DNA of 64,000 nt, from NCBI GenBank assembly GCA_902598525.1, contig CACKBZ010000001.1, positions 124,001-188,000 on the forward strand, read 5' to 3'. The notes under the pieces were generated by a model that saw only the letters and a program-made list of their open reading frames with translations, made no database searches and was not told where the DNA came from. Origin of the DNA: an uncultured Bacteroidota bacterium. Lineage in GTDB: Bacteria; Bacteroidota; Bacteroidia; Flavobacteriales; Flavobacteriaceae. Each line of letters starts with the position of its first letter. The first letter of the stretch is position 1. A program made the translations under genes and the position numbers. Positions 1 through 64,000 of the stretch are shown piece by piece.

Positions 1-578
1 TGATTTATAAATTCTAAGATTTCATCTACGCCTTTATTATCCATAGCCGAGGTAACAAAAGTTTCAGGTAAAACCTCCCAATGACTAACCAGTGAATCTT
101 TATAAAGTTTAATTTTTTCATGTAGTATATCTGATTTAATCTTATCAGATTTTGTAAAAATAATAACAAATGGACACATCATACTATTAAGATATTTCAT
201 GAATTCAAGATCAATCTTTTGGAGTTTGTGCCTGCTGTCAATTAATAGAAAGGTAAACAAAAGTTGTTTCCTAGTTTTAAAATAACTTTTGTGAATTAAT
301 TTAATTTCTTTTATTATTTGTTTTGAAGTTCGTGCATATCCATATCCTGGAAGATCCACTAAGTAAAATTTGTCATTAATCTTAAAATGATTAATTAAAA
401 TAGTTTTTCCAGGTTTTGAAGATGTTTTTGCAATTGATTTTTTATTTAGTAAAGTATTGATCAACGAGGACTTTCCAACATTGGATCTTCCTACTAGTGC
501 AAATTCAGGTAAATTTCCCTTTGGACATTCGCTAATTTTACTACTACTTTTTTCAAATACTGACTTAATAATTTTCAT
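1..578 (-). CDS. engB: Ribosome biogenesis GTPase EngB (YihA/YsxC), C-terminus cut off by window edge
   Basis: TRAFAC-class GTPase that assists late assembly of the large ribosomal subunit in the cytoplasm. The 192 codons visible begin at the ATG at 576-578 and run off the left edge without a stop. Seen: G1/P-loop GRSNVGKS at residues 30-37, the G3 motif DLPGYGYA, the G4 motif TKSDK and a G5-like TSA, in the order and spacing of the EngB family. About the last 10 residues are missing. It lies 11 bp downstream of the alpha/beta hydrolase gene on the same strand, so the two are probably co-transcribed. The identification is secure; only the end is unknown. Confidence 0.95.
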   Translation of the reverse strand, partial: MKIIKSVFEKSSSKISECPKGNLPEFALVGRSNVGKSSLINTLLNKKSIAKTSSKPGKTILINHFKINDKFYLVDLPGYGYARTSKQIIKEIKLIHKSYFKTRKQLLFTFLLIDSRHKLQKIDLEFMKYLNSMMCPFVIIFTKSDKIKSDILHEKIKLYKDSLVSHWEVLPETFVTSAMDNKGVDEILEFIN

Positions 579-589
579 AATCAAAAAGA

Positions 590-1360
590 TTATAATTTAT
601 TTTTAGAAAGCCAATCTTCCATAATTTTATTGAAGTCATTCGGATGTTCCATCATTGGAGCGTGTCCACATTTATCGATCCAAGATAAATCTGAATTTGG
701 AAGAAGTTTATTAAAATCTTTTGCAACATTAGGTGGTGTTACAGTGTCTTGTTTGCCCCAAATAATCAATGTCTTAGTATTCATTTTTGGTAGATCATTT
801 GCCATATTATGTCTAATAGCACTTTTGGCGAGAGATAAAGTTTTTACTAATTTTTCTCTGTTATTTACACTTGCAAAGACATCATCAACAATTTCTTTTG
901 TTGCGATCTTTGGATCATAAAAAACCTCTTCAGTCTTAGTTTTTATATATTCATAATTCCCTCTTTTAGGGTACCCGTCTCCAATCATAGACTTTTCATA
1001 TAACCCTGAGCTGCCAGTTATTATCAAACCGCTCACAAGTTCAGGATAATCCCTAGCAAATAGTAATGCCACGTGACCTCCTAATGAATTACCTAATAAA
1101 ACTACATCTTTTAAATTTTTATACTGAACAAACTCAAAAACAAACTTGGAAAAAGCAGCAACATTTGTTTTTAATATGGGAGTAGAATCAACAGGAAGTT
1201 CAGGGATTATAACTTTATGCTCAGCACTTGGAAAATAGTCATATACTCCTTTAAAATTACTTAAACCTCCCATAAGACCATGTAATATTATGATTGGTCT
1301 TCCCTCACCATTTTCAATGTAGTTAAAGCCACCTTCGTTAATTAATTCTGTCTCCATCAA
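590..1360 (-). CDS. Alpha/beta-fold hydrolase
   Basis: 256-residue single-domain alpha/beta hydrolase, probably cytoplasmic because no signal peptide is present. The catalytic triad can be read directly: nucleophile elbow G-N-S-L-G-G with Ser92, acid Asp205 in WGKQDTVTPP, and His233 in CGHAP. The oxyanion-hole motif HGLMGG is at residues 27-32. The overall pattern resembles BioH/MhpC-like esterases and C-C hydrolases, but the substrate cannot be deduced. It is the first gene of a leftward unit with engB, divergent from mraZ, and a -7-like element lies about 60 bp upstream at 1421-1428. Two consecutive ATG codons (Met-Met) leave the start ambiguous by one residue. Confidence 0.85.
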   Translation of the reverse strand: MMETELINEGGFNYIENGEGRPIIILHGLMGGLSNFKGVYDYFPSAEHKVIIPELPVDSTPILKTNVAAFSKFVFEFVQYKNLKDVVLLGNSLGGHVALLFARDYPELVSGLIITGSSGLYEKSMIGDGYPKRGNYEYIKTKTEEVFYDPKIATKEIVDDVFASVNNREKLVKTLSLAKSAIRHNMANDLPKMNTKTLIIWGKQDTVTPPNVAKDFNKLLPNSDLSWIDKCGHAPMMEHPNDFNKIMEDWLSKNKL

Positions 1361-1420
1361 TAAATACTGTATTTAAATTTTTTAACTAAATGATTAATGA
1401 AAAAACTTAATGATTTAGCA

Positions 1421-1428
1421 CAAATATA
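1421..1428 (-). promoter_or_regulatory. Bacteroidota -7 element upstream of the hydrolase-engB unit
   Basis: The minus strand reads TATATTTG, an exact match to the Bacteroidota consensus TAnnTTTG. It lies 60 bases before the hydrolase start codon. No TTTG (-33) is seen at the usual 19-21 bp spacing, so this is a motif-only call. Confidence 0.45.
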
Positions 1429-1510
1429 TACATAAAGAATAACCTATTTTTTGTCCATCTTAATTAATTGTAAATCAGGATAATAAAGGAAAAAAAAATA
1501 ATTTATTAAC

Positions 1511-1540
1511 AAAGTGGTAAAAAGTGGTAAAAAGTGGTAA
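1511..1540 (+). promoter_or_regulatory. MraZ operator: three perfect 10-bp direct repeats
   Basis: Three identical, head-to-tail copies of AAAGTGGTAA occupy 1511-1540, one DNA helical turn apart, 34 bp before the mraZ start. Known MraZ sites are short G-rich repeats with about 10-bp period upstream of the dcw operon: TGGGN boxes in enterobacteria and AAAGTG[T/G]N3 boxes in mollicutes. The repeats here fit the second form exactly. They end 8 bp before a -7 element at 1549-1556, so they cover the -33 region. A bound MraZ oligomer would be expected to block or modulate its own promoter. Confidence 0.85.
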
Positions 1541-1548
1541 AATAATTT

Positions 1549-1556
1549 TATATTTG
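1549..1556 (+). promoter_or_regulatory. -7 promoter element of the mraZ/dcw operon
   Basis: TATATTTG matches TAnnTTTG exactly and lies 17 bases before the mraZ ATG, predicting a short leader of roughly 10 nt. The -33 position falls inside the MraZ repeats and has no TTTG, which suits a regulated promoter. This is inferred from motif and position only. Confidence 0.6.
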
Positions 1557-1573
1557 AGTAAATCAACCAATTA

Positions 1574-2029
1574 ATGCAACACTTTGTTGGAACATTTGAA
1601 TGTAAAGCAGATGATAAAGGAAGAATAATGCTTCCTATGTCACTTAAAAAACAGTTGTCTGATAAACTTAAAAATGGTTTTGTAATAAAGAGAGCTGTAT
1701 TTAATCAGTGCTTAGAACTCTATCCTATTAAAGAATGGGATAGCTTAATGGAAAGAATAAATAACCTTAACAGGTTTAATAAGAAAAATATAGATTTTAT
1801 TCGAAGATTTACAGCTGGTGTTAGACAGATTGATATAGATATTTCTGGAAGAATTTTAATTCCAAAGGATTTAATAAATCATGCAAAAATTAAAAAAGAA
1901 GTAGTTGTATCCTCGGCAGTAAATATTCTTGAAATATGGGATAAAACATATTATGAAAATGCTATTGATGATGCAAAGTTTGATTTTGGAAATTTAGCTG
2001 AAGAAGTAATGGGGGATAAAGATGAGTAA
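1574..2029 (+). CDS. mraZ: Transcriptional regulator MraZ
   Basis: 151-residue DNA-binding regulator that heads the division and cell wall (dcw) cluster. It has two tandem SpoVT/AbrB-like half-domains, roughly residues 7-55 (with the motif CKADDKGRIMLP) and 80-125 (with DISGRILIP). Proteins of this family form ring-like oligomers that bind direct repeats upstream of their own gene. Three perfect repeats stand 34 bp upstream, so autoregulation is very likely. The stop overlaps the rsmH start by 8 bp. Length and motif order are normal for the family. Confidence 0.97.
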   Translation: MQHFVGTFECKADDKGRIMLPMSLKKQLSDKLKNGFVIKRAVFNQCLELYPIKEWDSLMERINNLNRFNKKNIDFIRRFTAGVRQIDIDISGRILIPKDLINHAKIKKEVVVSSAVNILEIWDKTYYENAIDDAKFDFGNLAEEVMGDKDE

Positions 2030-2924
2030 ATCATATCATATTCCGGTTTTATTGAAAGAGTCTATCAAAGGACTAAATATTATACCTGATGGTGTTTATG
2101 TTGATGCAACTTTTGGTGGTGGAGGACATACTAAAGAGATTTTAAACCACCTTAACTCATCTGGTAAGGTTATAGCATTTGATCAAGATGCTGATTCAAT
2201 AGAAAATCAAATCGATGATAAACGTCTAAAGCTCATAAAATCAAACTTCAAATACTTAACTAACCACCTTAATTATCTACAAATTAATAAAATAGATGGC
2301 CTTCTTGCGGATTTTGGAATTTCATCATATCAAATTGATACTGAAATAAGAGGATTTTCTATAAGATTTGACTCAGAACTTGATATGAGAATGAATAAGG
2401 ATCAAAAAAAGGAAGCAAAACAAATATTAAATAATTATAGTAGTGATGACTTAAATTATATATTCAAAAATTTTGGTGAGCTTAATAATTATAAAAAAGT
2501 TACTCAAACAATAATCAGTCATAGGTCAAAGCAAAAAATTATTACAACTGGGGATCTAATAAATATATTAAAGCCAATATCTCCTCCCAAAAATAATAAC
2601 AAGTTTTTATCCAAAATTTTTCAAGCTATAAGAATTGAAGTTAACGATGAACTTTCTGTAATAAAAAAATTACTTGAGGCTTCATCACAATACTTAAACA
2701 AAGGAGGAAGGCTTGTTTGTATTTCATATCATTCTCTAGAAGATAGACTAGTAAAAAGATATATTCAAAATGGAAGTTTTAATCAACAAGTAGAAAGTGA
2801 TATATATGGAAATAAAAACACTTATTTCAGGAAGATAGGTAAAATAGTTACCCCATCTGAATATGAATTAAATAAAAATAAAAGATCAAGAAGTGCTAAG
2901 CTCAGAATTGCTGAAAAAATATGA
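2022..2924 (+). CDS. rsmH: 16S rRNA (cytosine(1402)-N(4))-methyltransferase RsmH
   Basis: 300-residue SAM-dependent methyltransferase (MraW family) that modifies C1402 in the decoding centre of 16S rRNA. The SAM-binding motif VDATFGGGGHTKEIL is near residues 27-41, and the family signatures DGLLADFGISSYQ and ISYHSLEDRLVKRY are present. Length is normal. It overlaps mraZ by 8 bp and ftsL by 4 bp, so it is translationally tied to both. The second position in dcw is conserved across bacteria. Confidence 0.97.
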   Translation: MSKSYHIPVLLKESIKGLNIIPDGVYVDATFGGGGHTKEILNHLNSSGKVIAFDQDADSIENQIDDKRLKLIKSNFKYLTNHLNYLQINKIDGLLADFGISSYQIDTEIRGFSIRFDSELDMRMNKDQKKEAKQILNNYSSDDLNYIFKNFGELNNYKKVTQTIISHRSKQKIITTGDLINILKPISPPKNNNKFLSKIFQAIRIEVNDELSVIKKLLEASSQYLNKGGRLVCISYHSLEDRLVKRYIQNGSFNQQVESDIYGNKNTYFRKIGKIVTPSEYELNKNKRSRSAKLRIAEKI

Positions 2925-3229
2925 AAAATTTTCTATCGTTTATAAATATTGATTTCCTATCAGGTAAAGACTCCAGAAAAAATTGGAAAATGTTAATGTT
3001 TATTTCAGTTTTAATTATGATAACTATTTATAGTAGTCACAGTGCTGATCAAAAGGTCTTTAAAATATCTGAGTTAAGTAAAGAAGTAAATAACTTAAAC
3101 AACGTATCAGTGTCAACTAAAATTGACTTAATGAATGTAAAAATGGAGTCCAAGGTAACTTCTAAATTAAATAGTCAAGATTTGTATCCTTCTAACAACC
3201 CACCAGTAAAAATTATAATAATAGACTAA
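2921..3229 (+). CDS. ftsL: FtsL-like cell division membrane protein
   Basis: 102-residue single-pass protein. It has a short cytoplasmic part (1-21), one transmembrane helix (about 22-38) and a periplasmic part that looks helical or coiled-coil. This is the FtsL topology expected of a bridge in the FtsQ-FtsL-FtsB divisome subcomplex. Sequence conservation in FtsL is low, so the call depends mainly on topology, size and position between rsmH and ftsI. It overlaps rsmH by 4 bp and ends one base before ftsI. No FtsB candidate is next to it. Confidence 0.8.
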   Translation: MKNFLSFINIDFLSGKDSRKNWKMLMFISVLIMITIYSSHSADQKVFKISELSKEVNNLNNVSVSTKIDLMNVKMESKVTSKLNSQDLYPSNNPPVKIIIID

Positions 3230-3230
3230 T

Positions 3231-5015
3231 ATGAAAAAATCTGATAAAAGAATTGTTAACAGAATGAACATAGTGTTCTTCTTAATTCTTTTGTTTTCTT
3301 TTTTTGTTATTGGAAAGATATTCTACATTCAAAATACTCATGAGCAAGATCCCTCAGTATTAATTGAAACTATTAAAAATGTTGAAGTAGAGTCATCAAG
3401 GGGAAATATATATTCTGAAAATGGCGATTTAATAGTATCAACTGTTACCAGGTACGAGTTGAGATGGGACTCAAAAATAGCAAGTCAAAATCTTTATAAT
3501 TCATCTATAGATGACTTGTCAATTAATTTATCAAATTTTTTCAATAAAGAAAAAAACTATTTTAAAGATTATCTAAATAAGGCTAGAGTCAACAATAATA
3601 GATATTTATTAATTGGAAGAGACCTCTCCATTAAAGATGTGAATCTTATTAAATCTTTTCCAATTTTTAATCAAGGTTTATATAAAGGAGGTTTAATTAT
3701 TAAAGAGAATCATTCTAGACAAAGTCATCTAGGTAAAGTAGCTGAAAGAACAATTGGATACGAAAAAGTTGATAAATCTGGAAATTACATTAGAGTTGGT
3801 TTAGAAGGAGCATACTCTGAGTTTTTATCTGGTAAAACTGGATTAAGACTAATGCAAAAAATTGCTGATGGACAGTGGAAGCCAATGACTTCTTATTATG
3901 AAAGGGATCCAGTTCCTGGTTACGATATTCATACAACTATAGATACTGAAATACAGGATATTGTTCACCATGAACTGCTATTTCAGTTAGAAAATTTTGA
4001 GGCTGATCATGGAACAATGATTGTAATGGAAACTAAAACAGGTAAAATTAAAGCTATATCTAATCTTGGAGTAAACCAAGATGGTAAATATTATGAAAGA
4101 TTAAATTATGCTGTTGGTGAAAGTCATGAGCCAGGATCTACATTTAAAGTAATGACTATGATTGCTGCTTTAGAGGACGGATTAATAAAACCTACTGATT
4201 CAGTTGATACAGAGAATGGAATCTTAAAATTTTATAACAAATATGAAGTAAAAGATTCAAATCGAAGTGGTTATGGGAAGATTACAGCTGCAAAAGCATT
4301 TGAAGTATCATCTAACACTGGAATGGTAAAACTAATTTATGATAATTATAAAGATAATCCTGAAAGGATTGTTGATAGACTTATTAATATGAAAATTGAT
4401 AGAAAAATTGGAGTGGATATTCAAGGTGAAGGTGAACCAAAGATCCCACATCCATCAGATGAGACCTGGAACGGAATATCTCTTCCATGGATGGCTTTTG
4501 GTTATGGTGTTAGTTTAACACCGTTGCAACAACTTACTTTCTATAATGCCGTAGCTAATAATGGAGAAATGGTTAAACCAAGTTTCATAAATAGTATCGG
4601 ATCAATTGGAGAAAAACCAATTTTTCAAATAGATAGAGAAATTATAATGCCGTCAATTTCTTCAAAGCAGACATTGAGCTCAGTTAAGAAAATGTTGCTA
4701 AATGTAGTTGAAAAACCATGGGGAACAGCAAATAATATTTATGATGAAAAACTTAAAATTGCAGGTAAAACAGGAACAGCTCAAGTTGATTATACTTCAG
4801 AGGAAACACAGTATGTATCTAGCTTTGTTGGTTATTTTCCAGCAGATGAACCTATTTATTCATCAATCGTTGTAATTCATAAACCAAATAAATCCAAAGG
4901 CTATTATGGTGGAACAGTAGCGGCTCCCGTATTTAAAAAAGTGGCTAAAAAAATTATGAATAATATTCCAACAGAAATTGAGATTAACATTAACAAACTT
5001 GCTGAAGTATTTTGA
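3231..5015 (+). CDS. ftsI: Septal peptidoglycan transpeptidase FtsI (PBP3)
   Basis: 594-residue class B penicillin-binding protein that cross-links septal peptidoglycan in the periplasm with FtsW. It has an N-terminal membrane anchor (about 12-33), a dimerisation/pedestal domain (about 50-220) and a transpeptidase domain with S303-T-F-K306 (nucleophile Ser303), S360-S-N362 and K513-T-G515. The protein stops about 80 residues after KTG. Many flavobacterial homologues carry a C-terminal PASTA domain, and none is visible here. The gene is one base after ftsL and its TGA overlaps the TTG start of murE. Confidence 0.96.
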   Translation: MKKSDKRIVNRMNIVFFLILLFSFFVIGKIFYIQNTHEQDPSVLIETIKNVEVESSRGNIYSENGDLIVSTVTRYELRWDSKIASQNLYNSSIDDLSINLSNFFNKEKNYFKDYLNKARVNNNRYLLIGRDLSIKDVNLIKSFPIFNQGLYKGGLIIKENHSRQSHLGKVAERTIGYEKVDKSGNYIRVGLEGAYSEFLSGKTGLRLMQKIADGQWKPMTSYYERDPVPGYDIHTTIDTEIQDIVHHELLFQLENFEADHGTMIVMETKTGKIKAISNLGVNQDGKYYERLNYAVGESHEPGSTFKVMTMIAALEDGLIKPTDSVDTENGILKFYNKYEVKDSNRSGYGKITAAKAFEVSSNTGMVKLIYDNYKDNPERIVDRLINMKIDRKIGVDIQGEGEPKIPHPSDETWNGISLPWMAFGYGVSLTPLQQLTFYNAVANNGEMVKPSFINSIGSIGEKPIFQIDREIIMPSISSKQTLSSVKKMLLNVVEKPWGTANNIYDEKLKIAGKTGTAQVDYTSEETQYVSSFVGYFPADEPIYSSIVVIHKPNKSKGYYGGTVAAPVFKKVAKKIMNNIPTEIEININKLAEVF

Positions 5016-6469
5016 AAGAATTAAAAGAAATATTATTTGGAGTAAATATTGATTCAGTATATGGTGACACTAATGTAAGTATATCTTCAATTTCTTCTGA
5101 TTCAAGAAAGATTAAACAAAATAGTATTTTCATTGCTATAAAGGGATATGACTTAGATGGCCATGATTATATAGACCAATCAATAAATAATGGTGCAACA
5201 GTGGTTGTTTGTGAAACACTTCCAAAAAAAATCAATGAACATAATATTATATTTATTACGGTTAAATGTTCAAAAACAGCTCTCTACACAATTTCTTCCA
5301 ATTTTTACGATAATCCTTCGTCAAAAATAGATTTAATAGGAGTAACAGGAACTAACGGAAAAACAACTATAACATCTTTGCTGTATAAACTTTTCAATAA
5401 CCAAGGTATTAAATCTGGTCTAATATCAACCATAAATATTGAATATGAAGAATTTACTGAAAATTCAAAAAATACAACTCCTGATCCTATTTTATTAAAT
5501 CATCATCTTAGCGAAATGGTAAGAAGGAATATAAAAGTATGTTTTGTTGAAGTTTCATCTCATGGAATTAAACAAAAGAGAGTTTTTGGTAAAGATTTTA
5601 AAGGAATTGTTTTTACAAACTTAACACATGATCATATTGACTATCATAAGACATTTCAAGATTATAGAGATACTAAAAAAGAGGTGTTTGATACTCTTGA
5701 TAAAAATTCTTTTGCACTAATCAATATTGATGACAGGAATGGGAAATTTATGACTCAAAATTCATCTGCTAGAGTTTATACATATTCTATTAAAACTAAG
5801 TCAAATTTTTCATGTAGAATAGTTGAACAACAACTTAATGGAATGTTGTTAAATATTGAAAATAGTGAAATATGGACAAAACTAATAGGAGAGTTTAATG
5901 CTTATAACGTATTAGCAATTTACTCAATTGGTAAAATTTATGAGATAGATTCATTAAATCTTTTAACTAACATCAGTGAACTTAACAGTGTCCAGGGAAG
6001 ACTTCAATCATTTCTTTCAAATAGTAAGGTAACAGTAATAATTGATTATGCTCATACACCAGATGCAGTTGAAAATGTATTATCTACAATTAATAAGATT
6101 AAAAAATCCAATCAAAACCTAATAACAGTAATTGGATGTGGTGGAGATCGAGATCGAGCTAAAAGGTCAATGATTGGAAAGATATGTTCAGACCTTAGCT
6201 ATAAAGTAATTTTTACATCTGATAATCCAAGATCAGAGAATCCAGAATCAATAATTGAGGATATAGTTTCAGGAGTATCAAACTACAATAATAATAAAAT
6301 CTTAGTTGAGGTAGAAAGATCAAAGGCAATTGAGGAAGCAAGAAAAAATAGTGCAGAGGGAGACATAGTTCTTATTGCAGGAAAAGGACATGAAGACTAT
6401 CAAATATTTAAAAATAAAGTAATCAAATTTGATGATTTTAAAATAGCTCAAAAAATTTTTAATAAGTAA
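5012..6469 (+). CDS. murE: UDP-MurNAc-L-Ala-D-Glu:meso-diaminopimelate ligase MurE
   Basis: 485-residue cytoplasmic Mur ligase that adds the third amino acid of the peptidoglycan stem. The ATP loop GTNGKTT is at 113-119, the Mur signature YAHTPDA near 346, and the specificity motif DNPR at 404-407. DNPR is the hallmark of the meso-diaminopimelate enzyme; lysine-adding forms differ there. The start is TTG at 5012, overlapping the ftsI stop by 4 bp, and no in-frame ATG lies close by. Diaminopimelate use agrees with lysA further along the window. Confidence 0.96.
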
Positions 6470-6471
6470 GT

Positions 6472-7683
6472 ATGTTATATTATCTATTTGAATTTCTGGA
6501 AACTAATTATAAAATCCCTGGTGCGGGTCTATTTAGTTTTTTATCATTTAGGGCAGCATTTTCTGTTGTTTTATCATTAATAATATCAATAGTTTTTGGT
6601 AAGAAAATAATTAATTATTTGAGAAGAAAACAAATAGGAGAAAATATAAGAAAATTAGGTTTAGAAGGAGAAGAAAACAAATCTGGGACACCAACTATGG
6701 GTGGTTTAATAATAATTATCGCAACAATAATACCGGTATTGTTAATGTCTAATCTAGAAAATATTTATATACGAATATTAATAATATCAACAATTATACT
6801 AGGAATTATAGGTTTTATTGATGATTACATAAAGGTATTTAGGAAAGATAAAAAGGGACTGAAAGGAAAATTCAAAATTACAGGTCAAGCTATTTTAGGA
6901 ATTTTTGTTGGAATTATGTTACTGACAAGTAATGATATAACTATAGTTGATTTTTCCTCTATAAATGATATCAATAGTATTGAAAATTTTCAATCTAATG
7001 AGATAAAATCATTTAAGACAACAACTCCTTTCTTTAAAGATAATGAGCTAGACTATGCCCTTATATCTAATGCTATTTTTAAAAATGAAAATATGTTATG
7101 GCTAATTCTTATACCAATAATAATATTTATAGTAACTGCAGTTTCAAATTCTAATAATCTGACAGATGGTTTAGATGGACTTTCAGCTGGAACTTCTGCA
7201 ATTATTGTATTCACTCTTGGAGTCTTCGCATGGACTTCCGGTAATATAATTTTTTCAGATTATTTAAATATTATGTATATACCAAGAGTAGGAGAAATTA
7301 CAATCTTTATAGCTTCTCTTTTAGGTTCCCTAGTAGGATTCCTTTGGTATAACACATATCCAGCTTCAATTTTTATGGGTGACACAGGGAGTCTTACTGT
7401 TGGAGGATTAATTGCAGTCATTTCAATATTAATAAGAAAAGAATTAATGATTCCTCTTCTTTGTGGTGTATTCTTAATTGAAGCTCTTTCAGTGATTTTA
7501 CAAGTAGGATACTTTAAAATAACTAAAAAAAGATTAGGTATAGGTAAAAGAATTTTCCTCATGTCTCCAATTCATCATCATTATCAAAAAGCAGGATATC
7601 ATGAAAGTAAGATTGTCTCAAGATTTTGGATAATCGGAATTTTCTTAGCCATATTAACAATATTAACACTTAAGATCAGATGA
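6472..7683 (+). CDS. mraY: Phospho-N-acetylmuramoyl-pentapeptide-transferase MraY
   Basis: 403-residue polytopic inner-membrane enzyme that makes lipid I from UDP-MurNAc-pentapeptide and undecaprenyl phosphate. Motifs seen: GTPTMGG in the first cytoplasmic loop, [13 protein letters not shown] with the catalytic Asp pair, [22 protein letters not shown] and a terminal PIHHHYQK His cluster. A non-conserved insertion of about 50 residues (around 155-205) gives the longer length typical of Bacteroidota MraY. It starts 2 bp after murE and overlaps murD by 4 bp. Confidence 0.97.
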
Positions 7684-9011
7684 TAAGAAATGTAACAATA
7701 CTTGGTGCTGGAGAAAGCGGATTTGGGGCAGCAATGTTAGCTTCAAAAAAAGGGTATAATGTTTTTGTCTCAGATCATAATTGTATTGATGATAATATAA
7801 AATTACTTTTTGAAGATAACTCAATTGAATATGAGGAAAATGATCACTCTATTGATAAAATAAAATGTTCAGATTTAATAATTAAAAGTCCAGGGATACC
7901 AGATACCTCAGATTTAATCGTCAAAATTAAATCCCTCAAAATTCCGATAATCTCTGAAATTGAATTTGCCAGTAATAATTCAAATTCATTTAAAATATGT
8001 ATTACTGGTACAAATGGAAAAACTACAACTACTAATTTAATTTATAATATTCTAAAGAACGCAGGTCTTAGTGTAGGCATTGCAGGAAATGTTGGTGATA
8101 GTTTCTCCAAAATGTTGCTTTCAGGAGATAAGGACATATATGTATTAGAGATAAGTAGTTTTCAATTAGATAATATCAAAAACTTTAAACCAAATATATC
8201 AGTAATTACTAATGTGATGGAAGATCATCTAGATAGGTATGACTTCGATTTTAGTAAATACATAGATGCAAAAATGAAAATTATTTCAAATCAAGATAAC
8301 TCTGATTATTTGATCTATAACTCTGATGATAAAAAATTGACTGATGCATTAGATAATCAAAAGTCAACAGTAAAAAAAATTTCATATGGTATTAAAAATC
8401 AAAATAAAAACTTAATAAATAATAAAAAAAATATTCTGTCAAACAAAAAAAAAACAATTATGATAAACACAGAAGAACTTGCATTAAAAGGAAGACACAA
8501 TTTGCTTAATGCTATGGCCGCATTAACTGTTTCAGATTTATTAAAAATTGAAAATGAAATAATAAGAGATAGTTTATTGGGTTTTTCGGGACTCCCTCAC
8601 AGATTAGAGAATTTTCTTAAAATACAAGGGGTTAACTACATAAATGACTCTAAAGCAACTAATGTTAATGCAGCATATTTTGCTTTAGATTCCATGACTT
8701 CTCCAACTGTATGGATTGCAGGGGGAGTTGATAAAGGAAATGACTATTCTCAATTATTACCTATTGTTAGAGAAAAAGTTAAGGCAATAATATGTTTAGG
8801 AGTTGACAACACAAAATTGTTAGAAACATTTAAGCCAATATCTGAAATAATTGTAGAAACTGAGTCAATAGATGAAGCAGTTAAAATTGCAAGTAAAATT
8901 GCTGAAAAAAAGGATAATGTTCTTCTATCTCCAGCATGTGCAAGTTTTGATTTATTTGAAAGCTATGAAGACAGGGGAAACCAATTTAAGCAAGCAGTAA
9001 GAAATTTATAA
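7680..9011 (+). CDS. murD: UDP-N-acetylmuramoylalanine--D-glutamate ligase MurD
   Basis: 443-residue cytoplasmic ligase that adds D-Glu to UDP-MurNAc-L-Ala. It has an N-terminal nucleotide-binding domain ([10 protein letters not shown]), ATP loop GTNGKTT at 110-116, central motif [10 protein letters not shown] that contacts nucleotide, and C-terminal [18 protein letters not shown]. All are MurD signatures. The order mraY-murD-ftsW is the canonical dcw order. It overlaps mraY by 4 bp and abuts ftsW with no gap. Confidence 0.97.
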
Positions 9012-10157
9012 ATGAGTTTAAAAAATTTAGTTTTTGGGGATAGAGTTTTACTAGTAATTATAATATTACTTTCGTTATTCTCTTTTTTTCCAGTTTTCTC
9101 CTCCAGTTCATACTTATCATATGTTATTGATGGATCTTCACCACTATATTATTTAATTAAACATTTCATTGTATTACTTTTTGGGTTTGCATTAATGTTC
9201 TCAATAAAATTAATCCCTTATAATTTATATAAAGGAATGTCTATAATTCTAATGCCAATTGGAGTATTGCTTTTAGCTTACACATTGTCTAAAGGAACAA
9301 TAATTGCAGGTTCTGCTGCAAGCAGATGGATAGATATACCAATAGTGGGAATTAGTTTTCAAACCTCCTCATTAGCTGCAGTCATTATTGTTAGTTATGT
9401 TGCAAGGTATCTTTCAAAAGTTGATATAAAAAAAATAAAATTTAAACAAACAATTTTACCACTATGGTCTCCTGTTTTTCTCTATATTTTACTGATACTT
9501 CCATCGAATCTATCTTCAGCATTTCTTATATTTTCCTCAATAATTCTAATATTGTTTATCTCAGGATTTCCTTTTAGACATATGGTTAAAATGTTTTTGA
9601 TATTGATGCTACTTCTTTCAAGTTTTTACTTTTTAGCTAAAACTTTTCCTGATCAGTTCCCTAATAGAATTGATACATGGATTAGTAGAATTGAAAATTT
9701 TAATTCTACTCAAAACTTAGATGCGAGTTATCAGATTGAAAGAGCAAAAATGGCAATTAATAATGGAGGATTAATTGGAGTAGGAGCAGGAAAAAGTATA
9801 ATGAAAAATCACCTTCCACAAAGTAACTCAGATTTTATTTTTGCAATAATCATTGAGGAGTTTGGTATAATTGGAGGGTCTGTAATTATTCTGTTGTATG
9901 TACTTATGTTTTTTAGAATACTTATTATAACTCATAAAGCAAATGATAGGTTTGGAAAAATTCTAGTTTCAGGTTTAGGAATTTTGATTTTAATTCAAGC
10001 ATTTACTAATATCTCAGTTGCAACTCAAATAATCCCTGTAACAGGTCAAAATTTACCTTTAATAAGTAGTGGAGGTTCCTCGGCTTGGATGACATGTATA
10101 TCCCTAGGAATGATTTTAAGTGTTAGCTCTTCGATTAAAAAAAAGAAAATTGGTTAG
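9012..10157 (+). CDS. ftsW: SEDS-family septal peptidoglycan glycosyltransferase FtsW
   Basis: 381-residue multi-pass membrane protein of the SEDS family that polymerises septal glycan from lipid II together with FtsI. About ten hydrophobic segments are visible. The C-terminal signature TGQNLPLISSGGSSAW is characteristic of FtsW/RodA, and GGLIGVGAGKS lies in the preceding region. The location between murD and murG identifies it as FtsW rather than RodA. It abuts murD and overlaps murG by 8 bp when the TTG at 10150 is taken as the murG start. Confidence 0.95.
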   Translation: MSLKNLVFGDRVLLVIIILLSLFSFFPVFSSSSYLSYVIDGSSPLYYLIKHFIVLLFGFALMFSIKLIPYNLYKGMSIILMPIGVLLLAYTLSKGTIIAGSAASRWIDIPIVGISFQTSSLAAVIIVSYVARYLSKVDIKKIKFKQTILPLWSPVFLYILLILPSNLSSAFLIFSSIILILFISGFPFRHMVKMFLILMLLLSSFYFLAKTFPDQFPNRIDTWISRIENFNSTQNLDASYQIERAKMAINNGGLIGVGAGKSIMKNHLPQSNSDFIFAIIIEEFGIIGGSVIILLYVLMFFRILIITHKANDRFGKILVSGLGILILIQAFTNISVATQIIPVTGQNLPLISSGGSSAWMTCISLGMILSVSSSIKKKKIG

Positions 10158-11247
10158 AAAAAATAAATTTATAATATCTGGAGGTGGAACAGGAGGTCAT
10201 ATTTATCCTGCAATATCTATTGCTAATATGATAATGAAATCAATTCCAAATTCTGAAGTAAAATTTGTTGGTGCTATTGGTAAGATGGAAATGAAAATTA
10301 TTCCAAAGCATGGATTTAAAATTAAAGGATTATGGATTAGTGGTCTTCAGAGATCACTTTCTGTTAAAAATATTTTAGTACCATTTAAGTTAATTTTTAG
10401 CTTAATTCAATCTTTAATTGAGCTATTAATTTTTAAACCAAAATTTGTAATTGGAACAGGCGGATATGCTAGCTTTCCAATGCTATTTGTTTCATCTCTA
10501 TTTAAAGTTCCAACCTTAATTCAAGAACAAAACTCATTACCAGGAATTTCAAATAAACTCCTATCTAGATATGCAGATTATATTTCTGTTGCTTATGAAA
10601 AAATGGATAAATACTTCCCAGATAATAAAATTTATTTAACAGGTAATCCGATTAGGGAATCAATTACAAAAAATATTAATATTAGTCACTATAAAAAAAC
10701 AAATAATATTCCAGATGATTTATTAGTATTAACTGTTCTTGGGGGAAGTCTAGGTGCAGAGATGATAAATAGAATCATTGAAGATAATATTGAGTTTATA
10801 AAGTCTAAAAATGTTTTTCTTATATGGCAATGTGGTAATCTTTACTTTGAGAATTATAAACAATTTAACTCTGACTTTATAAAGATTATTGATTTTATCG
10901 ATGATATAGATTCTGTATATCAGATTTCTGATATTATTATTGCAAGAAGTGGAGCTTTAACTTTATCTGAATTAGCTGTTGTAGGAAAACCATCAATTTT
11001 AATACCATCCCCAAATGTTGCAGAAAACCATCAATTTTTAAATGCTAAAACAATAGAGGAAAAAGACGCATGTATTTGTATAGAGGAAAAGGACTTGGAC
11101 TTAATATTTAAAAATAAACTTGATTTACTCATAAATGATGAAAATCTGAGAAATGAACTATCAAAAAATATCTCTAGAATGGGACTTCCACATGCTTCTA
11201 GTGATATAGTTGAAATAATTAAAAAACATTTTAACGATGAGCCATAA
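10150..11247 (+). CDS. murG: UDP-GlcNAc:lipid I N-acetylglucosaminyltransferase MurG
   Basis: GT-B fold enzyme of the inner leaflet that converts lipid I to lipid II. N-terminal SGGGTGGHIYPA is the donor/acceptor loop signature; GTGGYASFP, QEQNSLPG, GGSLGA and ARSGALTLSELAVVGKPSILIP follow in family order. I place the start at the TTG at 10150, giving MVRKNKFIISGGGTGG and 365 residues, because MurG proteins begin a few residues before this loop. A GTG at 10120 in the same frame would add ten residues inside ftsW. The end overlaps murC by 11 bp. Confidence 0.94.
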   Translation: MVRKNKFIISGGGTGGHIYPAISIANMIMKSIPNSEVKFVGAIGKMEMKIIPKHGFKIKGLWISGLQRSLSVKNILVPFKLIFSLIQSLIELLIFKPKFVIGTGGYASFPMLFVSSLFKVPTLIQEQNSLPGISNKLLSRYADYISVAYEKMDKYFPDNKIYLTGNPIRESITKNINISHYKKTNNIPDDLLVLTVLGGSLGAEMINRIIEDNIEFIKSKNVFLIWQCGNLYFENYKQFNSDFIKIIDFIDDIDSVYQISDIIIARSGALTLSELAVVGKPSILIPSPNVAENHQFLNAKTIEEKDACICIEEKDLDLIFKNKLDLLINDENLRNELSKNISRMGLPHASSDIVEIIKKHFNDEP

Positions 11248-12568
11248 TAAATATTTTTTTATTGGAGTGGGAGGAATTGGAATGTCTTCTATAGCAAGTT
11301 ATCTTATTGATACTAAGAATATTGTTTTTGGATATGATAGATCATCGAATAAACTAGTTGATAAGTTAATAGATAATGGACTTAAGTTTACCGATAAACT
11401 AGACATAGATTTAGTACCGAAGGAGTTCTTAGAAGATAATGTTATTGTTGTATATACTCCCGCAGTAAAAAATGACAATATATTTCTTGAATTTTTTTCA
11501 AATAAAAAAAGAAATAAAATTTTTAAAAGATCTGAAATATTAGGTCAAATATCAGCAAATTCAAAATGTATAGCAGTTGCTGGAACTCATGGTAAAACTT
11601 CTACTACTGCTATCTTAAGTCATCTATTATACTCCAATCAAGTTAAATTCAGATCATTTGTTGGTGGAATAATGAAAGGATTTGATTCGAATTACTTATC
11701 TACCGGCGATGAATATGTTATTATTGAAGCAGATGAGTATGACAGATCTTTTCTAGCTCTAGATCCAGATTACTCTTTAATAACTTCTATCGAAAAAGAC
11801 CATCTTGATGTTTATGAAGACTTGGAATCAATTCTTACAAGCTTTGGGATTTTCTGTGATAAAACAAAAAAATCTGTAATAGCAGAAAAAGATATTAATA
11901 TTAAAAAAGATTTCACGTTCTCAATAGATAAAGATGCAGATTATTCTGCTGATATTATAAAAAATGACTTTAACGGAATTCATTTTAATTTTAAAACTCC
12001 AAATAATTTAATTTCAAATATTCATGCAAGGGTAATAGGAAAACATAATTTAAAAAATGTTATTTCAGCTTTATCATTAATTGATCAAATTGAAGATTTC
12101 AATTTACAAGAATTTATACCATATCTATCTGAATTTAAGGGGATCGAACGAAGAATGGATATTTATAAATATAGAGATAAAGTAATTATAGATGACTATG
12201 CTCATCATCCTACAGAAATAAAATCAATTTTTGATACAATAAATTCTAACTATCAAAATAAGCCTAAGGCAGTTATTTTTCAACCTCATTTGTATACCAG
12301 AACAAGGGACTTAATGGATGATTTTGCCAAAGTTTTATCTTTTTTTCAAGAAGTATATCTTCTGGATATTTATCCTGCAAGAGAGAAGCCAATTAATGGA
12401 GTTACTTCAGAAGTTTTATTAAATAAAATAGAGGTATCAAAAAAAGAAATTATTAAAAAGATTGAAATCAATGATGTAATAAATAAGACTAGTTGCAAAA
12501 CAATTGCAATTCTTGGTGCAGGTGACCTAACAGTAAATCTAAATAAAAAAATATTTATAAATGAATAG
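11237..12568 (+). CDS. murC: UDP-N-acetylmuramate--L-alanine ligase MurC
   Basis: 443-residue cytoplasmic Mur ligase that starts the stem peptide by adding L-Ala. It has an N-terminal Rossmann motif FIGVGGIGMSSIA, ATP loop GTHGKTST beginning at 116 (the His is typical of MurC), EADEYDRSFLALDP and DDYAHHPTEI. It overlaps murG by 11 bp and ftsQ by 8 bp. All four core ligases except MurF are in this cluster; murF is not in the window. Confidence 0.97.
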   Translation: MSHNKYFFIGVGGIGMSSIASYLIDTKNIVFGYDRSSNKLVDKLIDNGLKFTDKLDIDLVPKEFLEDNVIVVYTPAVKNDNIFLEFFSNKKRNKIFKRSEILGQISANSKCIAVAGTHGKTSTTAILSHLLYSNQVKFRSFVGGIMKGFDSNYLSTGDEYVIIEADEYDRSFLALDPDYSLITSIEKDHLDVYEDLESILTSFGIFCDKTKKSVIAEKDINIKKDFTFSIDKDADYSADIIKNDFNGIHFNFKTPNNLISNIHARVIGKHNLKNVISALSLIDQIEDFNLQEFIPYLSEFKGIERRMDIYKYRDKVIIDDYAHHPTEIKSIFDTINSNYQNKPKAVIFQPHLYTRTRDLMDDFAKVLSFFQEVYLLDIYPAREKPINGVTSEVLLNKIEVSKKEIIKKIEINDVINKTSCKTIAILGAGDLTVNLNKKIFINE

Positions 12569-13259
12569 ATTTTTAACTACAATTTTCATGCTATCACTAA
12601 TATCATTTATGATATTATTAAGCTCATTTATTGAATATGATAATCATGAATCAATTACAGAATACAATGTTTATTATCCTTTTGAAAATCTATATAATAA
12701 TGAGTCAATAATCGATAGTATTATGACTAATAAATCAAACATTGAATTAATAAAGGCAAATAAATTAAATGAGATTGAGTCAAAATTTTATGAAATAGAA
12801 TCTATATATAAAGCTAATATATTCAGAGATCTCAATTTCAAGCTATCAATACAGATTGAAGAAAGAGAGCCTTTAGCTTATTATGAAAAAAAAGATTCAT
12901 ATATAGATCTATCAGGAAAAATTATAAAAAGAAATAAGAAATTAGATGACAGATTGCCAACATTATTAGGAAATCCCTCAATAAATAATATAAAAATTGT
13001 AGTAGATGTTATCAAAGCTTTTAATGAGGATGATTTCTTAAATCAAGAATTAAAAAGGATATGGTTTAATGAAGATGAACTCTTTTTTAAGTTAAATAAC
13101 TTTCAATTTGATATAAGGTTTGGAGATAACAACAAAATGAATAAAAAATTAGAAATGTTAAAAGGATTCTGCATATATAATTTGGAGAATAAAGGAAATG
13201 AAACTTATAAACAGATCGACTTGGTATATGATAACCAATTAATAGCAATTAAAAAATAA
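12561..13259 (+). CDS. ftsQ: Cell division protein FtsQ/DivIB
   Basis: 232-residue bitopic membrane protein. An N-terminal transmembrane segment spans about residues 6-21, followed by a periplasmic POTRA-like region with the pattern IESIYKANIFRDLNFKLSIQIEEREPLAYY, which matches FtsQ. It joins FtsL in the divisome. Sequence conservation is low, and the call is strengthened by position between murC and ftsA. It overlaps murC by 8 bp and ends 4 bp before ftsA. Confidence 0.88.
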   Translation: MNRFLTTIFMLSLISFMILLSSFIEYDNHESITEYNVYYPFENLYNNESIIDSIMTNKSNIELIKANKLNEIESKFYEIESIYKANIFRDLNFKLSIQIEEREPLAYYEKKDSYIDLSGKIIKRNKKLDDRLPTLLGNPSINNIKIVVDVIKAFNEDDFLNQELKRIWFNEDELFFKLNNFQFDIRFGDNNKMNKKLEMLKGFCIYNLENKGNETYKQIDLVYDNQLIAIKK

Positions 13260-13263
13260 ATTC

Positions 13264-14553
13264 ATGAATAATAAATTTTCAGTAGGTCTTGATATCGGTA
13301 CAACAAAAATTGTAGCAATGGTTGGAGAAAAAAATCAGTTTAATAAAATTAAAGTTCTTGGTGTTGGTAAATCTCAAAGTCTGGGAGTCCACAGGGGAGT
13401 TGTTAATAATATTACACAAACTATTCAATCAATAAAAATTGCTATTGATGAGGCTCAGTCTAAATCAGGTATAGAAATAAAAGATGTCGCAGTTGGTATT
13501 GCAGGTCAACATATTAGAAGTCTTCAACATAGTGATTATATAACTAGAGAAAATCCAGATGAGGTAATTAATAATGACGATATAGATAAATTAATTGATC
13601 AAGTATATAAATTAGTAATGCTTCCGGGTGAAGAAATTATCCATGTTCTTCCTCAAGATTATAAGGTTGATGGTCAGTCTGAAATTAAAGAGCCAATAGG
13701 AATGTATGGGAGTAGACTAGAAGCTAATTTCCATATTGTTGTTGGTCAAGTATCATCAATCAGAAACATAGGTAAGTGTATTAAAAGTTCTGGATTAGAG
13801 ATGGGAGACATAACACTAGAACCTCTAGCATCATCTGATGCTGTTCTATCAATAGAAGAAAAGGATGCAGGAGTTGCTTTAATTGATATTGGTGGTGGTA
13901 CGACAGATGTAGCAATTTTTAAAGATGGTATTATTAAACATACTGCAGTTATTCCTTTTGGTGGAAATGTAATTACAGAAGATATAAAAGAGGGATGCTC
14001 AATTATTGGAAATCAAGCAGAGCAGTTAAAAATTAAGTTTGGTTCTGCATGGCCTGGAGAGAACAAAGACTCAGATATAGTTTCAATACCCGGAATAAGA
14101 GGAAGGGACCCAAAAGAAATATCACTAAAAACATTATCAAAGATTATTAATGCAAGAGTTGTTGAGATTATTGAACAGGCTTATTTAGAAATTAGAAATT
14201 ATGGTCATGAAGACTCGAAAAAAAAGCTTATTGCAGGAATTGTATTAACCGGGGGAGGAAGTCAATTAAGACACTTAAAACAATTAGTTGAATATATTAC
14301 TGGTATGGATACTAGAGTAGGTTATCCCGGTGAGCACCTATCTGGAGAATCAAATGAATTCAATCCGATTTATTCTACAGCTGTTGGTCTTTTGATGAAA
14401 GCAATAGAAAATAACTCTGAAAATTTAGTTAGTGAAATATCTAATTCAACAGGAAATGATTTAGTTAATCATGAGAGAAAGACAATTCTAGCTAAATGGG
14501 GAGAAGGGTTTAAAAAATTTATAGATAACGTAGACAATACATATGATAATTAA
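13264..14553 (+). CDS. ftsA: Cell division protein FtsA
   Basis: 429-residue actin-like ATPase that tethers FtsZ filaments to the inner membrane. The phosphate-binding motifs VGLDIGTTKIVAMVGE (near residue 6) and LIDIGGGTTDVAIF, and the adenosine motif GIVLTGGGSQL, are present. The 1C domain (about 85-165) is in place. The C-terminal helix ending in KWGEGFKKFIDNV is amphipathic and suits membrane targeting. It is followed 15 bp later by ftsZ, the usual pairing. Confidence 0.97.
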   Translation: MNNKFSVGLDIGTTKIVAMVGEKNQFNKIKVLGVGKSQSLGVHRGVVNNITQTIQSIKIAIDEAQSKSGIEIKDVAVGIAGQHIRSLQHSDYITRENPDEVINNDDIDKLIDQVYKLVMLPGEEIIHVLPQDYKVDGQSEIKEPIGMYGSRLEANFHIVVGQVSSIRNIGKCIKSSGLEMGDITLEPLASSDAVLSIEEKDAGVALIDIGGGTTDVAIFKDGIIKHTAVIPFGGNVITEDIKEGCSIIGNQAEQLKIKFGSAWPGENKDSDIVSIPGIRGRDPKEISLKTLSKIINARVVEIIEQAYLEIRNYGHEDSKKKLIAGIVLTGGGSQLRHLKQLVEYITGMDTRVGYPGEHLSGESNEFNPIYSTAVGLLMKAIENNSENLVSEISNSTGNDLVNHERKTILAKWGEGFKKFIDNVDNTYDN

Positions 14554-14568
14554 CAAAAAATTAAAAAA

Positions 14569-16386
14569 ATGAATACAAATATGGACACAAATTTTAGTTT
14601 CGATTTACCAAAAAATAAAAGTAATGTAATGAAAGTTATGGGAGTTGGTGGTGGAGGAAGTAATGCTGTAAATTACATGTATAGCCAAGGAATAAAGGGC
14701 GTAGACTTTATTGTATGTAATACAGACTCACAAGCACTCGAAGAAAGCCCAGTGCCAAATAAAATTCAACTAGGAGTAAATTTGACTGAGGGTTTAGGGG
14801 CTGGAGCAAATCCGGAAATAGGAAAATTAGCTGCTTTAGAAAGTTATGAGGAGTTAAAAAATTTACTTGAAACACAAACAAAAATGTTATTTATAACTGC
14901 TGGAATGGGAGGAGGAACAGGAACTGGGGCAGCCCCAATAATTGCGGAAATGGCAAAAGAATTTGATATCTTAACTGTAGGGATTGTCACGATACCATTC
15001 AACTTTGAAGGAAAAAACAGGGAGCTTCAAGCCATTAAAGGTTTAGAGAAATTGAAAAGATCTGTAGACTCATTGATTATAATTAATAATAATAAACTAA
15101 GAGAGGTCTATGGTAATCTTGGATTCAAAGAAGGATTTTCAAAAGCTGATGAAGTTCTTGCCACAGCTGCTAAGGGTGTTGCACAAGTTATAACTCACCA
15201 CTACACTCAAAATATTGATCTTAAGGATGCAAAAACAGTACTTTCAAATAGTGGAACTGCCATAATGGGTTCATCTATTGCAAGTGGATCTAACAGAGCT
15301 AATGAAGCTGTTATAAAAGCTTTGGATTCTCCGCTTCTTAATGATAATAAAATAGAGGGAAGTAAAAATGTTCTACTACTGATTATTTCGGGATCTGATG
15401 AGATTACTATTGATGAGATAGGTGAAATTAATGAACATATTCAAAATGAAACAGGTAATAATGCAAATATAATAATGGGTGTTGGGGAAGATCTTGATCT
15501 AGGTAATAATATCTCAGTTACAATTATAGCTACTGGATTCGGCGATGAAAAACAAAAGAGTTTAGTGAATACAGAGACGAAAAAAGTTATATATACACTT
15601 GATGAAGACCACCCTTTTGAAAGAGAATTAATTGAGGACGAATCTTATAAAAATAATGAAATGATAAAAGATAAATTTAATAAAGAAAGTTCTAATAATT
15701 TTAAACAAAAGAAAATAGAAAGTGAAATAAATGAAATTTTAAGAAATATAGATATAAGCTATGAAGTAGTTGATGCTGAGCAAGAATCTAAAGATATAAA
15801 TGATATAGAAGTAATTGACTTTGAATATGTTTTACCTAATAATGATCTTATCAATCAAAGTGAGGAGGATTATAATGAAATAAGCTTTGGTTTATTCTCA
15901 GATAATGCTGAAAAAGAGATATCAAAAAGTAATAATGTTTTTTCTGAGAATAATAATGTTGAAGAAAACCTAAAAAAAGATGATGTATATTCATATGAAG
16001 ATGAAGAGGATGTTGAGTTTATAAAATTAGATCTTAATGATAATGAACCTAAAATTGAAGCAAATGATATAAAGGAAGAAGAATCAACAAATTTAATTCA
16101 AGATGATCAAGAAAACAGTCATTTATTTGAGGAACCTATCAATACAGATTTAAATAATGAAAATATTCTTAGGCGAGAAAATTTAAAAAAATATAATCAT
16201 GTATTTAAAAGTAATAACTCTTCAATTGAAGAACTTGAAAAAATACCTGCATATAAAAGGATGGGTATTAAAATAAATAATTCTATGTCTCAAGATGATA
16301 AGACATTTTCTAAAACAATTCTTAATGAAGATAATGAGTTGGAATTTCCTGATGTTAATACTTATCTTCATGATAATGTAGACTAA
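14569..16386 (+). CDS. ftsZ: Cell division GTPase FtsZ with long acidic C-terminal linker
   Basis: 605-residue tubulin homologue that forms the Z-ring. The tubulin signature GGGTGTG is at 114-120, with [13 protein letters not shown] near 25-37; the GTPase and C-terminal domains end near residue 320. Beyond it lies an approximately 230-residue, Asn/Asp/Glu-rich disordered linker, then a basic motif with [11 protein letters not shown] (about 554-564) and the terminus YLHDNVD. Long linkers and a terminal LHDNVD are characteristic of flavobacterial FtsZ, so the extra length is not an anomaly. The linker is more AT-rich than the GTPase core. Confidence 0.97.
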
Positions 16387-16388
16387 AT

Positions 16389-16841
16389 ATGAATATAGAA
16401 ATCAAATTAAATGAGTCAATAAAAGACTCAATGAAAAATAAAGATAATCTTAGACTTGATTCATTAAGGTCTATAAAGGCTGCAATTTTATTAGAAAAGA
16501 CTAAATCTTCACATAATTCTATTTTAGAAGAGAAAGAGATCATAAAAATCTTACAGAGGTTGGTAAAGCAAAGAAAGGATAGTGCAAAAATTTATCTTGA
16601 GCAAGATAGAGAGGATCTTGCAAAAATTGAGATTTCCCAATCTAAAATTATATCAGAATTTCTTCCTGATCAACTCAGTGAATTGGAATTGACTGAAATA
16701 ATTAATAATTCAATAAGTGAACTAAATGCTTCTTCTATGAAAGATATGGGGGCTGTAATTTCTCATGTTAATAATAAAGTATCGGGAAGAGCTGAGGGAA
16801 GATTAATAGCCGATATAGTCAAAAAAACATTATCGAATTAA
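16389..16841 (+). CDS. GatB/YqeY-domain protein
   Basis: 150-residue cytoplasmic protein of the YqeY family, related to the C-terminal tail domain of the GatB amidotransferase subunit. The family motifs LRSIKAAI, EKEIIKILQRLVKQRKDSA, EFLPDQLSELEL and MGAVI-x-HV are visible. The tail domain binds tRNA in GatB; the role of stand-alone YqeY is not settled. It starts 2 bp after ftsZ and is the last gene of the dcw transcript. The next gene, kynU, converges on it across 17 bp with no clear hairpin terminator. Confidence 0.9.
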   Translation: MNIEIKLNESIKDSMKNKDNLRLDSLRSIKAAILLEKTKSSHNSILEEKEIIKILQRLVKQRKDSAKIYLEQDREDLAKIEISQSKIISEFLPDQLSELELTEIINNSISELNASSMKDMGAVISHVNNKVSGRAEGRLIADIVKKTLSN

Positions 16842-16858
16842 AAAAGTTAATAAAGCAT

Positions 16859-18127
16859 CTAAGGAACTATTTTTTTAGATTCATCTTTATTTTTATACTC
16901 TTTAGACTCAATTATTTTTACAATTCTCGTACAAGCCCTATATATGTCAATGAATGAAACATAGAGAGGTGTTAATGCAATTCTAATTATATTGGGTGGT
17001 CTAAAATCTACAATGATCTTTATTTGTTTTGAAGATTCTGGATCTGTAAGGCATTTAGTAATTCTCCAAGACTCTTTATGTACAATTGAGATGTGAGAAC
17101 CTCTAAATTCCTTATCCATTGGAGTTATAAGCTTAAATCCTAAATTAATTAATCTATCATTATATATTTCTTTAAAGAAGTTAAACAAGTTAATAGATTT
17201 ATTTTCTAGTTTTTTTGTTGTTGCTTTGATTGTAATATCAAGTGAGGAGTCTAGAGTGGACATTGAGATTATGTGAGGTGTTCCACTAGAGAATCTATTC
17301 ATTGACTCTGATTGAATAAAATTCTTTGAGAAATCAAATGGATTTGAATGACTAAACCAACCCTTTATTGGCGATTCTAGATTTAACTGTTTTTCTCTAT
17401 TTACATATATAAAAGCTGGTGACCCGGGACCTCCATTTAAATACTTATAGGTGCATCCAATCGCATATTTAATCTGATTTTTTTTCATATCAATATCTAT
17501 AGCACCTATGGCATGGCTTAAATCCCAAATAACGATACTATCATTATCGTTGCAAACTTTGTTAATTCTATTTATAGGATATCTAAATGAAGACTTATAA
17601 CTAACTAATGATAAAACAATTATTCCTTTATTTTTGTTTATAAATTTTTCTAGTTTATCGATATCTGGTAAAATATTATTATCGTATTCAAGAAGATTAA
17701 AATTTAAATTGTGATCCTTACAAATACCCTCGCAAATGTAGTTATCCGATGGAAAGTTTAAATTATCACTAGATATATTTCTGATACTATCATTAGATTT
17801 AATGATACTCAAAAGAAGCTTATATAGATTTAAAGAAGTAGATCCACCTACATATACTTCGTTTTCATATGAATTCAATATTGTTGAAATTTTTTCAGAG
17901 ACTTTATTAGGGAGATCTATCCACGAGTCATTCCAACTTGAGATAAGATTATCACCCCATTCTTTATTTATTACCTTTTCAATGGTTTCTTTAGTTTTTT
18001 TTGAGAGCATACCCAAAGAGTTTCCATCGAAATATAATTTATCATCTGGATAGATAAATTCTCTCTTAAATTTCTTTAGTTCATCTTTTGAATCTAATTC
18101 TCTTGCTATTTTTTCTAGTCTATCCAT
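16859..18127 (-). CDS. kynU: Kynureninase
   Basis: 422-residue PLP-dependent fold-type I enzyme that cleaves kynurenine or 3-hydroxykynurenine to (hydroxy)anthranilate and alanine. Seen: YFDGNSLG near 32-39, WDLSHAIGA with Asp202 and His205 contacting the cofactor, and the PLP lysine Lys228 in GCTYKYLNGGPG, followed by GWFSH. The length is normal. In Bacteroidota this enzyme commonly serves tryptophan-to-NAD synthesis, but no other kynurenine-pathway gene is in the window. It overlaps the upstream SGNH lipoprotein gene by 13 bp, so the two are co-transcribed. Confidence 0.94.
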   Translation of the reverse strand: MDRLEKIARELDSKDELKKFKREFIYPDDKLYFDGNSLGMLSKKTKETIEKVINKEWGDNLISSWNDSWIDLPNKVSEKISTILNSYENEVYVGGSTSLNLYKLLLSIIKSNDSIRNISSDNLNFPSDNYICEGICKDHNLNFNLLEYDNNILPDIDKLEKFINKNKGIIVLSLVSYKSSFRYPINRINKVCNDNDSIVIWDLSHAIGAIDIDMKKNQIKYAIGCTYKYLNGGPGSPAFIYVNREKQLNLESPIKGWFSHSNPFDFSKNFIQSESMNRFSSGTPHIISMSTLDSSLDITIKATTKKLENKSINLFNFFKEIYNDRLINLGFKLITPMDKEFRGSHISIVHKESWRITKCLTDPESSKQIKIIVDFRPPNIIRIALTPLYVSFIDIYRACTRIVKIIESKEYKNKDESKKIVP

Positions 18128-18858
18128 TTCTCATAGATCTTTTTTGCCCATTCCAAATACATCAGTCCATTTGGATGTAGATTATCAGAGGCTAATAAAT
18201 TGTCTTCATTTAATGTTTTTCTTGAAATTTCAGTTACATCAACATATTTTATATCATTTTTATCTGCAAAATTTTTTAAACTTTTATTAAATAGATTTAT
18301 CTCATATGATATTGTATCTCTATTATAGGACTCTGCAAAAGGAGTATATCCCCAATCTGGTATAGAAATTATAATAGTACTACCATTATTTTTTCTTATA
18401 ATATCTATCTTATCCATAATTTTATCTAAATCTTCTTCAAATTCATAGATTGATCTTGAATTAAATTGGTTGTTAACTCCAATTAAAAGAGAAACATAAT
18501 CATATTTTTTAGTAAAATTTGTTTCATTAATTGCATTTAATAGATCATATGTCTTCCAACCTGTCTGTGCTATAATTTTAGGTTTTTCAAAATATAGACC
18601 TTTCTCATATGCTATATCTATGAACTGGTTTGGCCATCTTTTACTCTCCTCGACTCCCTCTCCAATTGTATAACTATCACCTAAAGCAAGAAATGAAAAT
18701 TTTGATACACTTGAATTATTTATATCAATTTCATTTAATTTAGAGCTATCTTCCTCTATATCATTAGTTATTATTTGATCATCTGAACTGTTCTGAGTTT
18801 CACAGGATGCTGACAATAAAAAAATAGATAAGAATATGCCTCTTTTTAATATTTGCAT
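18115..18858 (-). CDS. SGNH/GDSL-type esterase lipoprotein
   Basis: 247-residue predicted lipoprotein: a signal peptide ends in lipobox LLSASC with Cys19, followed by a Ser/Asp/Asn-rich tether (20-50). The hydrolase domain shows block I GDS with nucleophile Ser62, block III GVNN at 127-130, and a C-terminal Asp225-x-x-His228 in SDNLHPNG, so the catalytic residues are complete. Substrate is unknown; an acyl or acetyl ester is the family expectation. Its end overlaps kynU by 13 bp, and rpe ends 33 bp upstream. Confidence 0.87.
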   Translation of the reverse strand: MQILKRGIFLSIFLLSASCETQNSSDDQIITNDIEEDSSKLNEIDINNSSVSKFSFLALGDSYTIGEGVEESKRWPNQFIDIAYEKGLYFEKPKIIAQTGWKTYDLLNAINETNFTKKYDYVSLLIGVNNQFNSRSIYEFEEDLDKIMDKIDIIRKNNGSTIIISIPDWGYTPFAESYNRDTISYEINLFNKSLKNFADKNDIKYVDVTEISRKTLNEDNLLASDNLHPNGLMYLEWAKKIYEKWID

Positions 18859-18891
18859 TTATAATTTACTTATTTAAATTTAGTAATTATC

Positions 18892-19536
18892 TTATTTAAG
18901 ATTATCAATTGCAATATTATAGTTAGGAGAATTAAAAATATAACTACCAGCAACTAAAACATCTGCCCCATTTGACTTAAGTTGTTGATAGTTCTCTTTG
19001 TTAACTCCTCCATCAACTTCAATTAATGCACTTGATCCTGAGGAAATAATTAAATGTTTTAATTCTTGAAGTCTTTCGTGTGTAGATTCTATAAATTTTT
19101 GTCCTGCAAAGCCTGGGTTCACTCCCATTAAACAAATTAAATCAACTTTATTTATATATTCTTTTAAATCAGATATTGGGGTTTGAGGATTTATTGCAAT
19201 TCCTGATTTTAGTGATGATTCATGTATCTTATTTATTATTTGATTTAGATTATTTGTAGCCTCAATATGAACTGTAATTATATTTGAACCAAGATTTATG
19301 AATTCAGTTATATACTTTTCAGGCTGAACGATCATTAGATGGACATCTAGTGGTTTTTTAGTGAGCTGTCTTATTGTTCTTACAACTGGCATACCAAAAG
19401 AGATGTTAGGAACAAATAACCCATCCATTATATCTAAATGAAACCAATCAGCGTTACTTTTATCTATCTTTGAGCATTCCTCAGATAAGTTTGCAAAATC
19501 TGCTGCAAGAATAGAAGGCGAAATTTTTATCGACAT
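18892..19536 (-). CDS. rpe: Ribulose-phosphate 3-epimerase
   Basis: 214-residue TIM-barrel enzyme of the pentose phosphate pathway that interconverts ribulose-5-P and xylulose-5-P. Family motifs are in order: SPSILAADFANL with the catalytic Ser, HLDIMDGLFVPNISFG with metal-binding His/Asp, DVHLMI, MGVNPGFAGQKF and EVDGGVN. Length is normal. A TATATTGG motif ends only 4 bases before the start codon, suggesting a leaderless or nearly leaderless mRNA. The gene lies between rpoD and the SGNH lipoprotein on the same strand. Confidence 0.97.
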   Translation of the reverse strand: MSIKISPSILAADFANLSEECSKIDKSNADWFHLDIMDGLFVPNISFGMPVVRTIRQLTKKPLDVHLMIVQPEKYITEFINLGSNIITVHIEATNNLNQIINKIHESSLKSGIAINPQTPISDLKEYINKVDLICLMGVNPGFAGQKFIESTHERLQELKHLIISSGSSALIEVDGGVNKENYQQLKSNGADVLVAGSYIFNSPNYNIAIDNLK

Positions 19537-19540
19537 TTTG

Positions 19541-19548
19541 CCAATATA
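19541..19548 (-). promoter_or_regulatory. Putative -7 element of rpe (TATATTGG)
   Basis: The minus strand reads TATATTGG followed by C, one mismatch from TAnnTTTG, 4 bases before the ATG. It shares the TATATTnGC form found before several other genes in this window. Confidence 0.4.
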
Positions 19549-19608
19549 AAATATTAAATATTAAAAGAATATTTCAATTTAAAAAAGATATAAACAAACC
19601 AAAACTGA

Positions 19609-20472
19609 TTAACCTAAGTAAGTCTTTAATATTTTACTTCTTGAAGTGTGCTTCAATCTTCTAATAGCTTTTTCTTTAATCTGTCTAACTCTTTCTCTTG
19701 TTAGGTCAAATGTTTCTCCAATTTCCTCTAAGGTCATTGCATGTTGATTACCAAGACCAAAATATAGTCTAACAACATCAGCTTCTCTTGGTGTTAAAGT
19801 ATCAAGAGCTCTTTCTATCTCAGTTCTAAGTGATTCGTGTAAAAGTTGTTTGTCTGGATTTGGAGACTCTCCGCTATTTAATACATCATATAAGTTAGAG
19901 TCTTCACCTTCGACCAAAGGTGCGTCCATAGATACGTGTCTCCCAGAATTTTTTAAGGATTCTTTTACATCATTTACTGTCATATCAAGTTCTTTAGCAA
20001 TTTCCTCTGCTGAAGGTGCTCTTTCATGAGCTTGCTCAAGAAAAGCATAGGTTTTATTAATTTTATTAATTGAACCAATCTTATTCAATGGTAATCTAAC
20101 AATTCTTGATTGTTCAGCTAAAGCTTGAAGAATTGATTGTCTAATCCACCATACAGCATATGAGATAAATTTAAAACCCCTAGTTTCATCAAACCTTTGT
20201 GCGGCCTTAATTAAACCAAGGTTACCTTCATTAATAAGATCGGGAAGAGTTAACCCTTGATTCTGGTATTGCTTAGCTACAGACACTACAAACCTTAAAT
20301 TGGCTTTAGTAAGTTTTTCTAATGCAAATTGATCTCCAGCTTTAATCCTTTGTGCTAATTCTACTTCTTCCTCAGCAGTAATAAGGTCAACTTTACCAAT
20401 TTCCTGAAGATATTTATCTAGAGAAGCAGTTTCTCTATTAGTTACCTGTTTTGTAATTTTTAATTGTCTCAT
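19609..20472 (-). CDS. rpoD: Primary sigma factor RpoD/SigA (Bacteroidota type)
   Basis: 287-residue sigma-70 factor, the housekeeping promoter-recognition subunit. It has region 1.2 ([22 protein letters not shown]), region 2 with [11 protein letters not shown] and [10 protein letters not shown], region 3, and a region 4 helix-turn-helix [26 protein letters not shown]. Region 1.1 and the large non-conserved insert of proteobacterial RpoD are absent. This compact form is normal for Bacteroidota, where it reads TTTG/TAnnTTTG promoters like those listed here. It lies 42 bp after pnp on the same strand. Confidence 0.97.
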
Positions 20473-20514
20473 AGAATAATTAATGCCACAAAAATTGTTC
20501 CAAATTGGAAAAAA

Positions 20515-22626
20515 TTAAGATTTTTTTTCAAGTAAGACTTTTCTGGAAATTTTAGATTTTTTGGTTCTAGGGTCAATTCCTAAATATTTTATTTCAATTT
20601 GATCACCAATGTTTAAATAGTCAGTCACATTATTAACTCTTTCCCATGCAATCTCTGAAACATGAAGGAGAGCCTCTTTTCCAGGAACAAATTCAACTAC
20701 TGCTCCAAAATCAAGAATTTTGACCACTTTGACATTATATACTTCATCAATGACAGGCTCAAAAACTAAATTTTTAATTCTGTCGATAGCATAGTTTATT
20801 TTCTCTTGATCAACTCCTAAAATCTCAATAATTCCAATTTCATCTTTCTCATTTATAACAATTGTAGTTTCACTTTCTTTTTGAAGTTCTTGAATATTTT
20901 TACCCCCAGGACCTATAACCAATCCAATGAAGTCCTTACTTATTTCAAGATTAACCATTTTGGGTGCGTGAGCTTTAACAGAATCATTTGGATTATTAAT
21001 GGTTTTATCTAGTTTATTCAAAATATCTAACCTTCCATTTCTAGCTTGTTCAAGTGCTTCAATTAATATCTCATATTTTAATCCTTTAATCTTGATATCC
21101 ATTTGACATGCAGTGATTCCGTCTTTTGTACCTGTTACTTTAAAGTCCATATCTCCAAGATGATCCTCATCACCTAAAATATCAGATAGTACAGCATATT
21201 TTTCACCCTCGGTTATTAAACCCATTGCTATACCTGAAACATTACTTTTAATATTAATTCCAGCATCCATTAGGGCTAAAGATCCTGCACAAACCGAAGC
21301 CATAGAAGAGGATCCATTAGATTCTAAAATTTCAGATACAATTCTAACTGTATATGGACAGTCAGCTGGCATAACTTTTTTTAGAGCCCTTTGAGCAAGA
21401 TTTCCATGACCAACCTCTCTTCTTGAGGTTCCTCTCAATGGCCTTGCCTCTCCAGTTGAAAATGGAGGAAAATTATAATGTAAATAAAAAGTCTCTTCAG
21501 ATTGATCAGTTGGCATATCAATAACATTTGCTTCTCTACTTGTTCCGAGAGTAACTGAAGCCAGTGCTTGAGTTTCACCTCTCGTAAAGACTGCAGAACC
21601 ATGAGTAGATGGTAAATAATCGATTTCAGTCCAAATATTCCTTATGTTATTAGGTTTTCTTCCATCAAGTCTAATACCTTCATTAAGAACCAAATCCCTA
21701 ACTGCCTTTTTTTGTGATTTACTAAAGTAATTCAGAATAAGATCTTTCTTTTCCTCAAAAGTTTCTTCGTCATATGATTCAACTAGTTCTTGCTTAACAT
21801 TTGAAAAAAGTTCGCTTCTTTCATTTTTTGATAGACCCTTTTTCGCTATGTCATAACATTTTTGATAAGTTTTTTCAATAATTTGATTTTCTAGTTCGAT
21901 ATCTTCATCTGCAGAATCATATTCTCTTTTTTCAGAACTAACTCCAACAAGCTCAATAAGCTCTTTTTGAGCCTTAATTTGAGCTTTAATTTCTTCATGG
22001 GCATATCTTATAGCCTCTGTCATTTCCTCTTCAGAAATCTCATTAAACTCTCCTTCAACCATAACTACTGAATCTTCACTAGCACCGACCATCATGTCTA
22101 TATCAGATTCTTCAAGCTGAGCTTTAGAAGGATTTATTAAGAAATTTCCATCAATTCTTGCAACTCTAACTTCTGAAATTGGACCATCAAATGGAATGTC
22201 AGATAATGATAATGCAGCAGAAGCAGCTAGGCCAACTAATGCATCTGGCATTACATTTTCATCATGAGACATTAATTGTATCATAACTTGAGTTTCATTG
22301 TAATAATCCTTTGGAAATAAAGGTCTTAATACTCTATCAACAATTCTCATTGTTAGAATCTCCTCATTGCTTGGTCTTGCTTCTCTTTTGAAAAATCCGC
22401 CTGGAAATCTTCCTGCAGATGCAAATTTTTCTCTGTAATCAACGGTTAATGGAAGAAAATCTAATGTTGACTCACCATAATTTGAGACTACTGTTGATAA
22501 TAGCATACAGTTACCCATCTTTATTACTACTGAGCCGTGTGCTTGTTTTGCTAATTTACCGGTTTCAATGATAATCTCTCGTCCATCATTTAAAACAATT
22601 TTTTTTGATAAGGGTTTTGGATTCAT
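20515..22626 (-). CDS. pnp: Polyribonucleotide nucleotidyltransferase (PNPase)
   Basis: 703-residue 3'-5' phosphorolytic exoribonuclease central to mRNA decay. It has a first RNase PH domain (about 10-140), an all-alpha linker, a second RNase PH domain with the core [10 protein letters not shown] and [19 protein letters not shown] (about 320-540), a KH domain with [11 protein letters not shown] (about 560-615) and a C-terminal S1 domain (about 625-695). All domains are intact. It follows rpsO by 58 bp, the classic rpsO-pnp pairing, here with rpoD further downstream. Confidence 0.98.
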
Positions 22627-22684
22627 AATCTAGTTTTGGTTTAAATTATTTGTTGTGTGAGTATTAAGACAACCAAACTAAATT

Positions 22685-22948
22685 TTATTTTCTAATACCA
22701 AGTTTTTTAATTATATCACGGTATCTTTCAATATCTGTTTTCTTAAGGTACTCGAGAAGATTTCTTCGTTTTCCAACCATTTTAACTAATGATTTCTCTG
22801 TATTAAAATCCTTAGCATTATTTTTTAGATGATCAGACAAGTGTTCGATTCCTTTTGAAAAAAGAGCAATTTGGCTTTCAGCGGAGCCTGTATCCTTTTT
22901 ATTTTTACCAAACTCTTTAAAAATACTATCTTTATTAAGTACTGTCAT
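22685..22948 (-). CDS. rpsO: 30S ribosomal protein S15
   Basis: 87-residue primary 16S rRNA-binding protein of the small subunit platform. The S15 signature GSAESQIALFSKGIEHLSDHLK and the C-terminal RRNLLEYLKKTDIERYRDIIKKLGIR are clear. Length matches the family (about 89). It is first in the rpsO-pnp-rpoD run, with a TATATTTG -7 element 17 bases upstream. Confidence 0.98.
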   Translation of the reverse strand: MTVLNKDSIFKEFGKNKKDTGSAESQIALFSKGIEHLSDHLKNNAKDFNTEKSLVKMVGKRRNLLEYLKKTDIERYRDIIKKLGIRK

Positions 22949-22965
22949 TTATATATTTTGAGCCG

Positions 22966-22973
22966 CAAATATA
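22966..22973 (-). promoter_or_regulatory. -7 promoter element of rpsO
   Basis: The minus strand reads TATATTTG followed by C, an exact TAnnTTTG match, 17 bases before the rpsO start. The predicted leader is about 10 nt. No TTTG at -33 is evident. Confidence 0.55.
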
Positions 22974-23000
22974 GTAGATTAAATTGAAATAATTAAATAT

Positions 23001-23861
23001 TTATTCATAATTGCGTAAGGGTAAATTCTGTATTAAATCTATATAAAGATTGATTCTCTTCTTAAGATCTTTTCTGTGAGAAATGAAATCTAAAAATCCT
23101 TTTTCTAGTAAAAATTCACTCTTTTGAAATCCATCTGGTAAATCTTGACCTGTAGTATCTTTGACTACTCTGGGACCAGCAAAAGCTATTAGTGCATTTG
23201 GTTCAGCAATGTTTATATCTCCTAACATTGCGAATGAAGCAGTTGTTCCACCTGTTGTAGGATCAGTACATAGAGAGATATATGGTAATTTAGATTCTGA
23301 TAAATCATTAAGTTTTGCAGATGTCTTAGCCATTTGCATTAAAGAAGTTGCGGATTCCATCATCCTTGCTCCTCCAGATTTCGAAATTATAACAAGTGGA
23401 CATTTATATTTTATTGCATAATCTATTGCAAGAGAGATTTTTTCTCCAACAACTGATCCCATTGATCCTCCAATAAAGTTAAAGTCCATACAAGCGATTA
23501 AAATATTTTTTCCGAAAGAGTTACCGTAACCAATTCTAATTGCTTCTTTTAATTTTGTCTTACTTTGAGCATCTTTTAATCTATCAGAATATTTTTTTTG
23601 ATCTTCAAATTTTAAGAAATCTACAGAAGTCATTTTAGCATTAAATTCTTTAAATTTGTTATCGAAAAGAATCTCAAAGTATTCTTTGCTACCAATATGA
23701 ACGTGATAGTCGTCTTCAGGGCTAACGTACATATTTTCAGCTAATTCCTTTGTCTCGATAATTTTACCACTAGGAGTTTTATACCAAAGACCAGCAGGTA
23801 TATCTTTTTTTTCTTCTGTCTTTGTACTAATATTTTTGTTTGTTCTTTTGAACCAACTCAT
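23001..23861 (-). CDS. accD: Acetyl-CoA carboxylase carboxyltransferase subunit beta
   Basis: 286-residue crotonase-fold subunit that, with AccA, carboxylates acetyl-CoA to malonyl-CoA for fatty acid synthesis. The core motifs [44 protein letters not shown] and AFAGPRVV are intact. The N-terminal region that holds a Cys4 zinc ribbon in E. coli AccD aligns as [11 protein letters not shown] (24-34) and has no cysteines, so the ribbon fold is present without metal ligands. Loss of these cysteines appears usual in flavobacteria. It lies 11 bp after fba. Confidence 0.96.
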
Positions 23862-23872
23862 ATTATTAGGGT

Positions 23873-24931
23873 TTAATCTAAGGTATTGATATTATTTAAA
23901 TCCTCAAAGGCTTTTGTAAGTCTAGTTTTAAGAGTCATTTCACCTTTTCTAAGCCATACCCTAGGATCATAATATTTTTTATTTGGAATATCATTACCAT
24001 CAGGATTTCCAATTTGGGTCATTAAATAATCAGATTGTCCTATCATATAGTCTCTTACTCCTTCTGTTAAAGCAAATTGAAGATCTGTATCAATATTCAT
24101 TTTAATTACACCATAATCAATTGCCTCTCTTATCTCTTCAACACTAGAGCCTGAACCACCATGAAATACAAAATCGAGAGTATTATGGGGTAAATTAAAC
24201 TTCTTTGACACAAATTCCTGAGAATTTTTTAGAATTTTGGGAGTGAGTTTAACATTTCCAGGTTTATATACTCCATGAACATTTCCAAATGCTGCTGCAA
24301 TCATAAAATTTTCACTAATTGAGCTTAGTTCAGAATATGCATAGGCAACTTCTTCTGGTTGGGTATATAGTTTAGATGAATCAATTTCAGTGTTATCAAC
24401 TCCATCTTCTTCACCTCCTGTTACTCCAAGCTCTATCTCTAAAGTCATTTCTAAATCTGTAAGCTTTTTTAAATATTCTTTACATGTCCCAATATTGTCT
24501 TCTAAAGATTCTTCTGATAGATCAATCATATGGGAAGAAAATAATGGATAGCCATTTTTTTTATAAAAATTTTTTCCATAATCAATTAATCCGTCAATCC
24601 ATGGTAAAATATTTCTAGAGCAATGATCAGTATGAATAATAACTTTAGCATTATAATTATCAATAACTTTATGAATATGGTAAGCTCCAGCTACAGAACC
24701 AGAAATTGAAGCTTTAAAATTCTCATTGGACATTCCTTTTCCAGCAATAAACTGAGATCCACCATTTGAGAACTGAATAATTACTGGGCTATTTATTTCC
24801 GAAGCAGTCTCTAGGACTGAATTAATAGTATTACTACCTGATACATTTACAGCAGGCATGGCAAACTTTCTTTCTTTAGCAATTTTAAATAGTTTTTGAT
24901 TTTCTTTTCCGTAGATGAAGTTATTTTTCAA
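23873..24931 (-). CDS. fba: Class II fructose-bisphosphate aldolase
   Basis: 352-residue zinc-dependent aldolase of glycolysis/gluconeogenesis. HTDHC carries the catalytic Asp and a metal His; further metal ligands are in [10 protein letters not shown] and FHGGSGSS, and the phosphate-binding KMNIDTDLQ follows. The sequence is the long (E. coli FbaA-like) subclass. The start is TTG at 24929-24931: no in-frame ATG occurs before the upstream stop, and the product begins [12 protein letters not shown], somewhat shorter than relatives. An exact -7 motif lies 25 bases upstream. AccD follows 11 bp later. Confidence 0.96.
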
Positions 24932-24956
24932 AATGAATTTTTTTGTTAATAGTTGT

Positions 24957-24964
24957 CAAAAATA
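24957..24964 (-). promoter_or_regulatory. -7 promoter element of fba-accD
   Basis: The minus strand reads TATTTTTG, an exact TAnnTTTG match, 25 bases before the TTG start codon of fba. No properly spaced TTTG is visible upstream. Confidence 0.45.
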
Positions 24965-24975
24965 TTAAACTTATT

Positions 24976-27492
24976 TCAAAATGGATAATTTATACCAATA
25001 TTAAATACTGCTTTGTTCAAATTAAAATCTTTAAACCACCTATTGCCATTTTCTCTTGCAGGATTATGAGTTTTAAACCCTGTGTCAAACCTTAATACAA
25101 AGAAATTAAAATCATATCTCAATCCAATCCCAGATCCCACCGCAAGCTCTTTCAAATCCGAAAATTTATCAAATGTCATTGAACTGTCACTAATATTATC
25201 ATTTAAATTCCAAATATTACCTATATCAATAAAAAAAGCTCCGTTGAGATTACCACTAATTTTATTTCTATATTCAATATTAAATGCAATCTTGAAATTA
25301 GCTTCATTAAATTCATTTATATTATTACTGCTTCCGGGTCCGAGTTTATATGCTTTCCATGCTCTATTATCATTAGATCCTCCAGCATAATATGATCTTG
25401 TAAAAGGAATATAATTAGAATTTCCATATGGTATTGCAATTCCCGTAAATGCTCTTACAGCAATTACATTTCCGCTATTTAATAAAAAACGTTTGATGTA
25501 ATTAACTTCTGCTTTAGAATACTGTGAAGGAATTACTCCTGAAATTTCAACCTTATTATTTTCATTTTGATTACCTGCTCTTAATATTTCATTGAAAAGA
25601 TTACCAACCATCTCAAATTTAATTCTAAGTTGAGAAAAGTCTTCATCTAAAAAATTTTCTTGGGTATTCCTATTAATAGTTATTGAAGATCCTACTATTA
25701 AATTATTTTCAGTCAATCTAGTTTTTCGTTCTAAAATTGAGCTTACGTCTCTATATAAATCTGACTCTGAGCTAATAGATGTTTTATCGCTAAGTACTTC
25801 AGATATAAATATATCAGAACCTTCAGGAATTGTTAAATTTCCATATTCATCAATTGTTTCCTGATTAATATTATATAAAGATGAAATATAGTTAAGCTTA
25901 TCATATGAGTTTTTATATACATTAAAATAATTTGAAATATTCTGATTATTAACATATTCAAAATCTAACAATTTAAAATTAATTTTAGAATAAATCGATG
26001 GGTTCCAATTTACCTCATATATTCCATTATAATACTGTTTATCAAGTCCTATGTTTTTCTGAATTGTAGTTCCAAGTATAATATTTGTTATTGGATTCAT
26101 TTCTTTTTTTATAATATTGTTAGTATTAAAAGGGATCAAAGCTCGAGGAATTCTAAAACTAAAATTTCCACCTAGCTCGAAAAGATTAAAGAATGAATCT
26201 TCAGGTATACTAATATCTTTTGAGGCACCTATTGAATTATTTAAGTTTATTGATAAATTTTCAGTTCCTCCAAAAATATTTCGAATATTCAGGTTAGTTC
26301 CAAAGGATATTCCAAAGTCTTCTATATTTGAGTGAGTAAAGTCTAAATCAAAACCCAAGCTATACCTATTTCTTGGAAAAAGATAAATTGATGATTTTAA
26401 ATCATTTTCATTTTCTGTCATAACTATCCTTGGATATTTAAAATTTCCAAGATTAGAAAAATACCTTGATGTTAAAATCTTATTTTTCTCACTATATATT
26501 TCATCTATATTAAAGAAAATAGGTTCTGTAAGCGATTTGGGAGAATAATTTAGTTTACCTTTTGAAAAAATATTAATTCCATTATAACTTAATGAGTCAG
26601 TGTAAGAATTGATACTTGATAATTCATCTAAAGTCTCCACATAAATATCAATTTGATTTATTTTTTTTATTTGATATTCGTCATCTGATGAGGGGTTTGA
26701 AATATTAATAATAATAGGTATTTTTTTTTGTTGACCTGTACTATCAATTAAAACATTATATTTTATACTCCTTTGTTGAAAATTATGAATTCCATTATTT
26801 TTAAATAATGAAATAAGCCTATCTCTCTCTAATAGTAACTTATTAATTGAAAAAAACTCATCTTTTTTTAAAAAGCTTAAATCTATATTAGCTTTGTTAA
26901 GAGAGTCTATGTCTTTAGATTGAATATTTAGAGCTATTGAGTCCAATAAGTATCTTTGATTTTTATTGACCTTATACTTTATTTTAGCTTGATTGGAATC
27001 AATCATTATTTCATTGATAACTTCTGAGTCAAAATACCCTATATTATCATAAAATTGTTTGAGTCTTTTTTTATTTTCGTCAATATCAATATCAGATAGG
27101 AAAATAGGCTCTTGTCCGATACCTTTAAGAAAATTATTAAATGATCTATTATATCTTTTGAGTTGATTTAACTGTTTAGAGGATAATAATTTTTCAAGGC
27201 GAATCCTTCTGTTTTCTTTTTTATATAACCAATCATCAAACTTTTTGTCAGGATTATCACTTACTAGGTTATTAATTGCTAACCCAAGAGGGTAGCCAAA
27301 AAATTTATTGATAGGGGAGGGCTGAATCAGAAGCTTTACAGGATCTTTTTTTACAATACTATCATTAACTTCAAATATATTCTCGATTAGAATTGGTTGA
27401 TCAAAACTTTCATAAATTTTAGAACTGCAACTACTTATGAAAAAATAAATCATAAGTAAAAAAACTGATAAAGACCTATTGTTGAATAACAA
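24976..27492 (-). CDS. tamL: TamL-like outer-membrane lipoprotein of the Omp85/BamA-TamA family
   Basis: 838-residue protein with a lipoprotein signal (lipobox FISSC, Cys22), an N-terminal region with POTRA-like segments (about 100-360, including QFYDNIGYFDSEV) and a C-terminal 16-strand barrel ending in aromatic NIGINYPF. YAGGSNDNRAWKAYKLGPGS is the Omp85 strand/loop signature with the conserved arginine. Lipidated Omp85 proteins of this type are called TamL in Bacteroidota and are thought to act in outer-membrane protein insertion. A tamB partner is not adjacent. The start is TTG; the next ATG would truncate the signal peptide. Confidence 0.88.
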   Translation of the reverse strand: MLFNNRSLSVFLLMIYFFISSCSSKIYESFDQPILIENIFEVNDSIVKKDPVKLLIQPSPINKFFGYPLGLAINNLVSDNPDKKFDDWLYKKENRRIRLEKLLSSKQLNQLKRYNRSFNNFLKGIGQEPIFLSDIDIDENKKRLKQFYDNIGYFDSEVINEIMIDSNQAKIKYKVNKNQRYLLDSIALNIQSKDIDSLNKANIDLSFLKKDEFFSINKLLLERDRLISLFKNNGIHNFQQRSIKYNVLIDSTGQQKKIPIIINISNPSSDDEYQIKKINQIDIYVETLDELSSINSYTDSLSYNGINIFSKGKLNYSPKSLTEPIFFNIDEIYSEKNKILTSRYFSNLGNFKYPRIVMTENENDLKSSIYLFPRNRYSLGFDLDFTHSNIEDFGISFGTNLNIRNIFGGTENLSINLNNSIGASKDISIPEDSFFNLFELGGNFSFRIPRALIPFNTNNIIKKEMNPITNIILGTTIQKNIGLDKQYYNGIYEVNWNPSIYSKINFKLLDFEYVNNQNISNYFNVYKNSYDKLNYISSLYNINQETIDEYGNLTIPEGSDIFISEVLSDKTSISSESDLYRDVSSILERKTRLTENNLIVGSSITINRNTQENFLDEDFSQLRIKFEMVGNLFNEILRAGNQNENNKVEISGVIPSQYSKAEVNYIKRFLLNSGNVIAVRAFTGIAIPYGNSNYIPFTRSYYAGGSNDNRAWKAYKLGPGSSNNINEFNEANFKIAFNIEYRNKISGNLNGAFFIDIGNIWNLNDNISDSSMTFDKFSDLKELAVGSGIGLRYDFNFFVLRFDTGFKTHNPARENGNRWFKDFNLNKAVFNIGINYPF

Positions 27493-27524
27493 GTTTAATT
27501 TTTTACTAAATTACATTTTTTACC

Positions 27525-28253
27525 TCAAAAATTTCTTTGTCTTACAATTTCAAAAATTACTGCAGATAATGCTGCGGATACGTTTAGTGAATCTATACTT
27601 GAGCTTATTGGAATTCTAAGAATATCATCTGATAATTTTATAACACCTTTACTAACGCCTTTATCCTCTGATCCCATTATAAGCCCAACAGACTGATTAT
27701 AATTTATATCATATATTGTTTTCGTTGATTTCTCCGATAGAGAATAAACTTTTACGCCTAATGAGATAATGTGCAATACAGCATCTTTAAGATTATTCAC
27801 TCTTGCTATTGGGATTTTAAATGCAGCACCTGCTGAGGTTTTTATTACATCAGAGTTTATTGGAGCTGAATTATTTTGCGATATTATAATACCTGCCACA
27901 TCACCTGCAACAGATGTTCTTATAATAGATCCAAAATTTCTAGTATCAGTAATTCCATCTAACAGAAGATAGATTTGATTTTCATTTTCCTTATATGTTT
28001 TTAATATTAACTCCTCAATAGATAAAAGAGAAATTGGAGATAAAATTGCTACTGCTCCTTGATGATTTTTATTTTTATACTTGTTGAACCTTTCTTTAGG
28101 AACAAATGAATATTTAATTGATTTTTTCTCAAGTAATGATAATAATGATTTTAAAAGATTACTTTGAGCAGAAGATTTAATTAGGTAAACTTTAGATATT
28201 TCCTTTGAAGATTCAATTGCTTCAATTATACTTCTGATTCCGTAAATTTCCAT
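27525..28253 (-). CDS. rlmB: TrmH/SpoU-family 23S rRNA 2'-O-methyltransferase, RlmB-like
   Basis: 242-residue SPOUT methyltransferase that uses SAM to 2'-O-methylate guanosine 2251 in 23S rRNA. A substrate-binding N-terminal domain (about 1-75) is followed by the three knot motifs: DGITDTRNFGSIIRTS, GSEDKGVSKGV and IPISSSIDSLNVSAALSAVIFE. Length fits RlmB. It ends 32 bp before the tamL start. Its start is only 17 bp beyond the terminator of the SusCD operon, so its own promoter must lie in or very near that hairpin. Confidence 0.92.
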   Translation of the reverse strand: MEIYGIRSIIEAIESSKEISKVYLIKSSAQSNLLKSLLSLLEKKSIKYSFVPKERFNKYKNKNHQGAVAILSPISLLSIEELILKTYKENENQIYLLLDGITDTRNFGSIIRTSVAGDVAGIIISQNNSAPINSDVIKTSAGAAFKIPIARVNNLKDAVLHIISLGVKVYSLSEKSTKTIYDINYNQSVGLIMGSEDKGVSKGVIKLSDDILRIPISSSIDSLNVSAALSAVIFEIVRQRNF

Positions 28254-28269
28254 ACATATAATATAAAAA

Positions 28270-28297
28270 AAAGGGAGTTAAAAAATTAACTCCCTTT
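28270..28297 (-). terminator. Rho-independent terminator of the SusCD operon
   Basis: A perfect 12-bp stem (AAAGGGAGTTAA, 28270-28281) with an AAAA loop pairs with TTAACTCCCTTT (28286-28297). Read on the minus strand it is followed by a run of T (complement of 28262-28269), and it lies 22 bp after the stop of the last operon gene. Confidence 0.9.
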
Positions 28298-28319
28298 GTT
28301 TTTTCTAAATTATTAGAAC

Positions 28320-29207
28320 TTATTGCTTAATAAGTGTTATGTATCTATCAGAACCAGAACCAAAACATCCTTGGTCAACACATTGCTTTAACTGGAAGTT
28401 AGCCTGTCCAGTACAAGAAAAGAAATATGTTGCAGATCTTTGAGTTAGGTAAGGATTAGTATAACCAGCAAAATAATCCATCGCAGGTGCTAGAGATCCA
28501 GTTGTAGCAGATGTAGCCTGAGATGTAGCAAGATCCATAGTAACAACAAAGTCGTCACCCTCGCCAAATAAGTCCTGGAATGTTACTACACCTCCTACAG
28601 AAGTTGCAGTAATTGTTCTTGGACTGGCTAAATCTCTATCGTACGTCTCGTCAAAGTAGCTAGGCTTTGAATCTAATGTTGCGATGTAAGTACCAGCAGC
28701 GGCTGAATCTTGAAACTCACAGAAAAATGGAACATCCCAAGTATAAGCACCAATCAAGGCCTCACCTTTTGAATCACCATTTAATGTAGAAGCATCAAAA
28801 ACTCTACCGTCATTAGTTGTTATAGTAGCTCTAAATTCAACTAAATCACCAGGTGTAACACCACTTTGAGGTATTCCTAGCTGTGATAATACTTCAGCAG
28901 CTGAAATCTCAAATCTAGATGGAAAAGAAGATGCAGAATAAACAACTGCAGCTGCAGATCTAGATGCACTAGACTTGTAATAAATGTTTGCACTTAACTC
29001 GTAACTAGCAACGTTATTTGTAGCATCTTTCAATTCACCAGAGTAAATAGAACCTGATGCATTGTTTAAGTCAAATACAGCTGCTCCGTCAGGAGTAATA
29101 GTTACTAACGCACCAGATGGTGGTATAGCAAGAACTTTATCTTCATCCATACAAGAATTCAAGCTTAAAAGCGCAATTCCAACAATTAATAATTTTAAAT
29201 TTTTCAT
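28320..29207 (-). CDS. Lipoprotein of unknown function, third gene of the SusC-SusD operon
   Basis: 295-residue predicted surface or periplasmic lipoprotein: signal peptide with lipobox SLNSC (Cys19). The remainder is Ala/Ser/Thr-rich and beta-rich, with no enzyme motif I recognise. Later cysteines are Cys163 and a C-terminal set Cys265, Cys276, Cys281 in a Gly-rich segment, which could form disulphides. Position 14 bp after susD suggests a surface ligand-binding accessory protein, comparable in placement but not obviously in sequence to SusE/F. It is followed by the operon terminator. Confidence 0.75.
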   Translation of the reverse strand: MKNLKLLIVGIALLSLNSCMDEDKVLAIPPSGALVTITPDGAAVFDLNNASGSIYSGELKDATNNVASYELSANIYYKSSASRSAAAVVYSASSFPSRFEISAAEVLSQLGIPQSGVTPGDLVEFRATITTNDGRVFDASTLNGDSKGEALIGAYTWDVPFFCEFQDSAAAGTYIATLDSKPSYFDETYDRDLASPRTITATSVGGVVTFQDLFGEGDDFVVTMDLATSQATSATTGSLAPAMDYFAGYTNPYLTQRSATYFFSCTGQANFQLKQCVDQGCFGSGSDRYITLIKQ

Positions 29208-29221
29208 AATTAATTAATTTT

Positions 29222-30946
29222 TTAGTTATCCCAGAAGACTTTCACTAAGTGATCACCTTTTTGAGTTAACTGGTTATTGTTATCAACTTCAGTTCTTGGA
29301 TAGAAGAACGATTGTATCATATCATTATTAGCAGTTTTTAATAGAGGCTGAAGGTCAGTTGGCTTATCTGTTCTTCTAAAAGTGTTGTAAGCTTCAACTC
29401 CGTTACCCCAAAGTGCTAAGAAATATTCTTGTACTAAAAGACCCATTTTATCATCGGTTGTGTTCCATAATGATGTAGCCCCTGTTCCAGCAACGTAATC
29501 AATATACGCGTTAATATTATCTGTTAAAGATCCTAAAAATGCAGTTTCATCTACAGATGCACCTGATCTAAATTCTACAGCACCAGCAGCACCCATCTCA
29601 GCAGCAAAACCAGTTACTTTTGAGAAAGATTCAGCTAATCCTGAAGCTAAGAATTGTCTTGCTGTTTCAGCGTCTCCGTTAGCAAGACTCCATTCAGCAA
29701 TCATAAAGTGCGTGTATGATGATAAAAGGATTGGCTGAATACCAGCACCTTTTAATCCCATATCTTGACCTGAAGTAGATGTAAATGATCCATCATCGAA
29801 TTGACCACCAATTGGATATAATCCCCAAGCAGTTCTTAAACCTCCATCAGGTGGAATACCATCATTATCTCCATGATCTCTACCCCAGTAACCATTACTA
29901 GTACTTTCGGAAGGAGTTACATCATTATAACCAATGTAACAGAAGATATCACTAAGTGCATAGTGAGAAGGTCTTCTTTCGTTTCCACAAGGAATCTCGT
30001 TATCATCGTTATCTGTAACGTCATCGTCTTGTCTGTAGAAGTAATAATTTGCTCTAACATCTACAACGTCTTTCTGTGCAACAAACTCAGCCATATATGC
30101 ATTTGACATATAATCATTAACATCTGCAGCAAGTTCGTAGTTTGATACGAAAGCTGGATGTCTTGAGTCAGGAGAAGCGTTTAAAGTACCATACTTGAAT
30201 TGAAAATCAGATGAAGAAGTGGTAATCAGATTATCAGCAGCACCAGCAATTAAAGCATTAATTGCAGTTGCATCATTTGAATCTGCAGCATTTCTTCTCT
30301 GTAGTCTAAGTTTTAATTCAAGAGTACCTGTAGCTTTGCTCCAGTTAGCTCTGCTTCCACCATAGAATAAATCATTGCTAGGTGATTGTGCAGGAACAGA
30401 AAAATGTTGTTTAGCCTCTAATATAAGTGCAAGTGCAGCATCATAAATTGAAGCACCCGAGTCTATACCTGGATTAAGGTTTTCAACACCTAAAGCTGCT
30501 TGCGAATATGGAACATCACCAAGATAATCAACTAAAGTTATCATCGCATAAGCTTTGATAAATTTAGCAATTCCAATGTGAGTTTCCCATCCTTTTTCTG
30601 CAGCTCTTGGAACCATATTATTGTAATCTGTAAAAATATTTGAATAAGCACTATTCCATGGTCCACTCATTTGAGTAGTAGAATATGCATTTTCATAAAA
30701 AGGTCCATATAAATGCGACATTCTTGTTAGCTGCATCCCTTCATCTTTAACTCCGTTGAAGAAGCTAGCCATGTTTAATTGCATAGCATTAAGATAAAAG
30801 TCGATGTCTGAACTAGCAGGAGTCAATGCATTTGGACTTTCAAGAATTTCAAGTTCAAGTGTTTCACATGAGTTAAGTGAAAACAGTACAGCAAGAACTG
30901 CAATTGATCTTAAAATGTTATTTTTTAAAGTATTTAATGTTTTCAT
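29222..30946 (-). CDS. SusD/RagB-family nutrient-binding outer-membrane lipoprotein
   Basis: 574-residue SusD homologue with lipobox SLNSC (Cys27). The pattern resembles the SusD-like 2 subgroup: an N-terminal alpha region with AKAYAMITLVDYLGDVPYSQA (TPR-like helices) and a C-terminal segment EYFLALWGNGVEAYNTFRRTDKP. It acts as the lid of the SusC transporter at the cell surface. It lies 11 bp after susC and 14 bp before the accessory lipoprotein. No glycosidase, peptidase or sulfatase is nearby, so the substrate is not indicated. Base composition is visibly less AT-rich than neighbouring genes. Confidence 0.93.
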   Translation of the reverse strand: MKTLNTLKNNILRSIAVLAVLFSLNSCETLELEILESPNALTPASSDIDFYLNAMQLNMASFFNGVKDEGMQLTRMSHLYGPFYENAYSTTQMSGPWNSAYSNIFTDYNNMVPRAAEKGWETHIGIAKFIKAYAMITLVDYLGDVPYSQAALGVENLNPGIDSGASIYDAALALILEAKQHFSVPAQSPSNDLFYGGSRANWSKATGTLELKLRLQRRNAADSNDATAINALIAGAADNLITTSSSDFQFKYGTLNASPDSRHPAFVSNYELAADVNDYMSNAYMAEFVAQKDVVDVRANYYFYRQDDDVTDNDDNEIPCGNERRPSHYALSDIFCYIGYNDVTPSESTSNGYWGRDHGDNDGIPPDGGLRTAWGLYPIGGQFDDGSFTSTSGQDMGLKGAGIQPILLSSYTHFMIAEWSLANGDAETARQFLASGLAESFSKVTGFAAEMGAAGAVEFRSGASVDETAFLGSLTDNINAYIDYVAGTGATSLWNTTDDKMGLLVQEYFLALWGNGVEAYNTFRRTDKPTDLQPLLKTANNDMIQSFFYPRTEVDNNNQLTQKGDHLVKVFWDN

Positions 30947-30957
30947 TTTGTATTAAA

Positions 30958-33900
30958 TTAAAAAGTTGCTTTTAATGTTAAACCAACACGTCTAGAAGAT
31001 GGTCCTGTAATGAATGAAAGACCCATTGCATTTCCAACACCTGTACTAAGAACATTTGAATCAAAATTAACAACATCAGGAACGTTAACTGCATCATAGA
31101 ATAAGTTAATTCCTGTTAAAGTAGCTGTCAAAGATCCAAAAGGAGTTCTTTCTAAAAGATTTCTTGGGAAATCATAAGAAAGGTTAACCTCACTTAATCT
31201 TATAGTAGTAGCATCAAATATCTGAAGTTCACCAGGTCCGAATGAGAATATATCAAAACCATAGTTAATAGCAGTTATTTGAGTTGTATTTGTTTGACCT
31301 GTGTTTTTGTTAACACCATCTAAAACGTATAATCCTTCTCTTACAGTACCTGGGTTTAACACACCACGTCCAACAAGAGTTGCAGCATCTTGAGAGAACA
31401 TATCTCCACCATGACGATATTGCCATGTAAAGTCAAGAGATAGACCATTCCAAGAAATTGAATTAGTTATACCTGCAGTCCAGTCTGGGTTAGGATCACC
31501 TACCAATTCTGGTTCTGTAGTTTCAATGTAGAAACCATCATCATCAATTAAGAATTCACCTGCATCATTAGTCTGTCTTACATTAGCTTTCATCATTCCA
31601 AGTGGATATCCAACAATCGCATAGTTTTGAGGTCTAGAACTACTAACTACAGGAGTATAAGTAAATTCTTGAACACCTTCACCTAAACTTTCGATTAGAT
31701 TTTCCTCTGCAGTGAAGTTACCATAAAGGTTCCATCTTAAATCACCATTGTTAACAAGATTTGCATCCCAATCAACCTCAACACCTTTAACATTTAGTTT
31801 ACCAGCGTTAACTGTAGTAGAAGTAAATCCAGTTGAACCTGGTAGTGTTCTTGTTGTAATAAGGTTTGTAGTATTCTTATCATAAACAGAAACATTAAAG
31901 TTTAAGAAGTTAAATAGTCTAGTATCAATACCTACCTCAACCTCAGAAAGTAATTCTGGCTCTAAAGCCTCGTTACCTAAAGTGTTAGAAGTTGTATTAG
32001 ATTGAATTACTCCACTTCCTGGATCAAAAGCTTTTGCATTTAATGAAAGTAAAGATCTTGTTCTATATGGATTAGCAAATCCTGCAGATTCACCATAACC
32101 AACTCTTAACTTAGCATAGTTAACTATGTCACCAGATAAAGCTGGAATTACATCAGAAGCAATGAATGATAAACTTGCACCTTTGTAGAAAAGGCTGTTG
32201 TTTTCAGCTTCCATTGTAGAACTCCAATCCTGACGACCTGTAACATTTAAGTATAAATAGTCATTATAGTTGAAACTTAAATCAGCAAATGCTCCATAAA
32301 TATTCTGTTCAGAGTCATAGCTGTTAGCACTTTGAGATACAAAGTTAAAAGGCTTTAATACTCCAAATACTAATTGATTTTCATTTGTAGTTCCTCTACC
32401 AGTATAAGTCTCTCTATTAGCATCAGCACCAACAAGAGCAGTTAAAGACCAGTCTTCATCTAATTGATCATTAAATGATAATGTGAAGCTGTGGTTTTGA
32501 ATTGTTCTTATCTCATCACTTGTTACATATATACCAGTTGCATTTCCATCAACACCACCCTTATTTTGAGCATGCTCAGAAAACTGGCTAGTGTTATCAA
32601 TACCATACTTATAAGCTAATGTCCAGTTGTCATTAATGTCATAAGCAGCACCAAATGTTCCAAATACTCTGTTAATTAATTCGGCATCAAATGCATTTTC
32701 GGCAGTCCATCTTGGGTTCTGAATATCATTACCTGATCTATAGTAGATAGATCTACCATCAGACGTAATGTATGGAAGTCCCATTAAGTCAACACTTCTT
32801 GGAGTATACATAACATCACCAAAAATAGATGAAGTATATGAACTCACTGATCCACTACCAAGTGACGCGGCAATTGGTGGTGTAGTATAATCTGTGTTAG
32901 CATAATTAAGAGTACCGTTAATTCTAATACCATTTTCAAGAGTTGCAGCACCACCTATACCAAAGTTTGTTTTTCTAAGGCGGTTGTTAGGTGTAAATCC
33001 TTCATCATCTGTTCTACCAAACGACATATTGAAGAAACCATTATCTCCTGATGATCTTAGGTTTAAAGAAGTTGTGTTAACTAAACCTGGATCAAAGAAG
33101 TTTTCAACACCTCTATAATTTCTATATGCATACTCAGTACCAACTAGGTCTGCGAATTCTGGTTCAACTAATGATCTGTTAGCAATGTAGTCATAAGGGT
33201 GCTTAACATAAACGTTATTAGCATCCTCTCTTAAATAATAAGGACCAAATTGTCTTGGATCGTTAATAGCTGGGTCAAAGTTTGGACCACCATTTGAAAA
33301 GAAAAATCCAAACAGTTGGTGAAATCCACCACCATAATCATTTTGGTAATCTGGAAGTACTGGTTCATTTACAAATGTTGAATGACTAACAGTAACTTCA
33401 GTACCTTTTGCAGATGGTCTTGCGCCAGATCCGTTTTTAGTAGTAATAAGTATTACACCATTTCTTCCTTGCTGACCGTATAATACAGTAGCATTTAATC
33501 CCTTAAGGACATCAACTTTTTCTATACTATTTGGATCTAAGTCTAGGAATCTACTTGATTCAGTAATTCCATTCCAGAAGGAACCAGACTCTCCATTAGT
33601 TGATGAATTAAAAGGAACTCCATCAACAACAAATAAAGGTTGGTTAGAACCTGTAATTGATGTCATACCTCTAATTATAACGTTAGTTCCCGAACCAGAT
33701 GTAGAGGTAGTGTTAGTAATATTAACACCAGCAACCTTACCTGTAAGAGTTCTTGCAACATCCGCAACACCCTTTTGTTCTATTTCTTCAGAACCAACAG
33801 TTGTTACAGCATAACCTAAAGAACGTGCCTCTCTTTCCAGACCAAGTGCTGTTACAACAACCTCACTTAATTGATTCCCTTCGGATAAGCTAATATTTAG

Positions 33901-34158
33901 AGTGTTTTGGCTACCAACAACAACAGATTGAGATTCATAACCTACGAAACTAAATACTAATGATACACCTTCTTCAACTGCGATAGAATAATTACCATCG
34001 AAGTCTGTAGTTACACCGCTTGTTGTTCCATCAATTATAACAGTAGCACCAGGTAGGGGCAAACCATCAGGATCAGAAACAACTCCTGTAACTGTTCTCT
34101 GACCAAATGCAAATCCTGCACTTAATAAGAAAACTAAGAATATTCTTGTATACTTCAT
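30958..34158 (-). CDS. SusC/RagA-family TonB-linked outer-membrane transporter
   Basis: 1066-residue TonB-dependent importer. The signal peptide ends near residue 19, followed by a carboxypeptidase-D-regulatory-like domain (about 21-105, TVTGVVSDPDGLPLPGATV), a TonB-box/plug region (LSEVVVTALGLERE, then plug to about 240 with DVLKGLNATVLYGQQGRNGVILITTK) and a 22-strand barrel ending in the aromatic residue of LTLKATF. Energised by TonB/ExbBD, it imports a ligand captured with SusD. It is first in a three-gene operon with a -7 motif 61 bases upstream and a hairpin terminator at the far end. Codon use suggests high expression. Confidence 0.95.
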   Translation of the reverse strand: MKYTRIFLVFLLSAGFAFGQRTVTGVVSDPDGLPLPGATVIIDGTTSGVTTDFDGNYSIAVEEGVSLVFSFVGYESQSVVVGSQNTLNISLSEGNQLSEVVVTALGLEREARSLGYAVTTVGSEEIEQKGVADVARTLTGKVAGVNITNTTSTSGSGTNVIIRGMTSITGSNQPLFVVDGVPFNSSTNGESGSFWNGITESSRFLDLDPNSIEKVDVLKGLNATVLYGQQGRNGVILITTKNGSGARPSAKGTEVTVSHSTFVNEPVLPDYQNDYGGGFHQLFGFFFSNGGPNFDPAINDPRQFGPYYLREDANNVYVKHPYDYIANRSLVEPEFADLVGTEYAYRNYRGVENFFDPGLVNTTSLNLRSSGDNGFFNMSFGRTDDEGFTPNNRLRKTNFGIGGAATLENGIRINGTLNYANTDYTTPPIAASLGSGSVSSYTSSIFGDVMYTPRSVDLMGLPYITSDGRSIYYRSGNDIQNPRWTAENAFDAELINRVFGTFGAAYDINDNWTLAYKYGIDNTSQFSEHAQNKGGVDGNATGIYVTSDEIRTIQNHSFTLSFNDQLDEDWSLTALVGADANRETYTGRGTTNENQLVFGVLKPFNFVSQSANSYDSEQNIYGAFADLSFNYNDYLYLNVTGRQDWSSTMEAENNSLFYKGASLSFIASDVIPALSGDIVNYAKLRVGYGESAGFANPYRTRSLLSLNAKAFDPGSGVIQSNTTSNTLGNEALEPELLSEVEVGIDTRLFNFLNFNVSVYDKNTTNLITTRTLPGSTGFTSTTVNAGKLNVKGVEVDWDANLVNNGDLRWNLYGNFTAEENLIESLGEGVQEFTYTPVVSSSRPQNYAIVGYPLGMMKANVRQTNDAGEFLIDDDGFYIETTEPELVGDPNPDWTAGITNSISWNGLSLDFTWQYRHGGDMFSQDAATLVGRGVLNPGTVREGLYVLDGVNKNTGQTNTTQITAINYGFDIFSFGPGELQIFDATTIRLSEVNLSYDFPRNLLERTPFGSLTATLTGINLFYDAVNVPDVVNFDSNVLSTGVGNAMGLSFITGPSSRRVGLTLKATF

Positions 34159-34187
34159 ATTTATTATATTTATTAATATTTGATAAC

Positions 34188-34209
34188 TGTTAAAATAATG
34201 TTAAAATTA
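34188..34209. repeat. Two tandem 11-bp direct repeats in the susC leader
   Basis: TGTTAAAATAA (34188-34198) is followed directly by TGTTAAAATTA (34199-34209), identical at 10 of 11 positions. The pair lies between the -7 element and the susC start, within the predicted 5' leader. It may be a regulator or RNA-level site, or chance in AT-rich DNA. Confidence 0.4.
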
Positions 34210-34219
34210 CCAAAACAGT

Positions 34220-34227
34220 CAAAAATA
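34220..34227 (-). promoter_or_regulatory. Putative -7 element of the SusCD operon
   Basis: The minus strand reads TATTTTTG, an exact TAnnTTTG match, 61 bases before the susC start. A TTTG lies upstream (complement of 34252-34255), but the 24-bp spacing is longer than the usual 19-21. The 222-bp gap 34159-34381 holds this, the 11-bp repeat and T-rich tracts, and no gene. Confidence 0.5.
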
Positions 34228-34381
34228 ACACATTTTAATTAAAAAACGCGCCAAATCACTTTTTTTGTTAATTTGAATCGGCTAAGATATGGTTTTTTCT
34301 ATTACTGCAAAACTTTTTAATATTTTTTTTATTGTGTTTTTGTAGTTTTTTTTTACCCTAATTAACCATTTTTTTTAAAAA

Positions 34382-35593
34382 TTACTTTACGAAAATGTTA
34401 ATTTGATTTTTAAGAAGGTTTTCAACAGTCTCTCTTTTTCTTATTAGTTTTATTTTATTGTCTATTATGCAGGCTTCAGCGGGTTTAACTCTGCTATTAT
34501 AATTACTTGACATGCTAAAGCAATATGCACCAGCGTTTTTAAAGCAAATCAAATCTCCAACTTTTAATTTATTTATGGTTCTTTGTTGTGCAAATGTATC
34601 TTTTTCACATATGTAACCAACTACATTATATGTCTCTTTCTCATCGTTATCCTTGTTAAGTTTTATAATTTCATGATAAGAATTATATAATGTGGGTCGA
34701 ATAAAATGGTTAAAGCCTGAATTTACTTGAGCAAACTTCGTATTGTAAGACTTTTTAATATTATTGACTTTAGTCAAAAAGAATCCTGATTCACTGGTCA
34801 GAAACTTTCCAGGCTCAAGGATAATCTGAATGTTTCTATTTGTTTCTAATGTGAACTTGTCTAGTTCTCTACAAATGACGTTAGAGTATTCTTTAAGATC
34901 TGTTTTTGAATCTCCATCAAAGTATTGAACTTTAATGCCACCTCCTAAATTTATACTTTTTAAATTTTTAAACTTTCTAGCAATTTTAAATATCTTATTT
35001 ACTGTAAGTTCTAATTCTTCATTTTTAAGTATATCACTTCCTGTGTGGACGTGAATTCCCGAGACAATCAGCTTACCTTCTTGTTCAATTTTAACTAATC
35101 TTGATAACTTATCTTCACTAATTCCAAACTTTGAGTCTTTGTGACCAACACTAATTCTTTCATTTCCTCCTGCATATATATTAGGGTTAATCCTTATTGA
35201 TATTTCTCTTTCACTGTAATTTTCTGTGAAAGCCTCAATTGATTCTAAGCTATCCAAATTTAATTTTACCCCTAAATTATTTGCTTCAATTATTTCCTCT
35301 AAACCGACTCCGTTAGGTGAGTATAGAATATCATCTTTATTGAAGCCACATTTGAGTCCAATCTTAACTTCCTCAATTGATGAGGTTTCTAATCCTGTCC
35401 CTAGAGATTTAAAATAATTTAAAATAGAAATATTTGATAACGCTTTGGCTGCAAAATAAATTTTGAGATCTTTAATATTACTCATAGAATTTTTTAATTT
35501 TAAGTATTGCTTTTCTATAACATCTAGATCGTATATGTAAAGTGGAGTTCCATAGGCGGAAACAGCTTCTTTAAGTTTTGAGACTTTAATCAT
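34382..35593 (-). CDS. lysA: Diaminopimelate decarboxylase
   Basis: 403-residue fold-type III PLP enzyme that converts meso-diaminopimelate to L-lysine. The PLP lysine lies in IYFAAKALSN near the N-terminus; HVHTGSD, NLGGGIKVQY, LEPGKFL and CEKDTFAQQR with FKNAGAYCFSMSSNYNSR follow in the family order. Slightly short but complete. It is monocistronic as far as visible and divergent from sucC; a TATATTAG motif lies 15 bases before its start. The substrate is the same diaminopimelate that MurE adds to peptidoglycan. Confidence 0.93.
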   Translation of the reverse strand: MIKVSKLKEAVSAYGTPLYIYDLDVIEKQYLKLKNSMSNIKDLKIYFAAKALSNISILNYFKSLGTGLETSSIEEVKIGLKCGFNKDDILYSPNGVGLEEIIEANNLGVKLNLDSLESIEAFTENYSEREISIRINPNIYAGGNERISVGHKDSKFGISEDKLSRLVKIEQEGKLIVSGIHVHTGSDILKNEELELTVNKIFKIARKFKNLKSINLGGGIKVQYFDGDSKTDLKEYSNVICRELDKFTLETNRNIQIILEPGKFLTSESGFFLTKVNNIKKSYNTKFAQVNSGFNHFIRPTLYNSYHEIIKLNKDNDEKETYNVVGYICEKDTFAQQRTINKLKVGDLICFKNAGAYCFSMSSNYNSRVKPAEACIIDNKIKLIRKRETVENLLKNQINIFVK

Positions 35594-35608
35594 AATTATT
35601 AGGCGTTG

Positions 35609-35616
35609 CTAATATA
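35609..35616 (-). promoter_or_regulatory. Putative -7 element of lysA (TATATTAG)
   Basis: The minus strand reads TATATTAG followed by C, one mismatch from TAnnTTTG, 15 bases before the ATG. The same variant occurs before the larger amidohydrolase gene and nrnA. Confidence 0.4.
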
Positions 35617-35654
35617 ATACGCTTTAAATTAATTTATATCTAAAGTTTTGTAAT

Positions 35655-35662
35655 TATATTTG
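35655..35662 (+). promoter_or_regulatory. -7 promoter element of sucC
   Basis: TATATTTG matches TAnnTTTG exactly and ends 5 bases before the sucC ATG. A start site the usual few bases downstream would fall at or next to the start codon, implying a leaderless mRNA. Confidence 0.55.
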
Positions 35663-35667
35663 TCGCC

Positions 35668-36858
35668 ATGAATTTGCATGAATATCAAGGAAAACAATTA
35701 TTAGAAAAATATAATGTAACGATTCAAAAGGGATATGTTGCTGAAAATCCTGAAGAAGCTGTAAAATCTGCAAAAAAACTTTCTGATGAAACAGGGACTA
35801 AAGTTTTTGTTATTAAAGCACAAATTCATGCAGGTGGAAGAGGAAAGGGTGGAGGTGTTAGAATAGCTAAATCATTAGATGAAGTTAGAACCATATCTTC
35901 AGAAATTATAGGTATGAGACTAATTACACCTCAAACATCTAAAGAAGGAAAACTTGTTAACAAGGTATTGATTGCAGAAGACGTTTATTATGATGGTAAA
36001 AATAATAGGAAAGAATTCTACATTTCAGTTCTGCTCAATAGATCAAGTTCCAAAAATATGATTGTTTATTCAACTGAGGGTGGAGTTGACATAGAAGCTG
36101 TTGCAGAAACTACACCTGAACTAATATTTAACGAAGAAATTGATCCTGCCTCTGGGATTCTCCCATTTCAAGCAAGAAATATTGCATTTAATCTAGGTCT
36201 TAAAGGCTCAGCATTTAAAAATATGGTAAGGTTTGTTACTAATCTCTACAACGCCTATAGTGAATCTGATGCTACGTTATTTGAAATTAACCCAGTATTG
36301 AAGGCAGCTGATGATAAGATCATTGCCGTAGACTCTAAAGTGACCATCGATGAGAACTCTCTTTTTAGGCACTCTGAATACGAGTTAATGAGAGATTTAA
36401 GCGAGGAGAACTCTGTTGAAGTTGAAGCTAGAGAGTTTAATCTTAACTATGTTGATTTAGATGGAAATGTTGGTTGCATGGTTAACGGCGCAGGTTTAGC
36501 AATGGCAACTATGGACTTAATCAAACTCGCAGGAGGTGAGCCAGCAAATTTTCTTGATGTTGGAGGAACTGCTGATTCAAGCAGAGTTGAAAAAGCCTTT
36601 AGACTTATTCTACAAGATCCAAATGTCAAAGCAATATTGGTAAATATATTTGGAGGAATAGTAAGGTGTGATCGTGTCGCCGAAGGGATAGTATCTGCAT
36701 ATAAAAACATAGGGAATATTGATATCCCAATAATTGTTAGGCTTCAAGGAACAAATTCTGATAAAGCAAAGGAAATAATTGATAGCTCCGGATTGAATGT
36801 GCTCTCTGCAATAGCCTTTGATGAAGCAGCAAATAAGGTTCAAACTGCCTTAAACTGA
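35668..36858 (+). CDS. sucC: Succinate--CoA ligase (ADP-forming) subunit beta
   Basis: 396-residue ATP-grasp subunit of the TCA-cycle enzyme that makes succinate and ATP/GTP from succinyl-CoA. N-terminal MNLHEYQGKQLLEKY, ATP-grasp motif VIKAQIHAGGRGKGGGVRIA, LFEINPV and the CoA-ligase core GAGLAMATMDLIKLAGGEPANFLDVGG with NIFGGIVRCD are intact. The alpha subunit gene sucD is not adjacent. The gene is divergent from lysA across 74 bp and carries a -7 motif abutting its start. Confidence 0.97.
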   Translation: MNLHEYQGKQLLEKYNVTIQKGYVAENPEEAVKSAKKLSDETGTKVFVIKAQIHAGGRGKGGGVRIAKSLDEVRTISSEIIGMRLITPQTSKEGKLVNKVLIAEDVYYDGKNNRKEFYISVLLNRSSSKNMIVYSTEGGVDIEAVAETTPELIFNEEIDPASGILPFQARNIAFNLGLKGSAFKNMVRFVTNLYNAYSESDATLFEINPVLKAADDKIIAVDSKVTIDENSLFRHSEYELMRDLSEENSVEVEAREFNLNYVDLDGNVGCMVNGAGLAMATMDLIKLAGGEPANFLDVGGTADSSRVEKAFRLILQDPNVKAILVNIFGGIVRCDRVAEGIVSAYKNIGNIDIPIIVRLQGTNSDKAKEIIDSSGLNVLSAIAFDEAANKVQTALN

Positions 36859-36912
36859 CATAAAGTCATTAAATTTTCTTTTTTTATTGCCATATTGTCA
36901 TATTTATTAAAC

Positions 36913-36928
36913 TGGTACTCTTTTTGAC
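36913..36928 (+). promoter_or_regulatory. Possible sigma-54-like (-24/-12) promoter of hsp20
   Basis: TGGTAC (36913-36918), a 5-bp spacer, then TTGAC (36924-36928) resembles the sigma-54 form TGGCAC-N5-TTGCA with mismatches at one -24 position and in the -12 GC. It is 50 bp before the hsp20 start, and no TAnnTTTG was found there. The -12 mismatch weakens the call. Confidence 0.35.
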
Positions 36929-36978
36929 TATTATTTAATGAATTTTTAATTCAAATTGTTTAACTAAAAATAAAAATT

Positions 36979-37401
36979 ATGAGAATAGTAAAATATAATA
37001 ACAATAATGTTTTTCCATCATTGATGAATGAATTTTTTAATGATGACTTTGGTTTGAATTTTTTTAATAGAAATTATTCAGTACCGTCAGTAAATTCTAT
37101 AGAAAATAATGATTCTTTTGAGATTGACCTCGCAGTGCCAGGTATGAAGAAAGAAGAATTTTCAATTGAATTAAATGATAAAGTATTAGTGATTTCATCT
37201 GAATCATCAAATAATATTGAAAATGATAAGATGAGATTAAACGAATTTAATTTCTCTTCTTTCCAAAGATCATTTAGAGTTCCAGATTCAGTTGATCAAG
37301 ATAAAATAAAAGCTAATTATAAAAACGGTATACTAAAAATTAAATTACCGAAAAGAAAAGAGAGTATTTCCAAGCCAAATAGGGTAATTAATATTAGCTA
37401 A
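36979..37401 (+). CDS. Small heat shock protein (Hsp20/alpha-crystallin family)
   Basis: 140-residue ATP-independent holdase chaperone that binds unfolding proteins. An N-terminal Asn/Phe-rich arm (1-40) is followed by an alpha-crystallin domain (about 42-130) with the signature DLAVPGMKKEEFSIEL and SFRVPDSVDQDKIKANYKNGILKIKLPK, then a C-terminal I-x-I motif (VINIS) used for oligomer assembly. It stands alone after sucC with a 120-bp gap, suggesting its own promoter, possibly the sigma-54-like site noted. It ends before a bidirectional terminator shared with uvrB. Confidence 0.95.
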   Translation: MRIVKYNNNNVFPSLMNEFFNDDFGLNFFNRNYSVPSVNSIENNDSFEIDLAVPGMKKEEFSIELNDKVLVISSESSNNIENDKMRLNEFNFSSFQRSFRVPDSVDQDKIKANYKNGILKIKLPKRKESISKPNRVINIS

Positions 37402-37417
37402 ATGTTATAATAATCCA

Positions 37418-37447
37418 AAAAAAGGTGTACTGTAGTACACCTTTTTT
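37418..37447. terminator. Bidirectional rho-independent terminator between hsp20 and uvrB
   Basis: GGTGTAC (37424-37430), loop TGTA, GTACACC (37435-37441) forms a perfect 7-bp stem. It is flanked by A6 on the left and T6 on the right, so it ends with U-runs in both directions. It serves convergent hsp20 (plus) and uvrB (minus), and the right T-run reaches the uvrB stop. Confidence 0.92.
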
Positions 37448-39428
37448 ATTTTAATTTCTTTTTGAGAAGTTCAATTTTATCTCTTAAATCTGCAGCAGAT
37501 AAAAAGTCAAGTTTTTTTGCTACATCTTCCATATTTCTTCTAAGTTCTTTAATTCTTTTTTCAATTTCATTATTAGTTTGATATGATTTAAGCTCTTCTT
37601 CAAAATCTTCATATGAACTATTTACAACCTGTACATCTTTCTCAAAAGTATTTAAGAATGATTTTTCCATTTGTTTAGGTACAATTCCTTTTTTAACATT
37701 GTATTTTTCTTGCTTTTCTCTTCTATACGAAGTTTCATTTATTGTCTTATCCATACTATCTGTAATGGTATCTGCATACATTATTGCTTTGCCATTTATA
37801 TTTCTTGCAGCTCTCCCTACAGTTTGAATTAAAGATCTATGACTTCTTAAGAATCCCTCTTTGTCAGCATCTAAAATAGCAACCAATGATACTTCTGGTA
37901 AATCAAGTCCCTCTCTTAATAGATTAACTCCTACTAAAACATCAAAAAATCCTTTCCTTAAATTTTGCATTATTTCAACTCTCTCCAATGTATCTATGTC
38001 ACTATGAATGTAATTAGCTCTAATTTTTGCTTTGTGAAGAAACTTTGTAAGTTCTTCTGCCATTCGTTTAGTTAGTGTTGTAACTAATACCCTTTCATCA
38101 TTTTCAACTCTTAATAAAATTTCTTCTATGAGATCATCGATTTGATTTTCGGATTTCCTGATCTCAATGATAGGATCTAGAACTCCAGTTGGCCTAATTA
38201 TCTGTTCAACATATATACCCTCAGACATTTTCAATTCATATTCTGCAGGTGTGGCACTTACATAAAGCACATTATCTTGTAATCCCTCAAATTCCTCAAA
38301 TTTTAGTGGTCTATTGTCTAGTGCTGCAGGTAATCTAAAGCCATAATTAACTAAATTTTCTTTTCGACTTCTATCACCGCCGTACATAGCATGTACTTGA
38401 GGAATAGTTACATGACTCTCATCAATAACCATTAAATAATTCTCAGGGAAATAATCAAGTAGACAAAAAGGTCTTGTTCCAGGGTCTCTCCCATCTAAAT
38501 ATCTCGAGTAATTCTCAATACCAGAACAATATCCTAGCTCTTTAATCATCTCTAAATCAAACTCTGTTCGCTCTCTAATTCTCTTTGATTCTAGTGATTT
38601 TTCTATTTCATCAAAATATTTAACCTGCTCCTCGAGATCAAATTCAATTTTATTTATAGCAGATTTAATATTTGACTCTGATGTAACAAATATCATTGCA
38701 GGAAAAATTCTTAATGATTCAAATTGCTCAATTTTATTACCAGATATAGGATCAATAGATTCAATAGTTTCAATATTATCCCCAAAAAAGTTTATTCTGT
38801 AAAATATATCTGAATAACTTGGAAAAATATCGATTATATCTCCCTTTACTGAAAAGCTTCCTCTATTTAACTCATTAATAGATCTTGAATATTGACTTTT
38901 TACAAATTGTGATAATAGTTTTGAAATTTGAATTTCATCATTAATAGAAATCTGGATTACATGTTTTTTAAACTCATTCGGGTTTCCTATTCCATATATG
39001 CACGATACTGATGCAACAACAATAATATCATTTCTTCCAGATAATAATGATGAAGTTGCACTAAGTCTATATTTCTCTATTTGTTCATTTATTGATAAAT
39101 CTTTCTCTATATATAATCCAGATGATGGAATATAAGCTTCAGGTTGATAATAATCATAATATGAAACAAAATACTCTACAGCATTATTCGGAAAAAAATT
39201 TTGAAACTCTGAATATAATTGAGCAGCTAAAGTTTTGTTATGTGCTAAAACTAATGTTGGTCTTTTTATCTCCTGAATTACATTGGCTACTGTGAATGTT
39301 TTACCGGATCCAGTTACACCCTGAAGTGTTACATGATTGTGATTGCTATTAAATGAGTTGACAATACTTCTGATTGCCTCTGGTTGATCACCGGTCGGTT
39401 TGAACTCAGATGTAAGTTGAAAACTCAT
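37446..39428 (-). CDS. uvrB: Excinuclease ABC subunit UvrB
   Basis: 660-residue DNA-damage-verifying helicase of nucleotide excision repair. Walker A GVTGSGKT at 37-44, beta-hairpin YYDYYQPEAYIP, Walker B DESH, helicase motifs with VGVNLLREGLDLPEVSLVAILDADKEGFLRS and QTVGRAARN are intact, and a C-terminal UVR motif (about 620-660) binds UvrC. It overlaps the preceding gene (39425) by 4 bp, so it is the last gene of the sua5-cca-ctaA-pRiA4b-uvrB transcript and ends in the shared terminator. Confidence 0.98.
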   Translation of the reverse strand: MSFQLTSEFKPTGDQPEAIRSIVNSFNSNHNHVTLQGVTGSGKTFTVANVIQEIKRPTLVLAHNKTLAAQLYSEFQNFFPNNAVEYFVSYYDYYQPEAYIPSSGLYIEKDLSINEQIEKYRLSATSSLLSGRNDIIVVASVSCIYGIGNPNEFKKHVIQISINDEIQISKLLSQFVKSQYSRSINELNRGSFSVKGDIIDIFPSYSDIFYRINFFGDNIETIESIDPISGNKIEQFESLRIFPAMIFVTSESNIKSAINKIEFDLEEQVKYFDEIEKSLESKRIRERTEFDLEMIKELGYCSGIENYSRYLDGRDPGTRPFCLLDYFPENYLMVIDESHVTIPQVHAMYGGDRSRKENLVNYGFRLPAALDNRPLKFEEFEGLQDNVLYVSATPAEYELKMSEGIYVEQIIRPTGVLDPIIEIRKSENQIDDLIEEILLRVENDERVLVTTLTKRMAEELTKFLHKAKIRANYIHSDIDTLERVEIMQNLRKGFFDVLVGVNLLREGLDLPEVSLVAILDADKEGFLRSHRSLIQTVGRAARNINGKAIMYADTITDSMDKTINETSYRREKQEKYNVKKGIVPKQMEKSFLNTFEKDVQVVNSSYEDFEEELKSYQTNNEIEKRIKELRRNMEDVAKKLDFLSAADLRDKIELLKKKLK

Positions 39429-39886
39429 AAATTTAAATTTTCATCTTGATCAAAATTGTCAGCTACATCAGTATTGTTGTAAATATCTGATGGTGCCTCT
39501 TTAGGAACATCTCCAACAGAATTTATACATTCAAACTTTAATTTTGAATTAATTAATTTGTCTATTTCATATAATTCAACAAAAAAGGTCCAATAATTTA
39601 AAAAATCATAAACAAAGATCATTTTATCTCCATTTAAAACAAAATAATTGGAAATAGGTGCTTTATCCATTATTTCATCTTGATCATCGATTTTAAAAAT
39701 TTTTATTTCTTCTAATTGTTCCCAATTTTCATTACTTATATGGAATGTAGAAATTTCTGTTGAGTCAAATCCAAATTGATCTGAAATTATCTTACTAAAT
39801 TCAAGTAAACTCGTTGAGGCATCAACAATTATATCTCGAAGAACATCTTCTTCTACATTTAAAATTATTCTAAATTTTAACCTCAT
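39425..39886 (-). CDS. pRiA4b ORF-3-like (IS1096 TnpR-like) family protein
   Basis: 153-residue acidic cytoplasmic protein. N-terminal FRIILNVEEDVLRDIIVDASTSL, the central DQFGFDSTEISTFHISN, and GDKMIFVYDFLNYWTFFVELYEI match the family named after plasmid pRiA4b ORF-3. The family names suggest mobile elements, but flavobacterial members are ordinary chromosomal genes and no transposon ends are present here. The function is unknown. It overlaps ctaA by 17 bp upstream and uvrB by 4 bp downstream, so it is tightly embedded in this operon. Confidence 0.78.
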   Translation of the reverse strand: MRLKFRIILNVEEDVLRDIIVDASTSLLEFSKIISDQFGFDSTEISTFHISNENWEQLEEIKIFKIDDQDEIMDKAPISNYFVLNGDKMIFVYDFLNYWTFFVELYEIDKLINSKLKFECINSVGDVPKEAPSDIYNNTDVADNFDQDENLNL

Positions 39887-40898
39887 TAGATCTATTATTA
39901 TATAACATTAAAAAATAAAATTGTAAACCAATTATAATGGTAGACAATAATAAGTGAATAGGTTGAGTACTAAAAGGAAAATCAAAATAAAACATCACAA
40001 TTCCAGTAACAATTTGAATAAAAATTAATGTATTTACAGAGTATATTATTATTGATTTCCATCTAATTTTATTTAACAAATAGAGGATGTAAGAATTTAA
40101 GATAATTATAATCCATGAAAAGCTTCTATGTGTATAAAAAATACTTGGAATTTCTTCAAACCATTTTTCCTTTTGCGAGTAGCTATAAAGCTCCATCTTA
40201 ATATCAATAAACTTTCTTACTTCAGTTCCTATTATAACTTGTCCTAGTAAAATGATTATTGATACAATAATTAAAACAGATATATTTCTTGGTAAATCTA
40301 TAAGTTTTGATCTTTTGCTTACAATTGATAGAATTGAAAATAAAATAAATAAAAGTATTATTGCCATAATCATATGAATTGAAATTGTATTGGCAGAAAG
40401 ATTACTGTCTACAACTATTTTACCAAGCCATGCTTGAAATAAAATAGCAACTAGAGATAAAAATGCAAGAAATGTGATTAAAAATCTCTTCTTTATATAT
40501 TTTAATGAGCTTATAAATAAAATCAAGACTGAAATTCCAGCAATTGCACCTATAAGTCTATTTATATATTCAATCCATGTATGATAAACGTTAAATTTAG
40601 CATAATCATGTTTAGTATATTTTTCCCAATTATCGATGTTTAGAATATGAGCTGACCTAAAATCATCTAATGCAAAAAATAATTCTTCTTCAATAATAAT
40701 TATTTGATTTTTATTGAAGTTAGAGTTAGGTTTCCAATCTAATTGAGATCTTTCAGTTGGCGGTATTAAATATCCAAAGCATTTAGGCCAATCAGGACAT
40801 CCCATTCCACTTCCAGTCATCCTTACAATTGCACCAGCCAGAATAACTAGATAAACAATTAATATTGAAGCTAGTGCTAGATTATATATTTTATTCAT
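39870..40898 (-). CDS. ctaA: Heme A synthase (COX15/CtaA family)
   Basis: 342-residue inner-membrane protein with about eight transmembrane helices that oxidises heme O to heme A for cytochrome c oxidase. Seen: N-terminal VRMTGSGMGCPDWPKCFGYLIPP, and histidines in HTWIEYINRLIGA, SIHMIMAI, THRSFSW and QPIHLLL that would ligate the two hemes. An extracytoplasmic loop of about 60 residues between the first and second helices is normal for Bacteroidota. It overlaps cca by 8 bp and the next gene by 17 bp. Heme O synthase and oxidase genes are not in the window. Confidence 0.92.
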   Translation of the reverse strand: MNKIYNLALASILIVYLVILAGAIVRMTGSGMGCPDWPKCFGYLIPPTERSQLDWKPNSNFNKNQIIIIEEELFFALDDFRSAHILNIDNWEKYTKHDYAKFNVYHTWIEYINRLIGAIAGISVLILFISSLKYIKKRFLITFLAFLSLVAILFQAWLGKIVVDSNLSANTISIHMIMAIILLFILFSILSIVSKRSKLIDLPRNISVLIIVSIIILLGQVIIGTEVRKFIDIKMELYSYSQKEKWFEEIPSIFYTHRSFSWIIIILNSYILYLLNKIRWKSIIIYSVNTLIFIQIVTGIVMFYFDFPFSTQPIHLLLSTIIIGLQFYFLMLYNNRSNEVKI

Positions 40899-42330
40899 CC
40901 TTCAAGCCTAAAGATTTACCTGTTTTGACCATAAGTTCGTGTGCTTCTTTATAATCATTTCTAATATCTCCATCTAGAATGGCATTTTTAATTTTTTCTT
41001 TAATTAAGCCAATCTCTTTGCAAGGTTTAATTTTAAAATAAGTCATAATTATCTCACCTGTAATTGGTGGTTGAAAATTTCTGATACTATCTCTCTTTTC
41101 AACATCTTTAATTTTCTGACGAACTATTTTAAAATTATTCTGGTAGATTAATGACTTCTTAATATTCTTGGTTGTTATGTCAGCTTCACAGAGAGTTAGT
41201 AAATCATCAATGTCGTCTCCAGCATCATATATAAGTCTTCTCACAGCAGAATCTGTTACAATATCTTCAGATATTATAATTGGTCTTGAGCTCATCATAA
41301 CTATTTTTTGTACATATTTTAATTTCTCATTTAATGGAAGACTTAGTCGAGTAAAAATTTTCTTAACCATTTTAGAACCAATAAATTCATGACCATGAAA
41401 TGTCCATCCAATTTTTTTGCTAAAGTTTTTTGTTGGAGCCTTACCAATATCATGTAAAAGTGCTGCCCATCTGAGCCACACATTTTCTGTACTTCTTGAT
41501 ATATTATCTACAACTTCTAACGTATGATAGAAGTTATCTTTATGAGTTTGTCCTTCAACCTCTTCAACTCCTTTAAGGTTTATAAGCTCTGGCAAAATAT
41601 AGCTGAGAAGATTTAATTTTTCAAGTTTTTTGAATCCATTTGATGGTGTCTCAGACATTAAAATTTTATTAATCTCATCTGATATCCTTTCGGAAGATAA
41701 AATTTCTAATCTATTTGAATTTTTTTTGATTGAATTTTGAGTGTCCATGTCAATATCAAAATTTAATTCACACGAGAATCTAATTGCTCTTAACATTCTA
41801 AGTGGATCATCCGAAAATGTCTTATTAGGGTCTGAAGGGGTCTTAATAATACCTTTTTCTATATCATCAATACCTCCAAAAGTATCTATTAATTCTCCAA
41901 AATAATTTTTATTTAATCTTATTGCAAGTGTATTGATTGTGAAGTCTCTTCTCAGCATATCATCTAAAAATGTTCCTTCTTCGATACTTGGCTTCCTACT
42001 ATCATTTGAATAAGATTCTTTTCTTGCACCGACAAACTCGATATTGTAATTATTGAACTTAATCATTGCAGTTCCAAACCTTTTAAAAATATTAATTTTG
42101 GCTGGTGTTATATTTGGTCTAATTCTTTTATAGAAATTTTGAGCTAACTCTATTCCTGAGCCAATACACATAATATCAATATCTTTTTTTAGAGGTCTTT
42201 TCAGACATAAATCCCTAACATATCCACCCACAACATATGAGTCAACTCCTAAATCATCAGAAGCCTCTGATATTTTTATAAAAATATCTTCTTTCAATTT
42301 TTTTTGGATAATTTCTTTACTAACTTTCAT
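40891..42330 (-). CDS. cca: CCA tRNA nucleotidyltransferase with C-terminal HD domain
   Basis: 479-residue class II nucleotidyltransferase that builds or repairs the 3' CCA of tRNA. It has head-domain motifs GGYVRDLCLKRPLKKDIDIM with catalytic Asp pair, RRDFTINTLAIRL, and DDPLRMLRAIRFS; an RNA-binding middle region; and an HD phosphohydrolase domain with LLHDIGKAPTK and later HGHEFIG (about 255-385). The HD could give phosphatase activity. It overlaps sua5 by 4 bp and ctaA by 8 bp. A poly(A) polymerase role is less likely given the context and the Bacteroidota family type. Confidence 0.92.
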   Translation of the reverse strand: MKVSKEIIQKKLKEDIFIKISEASDDLGVDSYVVGGYVRDLCLKRPLKKDIDIMCIGSGIELAQNFYKRIRPNITPAKINIFKRFGTAMIKFNNYNIEFVGARKESYSNDSRKPSIEEGTFLDDMLRRDFTINTLAIRLNKNYFGELIDTFGGIDDIEKGIIKTPSDPNKTFSDDPLRMLRAIRFSCELNFDIDMDTQNSIKKNSNRLEILSSERISDEINKILMSETPSNGFKKLEKLNLLSYILPELINLKGVEEVEGQTHKDNFYHTLEVVDNISRSTENVWLRWAALLHDIGKAPTKNFSKKIGWTFHGHEFIGSKMVKKIFTRLSLPLNEKLKYVQKIVMMSSRPIIISEDIVTDSAVRRLIYDAGDDIDDLLTLCEADITTKNIKKSLIYQNNFKIVRQKIKDVEKRDSIRNFQPPITGEIIMTYFKIKPCKEIGLIKEKIKNAILDGDIRNDYKEAHELMVKTGKSLGLKDE

Positions 42331-42881
42331 CTTAACTTAGTTATTAAGCCCTTTTCATCAAACTTAAATATTGTTGAAGGTGTGTATGATTTTTTGTTTT
42401 TTCCATAGTCAACTATATAGTCTACTTTACTCTTTATTTCTGAGCTGATCAAACTAAATTCTGAGGGAATATCAATTCCTGATATGTTTGCTGAAGTTGA
42501 GACTATCGGCCTGCCAAATTTTTTTATAAGTTCTAAGCAAAAATTATCATTTGGAACTCTAAAGCCTAATGAATAATTATTATTTGATACATACTTTGAA
42601 ATTTTAACTGGATTATCAAAAATAAAAGTGGTAGGAGATTTTTCAGATATTGATTTCAATTTTTTCAGATTAGAGATTTCTACATATTCACTAACCATTT
42701 CAAAGCTTGAAGCAAGACATATTAATGGTTTTGAATGATCTCTTCTTTTAATCTCGTATACTTTTTTAACTGCAATATCGCAACATGCATCACATCCAAC
42801 ACCCCAAATTGTATCTGTCGGATATAAAATAATTCCACCAGATTTCAATACATCTACTGCATTTGTAATTTCATTATTCAA
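42327..42881 (-). CDS. L-threonylcarbamoyladenylate synthase (Sua5/YrdC/TsaC family)
   Basis: 184-residue cytoplasmic enzyme that makes threonylcarbamoyl-AMP for the t6A modification at tRNA position 37. The KxR...SxN pattern of the YrdC fold is clear: YPTDTIWGVGCDA, KRRDHSKPLI, RVPND and STSANISG. The C-terminal Sua5 domain is absent, so it is the short TsaC-like form. It is first in the leftward operon and overlaps the tRNA enzyme cca by 4 bp. It is divergent from ruvX, with 78 bp between starts when the ruvX TTG is used. Confidence 0.92.
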   Translation of the reverse strand: MNNEITNAVDVLKSGGIILYPTDTIWGVGCDACCDIAVKKVYEIKRRDHSKPLICLASSFEMVSEYVEISNLKKLKSISEKSPTTFIFDNPVKISKYVSNNNYSLGFRVPNDNFCLELIKKFGRPIVSTSANISGIDIPSEFSLISSEIKSKVDYIVDYGKNKKSYTPSTIFKFDEKGLITKLR

Positions 42882-42959
42882 TTTTTGATAATTTTACACG
42901 TAAAAGTATGTAATTTAATTCTAAAGACACTCAATAAAAAAAATCAAAAAGTTAGAATC

Positions 42960-43391
42960 TTGTTAAATAAACAACTAAGTAAATATCTTGGAATTGACTT
43001 TGGAATAAAGAAATCAGGTGTTTCCATATCTGATTCAAATAAACTTATCTCTTTTCCATTAGAAACCATAGAAACAAAAAATCTACTAGATTATATTAAA
43101 CAAATAAATATTGATGAAAATATTGAAATAGTTGTAATTGGAAAACCATTAAGACTAAACAATGAGATGCATGATCTTGAAGAAGCGATTGGTAAATTTA
43201 TTAAACTGTTAAAAATTGAAGTTTCAAATATTAAGGTTGAAAGAGTTGATGAGAGATTCACATCAAAAATATCAAGTAGCATTATTATTAATTCAGGATT
43301 AAGTAAAAAAAATAGAAGAGATAAATCAATAATAGACAAAATAAGTGCATCTTTGATTTTAGAATCTTATTTAATTCAAAAAAATAAATGA
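42960..43391 (+). CDS. ruvX: Putative pre-16S rRNA nuclease / Holliday junction resolvase-like YqgF
   Basis: RNase H-fold protein of the YqgF family, implicated in 16S rRNA 5' maturation. Motifs: YLGIDFGIKKSGVSISD with the catalytic Asp, IEIVVIGKPL, VERVDERFTS and a C-terminal DKISASLILESYL with the last acidic residue. I choose the TTG at 42960 (143 residues, near the normal 135-145) over the ATG at 42885: the latter adds 25 unlike residues and leaves only 3 bp to the divergent gene start. It overlaps def by 4 bp. Confidence 0.88.
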   Translation: MLNKQLSKYLGIDFGIKKSGVSISDSNKLISFPLETIETKNLLDYIKQINIDENIEIVVIGKPLRLNNEMHDLEEAIGKFIKLLKIEVSNIKVERVDERFTSKISSSIIINSGLSKKNRRDKSIIDKISASLILESYLIQKNK

Positions 43392-43960
43392 TAAGACCAA
43401 TTCTTGCATATGGTGATCCAATTTTGAACCTAAAAGCTGAAAAGATAAACTTTAGTGAATCAAAAAAAATAGATTCCCTGATTAACGATTTATGGGATAC
43501 TATGTATAATGCAAAAGGAGTTGGAATAGCTGCTCCTCAAATTGGTGTTTCAAAATCAATCTTTGTTGCAGATTTTACTTTTTTTGAGGATGAAGATAAT
43601 TTTAACAAAGACGAGCTAATAAATATTAAACAGGTATTTATTAATCCAAAAATTATAAAAGAATCTGGTAATGATTTCTCCTATTCTGAGGGTTGCCTTA
43701 GTATTCCGAACGTATCAGAGGAGGTGATAAGAAAAGAAAGAATAAAGATTAACTTTCTAAATGAAAAATTTGAGCCTAAGCAAATGAATTGTTCAGGAAT
43801 AATAGCCAGAGTAATTCAGCATGAATTTGATCATTTGCAAGGTATACTTTTTACAGAAAGACTTTCTAAGGAGAAAAAAGCTATGTTAGAAAGTGAGTTA
43901 AAAGATATTTCGTTAGGTAAAATTGAATTGAAGTATGAAATGAGCTTTCATAGTAACTAG
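43388..43960 (+). CDS. def: Peptide deformylase
   Basis: 190-residue metalloenzyme that removes the N-terminal formyl group from new proteins. All three catalytic motifs are intact: GVGIAAPQIG (44-53), EGCLS (101-105, metal Cys103) and HEFDH (145-149, metal His pair and catalytic Glu). It overlaps ruvX by 4 bp. Its 3' end overlaps the convergent DUF349 gene by 4 bp, leaving no space for a terminator. Confidence 0.97.
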   Translation: MIRPILAYGDPILNLKAEKINFSESKKIDSLINDLWDTMYNAKGVGIAAPQIGVSKSIFVADFTFFEDEDNFNKDELINIKQVFINPKIIKESGNDFSYSEGCLSIPNVSEEVIRKERIKINFLNEKFEPKQMNCSGIIARVIQHEFDHLQGILFTERLSKEKKAMLESELKDISLGKIELKYEMSFHSN

Positions 43961-45891
43961 TTAATTTTTTCAATTTTAGTAATACGTTTTTTCCAAAAAT
44001 CAATTCTACTGTTAATTGAATCAATTTTTGATGAAACATTTTTAAATAATGGATTATCAGTGCTTGAATTAGAAAAGAACTCAAGATTATTTTGAAACTG
44101 ATTAGATTCATCCTCTAAATCAGAAATTTTTCTTTTAAGAAATTGAAGTTTTTTATTAATCTCCTTTGAATTACCTTTCATTAACTCTACTTCTATATCA
44201 AAACTCAGTTCTTCTTTTTCATCATTCTTAAGCTCTAGTGATCTTAATATTGAAATAATTTTTCTATTAAGATTGTTATTTAAAATATTATTTGAATTAA
44301 GATTAATATTATCTAATTTATTCCACTCAGATAAATTATTTTGAATGAAATCTTTCACATCATCCAAAGTATACTTCTTTTTTGAAAATTTTATACTATC
44401 AATAAACTTTGACTTTTTTTCAAAAGCTTTTTGTTCATCCTTACTTAGATTTATTGCACCAGATTTCAGAATCTCGTAAAATTTATTAGTTATTGTACGA
44501 AATTCATCCCATAAAGAATTTGAAATTTTTCTAGGTAGGTAGCCAACTTTTTTCCATTCATCTTGAATTGCTTTAACTCTTGATGTATTTTCAGCTATTT
44601 TATTTTCATTAATAATATTTTTAACTTCAGAGATTAATCCCTTTTTAATATCAATAATTTTCTTAAGTTCAATTTTTTGATTTTTATAAAAGTTATTTTT
44701 GTTTGTATTAAATTCTTTAGTTACTATTCTAAAATCATTCCAACATTTTTTATTATAGTTTCTCTTGAGGTTTTTAATTTTTTGAAATTCTTTTTTTAGT
44801 TTATCAAATTCTTTAATACTATTTTGCCATTCATTATGCGAACTTGGTTTAGACCCACTTATAACTTTCATTTTGCTAATTACAATTTCTTTTTTCCTGA
44901 AGTTCTCTTGCTGAATACTTACAATTTCTTTTTGAAAATTTTGTCTTTTAGAATGAATTTTTTGCGATGCATCTTGAAACCTTTTCCAGAGATCATCACT
45001 ATGCTCTCTTGCAACTGGTCCAAGTTCATTCTTCCATAATCTATGAAGATCATTAAGATCTCTTGATGCCTTAATAATATCATCCAATTTGTCTAGCTTT
45101 TCAGCTTTTTCAATAATCTTGACTTTTTCCTCATAATTATGTTTAAAGTCTAGTTCTCTGAGGTCTCTATTTAAGTGAAGAAAGTCATAAAATTTTCCAA
45201 CATGATGTCTATATGTTTCCCAAATATTATTTCTCTCATTGATGGGAACTTGACCTGTATTATGCCACTCTTCTTTGAGTATTTTAAAATCAGAGTAAAG
45301 CTTGTTTGGATTTTGATCTACAATAATCAAGTTTTTAATCTTTTCAATAAGATCTTTTCTTTTCTCTAGATTTGCTTTTTGATTTGAGTTTAATTCTTTA
45401 AAATATTTTTTCTTTTTAAAAGAATAGTTTTTTAATGTTTGAAAAAATAATGATCTTTCCTTTTTAATTTTTTCTGTATCTGATTCAGATTTAAGAATTG
45501 TATTTATTTTTGATCGTAGTTCTTCAATTTCTTTTCTTCTATTAAACCATTCATTTGACTCAATAATTTCAATAAAATTTGAAACTAAATCACTAAAAGT
45601 ATATTTTTCTTTTTTTGGTATTGATTCCTTTTTAGAAGATTTTGTTTTGGGTTTACCAGAAGAAATAGTTGAGTCACCATATTGTTTCACCCAGTCCTTG
45701 TATGCCTTAGTTCTTTTGTCTTTAGGCATTTCAGGTATCTCACTGGAGTCTGAAACTTCTTGACCGTATTTACTTACCCATTCTTTATATGCCTTAGTCC
45801 TTTTATCTTTAGGCATTTCAGGAACTTTGTTTTTAACTAGATTTTCAGAATCCGATGAAGACTTTTTTGATATTAAATCTGAGTCTTTCAT
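43957..45891 (-). CDS. DUF349-domain protein with duplicated N-terminal basic motif
   Basis: 644-residue, Lys/Glu-rich, almost wholly helical protein. Several DUF349 repeats lie between about residues 120 and 480, recognisable from spaced WK/W motifs such as FKILKEEWHNTGQVP and VKAIQDEWKKVGYLP. Before them stand two near-identical segments (24-43 and 53-72) sharing EMPKDKRTKAYK. DUF349 proteins are widespread in Bacteroidota; their function is unresolved. The gene is 47 bp after aroE on the same strand and converges with def across a 4-bp overlap. Confidence 0.82.
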   Translation of the reverse strand: MKDSDLISKKSSSDSENLVKNKVPEMPKDKRTKAYKEWVSKYGQEVSDSSEIPEMPKDKRTKAYKDWVKQYGDSTISSGKPKTKSSKKESIPKKEKYTFSDLVSNFIEIIESNEWFNRRKEIEELRSKINTILKSESDTEKIKKERSLFFQTLKNYSFKKKKYFKELNSNQKANLEKRKDLIEKIKNLIIVDQNPNKLYSDFKILKEEWHNTGQVPINERNNIWETYRHHVGKFYDFLHLNRDLRELDFKHNYEEKVKIIEKAEKLDKLDDIIKASRDLNDLHRLWKNELGPVAREHSDDLWKRFQDASQKIHSKRQNFQKEIVSIQQENFRKKEIVISKMKVISGSKPSSHNEWQNSIKEFDKLKKEFQKIKNLKRNYNKKCWNDFRIVTKEFNTNKNNFYKNQKIELKKIIDIKKGLISEVKNIINENKIAENTSRVKAIQDEWKKVGYLPRKISNSLWDEFRTITNKFYEILKSGAINLSKDEQKAFEKKSKFIDSIKFSKKKYTLDDVKDFIQNNLSEWNKLDNINLNSNNILNNNLNRKIISILRSLELKNDEKEELSFDIEVELMKGNSKEINKKLQFLKRKISDLEDESNQFQNNLEFFSNSSTDNPLFKNVSSKIDSINSRIDFWKKRITKIEKIN

Positions 45892-45938
45892 TTTAGCTAT
45901 TATTCAATAAAAGTAATATTTTTATTTTTAATTAAACT

Positions 45939-46682
45939 TTAATTTCTTTGCCAAAGATTCCATGACTCTTCAGCTTGAAATTTTAACATTTGATATCCGT
46001 TTATTGTTAAACATCCAATTTCCTTACCTTTTTTCATAAAAAGCGTCTCTTTTGGGTTATAAACTAAGTCAAAAAAAATACTTTTATCACTAATTATATC
46101 ATATGGTAAATTGGGTGATGAATTGACATTTGGATAAGTTCCAATAGGAGTACAATTAACAATTAGAGCAGGATCACTTAATATCTTTTTATTAAGATCA
46201 TTATAAGATATATAATCTTTATTTTTTTTTCTTGAAACAATTTTATAAGAAATATTATTTTTTTCACAATAATATTTAACCGTTTTAGATGCTCCTCCTG
46301 AACCTAAAATAATTACACTCTCAAATCCATCGATACCATTTATTTCTATAGCTTTCTTAAATCCGATTATATCTGTATTATATCCTATTTTTTTTTTATC
46401 CTCATAACATATTGTATTTACAGATCCAATTTCAAATGCTATATTATCAAGTTCATCAAGATGATTTATAATACTCTCTTTATAAGGAATAGTAACATTT
46501 AATCCATGTATATTTTTTTGTTTAAAAATAGAGGTGACCTCTTCTACTGATTCAATGTCAAAATTTACATACTCGTAATTTGAAAGTGTTTCAGTAGCAC
46601 TAAATTTTTTTGTAAAGTAGTTTCTTGAAAATGAGTAATCAATATTCCTACCTATTAAACCAAATTGTTTTTTTTCTTTCAA
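45939..46682 (-). CDS. aroE: Shikimate dehydrogenase
   Basis: 247-residue NADP-dependent enzyme of aromatic amino-acid synthesis (3-dehydroshikimate to shikimate). It has GLIGRNIDYSFSRNYF as the shikimate-binding start, GLNVTIPYKESI with the catalytic Lys, IGYNTDIIGF and the nucleotide loop GSGGASKTV; the C-terminal GYQMLKFQAEESW is typical. It is compact but complete. It overlaps the DUF368 gene by 4 bp, an unusual functional pairing that appears to be an operon of convenience. Confidence 0.94.
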   Translation of the reverse strand: MKEKKQFGLIGRNIDYSFSRNYFTKKFSATETLSNYEYVNFDIESVEEVTSIFKQKNIHGLNVTIPYKESIINHLDELDNIAFEIGSVNTICYEDKKKIGYNTDIIGFKKAIEINGIDGFESVIILGSGGASKTVKYYCEKNNISYKIVSRKKNKDYISYNDLNKKILSDPALIVNCTPIGTYPNVNSSPNLPYDIISDKSIFFDLVYNPKETLFMKKGKEIGCLTINGYQMLKFQAEESWNLWQRN

Positions 46683-47617
46683 TTTTTGTTTGCGAATCTT
46701 TCCAATAAAACTACAAACAAAATACCAATAAAAATATAAACCAAAGTTAAGTGGGTTTCAACTAATGAAAAATTTGGAAAAAATAAAGAAATTTTTCCAT
46801 CAACTTCTTCAGATTTCCATGGCCAAACACCTCTGAGAGATCCTGCAATAAATCCTACAATAACAGCTACTGTTAGCGACTTATAATTTTTTAGAAGAGT
46901 ACTTAAAATATTTGATAAAAAAATGAGACCAGCAACTGATCCAATTGTAAAAAAGAAAAGTATTTTCAATAAATAAATTCTGTCAGGATCATTTAAAAAA
47001 TCAAAGTTAAATGAGAAAATTTCAGTTATTGTAAAATATAATGCATTTACAGAGTCAACCATTATTAGAGTATAATTTCCCATTAGCAGGAGAAGATATG
47101 AGCCTGAAAGACCAGGTAATATCATTCCTGATATTGCAATCATGCCTGAAATAAAAATTATAAGATTTGAATTTGTAACTTCAAAATTATCAGCAAAACT
47201 TATCAAAAGTCCTGAAGCTAATCCAACTAAAATCCCAATTAAAGTTTTAAGGCTTAATCTTTCAAGTTGAAAGTAAATAACATAAAAAGAACCAATAATC
47301 ATTCCAAAAAATAGGCCAAAAACATATAATTCATATTTCTCAATAAGTCTATCAAGTATAAGAGATACACTAAAAAAACTTGCAATAACCCCAGAAAAAA
47401 CAATAGTCAGGAATCTACCATTAATCTCAAAATAAAAATCTTTAAATCCCCTATTAAATAAAATTTTAAAAGATTTAAAATTTATTTTCTTTATTGAATT
47501 AATAAGATCTTCATAAATTCCTGTGATAAATGCTACTGTTCCACCTGAGACTCCAGGAATTTTATTAACAGCACCCATTGCAAGTCCCTTAAGGAAAAGA
47601 AAAATATAATTTTTCAT
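46679..47617 (-). CDS. DUF368 membrane protein, PopT-like undecaprenyl-phosphate translocase
   Basis: 312-residue polytopic inner-membrane protein with about nine hydrophobic segments. Two inverted pseudo-repeats carry the family signature: NKIPGVSGGTVAFITGIYEDLI near the N-terminus and MILPGLSGSYLLLLMGNY midway. DUF368 members (PopT) have been reported to return undecaprenyl phosphate across the membrane for reuse in wall synthesis. That function is taken from the family, not shown here. It is preceded by the TPR gene (21-bp gap) and overlaps aroE by 4 bp. Confidence 0.88.
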   Translation of the reverse strand: MKNYIFLFLKGLAMGAVNKIPGVSGGTVAFITGIYEDLINSIKKINFKSFKILFNRGFKDFYFEINGRFLTIVFSGVIASFFSVSLILDRLIEKYELYVFGLFFGMIIGSFYVIYFQLERLSLKTLIGILVGLASGLLISFADNFEVTNSNLIIFISGMIAISGMILPGLSGSYLLLLMGNYTLIMVDSVNALYFTITEIFSFNFDFLNDPDRIYLLKILFFFTIGSVAGLIFLSNILSTLLKNYKSLTVAVIVGFIAGSLRGVWPWKSEEVDGKISLFFPNFSLVETHLTLVYIFIGILFVVLLERFANKN

Positions 47618-47638
47618 TATGATTTAATATAAAAAAAA

Positions 47639-48994
47639 TTAAACAAGTAGTGTCTTGTTCTGAGTAAATTCTGGAAATGACTTTTTCAATTTTGATGGAA
47701 TTTTAGATGATTTACTTCCACTTTGGTAAAAATATATTGCTTCATTTAATTTGCCATCTTTCAAAAGGCACCCACTTATGATAAAATCAAGAAAAGGTCT
47801 ATTGGGAAAATACTTTTTTGCTCTTAAGCTCATTATTAATAACTTAGACCAATCTTTAGTATCTAAAATACATTTTAATAAACTTTTCCATATTTTCCAA
47901 GATTGTTTTTCTTTAATATCAATAATTTCAGAATAATATTTTATTGCTTTAGAATTATTACCTGTAATTTTGTTTATGTAAGCATTTATTTTAAGTATTG
48001 GATAGCTACTATAATTATTTTCTAAAGCTTTTGCTGCAAGGTATTTTGATTGTCTGTAATTATTTGCTTTTAAATAAAACTTTATTAAATAAACCCATGC
48101 TTTTTCGTTAGTGGGTTCTATTCTGAGTGCTTTTTTAATGTAATTTATAAAAAGCTTTTTGTTATCTAATTTTCTGTAACATTTTGCTATTTTAAAGTAT
48201 ATATATGAATTAGGTTCACTTAATTCAACAGATATTTTATAGTTCTCAAGCGCATCATTATACCTTTTTAATCTTTCAAGAATTTTAGCTTTTTCAATAT
48301 ATGCTGAAACAAATTGATCATCTGATATAATAGCAAAATCAAATGCAGATATAGATTCTTTGAGTTTAGCTAGTTTTTTATATGTTTTACCTAATTGAAA
48401 CCATGCAATTTTAGAATATGGTTTTTTCTCAAGAACTAAGCTGAGCTCATTTACTGCCTGCTCAACTCGATTTAAATTTTCATAACAAAAAATTAAGTTA
48501 TACAAAGATTGATAATCTTCTTCGTCATAGTTTAAACATTTTTTGAAAAATGGTATCGCAGATTCAAAATCTTCAATTAACAAGAATTCCATTGCAATCA
48601 TATTCCAAATATCAATCTTATCATCAATAAATTGTAATGCATTTTTTAGAATTTCAATTGCTTCGTTACTAAGATTATTCTTTGAGCATATTGTTGCTCT
48701 TTGTAGATATACCTCCCTGTTTTCAGGATCTATTTTTTGAATATAATTTAGAATTTTAGATGCATCTTCATATTTGGAGTTAAAAATTAATAGCTCTGAA
48801 TTAAGTAACATTAAGTCAATATTATTCGGATGTTGTTTAAGACCCATTTTTATGGCCTTACTAGCAAGTTTATAATTTGCTTCATCAATGTAATAATGAG
48901 ATATGTCAATAAATTCTGTTGAATCGTAGTAAAAAACACTATTTGTTTTCAACATCTGTTCAAACTTTAATATTGAATCATTAATGTTACTCAA
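47639..48994 (-). CDS. Tetratricopeptide-repeat protein
   Basis: 451-residue protein made almost entirely of TPR helical pairs (about ten, from residue 30 to 440), for example IAKCYRKLDNKKLFINYIKKALRIEP. No signal peptide or catalytic motif is visible, so a cytoplasmic scaffold is likely. The start is TTG at 48992-48994, giving MSNINDSILKFEQML. It opens the TPR-DUF368-aroE-DUF349 run and is separated from the OstA-like gene by 87 bp containing a 9-bp AT-only inverted repeat. Partner unknown. Confidence 0.85.
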   Translation of the reverse strand: MSNINDSILKFEQMLKTNSVFYYDSTEFIDISHYYIDEANYKLASKAIKMGLKQHPNNIDLMLLNSELLIFNSKYEDASKILNYIQKIDPENREVYLQRATICSKNNLSNEAIEILKNALQFIDDKIDIWNMIAMEFLLIEDFESAIPFFKKCLNYDEEDYQSLYNLIFCYENLNRVEQAVNELSLVLEKKPYSKIAWFQLGKTYKKLAKLKESISAFDFAIISDDQFVSAYIEKAKILERLKRYNDALENYKISVELSEPNSYIYFKIAKCYRKLDNKKLFINYIKKALRIEPTNEKAWVYLIKFYLKANNYRQSKYLAAKALENNYSSYPILKINAYINKITGNNSKAIKYYSEIIDIKEKQSWKIWKSLLKCILDTKDWSKLLIMSLRAKKYFPNRPFLDFIISGCLLKDGKLNEAIYFYQSGSKSSKIPSKLKKSFPEFTQNKTLLV

Positions 48995-49048
48995 GAATTT
49001 TTTTTTCTAAAGTACACATCTACTAAAGTCAAAATATGTGAGGAGTAA

Positions 49049-49070
49049 AATTATTTTCAACAAAATAATT
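49049..49070. repeat. AT-only 9-bp inverted repeat between the OstA-like and TPR genes
   Basis: AATTATTTT, loop CAAC, AAAATAATT forms a perfect 9-bp palindrome arm pair. It sits just after the OstA-like stop on the minus strand and is followed there by a few Ts. It may be a weak terminator or an operator; with no G-C pairs in the stem, termination is uncertain. Confidence 0.4.
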
Positions 49071-49081
49071 AACAGCTGATA

Positions 49082-50686
49082 TTAATCAATTTTTACGATA
49101 TTCAATTTTTTATCACTTTCACTAAATAAATCAGTGATTTTATTTGGTTTTTCTTCCTCTCTCCATATAAAACCAGGAAGTTTCATTTCATTTGTTAAAA
49201 TTTTACTTTCGGCTAATACATTTCCATCTGGGGTTTTATAAAAAGACACCTCAGATATTTCGTTATCAAGAAATTTAATAAAAATTGAGCTTGCAAGTGT
49301 CTTATTTAGCCCTATCAGTTCCGAATCATCAGAGTACATGTAGTAAAGTAACGTACTGTTCTTTTCAACATATACATTATCAAGCTTTCCATCTGTAAAA
49401 AATCCATCCAGTTTTTCACCTTTTATTTGGTTATATCTTTCTTCAAATAATGAATCTTTTTGACTCATAAACACATTACCTCTAATAATTAGAGAATCCA
49501 ACTCTTCTGTATTAAGATTCGATTTTAAGAATATTTTATCACCTGTAATTTGGTTTTCACCAAACCAAATAATTGGATTAATTTTATTCCTTTCCTCATC
49601 ACTCAACCTTCTAATTTCTCTAATGCTTTTTGGCCTTTTTAATAATTTAATTAATCCAGTCTCTTGATTAAAATGAATTGAGTCAGACAAGCCTCTCACA
49701 TCAGATTTAAGAATTCTTACGTCATAGTAACCTTTTAAAATTTTTTTTTCATCTGCACCAGTAATTGTAATTGTATCAGAGTGGATATAAAGTGAATCAC
49801 TTTTAATTATATTAACTGCTAATGCGTTTTTAGTAATTATTGCGGAGTCCTTATCTCTAAAAATTTCTCCATAATGTCCGGTTATGATTGAATTATTAAT
49901 CGTATCATTAATTTTAATATTGTAAGTAGCTGATGCATATGACCTTTCATTTTCAAAAAAAATGCTGTCACCATTTATAATCTTTCCATCATAGTTTATT
50001 ATTGCATTTTTTTTAAAATATCCTTTTTGAAGATTTGTATCATAGAATCCATTCATACAAAAAATATTATAGTCAATACCTGTAATAAGTGTTTCATCAT
50101 TAAAGAATGCAATATTTTTTTCTGTGAAATATTCTAATTCCTCTGAGTCTATTTTATATTCTGGATTATCAATTTTTACATTTGACCTAAATATATATTT
50201 TTTAGGTCCCATAAAATATGTGCCTGAATTACTTTCAAGTATATTATCATTATCAACTATTTTACCTTTTGAATTGTAAAATGCAATATTTTTTGGTCTA
50301 TCCAGATATAATGTATCAGTTTCTAACTTCATATCGGGTCTAACTAGTATAACATTTCCATATGCAGTTGCTTTTTTTGTCTTACCATCATATTCAAGGT
50401 AATCTGATGAAAGTTTTAGAGAATCTCCTTGATAAAAAATAACTTTTCCGTTGGCTTTGAAAGAATTTTCATTGAAATAATAGTAGGATATATCTGATTC
50501 TATCTTTGCCCCATCATGAAATAATATGACTCTCAAATCATTTTCTTTTTGAAGGATATTAGCATCAGGATACTCAACTGAGTTTCTTATTGATTTACCT
50601 GCTTGTAATATCTCAATCGTTCTCTGTTCTTGACTTAGTAGAGATGAGGTAACAAGAAAACAAATCAAAATTTTTTCTAGTTTCAT
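49082..50686 (-). CDS. OstA-like (LptA/LptD N-domain-like) periplasmic protein
   Basis: 534-residue exported protein with a signal peptide (about 1-19). It consists of repeated beta-strand segments of the OstA jellyroll type, with recurring patterns such as DYLEYDGKTKKATAYGNVILVRPDMKLETDTLYLDR and GKVIFYQGDSLKLSSDYLEY. This fold forms the LPS-carrying slide in LptA/LptD, so a role in lipopolysaccharide transport across the periplasm is inferred. The barrel domain of LptD is absent. It overlaps purA by 4 bp, the last gene of the relA-fur-purA-ostA transcript. Confidence 0.83.
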   Translation of the reverse strand: MKLEKILICFLVTSSLLSQEQRTIEILQAGKSIRNSVEYPDANILQKENDLRVILFHDGAKIESDISYYYFNENSFKANGKVIFYQGDSLKLSSDYLEYDGKTKKATAYGNVILVRPDMKLETDTLYLDRPKNIAFYNSKGKIVDNDNILESNSGTYFMGPKKYIFRSNVKIDNPEYKIDSEELEYFTEKNIAFFNDETLITGIDYNIFCMNGFYDTNLQKGYFKKNAIINYDGKIINGDSIFFENERSYASATYNIKINDTINNSIITGHYGEIFRDKDSAIITKNALAVNIIKSDSLYIHSDTITITGADEKKILKGYYDVRILKSDVRGLSDSIHFNQETGLIKLLKRPKSIREIRRLSDEERNKINPIIWFGENQITGDKIFLKSNLNTEELDSLIIRGNVFMSQKDSLFEERYNQIKGEKLDGFFTDGKLDNVYVEKNSTLLYYMYSDDSELIGLNKTLASSIFIKFLDNEISEVSFYKTPDGNVLAESKILTNEMKLPGFIWREEEKPNKITDLFSESDKKLNIVKID

Positions 50687-51960
50687 GTATTTCTGTAAAT
50701 AGTTTGAATTCTATCTGGTCCAACAGAAATTAATTTTATAGGAACTTCAACAAACGATTCAATAAAATTAATATAGTTTATAAGCTCTTTTGGAAGATCA
50801 TCTTCACAATTTACTTTGGTAATATCTTCATGCCATCCCTCAAATTCTACATATTTTGGAATAATTTTTTTGGATTTTATATCAAAAGGAAAATTGTTAA
50901 CCTGTTTGTTATCAACCATATAAGATGTACATATCTTTAGTTTATCAATTGAGCTTAATACATCTGATTTCATGATATTAAGTTCGGTTACTCCATTAAT
51001 CTGAACTGTATATTTTAAAGCTACTAGATCTAGCCAACCACATCTTCGATCTCTACCAGTAGTCGCTCCATATTCATGACCAATTTCTCTAATTTTTTCA
51101 CCAATTGAATTAAATAATTCTGTTGGAAATGGACCAGAACCAACTCTTGTTGTATAAGCTTTGAAAATTCCAATTATTTTCTTGATCTTATTGGGAGGAA
51201 CACCTAATCCAGAGCATGCACCAGCCGCAGTAGTATTTGATGAGGTTACATAGGGATATGTTCCAAAATCAATATCCAACAAAGATCCTTGTGCTCCCTC
51301 AGCTAAAATTTTCTTTCCTTCATTAAGACAACTATTAAGATAGTTCTCGCTGTCAATTAAATTAAAAGTTTTGAGACTTTCTATACCTTGGACAAAGTCT
51401 ATCTCTAAATTTTCTAAGCTTATATCAACAGACTCCTTAAAATTTGAAATAATTTTTAAGTGTTTTTCTTTAAGATTATTATATTTTTTTTGCCATGAAT
51501 CATCAATAATATCACCAACTCTAATACCGTTTCTTCCAGTTTTGTCCATATATGCTGGTCCAATACCTTTAAGTGTTGAACCAATCTTCTTTTTGCCTTT
51601 AGATGCTTCTGACGTAGCATCAATTATTTTATGGGTAGGTAATATAATATGAGCCCTCTTTGATATATATAAGTTTTTTTTTAGGTCAATTTTATACTTA
51701 TTTAAACCTTCAATTTCTTTAAGAAATATTCCAGGGTCAATTACAACTCCATTACCAATTACATTTATAGACTGTTTATTGAATATACCTGAAGGAATAG
51801 TGTGAAGAACATGTTTATTACCATCAAATTCAATTGTATGACCAGCATTAGGTCCTCCTTGAAATCTTGCAATAATGTCGTAATTTGAGGTTATTGCATC
51901 AACTATTTTTCCTTTACCTTCATCTCCCCATTGAAGACCTAACAGTAGATCTAAAGACAT
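50683..51960 (-). CDS. purA: Adenylosuccinate synthetase
   Basis: 425-residue GTP-dependent enzyme that condenses IMP and aspartate in the first committed step to AMP. GLQWGDEGKGK is the phosphate loop with the catalytic Asp, followed by GGPNAGHT, the IMP-site IGSTLKGIGPAY, GAQGSLLDIDFGTYPYVTSSN and TTGRDRRCGWLD. The protein is complete. It lies 7 bp after fur. In E. coli PurA is directly inhibited by ppGpp, so transcription behind relA/spoT is a suggestive link. Confidence 0.98.
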   Translation of the reverse strand: MSLDLLLGLQWGDEGKGKIVDAITSNYDIIARFQGGPNAGHTIEFDGNKHVLHTIPSGIFNKQSINVIGNGVVIDPGIFLKEIEGLNKYKIDLKKNLYISKRAHIILPTHKIIDATSEASKGKKKIGSTLKGIGPAYMDKTGRNGIRVGDIIDDSWQKKYNNLKEKHLKIISNFKESVDISLENLEIDFVQGIESLKTFNLIDSENYLNSCLNEGKKILAEGAQGSLLDIDFGTYPYVTSSNTTAAGACSGLGVPPNKIKKIIGIFKAYTTRVGSGPFPTELFNSIGEKIREIGHEYGATTGRDRRCGWLDLVALKYTVQINGVTELNIMKSDVLSSIDKLKICTSYMVDNKQVNNFPFDIKSKKIIPKYVEFEGWHEDITKVNCEDDLPKELINYINFIESFVEVPIKLISVGPDRIQTIYRNT

Positions 51961-51967
51961 ATATTAA

Positions 51968-52417
51968 CTATTTTTTCTTTTTACTCGTAGCGTATAAATA
52001 TAGTGAATGATCCTTAATGTCGACATTAAAAACTTCTTCAATATTTTTTTTAATTTCTTGGAGTCTTGGATCACAAAATTCTTTAACTTCTCCTGTGTCT
52101 GTTATTATCAGATGATCATGTTGACTATTAAAATAAGATTTTTCATACTGAGAGAAAGAATCTCCAAACTGATGCTTTCTAACCAGTCCACTTTCAAGTA
52201 AAAGTTCAATAGTATTATACAAAGTTGCCCTACTAACTCTGTATTTTTTTTTATTCATTTCCTCATATAGAAAGTCAATGTCAAAATGACCATCTATTGA
52301 ATAAATTTCATTTAAAATACTATATCTTTCAGGAGTTTTTCGATGGTTATGTTTTGTTAAAAAATTTGTAAAAACATTAATTACCTCTTCTTGATTTTTT
52401 GAATTTTTCATTACCAT
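51968..52417 (-). CDS. Fur-family transcriptional regulator
   Basis: 149-residue metal-responsive repressor. A winged helix domain (about 18-85) with [26 protein letters not shown] and [20 protein letters not shown] is followed by the dimerisation domain with [20 protein letters not shown]. His-Asp-His metal ligands are present, but the two CxxC pairs of classical zinc-structured Fur are absent (TDTG replaces CxxCG). Whether it is a true Fe regulator or a Zur/PerR type cannot be decided. It sits 2 bp after relA/spoT and 7 bp before purA. Confidence 0.9.
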
Positions 52418-52419
52418 AT

Positions 52420-54621
52420 TTATCTACGTATTACTTTTTCTAATCCCTTTATTGCTTTTAAACGTTTCATCAATTTATTCAAAATTACTTTATTTTCTAC
52501 TTCAACACTTACTACTCCCGAAAAAAGTCCATCATTAGTCTCAAATGAAATTCTATTCATATTTACATTCATTGAGTTAGAGATAAGAGATGTAATCTCA
52601 TTAACTAAACCTATATCGTCAATACCAGTTATTTCAATCTTTGCATTAAACTCGTGGCTATCTGAATTAATCCAAGTGGCAGAAATTATTCTATAAGCGT
52701 AATTTGATCTAAGAGATATTGAATTAGGGCAGTTCTTTGAATGGACTTTAATTCCATCTTTTACTGAGATAAATCCAAATACGTTATCTCCAGGAATTGG
52801 ACTACAGCATGGGGCCATTGAATATTTTAACATCTCTTTTTCTTTTCCAAAAACTAGTTTATCAAACTTAATTAAATCCTCATTATCATCATGCTTCTTA
52901 ATTTTATCTGTATTTCCAGTAATTCTTCGTCTAAAGTACCCCAAATAGCTATTAAAGTCATTTGCAAAAGTTTTAATCTTCTTATTATCTATTTCTCCAT
53001 TAGCAACTTTAAAAAAAAGATCATTACTGGCATTAATCTTGAAAAACTTCATCATTTGACCAGATGTTTTATCATCTAATTTAATTTTAAACTGTTTTAG
53101 CTTTCTCTCAAGTATTTCTTTTCCATCTTGGGCAATTCTTCTCTTTTCATCATTTAACGAAGATTTTATTTTCGATTTTGCTTTAGAAGTTTCAACAAAG
53201 TCAAGCCAGTTTACATTTGGTTTGACATTGTCTGATGTAATTATTTCAACTTGATCACCACTTTTTAGAGTATGACTAAGTGGAACTAATTTTCCGTTGA
53301 CTCTTGCTCCTCTGGTTTTAATTCCAACATCAGTATGTACATGAAAAGCAAAATCTAATGCAGATGATCCACTTTTTAGGGATTTTAGATCTCCTTTAGG
53401 AGTAAAAACATATATCTCTTTTGAATAAAAGTTTAATTTAAAATCCTCAACAAAATCGATAGCATGTTCAGAGTCTTGATTTAAAACCTCTTGAAGTTTA
53501 TTTAACCAAAGGTCAACCTCACTTTTTTTAGATTCGTTATGTTTATAGCCATAATGAGCAGCATAGCCTTTTTCAGCAATTTCATCCATTCTCTCTGACC
53601 TAATCTGAATCTCAACCCATTTATTTTTTGGGCCAACTACGGTTAGATGAAGTGCTTCATATCCATTATTTTTTGGTAAAGTGATCCAATCCCTAAGTCT
53701 AGTAGGGTTAGGTGTAAAATGATCAGTTATTATTGAATATATTTTCCATGCGATAAACTTTTCATCTTTTTGTTTTGATTTATATATAACTCTTATTGCA
53801 AATCGGTCATAAATTTCATCAAATGAAATATTCTTTGATTTAATTTTGTTATAAATTGAATAAATAGATTTATGCCTCCCCTTTATCTGATATTTAATTT
53901 TTTGATCAACAAGACTTTCATTAATTAATTTTTCAAATGATTCAACATATTTTTCTTGATTTACTAGATCCTTATCAATTTTGTTTTTAATTAAATTATA
54001 CTCTCTGGGTTCGAGAATCCTAAGACTCAAATTTTCAAGTTCATTCTTCATATTATATAACCCAATTCTATGAGCAAGAGGTGCATAAATATATAATGAT
54101 TCTGATGCCATTTGATCTTGCTTTGCTTTTGATAAAAAATCAATTGTTCGCATATTGTGGAGCCTATCAGCAGTTTTGATAAGTATTACTCGTATATCAC
54201 TATGAAGAGTTAGTAGCATTTTTCGATAGTTTTCTGCCTGAACTGAGTAGTCTTCATTTTTCTTTAAAGTTGAAATTTTTGTTAATCCATCGACAATTTT
54301 TGAAATATCTGATCCGACTGTTTCATCAAGATCTTCAAGTGTAACTTCAGTATCTTCAACAGTATCATGTAGAATTGCTGCAGCAACTGATATATAGTCA
54401 AGTCCAATATCTTTGGCTACAATTCTTGCAACTTCGAGAGGGTGATATATGTATGGCTCACCGGACTTTCTCATTTGTCCATCATGACCATTAAAGGCAA
54501 TAACTAGAGATTCATAGATTATTTTTTTTTCTTTGGATGATATTTTTTGATAACTGGAATCAATTATATCATTAAACATCTCTGTTATTTCTTTGGGTAA
54601 TATTTTATTCTCAACTAACAC
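52420..54621 (-). CDS. Bifunctional (p)ppGpp synthetase/hydrolase RelA/SpoT
   Basis: 733-residue stringent-response enzyme. It has an HD hydrolase domain (about 45-165) with intact HDTVEDT (85-91), a synthetase domain (about 235-350) with [18 protein letters not shown] and an intact [18 protein letters not shown] region, a TGS domain (about 403-463) and a C-terminal ACT domain (about 655-733). Both catalytic halves look functional, so SpoT-like bifunctionality is expected. The start is GTG at 54619-54621. It is followed by fur (2 bp) and purA in one unit. Confidence 0.96.
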
Positions 54622-54678
54622 TTGTAAATTTTACTACTTAAATTTACAAATAATAATTCTTGATTTAAAGTCAATAAT

Positions 54679-56010
54679 TTATTGAGAGTTAGAATATTTA
54701 TTTGAGTATCTCCTCCAAAGTCTGGTTTGGTGCGTTTCTAAACTTATATTTCTTCCTGAGATAAATGCATGAGAAACATTATTAGATACTATATCTAATG
54801 CATCTCCCTTTGATATAAACAAAGTAGCACTCTTACCAATTTCAATTGAACCAAATTCGTTATCTATTTCAAGTATCTTAGCAGGATTAAGAGTTATTAA
54901 ACTTAGAGCTGTCTCTTTATCAATCCCATAACTTGAAAAACTTCCGGCATAAAAAGGAAGATTTCTTATTGATACTCTTGATTGAGGAGCCCCTGACGGG
55001 TCTATACTTACTAGTATTCCTTTATCTAACATATGTTTTGCTAATAAGAAAGTATCATCGGGATCTGAATCAATTGATTGAGGGAATCTATATGGTTGCT
55101 TGACAATTACTGGGATATTATTCGCTTTTATAAAATCTAACTGATTTCTTGACTCTGATGCACCGACAATGACTATTTTCGCAATTCCAAATTTTTTTAA
55201 AAAAGTAACTCCATCAACAATTTCTTTTTCATCATCTGCATACAAATAGACCGTTGACTCACCATTAATTATACTTTTCATCGCTTTACTCTTTATATTC
55301 ATTGACTTGTTGACGTTCATATTTGCTTTCGACTTTTCAAAAAAATCTTTTAGACCTTTAACTTGACTGGAATAATTATTATTTACTTTAAGTCCTCTAT
55401 CCTCGTCTAGCCACCATCTACCATACGTATATGGACTTGGCCAATTAATATGTATACCCTGATCATATTTAACAGTTGCATCCTCCCAATTCCATGCATC
55501 AAGCTGAACAACAGAAGAACTTCCAGAAATGACACCACCATTTGGTGCAATTTGTGCAAGAAGTACCCCATTAGGTCTCATACTTTCTACAGCTTTTGAT
55601 TCGGCGTTGTATGCTATAATTGACCTAATTTCTGGTAAATAAGATCCTGACTCATCATCATCTACAGAAGCTTTAACTGCATCTATCTCAACTAACCCTA
55701 GATTAGTATTAAGAGCAATGATACCAGGATAAATGTGATGATTGGTTGCGTCAATAATTGTATCATATTTTTCATTTTTAGAGTCCTGAAACGAATTAAG
55801 TTTATCATCAGACCAGGCAACATCTGTTGAAGTTATTAAATCAATTTTTCCATTTGTGAATCCTATTAGACTATTATTTATTAATTCACCATTACCAACA
55901 TGAGTTGTTCCTCCATAAATTAAAACTGATTTATCTTGAGCTGGAGCAGGAGTCTGTTGAGAAAATAAAAGATTTAAAAAGATAATATTTATTAAAATAA
56001 TTTTTTTCAT
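54679..56010 (-). CDS. Secreted amidohydrolase-family protein with degenerate metal site
   Basis: 443-residue exported protein. I start it at the ATG at 56008-56010, which gives the signal peptide MKKIILINIIFLNLLFSQ; a GTG eight codons earlier would put extra residues ahead of it. The composite amidohydrolase fold is visible (YPGIIALNTNLG, then ALSLITLNPAKILEIDNEFGSIEIGKSATLF), but the DxHxH metal motif is replaced by IALNTNLG (about 98-105), so hydrolysis is doubtful. It follows the larger amidohydrolase gene by 4 bp, suggesting a subunit or modulatory partner. Confidence 0.82.
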   Translation of the reverse strand: MKKIILINIIFLNLLFSQQTPAPAQDKSVLIYGGTTHVGNGELINNSLIGFTNGKIDLITSTDVAWSDDKLNSFQDSKNEKYDTIIDATNHHIYPGIIALNTNLGLVEIDAVKASVDDDESGSYLPEIRSIIAYNAESKAVESMRPNGVLLAQIAPNGGVISGSSSVVQLDAWNWEDATVKYDQGIHINWPSPYTYGRWWLDEDRGLKVNNNYSSQVKGLKDFFEKSKANMNVNKSMNIKSKAMKSIINGESTVYLYADDEKEIVDGVTFLKKFGIAKIVIVGASESRNQLDFIKANNIPVIVKQPYRFPQSIDSDPDDTFLLAKHMLDKGILVSIDPSGAPQSRVSIRNLPFYAGSFSSYGIDKETALSLITLNPAKILEIDNEFGSIEIGKSATLFISKGDALDIVSNNVSHAFISGRNISLETHQTRLWRRYSNKYSNSQ

Positions 56011-56014
56011 GACT

Positions 56015-59005
56015 TTAAAATTCAGTGTATTCACAGGTTATCTCTATTTGAGGCATAGGGTTTGGAAACATAAGACTTGCACCAGGTAAATTTTGTCCCA
56101 GCATTTGCTGAATTAATTTATTTTTTTCTTCCTTAATGTCGTTTAATTTCTCCTTGTGCTGATACTTATCAAAATACAGAGCGCCTTCAATATATGTCTG
56201 TTCTGTTTGTGTGTAAAGAGACATGGGATGACCACTCCACAAAACAATATCCGCATCCTTTCCAACTTTAAGACTTCCAACTTGATCGTCTAGTCGAAGG
56301 AGTTTAGCTGGATTTAATGTCACAAACTTCCATGCTTCTTCTTCAGATACATTACCGTATTTTACTGCCTTTGCTGCTTCTAGATTCAACCTTCTGGAAA
56401 GTTCTGAATTATCTGAATTTAAGGCAACTGTAACTCCAGCATTATGCATTATAGATGCATTATATGGGATTGCATCATTTACTTCAAATTTGTAGCCCCA
56501 CCAATCAGAAAACGTTGATCCACCAACACCATGCTCTGCCATCTTATCTGCAACTTTATATCCCTCTAAAATATGTGTGAATATGTCTATTTTAAAGCCA
56601 AACCTTTCAGCAACTTTCATTAACATATTAATTTCACTTTGAACATACGAATGACTTGAAATAAATCTATCTCCTCTTAAAATCTCCCATAAAGTTTCAA
56701 GTTCCTCGTCAAATCTCGGTTTCGGAGTAGATGCTTTTTTTCTTTTACTAAGTGAATTATAATTTGTCCAGTTCTCAGCATATTCTTTAGCTCTATCAAA
56801 ATGATCAATAAATACCTGTTCAACTCCCATCCTTGTTTGTGGGAATCTTGAACCTCCCCAATTAGACTGTTTAACATTTTCACCTAATGCAAACTTTATA
56901 AATGGAGTAGCATTTTTAAAAAACATATCCTCAATTTCAGACCCCCATTTTAATTTGATAATTGCAGATTGTCCCCCTATTGGATTAGCAGAACCGTGAA
57001 GAATTTGAACAGTTGTTACACCACCACCTAAATTTCTATAAATATTAATATCATCTGGATTTATAACATCCATAATAGAGACCTCTGCAGATGAATTGTG
57101 ACCTCCCTCATTTATACTTGATGCAGCCATATGTGAGTGTTCATCAATTATTCCCGATGTTATATGTTTATTTGTTGCATCAATAATTTTGAAATTATCT
57201 GGAGTCTCAAGATTCTTTCCTATGGCAATAATTTTTCCATTATCAATTATTATATCTGAATTCGAAATGATCCCATCATTTTCGTTGGTCCAAAGAGTTG
57301 CATTTTTAAAGTGAATGGATTGACTTGAAGGAATTGAGCTTAGTCCAAAGCCAACATTAGGGTATGTTACTTCTGATATTGATGGACTATTAGATTCAGA
57401 TTTTGATGTCTTCTTTGACTTTTTGGTCTCAGTTAACTCTTTTTTTGAGATATTAAATGAAAAATTATTATTATTAAAATCAGTTCCAGTACCTTCTATA
57501 TTATTCGACGAATTTATTTTTAGTGAAATTTGAGCAAAAGACTGTCTTCCGTCTATACTATCAAATAGAGTAATACTCAACCAGTCATCTACAATAGAAG
57601 TCTTTGATTTTATGTTTAAAGAGTCTTTTGTAATAATTGATGAGGGTTTAGAAAGGCTATTAGTAATTTTTAGATTGTACGAATTATTATTTAATTCAAT
57701 GGAATAATCTCCATCAATATTAGTTTTATCTGTATTCTTAATAACGTGTCTTTCTCCTTTGACCCAGTTTTCAATAATCTCAGTTTCTTCATCAAAAATC
57801 GGCCCAGATGTGATTAAAAAGTTCGCTAAGTAATTATTCTCTAATTTACCTATCTTTCCCTCTAAACCAATTGAAGTAGCAGGTATAATAGTTAAAGCAT
57901 CTAATGCAGTTTTTTCACTTAAACCGTTTTTTATAGCTTTTCTAATGTTTTTCAAGAAGTCTCTTTTATTTTTTAAGTCAGTAGAAGTAATTGAAAAAAC
58001 TATACCGTTTCTTTCTAATATACCAAGATTAGTTGGTGCTTGATTCCAATATCTGAGTTGATTTATAGTTAATTTGTCGTTAAGCTGGGCGTTAGATACA
58101 TCAAAGGCATTTGGAAAGTTTACTGGGATTATAAGTTTATTGTTGAATTTCTTTAACTCCCTTACATTCTCATATTCTTTTCCTGAGCCTTTAATAACAA
58201 AGTCAAGATTAAGCTCTGCTGAAATTTTTGCAGCTCTGTAAACGTTTAGTTTATCATCTGCGTCAAAGAGTTTTGGTATATCTCTATTTTTAATAACTGA
58301 CTCTAAAGCTAGATCCTTAGTTTTTGACAAACCTTGAGAATACCAATCTGCATCATAGTAAAGTTGCCTTATTAATGCCATAGCACCCATAGTAGAACTA
58401 GGGTAGGACTGATTTGATGTTTGACTTCTTGAAAACGAGAAGTGTTCAGCAGTTTTCTCTGAAATAATTCTAAATGATTCATCTTGATTGTCAATCAATC
58501 CTAAAGTAAAACTTGTTCCTCTGTGAACTCCATCATCTCGATGAGAATTTACAACACCAAAACCAATATTCCTTAGTGCTTTTGCATCCTTTTGATTGTA
58601 ACTATAATCTTTCATACTATTGTAGTCACTTAAAATATGATCATTCCAATAATATCCCTTTCTAGTTGGCTCATATTGAGAGCTTCTACCATAAGATCTC
58701 CTTTCTGGTTTTTTTACACTAAATGAAGAATGAATTTCAATAAACGACGGATATATGTAGTTCCCATTTAAGTCTTTAACTATACTATTTTCTGGGATTA
58801 CAATATCCTTACCAATTTGTACAATTTTTCCATCTCTCTCAATTAAAGTTGCATTTTTTATTATTGAGTTATTTGAATAAATGTTTGCATTTACAAAAAC
58901 ATTAAACTCATAATCTTGAGTTTTTACTCCATCATTGACGATAAAGTAATCTTGACTATATAATCCAAATGACAGAAAGAATGAAAATAAAAAGATTCTT
59001 TTCAT
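56015..59005 (-). CDS. Large secreted amidohydrolase-family protein, tandem domains
   Basis: 996-residue exported protein with a signal peptide (about 1-17). An N-terminal amidohydrolase-like half (about 30-430) has lost the metal motif (IEIHSS at 89-94). A beta-rich spacer with a low-complexity Lys/Ser segment (about 430-555) is followed by a complete amidohydrolase domain: DEHSH (621-625), His785, His811 and Asp865 as likely metal ligands and catalytic acid, then FVTLNPAKLLRLDDQVGSLKVGKDADIVLW. Imidazolonepropionase/dipeptidase-like activity is possible but the substrate is unknown. A TATATTAG motif precedes it. Confidence 0.85.
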   Translation of the reverse strand: MKRIFLFSFFLSFGLYSQDYFIVNDGVKTQDYEFNVFVNANIYSNNSIIKNATLIERDGKIVQIGKDIVIPENSIVKDLNGNYIYPSFIEIHSSFSVKKPERRSYGRSSQYEPTRKGYYWNDHILSDYNSMKDYSYNQKDAKALRNIGFGVVNSHRDDGVHRGTSFTLGLIDNQDESFRIISEKTAEHFSFSRSQTSNQSYPSSTMGAMALIRQLYYDADWYSQGLSKTKDLALESVIKNRDIPKLFDADDKLNVYRAAKISAELNLDFVIKGSGKEYENVRELKKFNNKLIIPVNFPNAFDVSNAQLNDKLTINQLRYWNQAPTNLGILERNGIVFSITSTDLKNKRDFLKNIRKAIKNGLSEKTALDALTIIPATSIGLEGKIGKLENNYLANFLITSGPIFDEETEIIENWVKGERHVIKNTDKTNIDGDYSIELNNNSYNLKITNSLSKPSSIITKDSLNIKSKTSIVDDWLSITLFDSIDGRQSFAQISLKINSSNNIEGTGTDFNNNNFSFNISKKELTETKKSKKTSKSESNSPSISEVTYPNVGFGLSSIPSSQSIHFKNATLWTNENDGIISNSDIIIDNGKIIAIGKNLETPDNFKIIDATNKHITSGIIDEHSHMAASSINEGGHNSSAEVSIMDVINPDDINIYRNLGGGVTTVQILHGSANPIGGQSAIIKLKWGSEIEDMFFKNATPFIKFALGENVKQSNWGGSRFPQTRMGVEQVFIDHFDRAKEYAENWTNYNSLSKRKKASTPKPRFDEELETLWEILRGDRFISSHSYVQSEINMLMKVAERFGFKIDIFTHILEGYKVADKMAEHGVGGSTFSDWWGYKFEVNDAIPYNASIMHNAGVTVALNSDNSELSRRLNLEAAKAVKYGNVSEEEAWKFVTLNPAKLLRLDDQVGSLKVGKDADIVLWSGHPMSLYTQTEQTYIEGALYFDKYQHKEKLNDIKEEKNKLIQQMLGQNLPGASLMFPNPMPQIEITCEYTEF

Positions 59006-59044
59006 ATTAATGGTTTTTTATTTGACTTAAATAAGTTCAGCTTG

Positions 59045-59052
59045 CTAATATA
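59045..59052 (-). promoter_or_regulatory. Putative -7 element of the large amidohydrolase gene (TATATTAG)
   Basis: The minus strand reads TATATTAG followed by C, 39 bases before the start codon and just beyond the DUF3810 stop. It is one mismatch from TAnnTTTG. Confidence 0.35.
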
Positions 59053-59057
59053 ATAAA

Positions 59058-60056
59058 TCAATTAAAATAATCGTATGGCACTTTCCTCTGATAATAATCA
59101 ATTATGTAATTGGAAACTTTATTATAAGATAAAATCCCATCCTCTTGTTTATTCGATTTCAGGTAAAAGTCATATAAATAGTTAGCTATTCGGTCAAAAA
59201 AATTATTATAATATTTATTCCAGAATTCTGAATTATTTCTTATGTCAGATTTAACCTTTGGGTCTAGTCTTGAGGTGTAATCCTCAAGTTTTTCGTAATG
59301 ATTTTTACTTACTTCGTTTAGTAGATTTAAAAGAGCATTAAAATAGCCAGAATATCTAACGTTTGCATTATCACTCTCTATCGATTTAACAAACCCATAA
59401 AAGCTTGCTTCTGCTTCATCTGCATATCCCAATTGATGAGCTTGTTCATGAAAAATAACTAATGGTAAATCAATTTTTGGAATATCACCATTAATTACTG
59501 ATTCTGATGTAAATGGGATAAAGTGCCCAGAAACTGTCTGATAAAGAAGTATACTGGGTATGATTGACTGTTTTGTATTAAAACTAGTTGAGTTAGTTAG
59601 TTCAAAAAAGTTTAAGTCATTAAAATCTTCAATTATTAGTACTTCTTCGTTAATCCTTGAAATAATATTATCCAAAGTTTTATCTAGATCCTCAAACTTG
59701 TAATCATCCTTAATGTTTAATTTTTTAGAGATAGATGTTCTAAAATAATTTAATCCCCAAAAAGAATAAAAAATAAAGTAAACAATTGAAATAAATGCTA
59801 ATAAGTTAATTGAATCATTTAGTTTAAATGAAAATACTCTGTAAGTAAGATAAATAAGTAAAATTAAGGCAATTAGATATAAAACCTCACCAACGGGAAT
59901 ATCAATATTAGAATATAAAAAAGAATTAATTCTAAGTATAAATTTATATAGGTAGCCAGAGTAATATTCATCTACTATTGATGGATTATTCTGAATATAA
60001 TTAACTAATAATATTTGGGGTATTAGAGCTAGAGCAAAAATACTTTTAACTTTCAT
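59058..60056 (-). CDS. DUF3810 membrane protein with HExxH zinc-peptidase-like motif
   Basis: 332-residue protein. It has hydrophobic segments near 6-20, 55-75 and 82-100, then an extracytoplasmic domain containing HEQAH (203-207) followed by GYADEAEASFYGF, in which Glu214 or Glu216 could be the third zinc ligand. The HExxH...E arrangement resembles gluzincin-type metallopeptidases. DUF3810 is a Bacteroidota and Firmicutes family without an assigned substrate. The gene abuts and overlaps the PPIase gene by one base, so both belong to one unit and may act on exported proteins. Confidence 0.85.
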   Translation of the reverse strand: MKVKSIFALALIPQILLVNYIQNNPSIVDEYYSGYLYKFILRINSFLYSNIDIPVGEVLYLIALILLIYLTYRVFSFKLNDSINLLAFISIVYFIFYSFWGLNYFRTSISKKLNIKDDYKFEDLDKTLDNIISRINEEVLIIEDFNDLNFFELTNSTSFNTKQSIIPSILLYQTVSGHFIPFTSESVINGDIPKIDLPLVIFHEQAHQLGYADEAEASFYGFVKSIESDNANVRYSGYFNALLNLLNEVSKNHYEKLEDYTSRLDPKVKSDIRNNSEFWNKYYNNFFDRIANYLYDFYLKSNKQEDGILSYNKVSNYIIDYYQRKVPYDYFN

Positions 60057-61084
60057 TAATTTATGTCGAGTAATTCAACTTCAAATATTAATGTCGCATT
60101 AGGGGGTATAACTCCATTCCCAGCACCAGTTGGTCCATAGCCTAGTTCACTAGGAATCACTAGTGTAGCTTTAGACCCCTTGTTTAGAAGCTGCATTGCT
60201 TCATCCCATCCTTTAATAACTTGACCTACACCACAAGTAAATTCAATAGGTTCTCCTCTGGTGAAAGATGAGTCAATTACTGATCCATCAATAAGACTTA
60301 AGGAGTAATGAACAGATAAGACATCATTTATTTTTGCATTAGAGCCACTTCCTTTTTTTGAAATTTTATATTTTAAACCACTTTCAGTTTCAATCATTCC
60401 TTTTGTTATATCCTTTAAAAGGTTAGCTTCTTGTTCAGCCTTTAAAATATCTGCCTGACTTTTATTTGTTATGTAATCCTCAAAAATTTTAGGTGCATCA
60501 AAATTTTCTGCGTCTTTTCCAATTCTGATTATTTTTACACTTTTGATTAGATCATCTTGGGCGATCTTGTCAACCACCTCTAGACCAGTACTATCTAATG
60601 CAGTACTAACTTTTCCAAAAACAGAATGTTTACCGTCAAGCCATGGAGTTTCAACATGAGTTATAAAAAATTGGCTTCCATTTGTACCTGGTCCAGCATT
60701 AGCCATTGATAAAATCCCTGGTCCAGTATGTTTAAGCTCGTCACTAAATTCATCATCGAACTGAAATCCTGGTCCTCCAGAGCCTGTTCCAGTTGGATCT
60801 CCACCCTGAATCATAAAATTCTCAATAACTCGATGAAATTTTAAACCATCATAATATGGTTTGCCTGAGTATTCTTCTGCAGCTGCAGGATGATTTCCTT
60901 CAGATAATGCAACAAAATTTGATACTGTTAAAGGTGTCTTTTTGTAGAATAGTTCCAATAGTATGTCACCTTTAGAGGTTTCCATATTTGCATATATTCC
61001 TTCATTTAGTTCAGAGTAATCGTTCATATTACAAGAGTTTAGTGTTTGAATTAGTGTTATGAATATTATAATTTTTTTAATCAT
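60056..61084 (-). CDS. Cyclophilin-FKBP fusion peptidylprolyl isomerase lipoprotein
   Basis: 342-residue lipoprotein with lipobox TLNSC (Cys18). The first half (about 30-200) is a cyclophilin: [25 protein letters not shown] and [25 protein letters not shown] with active-site residues. A short linker leads to an FKBP domain (about 235-342) with [19 protein letters not shown] and [28 protein letters not shown]. Two isomerase folds in one surface or periplasmic lipoprotein should assist folding of exported proteins. This fusion is known in Flavobacteria. It overlaps nrnA by 8 bp. Confidence 0.94.
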
Positions 61085-62087
61085 AATTTTCTTTTAAATA
61101 TTGTCTAATATCCTTAATAAATTTTTCTTCAGTTTCTTTCAGGCTTAATTTTGAAATTCCTCCAGCAGCATAGATATGACCTCCACCGTTGAAATATTTT
61201 GAAGCAAAGATATTAACTTTAAAATCACCTTTGGATCTAAACGAAATTTTAATTAATTCTTCTTCTTTTTTCTCTATAAATAATACTGAACATAATATTC
61301 CCTCAACACTAAGTCCAAAATTCACAAAACCTTCACTATCACCTTTTTTGAAATTACTCGACTTTTGATCTTCATCTGTTAACATTGTATATAATATTGG
61401 AAGATCTCCCACTTTTTTAAAATTATTAATTGTTGTTCCAAGTAGCTTTAATCTGTCAAATTGAAAGTTATTGTGTAAATTTTCGAAAATATAAGTAACA
61501 TCTACTCCATAGTCAATTAATTTAGAACCTACTAACAATGTTTTAGAGGTTGTAGAAGGGAAACGAAAAGAGCCTGTATCTGCCACAATACCAGTATAAA
61601 GGCATGTAGCTATATCATTATCAATTTTATCTGGATTAAGAAATGTTATAAAATCATAGATCATCTCACTCGTTGAACTCATTTCAGAATTAGATATCAT
61701 ATAGGTGGCGAAGTCAGATGGATTTTCATGGTGATCAATCATAATTATAGTTGCTGTTGACTTAGATATTTTATATGAAACATTTTTAGCTCTTCCGAGG
61801 CTATTGAAATCTAGTGTAAAAATAATTTCAGCTTCTTGAAATAAAACGTCTGATTCTTCTCTATTAGATTCATATACTAGAACTTTATCTGAGCTAGGCA
61901 AAAAATTGAGAATTTGAGTGAACTCATTTGGAGATATAACATTTACTTCATGCTTATCTTTAAAAAAATGAAATAGGGCGAGACAACTTCCAAGAGCATC
62001 TGCATCAGGACTGCTATGTGGTATTAAAATGATTTTCTTTTTTGAAGACAGAATACTTTTAATACTTTCAAGAATCTTCTTATCCAT
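61077..62087 (-). CDS. nrnA: DHH/DHHA1 phosphoesterase, NrnA-like oligoribonuclease/pAp phosphatase
   Basis: 336-residue enzyme that degrades short RNA oligomers and may dephosphorylate pAp. The DHH core is complete: [34 protein letters not shown], and a C-terminal DHHA1 substrate-binding loop [12 protein letters not shown]. It overlaps the PPIase gene by 8 bp downstream. A TATATTAG motif 7 bases before the ATG and a TAAATTTG motif on the other side serve the divergent pair nrnA and ndk. Confidence 0.9.
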
Positions 62088-62094
62088 GAGTCGG

Positions 62095-62102
62095 CTAATA
62101 TA
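62095..62102 (-). promoter_or_regulatory. Putative -7 element of nrnA (TATATTAG)
   Basis: The minus strand reads TATATTAG followed by C, ending 7 bases before the start codon, so the transcript would have an extremely short leader. It is one mismatch from TAnnTTTG. Confidence 0.4.
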
Positions 62103-62163
62103 ATATTATATTGAAAATTAAAATAAAGTAATTGGTAAAACTTTGATTAATGATAGATATTAT

Positions 62164-62171
62164 TAAATTTG
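62164..62171 (+). promoter_or_regulatory. -7 promoter element of ndk
   Basis: TAAATTTG matches TAnnTTTG exactly and ends 4 bases before the ndk ATG, implying a leaderless or nearly leaderless transcript, as for sucC and rpe. Confidence 0.55.
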
Positions 62172-62175
62172 CCGC

Positions 62176-62598
62176 ATGGAATCAAACAGAACATTCACTA
62201 TGTTAAAACCTGACTCAATTGAGCAGGGCTTTATGCTTCCAATTTTAAATATGATTCAAGATGCAGGGTTTAACATAATTGCTCTTAAGTATAAAAAAAT
62301 GACTAGAGATGAAGCTAAACAATTCTATTCAATTCATTCAGATAAGCCATTTTTTAAAGATCTAATTAAATTTATGACAAGAGGGCCGATAGTTGCAGCA
62401 GCGTTAGAAAAGAACAATGCAGTTGAGGACTTTAGAGCTTTAATAGGATCTACTGATCCTAAAGATGCTTTAGATGGAACAATTAGAAAAAAATATGCTA
62501 AATCAAAAGGTGAAAATGCAGTGCATGGGTCTGATAGTGATGAGAATGCGGCTATTGAAATTAGCTTTCATTTTAAAAATAACGAGATTTTTAGTTAA
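62176..62598 (+). CDS. ndk: Nucleoside diphosphate kinase
   Basis: 140-residue enzyme that transfers the gamma-phosphate between nucleoside di- and triphosphates. N-terminal [14 protein letters not shown], and the phospho-histidine His117 in NAVHGSDS with the following [11 protein letters not shown], are diagnostic. Length is normal. The gene stands alone; its 3' end overlaps the convergent DUF721 gene by 8 bp. Confidence 0.97.
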
Positions 62599-62884
62599 GA
62601 ACTAAATCTTTCACATACTCTTTACCCAATTCCTTATTAATAAGATTAATTACTTTTCTCTTTTCGAAAGTGAGCTCCTCCTTAAGTACTGAAGATTTTA
62701 ATTTTATGAATAGCACACCTTTCTTATATTTTACAGTATAGGTATATTTCTGTATGTTTTTACCCATTGTTTTTACCCATGCCTCTTGAACTTTAAGATT
62801 ATCAATACCAATCCTAAATTGTTTTTGCGAGAGCACGTCATCTAATACTTTTGATATATTTTTTATTTCACCTCTTTTAACCAT
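62591..62884 (-). CDS. DUF721 (DciA-like) protein
   Basis: 97-residue basic protein when started at the ATG at 62882-62884 ([18 protein letters not shown]). A longer frame would begin at 62908, inside recF. The core [14 protein letters not shown]...[32 protein letters not shown] is the DUF721 pattern, a family that includes DciA, a helicase-loading replication factor, and usually neighbours recF/dnaA. It overlaps recF by 8 bp with this start and converges with ndk over 8 bp. Confidence 0.86.
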
Positions 62885-63977
62885 TTGAATATATTTCCTG
62901 TAAATCAAAAATTTCTTCTTTGTTTTTTAGTCCTGATAAAGCATCCTTAACCCTGTCAATATGTGTGTCAGTAATAAATATTTGACCAAAATCTTTATTT
63001 TCGAGGATTTGAACTATTTGACGAACTCTTTCCTGATCAAGTTTATCAAAAATATCATCAAGTAGTACAAGTGGTGAATTACCAAATTCTGTTTTATAAT
63101 AGTCAAATTGAGCTAGCTTTAAGGCAATAAGAAATGATTTTTGTTGACCTTGACTACCAAAGTTTTTAATCTTGTTGTTTTCAATTGTAAAGTTAAGATC
63201 ATCTTTGTGAATCCCCTTAGATGTATATTGTAAAAATCTGTCTTTAGATTCGCTATCTTGTAAAATTTCTGAAAAACTACCTGAATTTAGATCACTCTTA
63301 TAAGTTATGTCGACAAATTCGTTGCCAGAACTGATTTCAGAATAATAATTTTTAAAAATTGGAATAAAGGTCTTTAAAAAATTATTTCTTTCTTTAAATA
63401 TAGGAGTTCCTAAAGTGATTAACTGTTGATTGTAGGTATCAAGAGTATCTTTGTCAAATTTTCTATTAATGAAAAAGTACTTTAATAGTGAATTTCTTTG
63501 AATTATAACTTTACCGTAATCAATAACTTTTTGTAAATAAATTTTGTCAACTTGACCTATTACTGAATCTATAAATTTTCTTCTCATCTCACTACCTTCA
63601 GTGATTAAATTTCTGTCATGAGGTGATATTATAATTAAGTTTATCAAGCCAATGTGGTCTGATATTCTTTTATATTGTTTACCATTTTTTTTTATTATTT
63701 TCTTATCTCCACTTTTATAATAGCAGTGAACCTTTTCATCTCTATTATTAATTTCAAAGTTGCCGTTAATTGAAAAAAAATCTTCACCAATTTTTACATT
63801 TTGTGATGTTGATGGGTTAAAGTAGCTTTTTGTAAAAGCAAGATGATATATTGAATCAATTATATTAGTCTTGCCAATACCATTTTTACCAATAAAACAA
63901 TTGATCTTTTTATTAAAATTGAACTTAAGTTTATCTAAGTTCTTATAGTTATCAATTTTTAGAGAATTTAAAAACAT
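62877..63977 (-). CDS. recF: DNA replication and repair protein RecF
   Basis: 366-residue SMC-like ATPase that loads RecA at single-strand gaps with RecO/RecR. Walker A GKNGIGKT is at 30-37, the ABC signature GSQGQQKSF and Walker B LVLLDDIFDKLD are in place, and the C-terminal ITDTHIDRV gives the D-loop/His switch. Length is normal. Its stop overlaps the DUF721 start. Only 23 bases remain upstream to the window edge, so the next gene and its promoter are not visible. Confidence 0.97.
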   Translation of the reverse strand: MFLNSLKIDNYKNLDKLKFNFNKKINCFIGKNGIGKTNIIDSIYHLAFTKSYFNPSTSQNVKIGEDFFSINGNFEINNRDEKVHCYYKSGDKKIIKKNGKQYKRISDHIGLINLIIISPHDRNLITEGSEMRRKFIDSVIGQVDKIYLQKVIDYGKVIIQRNSLLKYFFINRKFDKDTLDTYNQQLITLGTPIFKERNNFLKTFIPIFKNYYSEISSGNEFVDITYKSDLNSGSFSEILQDSESKDRFLQYTSKGIHKDDLNFTIENNKIKNFGSQGQQKSFLIALKLAQFDYYKTEFGNSPLVLLDDIFDKLDQERVRQIVQILENKDFGQIFITDTHIDRVKDALSGLKNKEEIFDLQEIYSNG

Positions 63978-64000
63978 AATTGCTTTTCAAAATAAAACAT

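Follow-up and report, generated by a model that had tools for sequence, protein, structure and literature searches.

Why should a bacterium keep three related amidohydrolase barrels side by side if only one of them appears able to bind metal? This question is raised by two neighboring genes in a 64,000-nucleotide stretch of DNA from an uncultured Bacteroidota bacterium (Flavobacteriaceae; hereafter the window). The 996-amino-acid (aa) product of the large gene contains, in order, an amidohydrolase barrel (N), a region of eight beta strands and a second barrel (C); the third barrel (S) is found in the 443-aa product of the small gene, which lies downstream, 4 bp away, also on the minus strand. 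Both reading frames, and the motifs and residues within them, were located where the sequence-only reading had put them. The parts of the locus are as follows:

56015..59005, minus strand: large gene, 996 aa; signal-like N-terminus, barrel N without metal site, beta region, intact barrel C
57734..58918, minus strand: N domain (residues 30-424), a barrel resembling amidohydrolases but lacking the metal site (model, profile alignment)
58724..58741, minus strand: IEIHSS, residues 89-94, place of the lost HxH in N (profile alignment)
57362..57733, minus strand: linker, residues 425-548; structure prediction gives eight beta strands within 432-521
56051..57328, minus strand: C domain (residues 560-985), an amidohydrolase barrel whose metal letters are all present (sequence, fold, conservation)
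57131..57145, minus strand: DEHSH, residues 621-625, HxH of the C metal site (D621, H623, H625 in 171/171)
56879..56881, minus strand: E709, proposed metal-binding Glu in C (171/171 C domains)
56651..56653, minus strand: H785, metal ligand in C (171/171)
56573..56575, minus strand: H811, metal ligand in C (171/171)
56411..56413, minus strand: D865, catalytic/metal Asp in C (171/171)
54679..56010, minus strand: small gene, 443 aa; barrel S without metal site, preceded by a signal-like N-terminus
55696..55719, minus strand: IALNTNLG, residues 98-105, place of the lost HxH in S (profile alignment)

The open reading frame listed for the small gene spans 54679-56034 (GTG start, 451 aa), and the 443-aa version begins at the ATG at 56010; with this start, 4 bases separate the stop of the large gene from the start of the small one. 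The shared strand and the 4-bp spacing suggest co-transcription, and both proteins look exported, each having a hydrophobic signal-like stretch at its N-terminus (scored with a lenient home-made rule). Both also exceed the cut-off of the Pfam amidohydrolase superfamily family PF01979 (80.1 bits for the large protein and 29.3 bits for the small one vs. 25).

We found the complete six-letter metal set (H623, H625, E709, H785, H811 and D865), and with it the pattern of active amidohydrolases (HxH, Glu/Lys, His, His, Asp), in 171/171 unique C domains from the sampled loci, so that the intact DEHSH, His785, His811 and Asp865 first noted in the window prove to be invariant. E709 (in FALGENVK), which brings the likely ligands to six, was absent from the sequence-only reading; we take it to bind metal as in NagA-type enzymes. 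In C, the best-conserved blocks coincide with the lowest model confidence (Spearman −0.39, p=0.013; +0.41 in N and 0.01 in S), as expected if active-site loops become ordered only with metal or a partner; the metal missing from the model would be a simpler cause of this pLDDT pattern.

The sites were placed in N and S by profile alignments (E=1.6e-39 for C-N and 3.8e-45 for C-S), and because the E709 column is a gap in both, effectively five sites were tested. The N and C profiles each match the other domain too, and counts and tree therefore use recut, separated ranges; before counting, we removed duplicate sequences (24 N, 23 C, 24 S), one short N (L015) and any row that contained unknown residues (L137 for all three domains, L017 and L092 for C and S, L209 for C). 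Among 172 unique N domains, 110 match none of the metal letters, 59 match one and 3 match two, the maximum rising to three (17/172) with ±2 columns of alignment slack; among 165 unique S sequences, 81 match none, 79 one and 5 two, a maximum unchanged by the same slack. The loss that had been read from IEIHSS in the N-terminal half and from IALNTNLG in the 443-aa protein is thus real at both places and recurs across the phylum, well beyond this genome. The H811 column is Gly in 151/172 N and 149/165 S, and the H623 column is mostly Asn in S and mostly Tyr in N (127/172), where the His of the window (H92) is shared by only 19/172. Random positions gave mean matches of 0.23 and 0.22 (300 draws each) against observed means of about 0.38 (N) and 0.54 (S), an excess that points to a remaining trace of the old metal site; in S this trace is chiefly a His where C has H785 (79/165; Tyr in the S of the window).

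All three barrels share ancestry with one solved enzyme. The Thermotoga maritima amidohydrolase 3ooq was the top Protein Data Bank (PDB) match for C (E=2.3e-55), for free N (5.6e-39) and for free S (6.3e-61), and is nearer to each than any other solved amidohydrolase, for N by sequence profile only; the model of N (30-423) aligned with the imidazolonepropionase 2g3f (Z 21.4, rmsd 4.0, 291 aligned). By fold, 3ooq is by far the nearest entry for C (3ooq_A: Z 44.3, rmsd 2.1, 372 aligned) and S (3ooq_F: Z 43.2, rmsd 2.5, 352 aligned), the next entries lying at Z of about 24-25 (24.7 for S); those for C (about 24 and below) are isoaspartyl dipeptidase, Xaa-Pro/Xaa-Arg dipeptidases, imidazolonepropionase and NagA, which share the barrel fold. 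In alignment, 3ooq matches C at all six metal letters; it differs in being one 396-aa chain, its site intact, with neither an N domain nor a beta region. Scores against more specific families fell far below the curated cut-offs (HutI, TIGR01224, 73 vs. 298 bits; Xaa-Pro dipeptidase, NF051886, 68.5 vs. 500; NagA, 54 vs. 226).

In a 71-row tree, which is quick and unrooted and may falsely group the long branches of dead copies, N, C and S are each set apart by one branch (SH-aLRT 100, 99 and 98), as are, taken together, the rows that carry the metal letters (C, C2 and singles; SH-aLRT 97), so that the dead line may have arisen only once; a Hymenobacter plasmid copy (L212) consists of broken pieces and was left out. 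Between six pairs of genus-mates, dN/dS was 0.06-0.17 for N, 0.07-0.12 for S and 0.05-0.08 for C. Purifying selection acts on both N and S, and the loss of their metal site is far older than this genome.

We then asked how consistently the three barrels occur together. Among 392 genomes sampled from the phylum, the large-protein profile matches 219 and S matches 202, about half, and all 202 fall within the 219; the other 17 comprise 15 with a distant two-gene variant, one with unknown bases (G328) and one in which S was found later (G608). An apparent 2523-aa fusion in G328 (L209) was rejected as a run of unknown bases that had been read through. Of 24 genus-mates, 14 have both proteins, 10 have neither and none has only one. 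The set is dispensable, given its absence from many genomes (no match in 173/392 phylum genomes, 207/296 order genomes and 10/24 genus-mates, some of them incomplete). In 48/48 loci of one set, S and the large gene are neighbors that share a strand; in 18 genomes the two are not adjacent, and S is nevertheless present in 18/18 (15 have it on a different contig, 2 at a long distance along the same contig and 1 at 3.9 kb). S stands apart from the N-C gene in five families (f37, f39, f42, f62 and f63), where co-translation is therefore unnecessary.

The gene content forms a series. One intact gene is present in two Clostridia records, a C and S pair in two Sphingomonadales records, and among 40 sampled deep loci N, C and S are three adjacent genes in 11 whereas N and C are fused in 29, a contrast that fits a complex by the Rosetta-stone argument. 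The free N protein is 560-608 aa long, with extra residues beyond the barrel, in 9 of the 11 three-gene loci (not in L202 and L210).

The sequence-only reading had proposed three related barrels, only one of them likely catalytic, with pseudo-enzymes as its partners. Common ancestry, metal letters confined to C, selection, and joint presence and absence strongly support the first part, and from them we infer with good reason that N and S are partners of C. We consider it probable that the locus encodes an exported hetero-oligomeric amidohydrolase derived from one intact ancestor, in which C works and N and S have been kept for assembly or regulation. The ancestor would have been an enzyme of the Thermotoga 3ooq type, whose gene was duplicated, one copy keeping the metal center (C) and the other losing it and giving rise to S and N. 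Hydrolysis would be carried out by C, with metal ions held by the HxH, Glu709, His785, His811 and Asp865, while N and S would stand in for the neighbor subunits of an ancestral homo-oligomer, holding C in the active assembly on which it would depend, and may also gate or regulate it; in the lineage of the window, N and C would have been joined in one chain and S supplied from the next gene. A bolder version, to which we give somewhat less than an even chance, is that this is an ancient exported three-barrel enzyme whose one active barrel works only with its two paralogues, their metal site having been lost before the Bacteroidota diversified; a two-gene form (one dead, one active barrel) would persist in Sphingomonadales and other Bacteroidota, and the ratio of dead to active barrels would have been set by gene content, with fusion coming later.

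There is a possible precedent for an inactive subunit that supports its partner. In Pseudomonas aspartate transcarbamoylase, as described in PMC7053772, the partner enzyme is inactive without an inactive dihydroorotase subunit (pDHO) of amidohydrolase fold, which acts through assembly, and zinc-ligand loss is stated there for a homologous fungal domain. By analogy, N and S may act as pDHO does; however, the working subunit of that complex belongs to another family, whereas here the dead and working barrels are paralogous, have signal-like N-termini and stand at two dead to one working. Weak matches in the PDB profile search included the CRMP/dihydropyrimidinase-related proteins. These eukaryotic scaffolds of the hydantoinase group are amidohydrolase-fold proteins without a catalytic metal site, and we know of none with an active paralogue in the same chain.

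Other explanations have to be weighed against an assembly held together by N and S. From the sequence, the dead barrels had been suggested to bind the substrate or to present it to C; a peptide or a polymer would be an example of such a substrate. We regard this role as unlikely, although all three barrels look exported, the near-invariant R213, R257 and D218 of N and E108, D117, E120, R145 and R349 of S could form a binding site, and a ligand could also bind to the beta region that follows N. The same conservation in N and S also fits subunit contacts, and the S loop that holds E108, D117 and E120 (101-120) is the least confident part of the mature single-chain model; nothing speaks for substrate binding specifically, and the data do not separate it from a structural or regulatory role.

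Less probable still is that N and S are themselves enzymes, with a chemistry that needs no metal, and that the operon is a short pathway. They do keep the barrel fold under strong selection, and an acidic residue (E or D) occupies the H785 position in 101/172 N. However, H/C/D/E/K/R columns conserved at >80% overall and >70% in deep rows number only five in N (D90, R213, D218, R257 and E277) and eight in S, against >40 in C, and do not make up an evident catalytic set; a complex would explain the joint presence and the N-C fusion equally well or better.

We give slightly less weight again, and a low weight overall, to the idea that N and S hold metal through another set of ligands and hence are not dead. 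A search of the sequences for ligands recovered elsewhere gave little sign of this: one N row (L196, from a row of an earlier, overlapping domain cut) still reads HSH, but no His column in N exceeds 77%. S has common His columns at 37 (93%), 92, 187, 307 and 427, in addition to the His often found at the H785 position, and ligand recovery may hold there; none of these columns is invariant, and the Gly at H811 and the Tyr or Asn at H623 also count against such a site. Finally, although gene duplication followed by active-site loss is common, it is very improbable that the dead barrels are chance leftovers of ordinary decay beside an active gene, as their frames are open phylum-wide, their dN/dS is far below 1 and near that of C, unlinked S is kept without exception, and loss is joint.

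As to what the C barrel might hydrolyze, our guess from distant structural relatives is an exported dipeptidase-like or N-acyl-amino-acid hydrolase activity. Several loci offered leads toward a peptide: in L213, the gene directly upstream of the Qipengyuania pair encodes a POT peptide transporter; in L199, S is followed after 15 bp by an NlpC/P60 peptidase; L176 has an S66 carboxypeptidase as its neighbor; and 37 of the 123 loci used for clustering have an M20 dipeptidase on the opposite strand, two or three genes upstream, which occurs in 0 deep loci. We searched for these four proteins in 80 stretches of ≤20 kb, of which 79 contain a core match (all but L280; 13 with the two-gene variant and 7 with S only), and found S66 once, NlpC/P60 three times (once at <1 kb), and POT and M20 not at all; two near matches fall in the genomes that had supplied the leads (G658 and G563). 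The largest similarity clusters among neighbors within 5 kb span 14, 8, 6 and 6 stretches (kinase-like proteins, ABC ATPases and dehydrogenases by eye), and no conserved neighbor pointing to a substrate was seen among them. A block common to L275, L288, L289 and L292 (family f18) holds, by eye, an M20-type hydrolase on the opposite strand. We therefore rejected a peptide substrate as a general lead from context, since it rests on single cases or single families.

No description of the N/C/S set was found in the open-access literature, and cd01309, presumably the conserved-domain name for such proteins, returned only unrelated word matches. PMC13081902 concerns a metal-dependent bile salt hydrolase from Bilophila. 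Of seven plasmid matches, all but H5 (Nonomuraea) and H6 (Cytobacillus) were inspected, and two annotated plasmid records name such genes ‘amidohydrolase’ or ‘amidohydrolase family protein’, even though the usual metal site is missing from two of the three barrels. If the complex is real, the one-, two-, three-gene and fused forms would make a clean series in which to study how one enzyme turns into a hetero-oligomer that contains dead subunits, and many predicted hydrolases may not hydrolyze alone.

Two adjacent reverse-strand genes, separated by 4 bases, encode the amidohydrolases, and both products exceed the curated cut-off of PF01979 (Pfam). The features of the locus, in window coordinates or residues of the large protein, are:

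56015-59005, - strand: large gene, 996 aa
54679-56010, - strand: small gene, 443 aa counted from ATG
residues 30-424: N barrel of the large protein (predicted model)
residues 432-521: eight predicted beta strands between N and C
residues 560-985: C barrel of the large protein (predicted model)
59058-60056, - strand: DUF3810 protein (PF12725), directly upstream of the large gene
60056-61084, - strand: prolyl isomerase, cyclophilin and FKBP domains fused, near the amidohydrolase genes

The small protein is modelled as a third barrel, S (single-chain predictions; mean pLDDT, large protein 83.5, small protein 85.3). The genome assembly itself is 1.17 Mb and 79% complete.

The DEHSH of C, the IEIHSS of N and the IALNTNLG of S, from which the sequence-only reading had concluded that one barrel alone keeps its metal site, were found in the two proteins where it had placed them, and the conclusion is borne out by letter counts over 171 C, 172 N and 165 S unique sequences. 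For these counts we aligned per-barrel profiles made from the loci then in hand (C-N, E 1.6e-39; C-S, E 3.8e-45); most rows come from the window's order, and a deeper sample across the phylum Bacteroidota contributes 40 rows of N, 39 of C and 33 of S. H623, H625, E709, H785, H811 and D865 were all present in every C sequence (171/171), and at most two matching letters were found in N (172/172) and in S (165/165); allowing two columns of slack brought 17 of 172 N rows to three. The E709 column is a gap in both alignments, and we assume a putative metal role for this residue from NagA-like enzymes. Random positions (300 draws each) gave mean matches of 0.23 and 0.22 vs. observed means of ~0.38 (N) and ~0.54 (S), so both barrels lie slightly above background rather than at it. 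One N domain of the deeper sample (L196, genome G518) retains HSH at the lost site (IDAHSHLG); it may be a decay intermediate, and loss of the N site may thus have been stepwise.

The dead barrels travel with the live one. S and the large gene are same-strand neighbours in 48/48 loci of one set, the window's own among them; in L014 and L016 a contig end truncates S. Among the 40 stretches of the deeper sample, S lies inside the stretch in 33 and outside in 7; in the families with S outside, it is still present in 18/18 genomes, on another contig (15), distant on the same contig (2; G374, G360) or 3.9 kb off (1; G658). Across 392 phylum genomes, the large-protein profile (A1, E 1e-40) matched 219 and the S profile (A4, E 1e-45) 202, all 202 falling among the 219 (~113 expected under independent draws). 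The remaining 17 comprise 15 with a more distant version, G328, whose locus is interrupted by unknown bases, and G608, where S was overlooked in the first search and then found, so the count of 202 may be slightly low. Within the window's order, 89/296 genomes matched the large protein (E 1e-60), and of 24 genus-mates 14 carry both genes and 10 neither, some absences being gaps since completeness ranges from 54 to 95%. In one of those 48 loci (L015 of genome G018, at 1492-4491 of the reverse complement), frame shifts within N take the large gene out of frame and back while S is intact; a nearby prolyl isomerase gene likewise changes frame, so these shifts may be assembly errors. The locus also occurs in records under the names Candidatus Neomarinimicrobiota and uncultured Kiloniella (L093, L162); these copies are 58% and 50% identical to the window's, as close as flavobacterial copies are, and the records are perhaps mislabelled or mixed bins.

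Across six genus-mate pairs, dN/dS of the live barrel C was 0.05-0.08; the dead barrels gave 0.06-0.17 (N) and 0.07-0.12 (S), and the linker between N and C 0.12-0.26, with synonymous changes near saturation in three pairs. By these ratios N and S are retained under purifying selection. Both window proteins begin with hydrophobic, signal-like stretches, and by a lenient rule of our own (duplicates counted) so do 196/198 N-containing and 188/192 S proteins. Free C proteins do so in 11/11 cases under the same rule; the two single Clostridia proteins lack the start under it.

The three barrels share ancestry. The best solved relative (PDB) of C, the window's S, free N proteins and free S proteins is 3ooq, a single-chain Thermotoga maritima amidohydrolase with an intact metal site (fold match of the predicted models, S Z 43.2, next entry 24.7; C Z 44.3, next entry 24.2). 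In an unrooted, quick-search tree of 71 rows, each of N, C and S is split off from all other rows by a branch (SH-aLRT support 100, 99 and 98), and so are the metal-bearing rows taken together (97). N and C are fused in 29/40 deep stretches, and the remaining 11 (L199-L208, L210) encode N, C and S by individual genes with the order unchanged. A more distant two-gene version, assigned by profile score and motif, occurs in 15 phylum genomes (among L237-L253); its S-like gene adjoins the intact gene in 14/15, the motif reading, for example, PGLIDAHSVVGL, and in the fifteenth (G515) the contig stops at the intact gene. G608 (L252) carries both two-gene and three-gene sets. Seven plasmid records had a C-type match; among the five inspected, those of Qipengyuania and Novosphingobium (Sphingomonadales) hold an intact C-type gene and, after it, an S-type gene lacking the motif, those of Acetoanaerobium and Monoglobus (Clostridia) one intact gene in the stretch, and that of Hymenobacter the set in broken pieces. 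Amidohydrolase barrels without an active site are already known; we found no description, in open-access full texts, of a widespread exported set of two dead and one live paralogue with two-gene forms elsewhere.

Because of the paralogy, joint presence, N-C gene fusion and strong constraint, all of them genetic support, we propose that the proteins most likely form a hetero-oligomer with a single catalytic barrel for each N-C-S set. In the C part of the single-chain model, better conserved blocks tend toward lower confidence (Spearman -0.39, p 0.013; least confident, 711-720, 831-840, 631-640, 671-680 and 721-730), with N at +0.41 and S showing no correlation. This pattern in C is a hint toward the hetero-oligomer; alternatively, the absence of metal from the model could cause it. 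A published precedent shows that a dead subunit can be needed by its active partner: Pseudomonas transcarbamoylase is inactive without an inactive dihydroorotase subunit, and a homologous fungal dihydroorotase-type domain lacks zinc ligands (PMC7053772).

As to substrate, gene context pointed to peptides at single loci or within a single family, and these leads did not come up again in 80 more stretches. Of 123 clustered loci, 48 have a DUF3810 relative immediately upstream, all 48 with HExxH (HEQAH at residue 203 of the window's protein), a motif by which the protein may be a membrane zinc peptidase. Downstream of the Qipengyuania C+S pair (L213) there is likewise an FKBP gene. In two families with S unlinked from N-C (L342, L343), S lies 6 and 16 bp from a gene belonging to a cluster represented by an S9 peptidase (L300).
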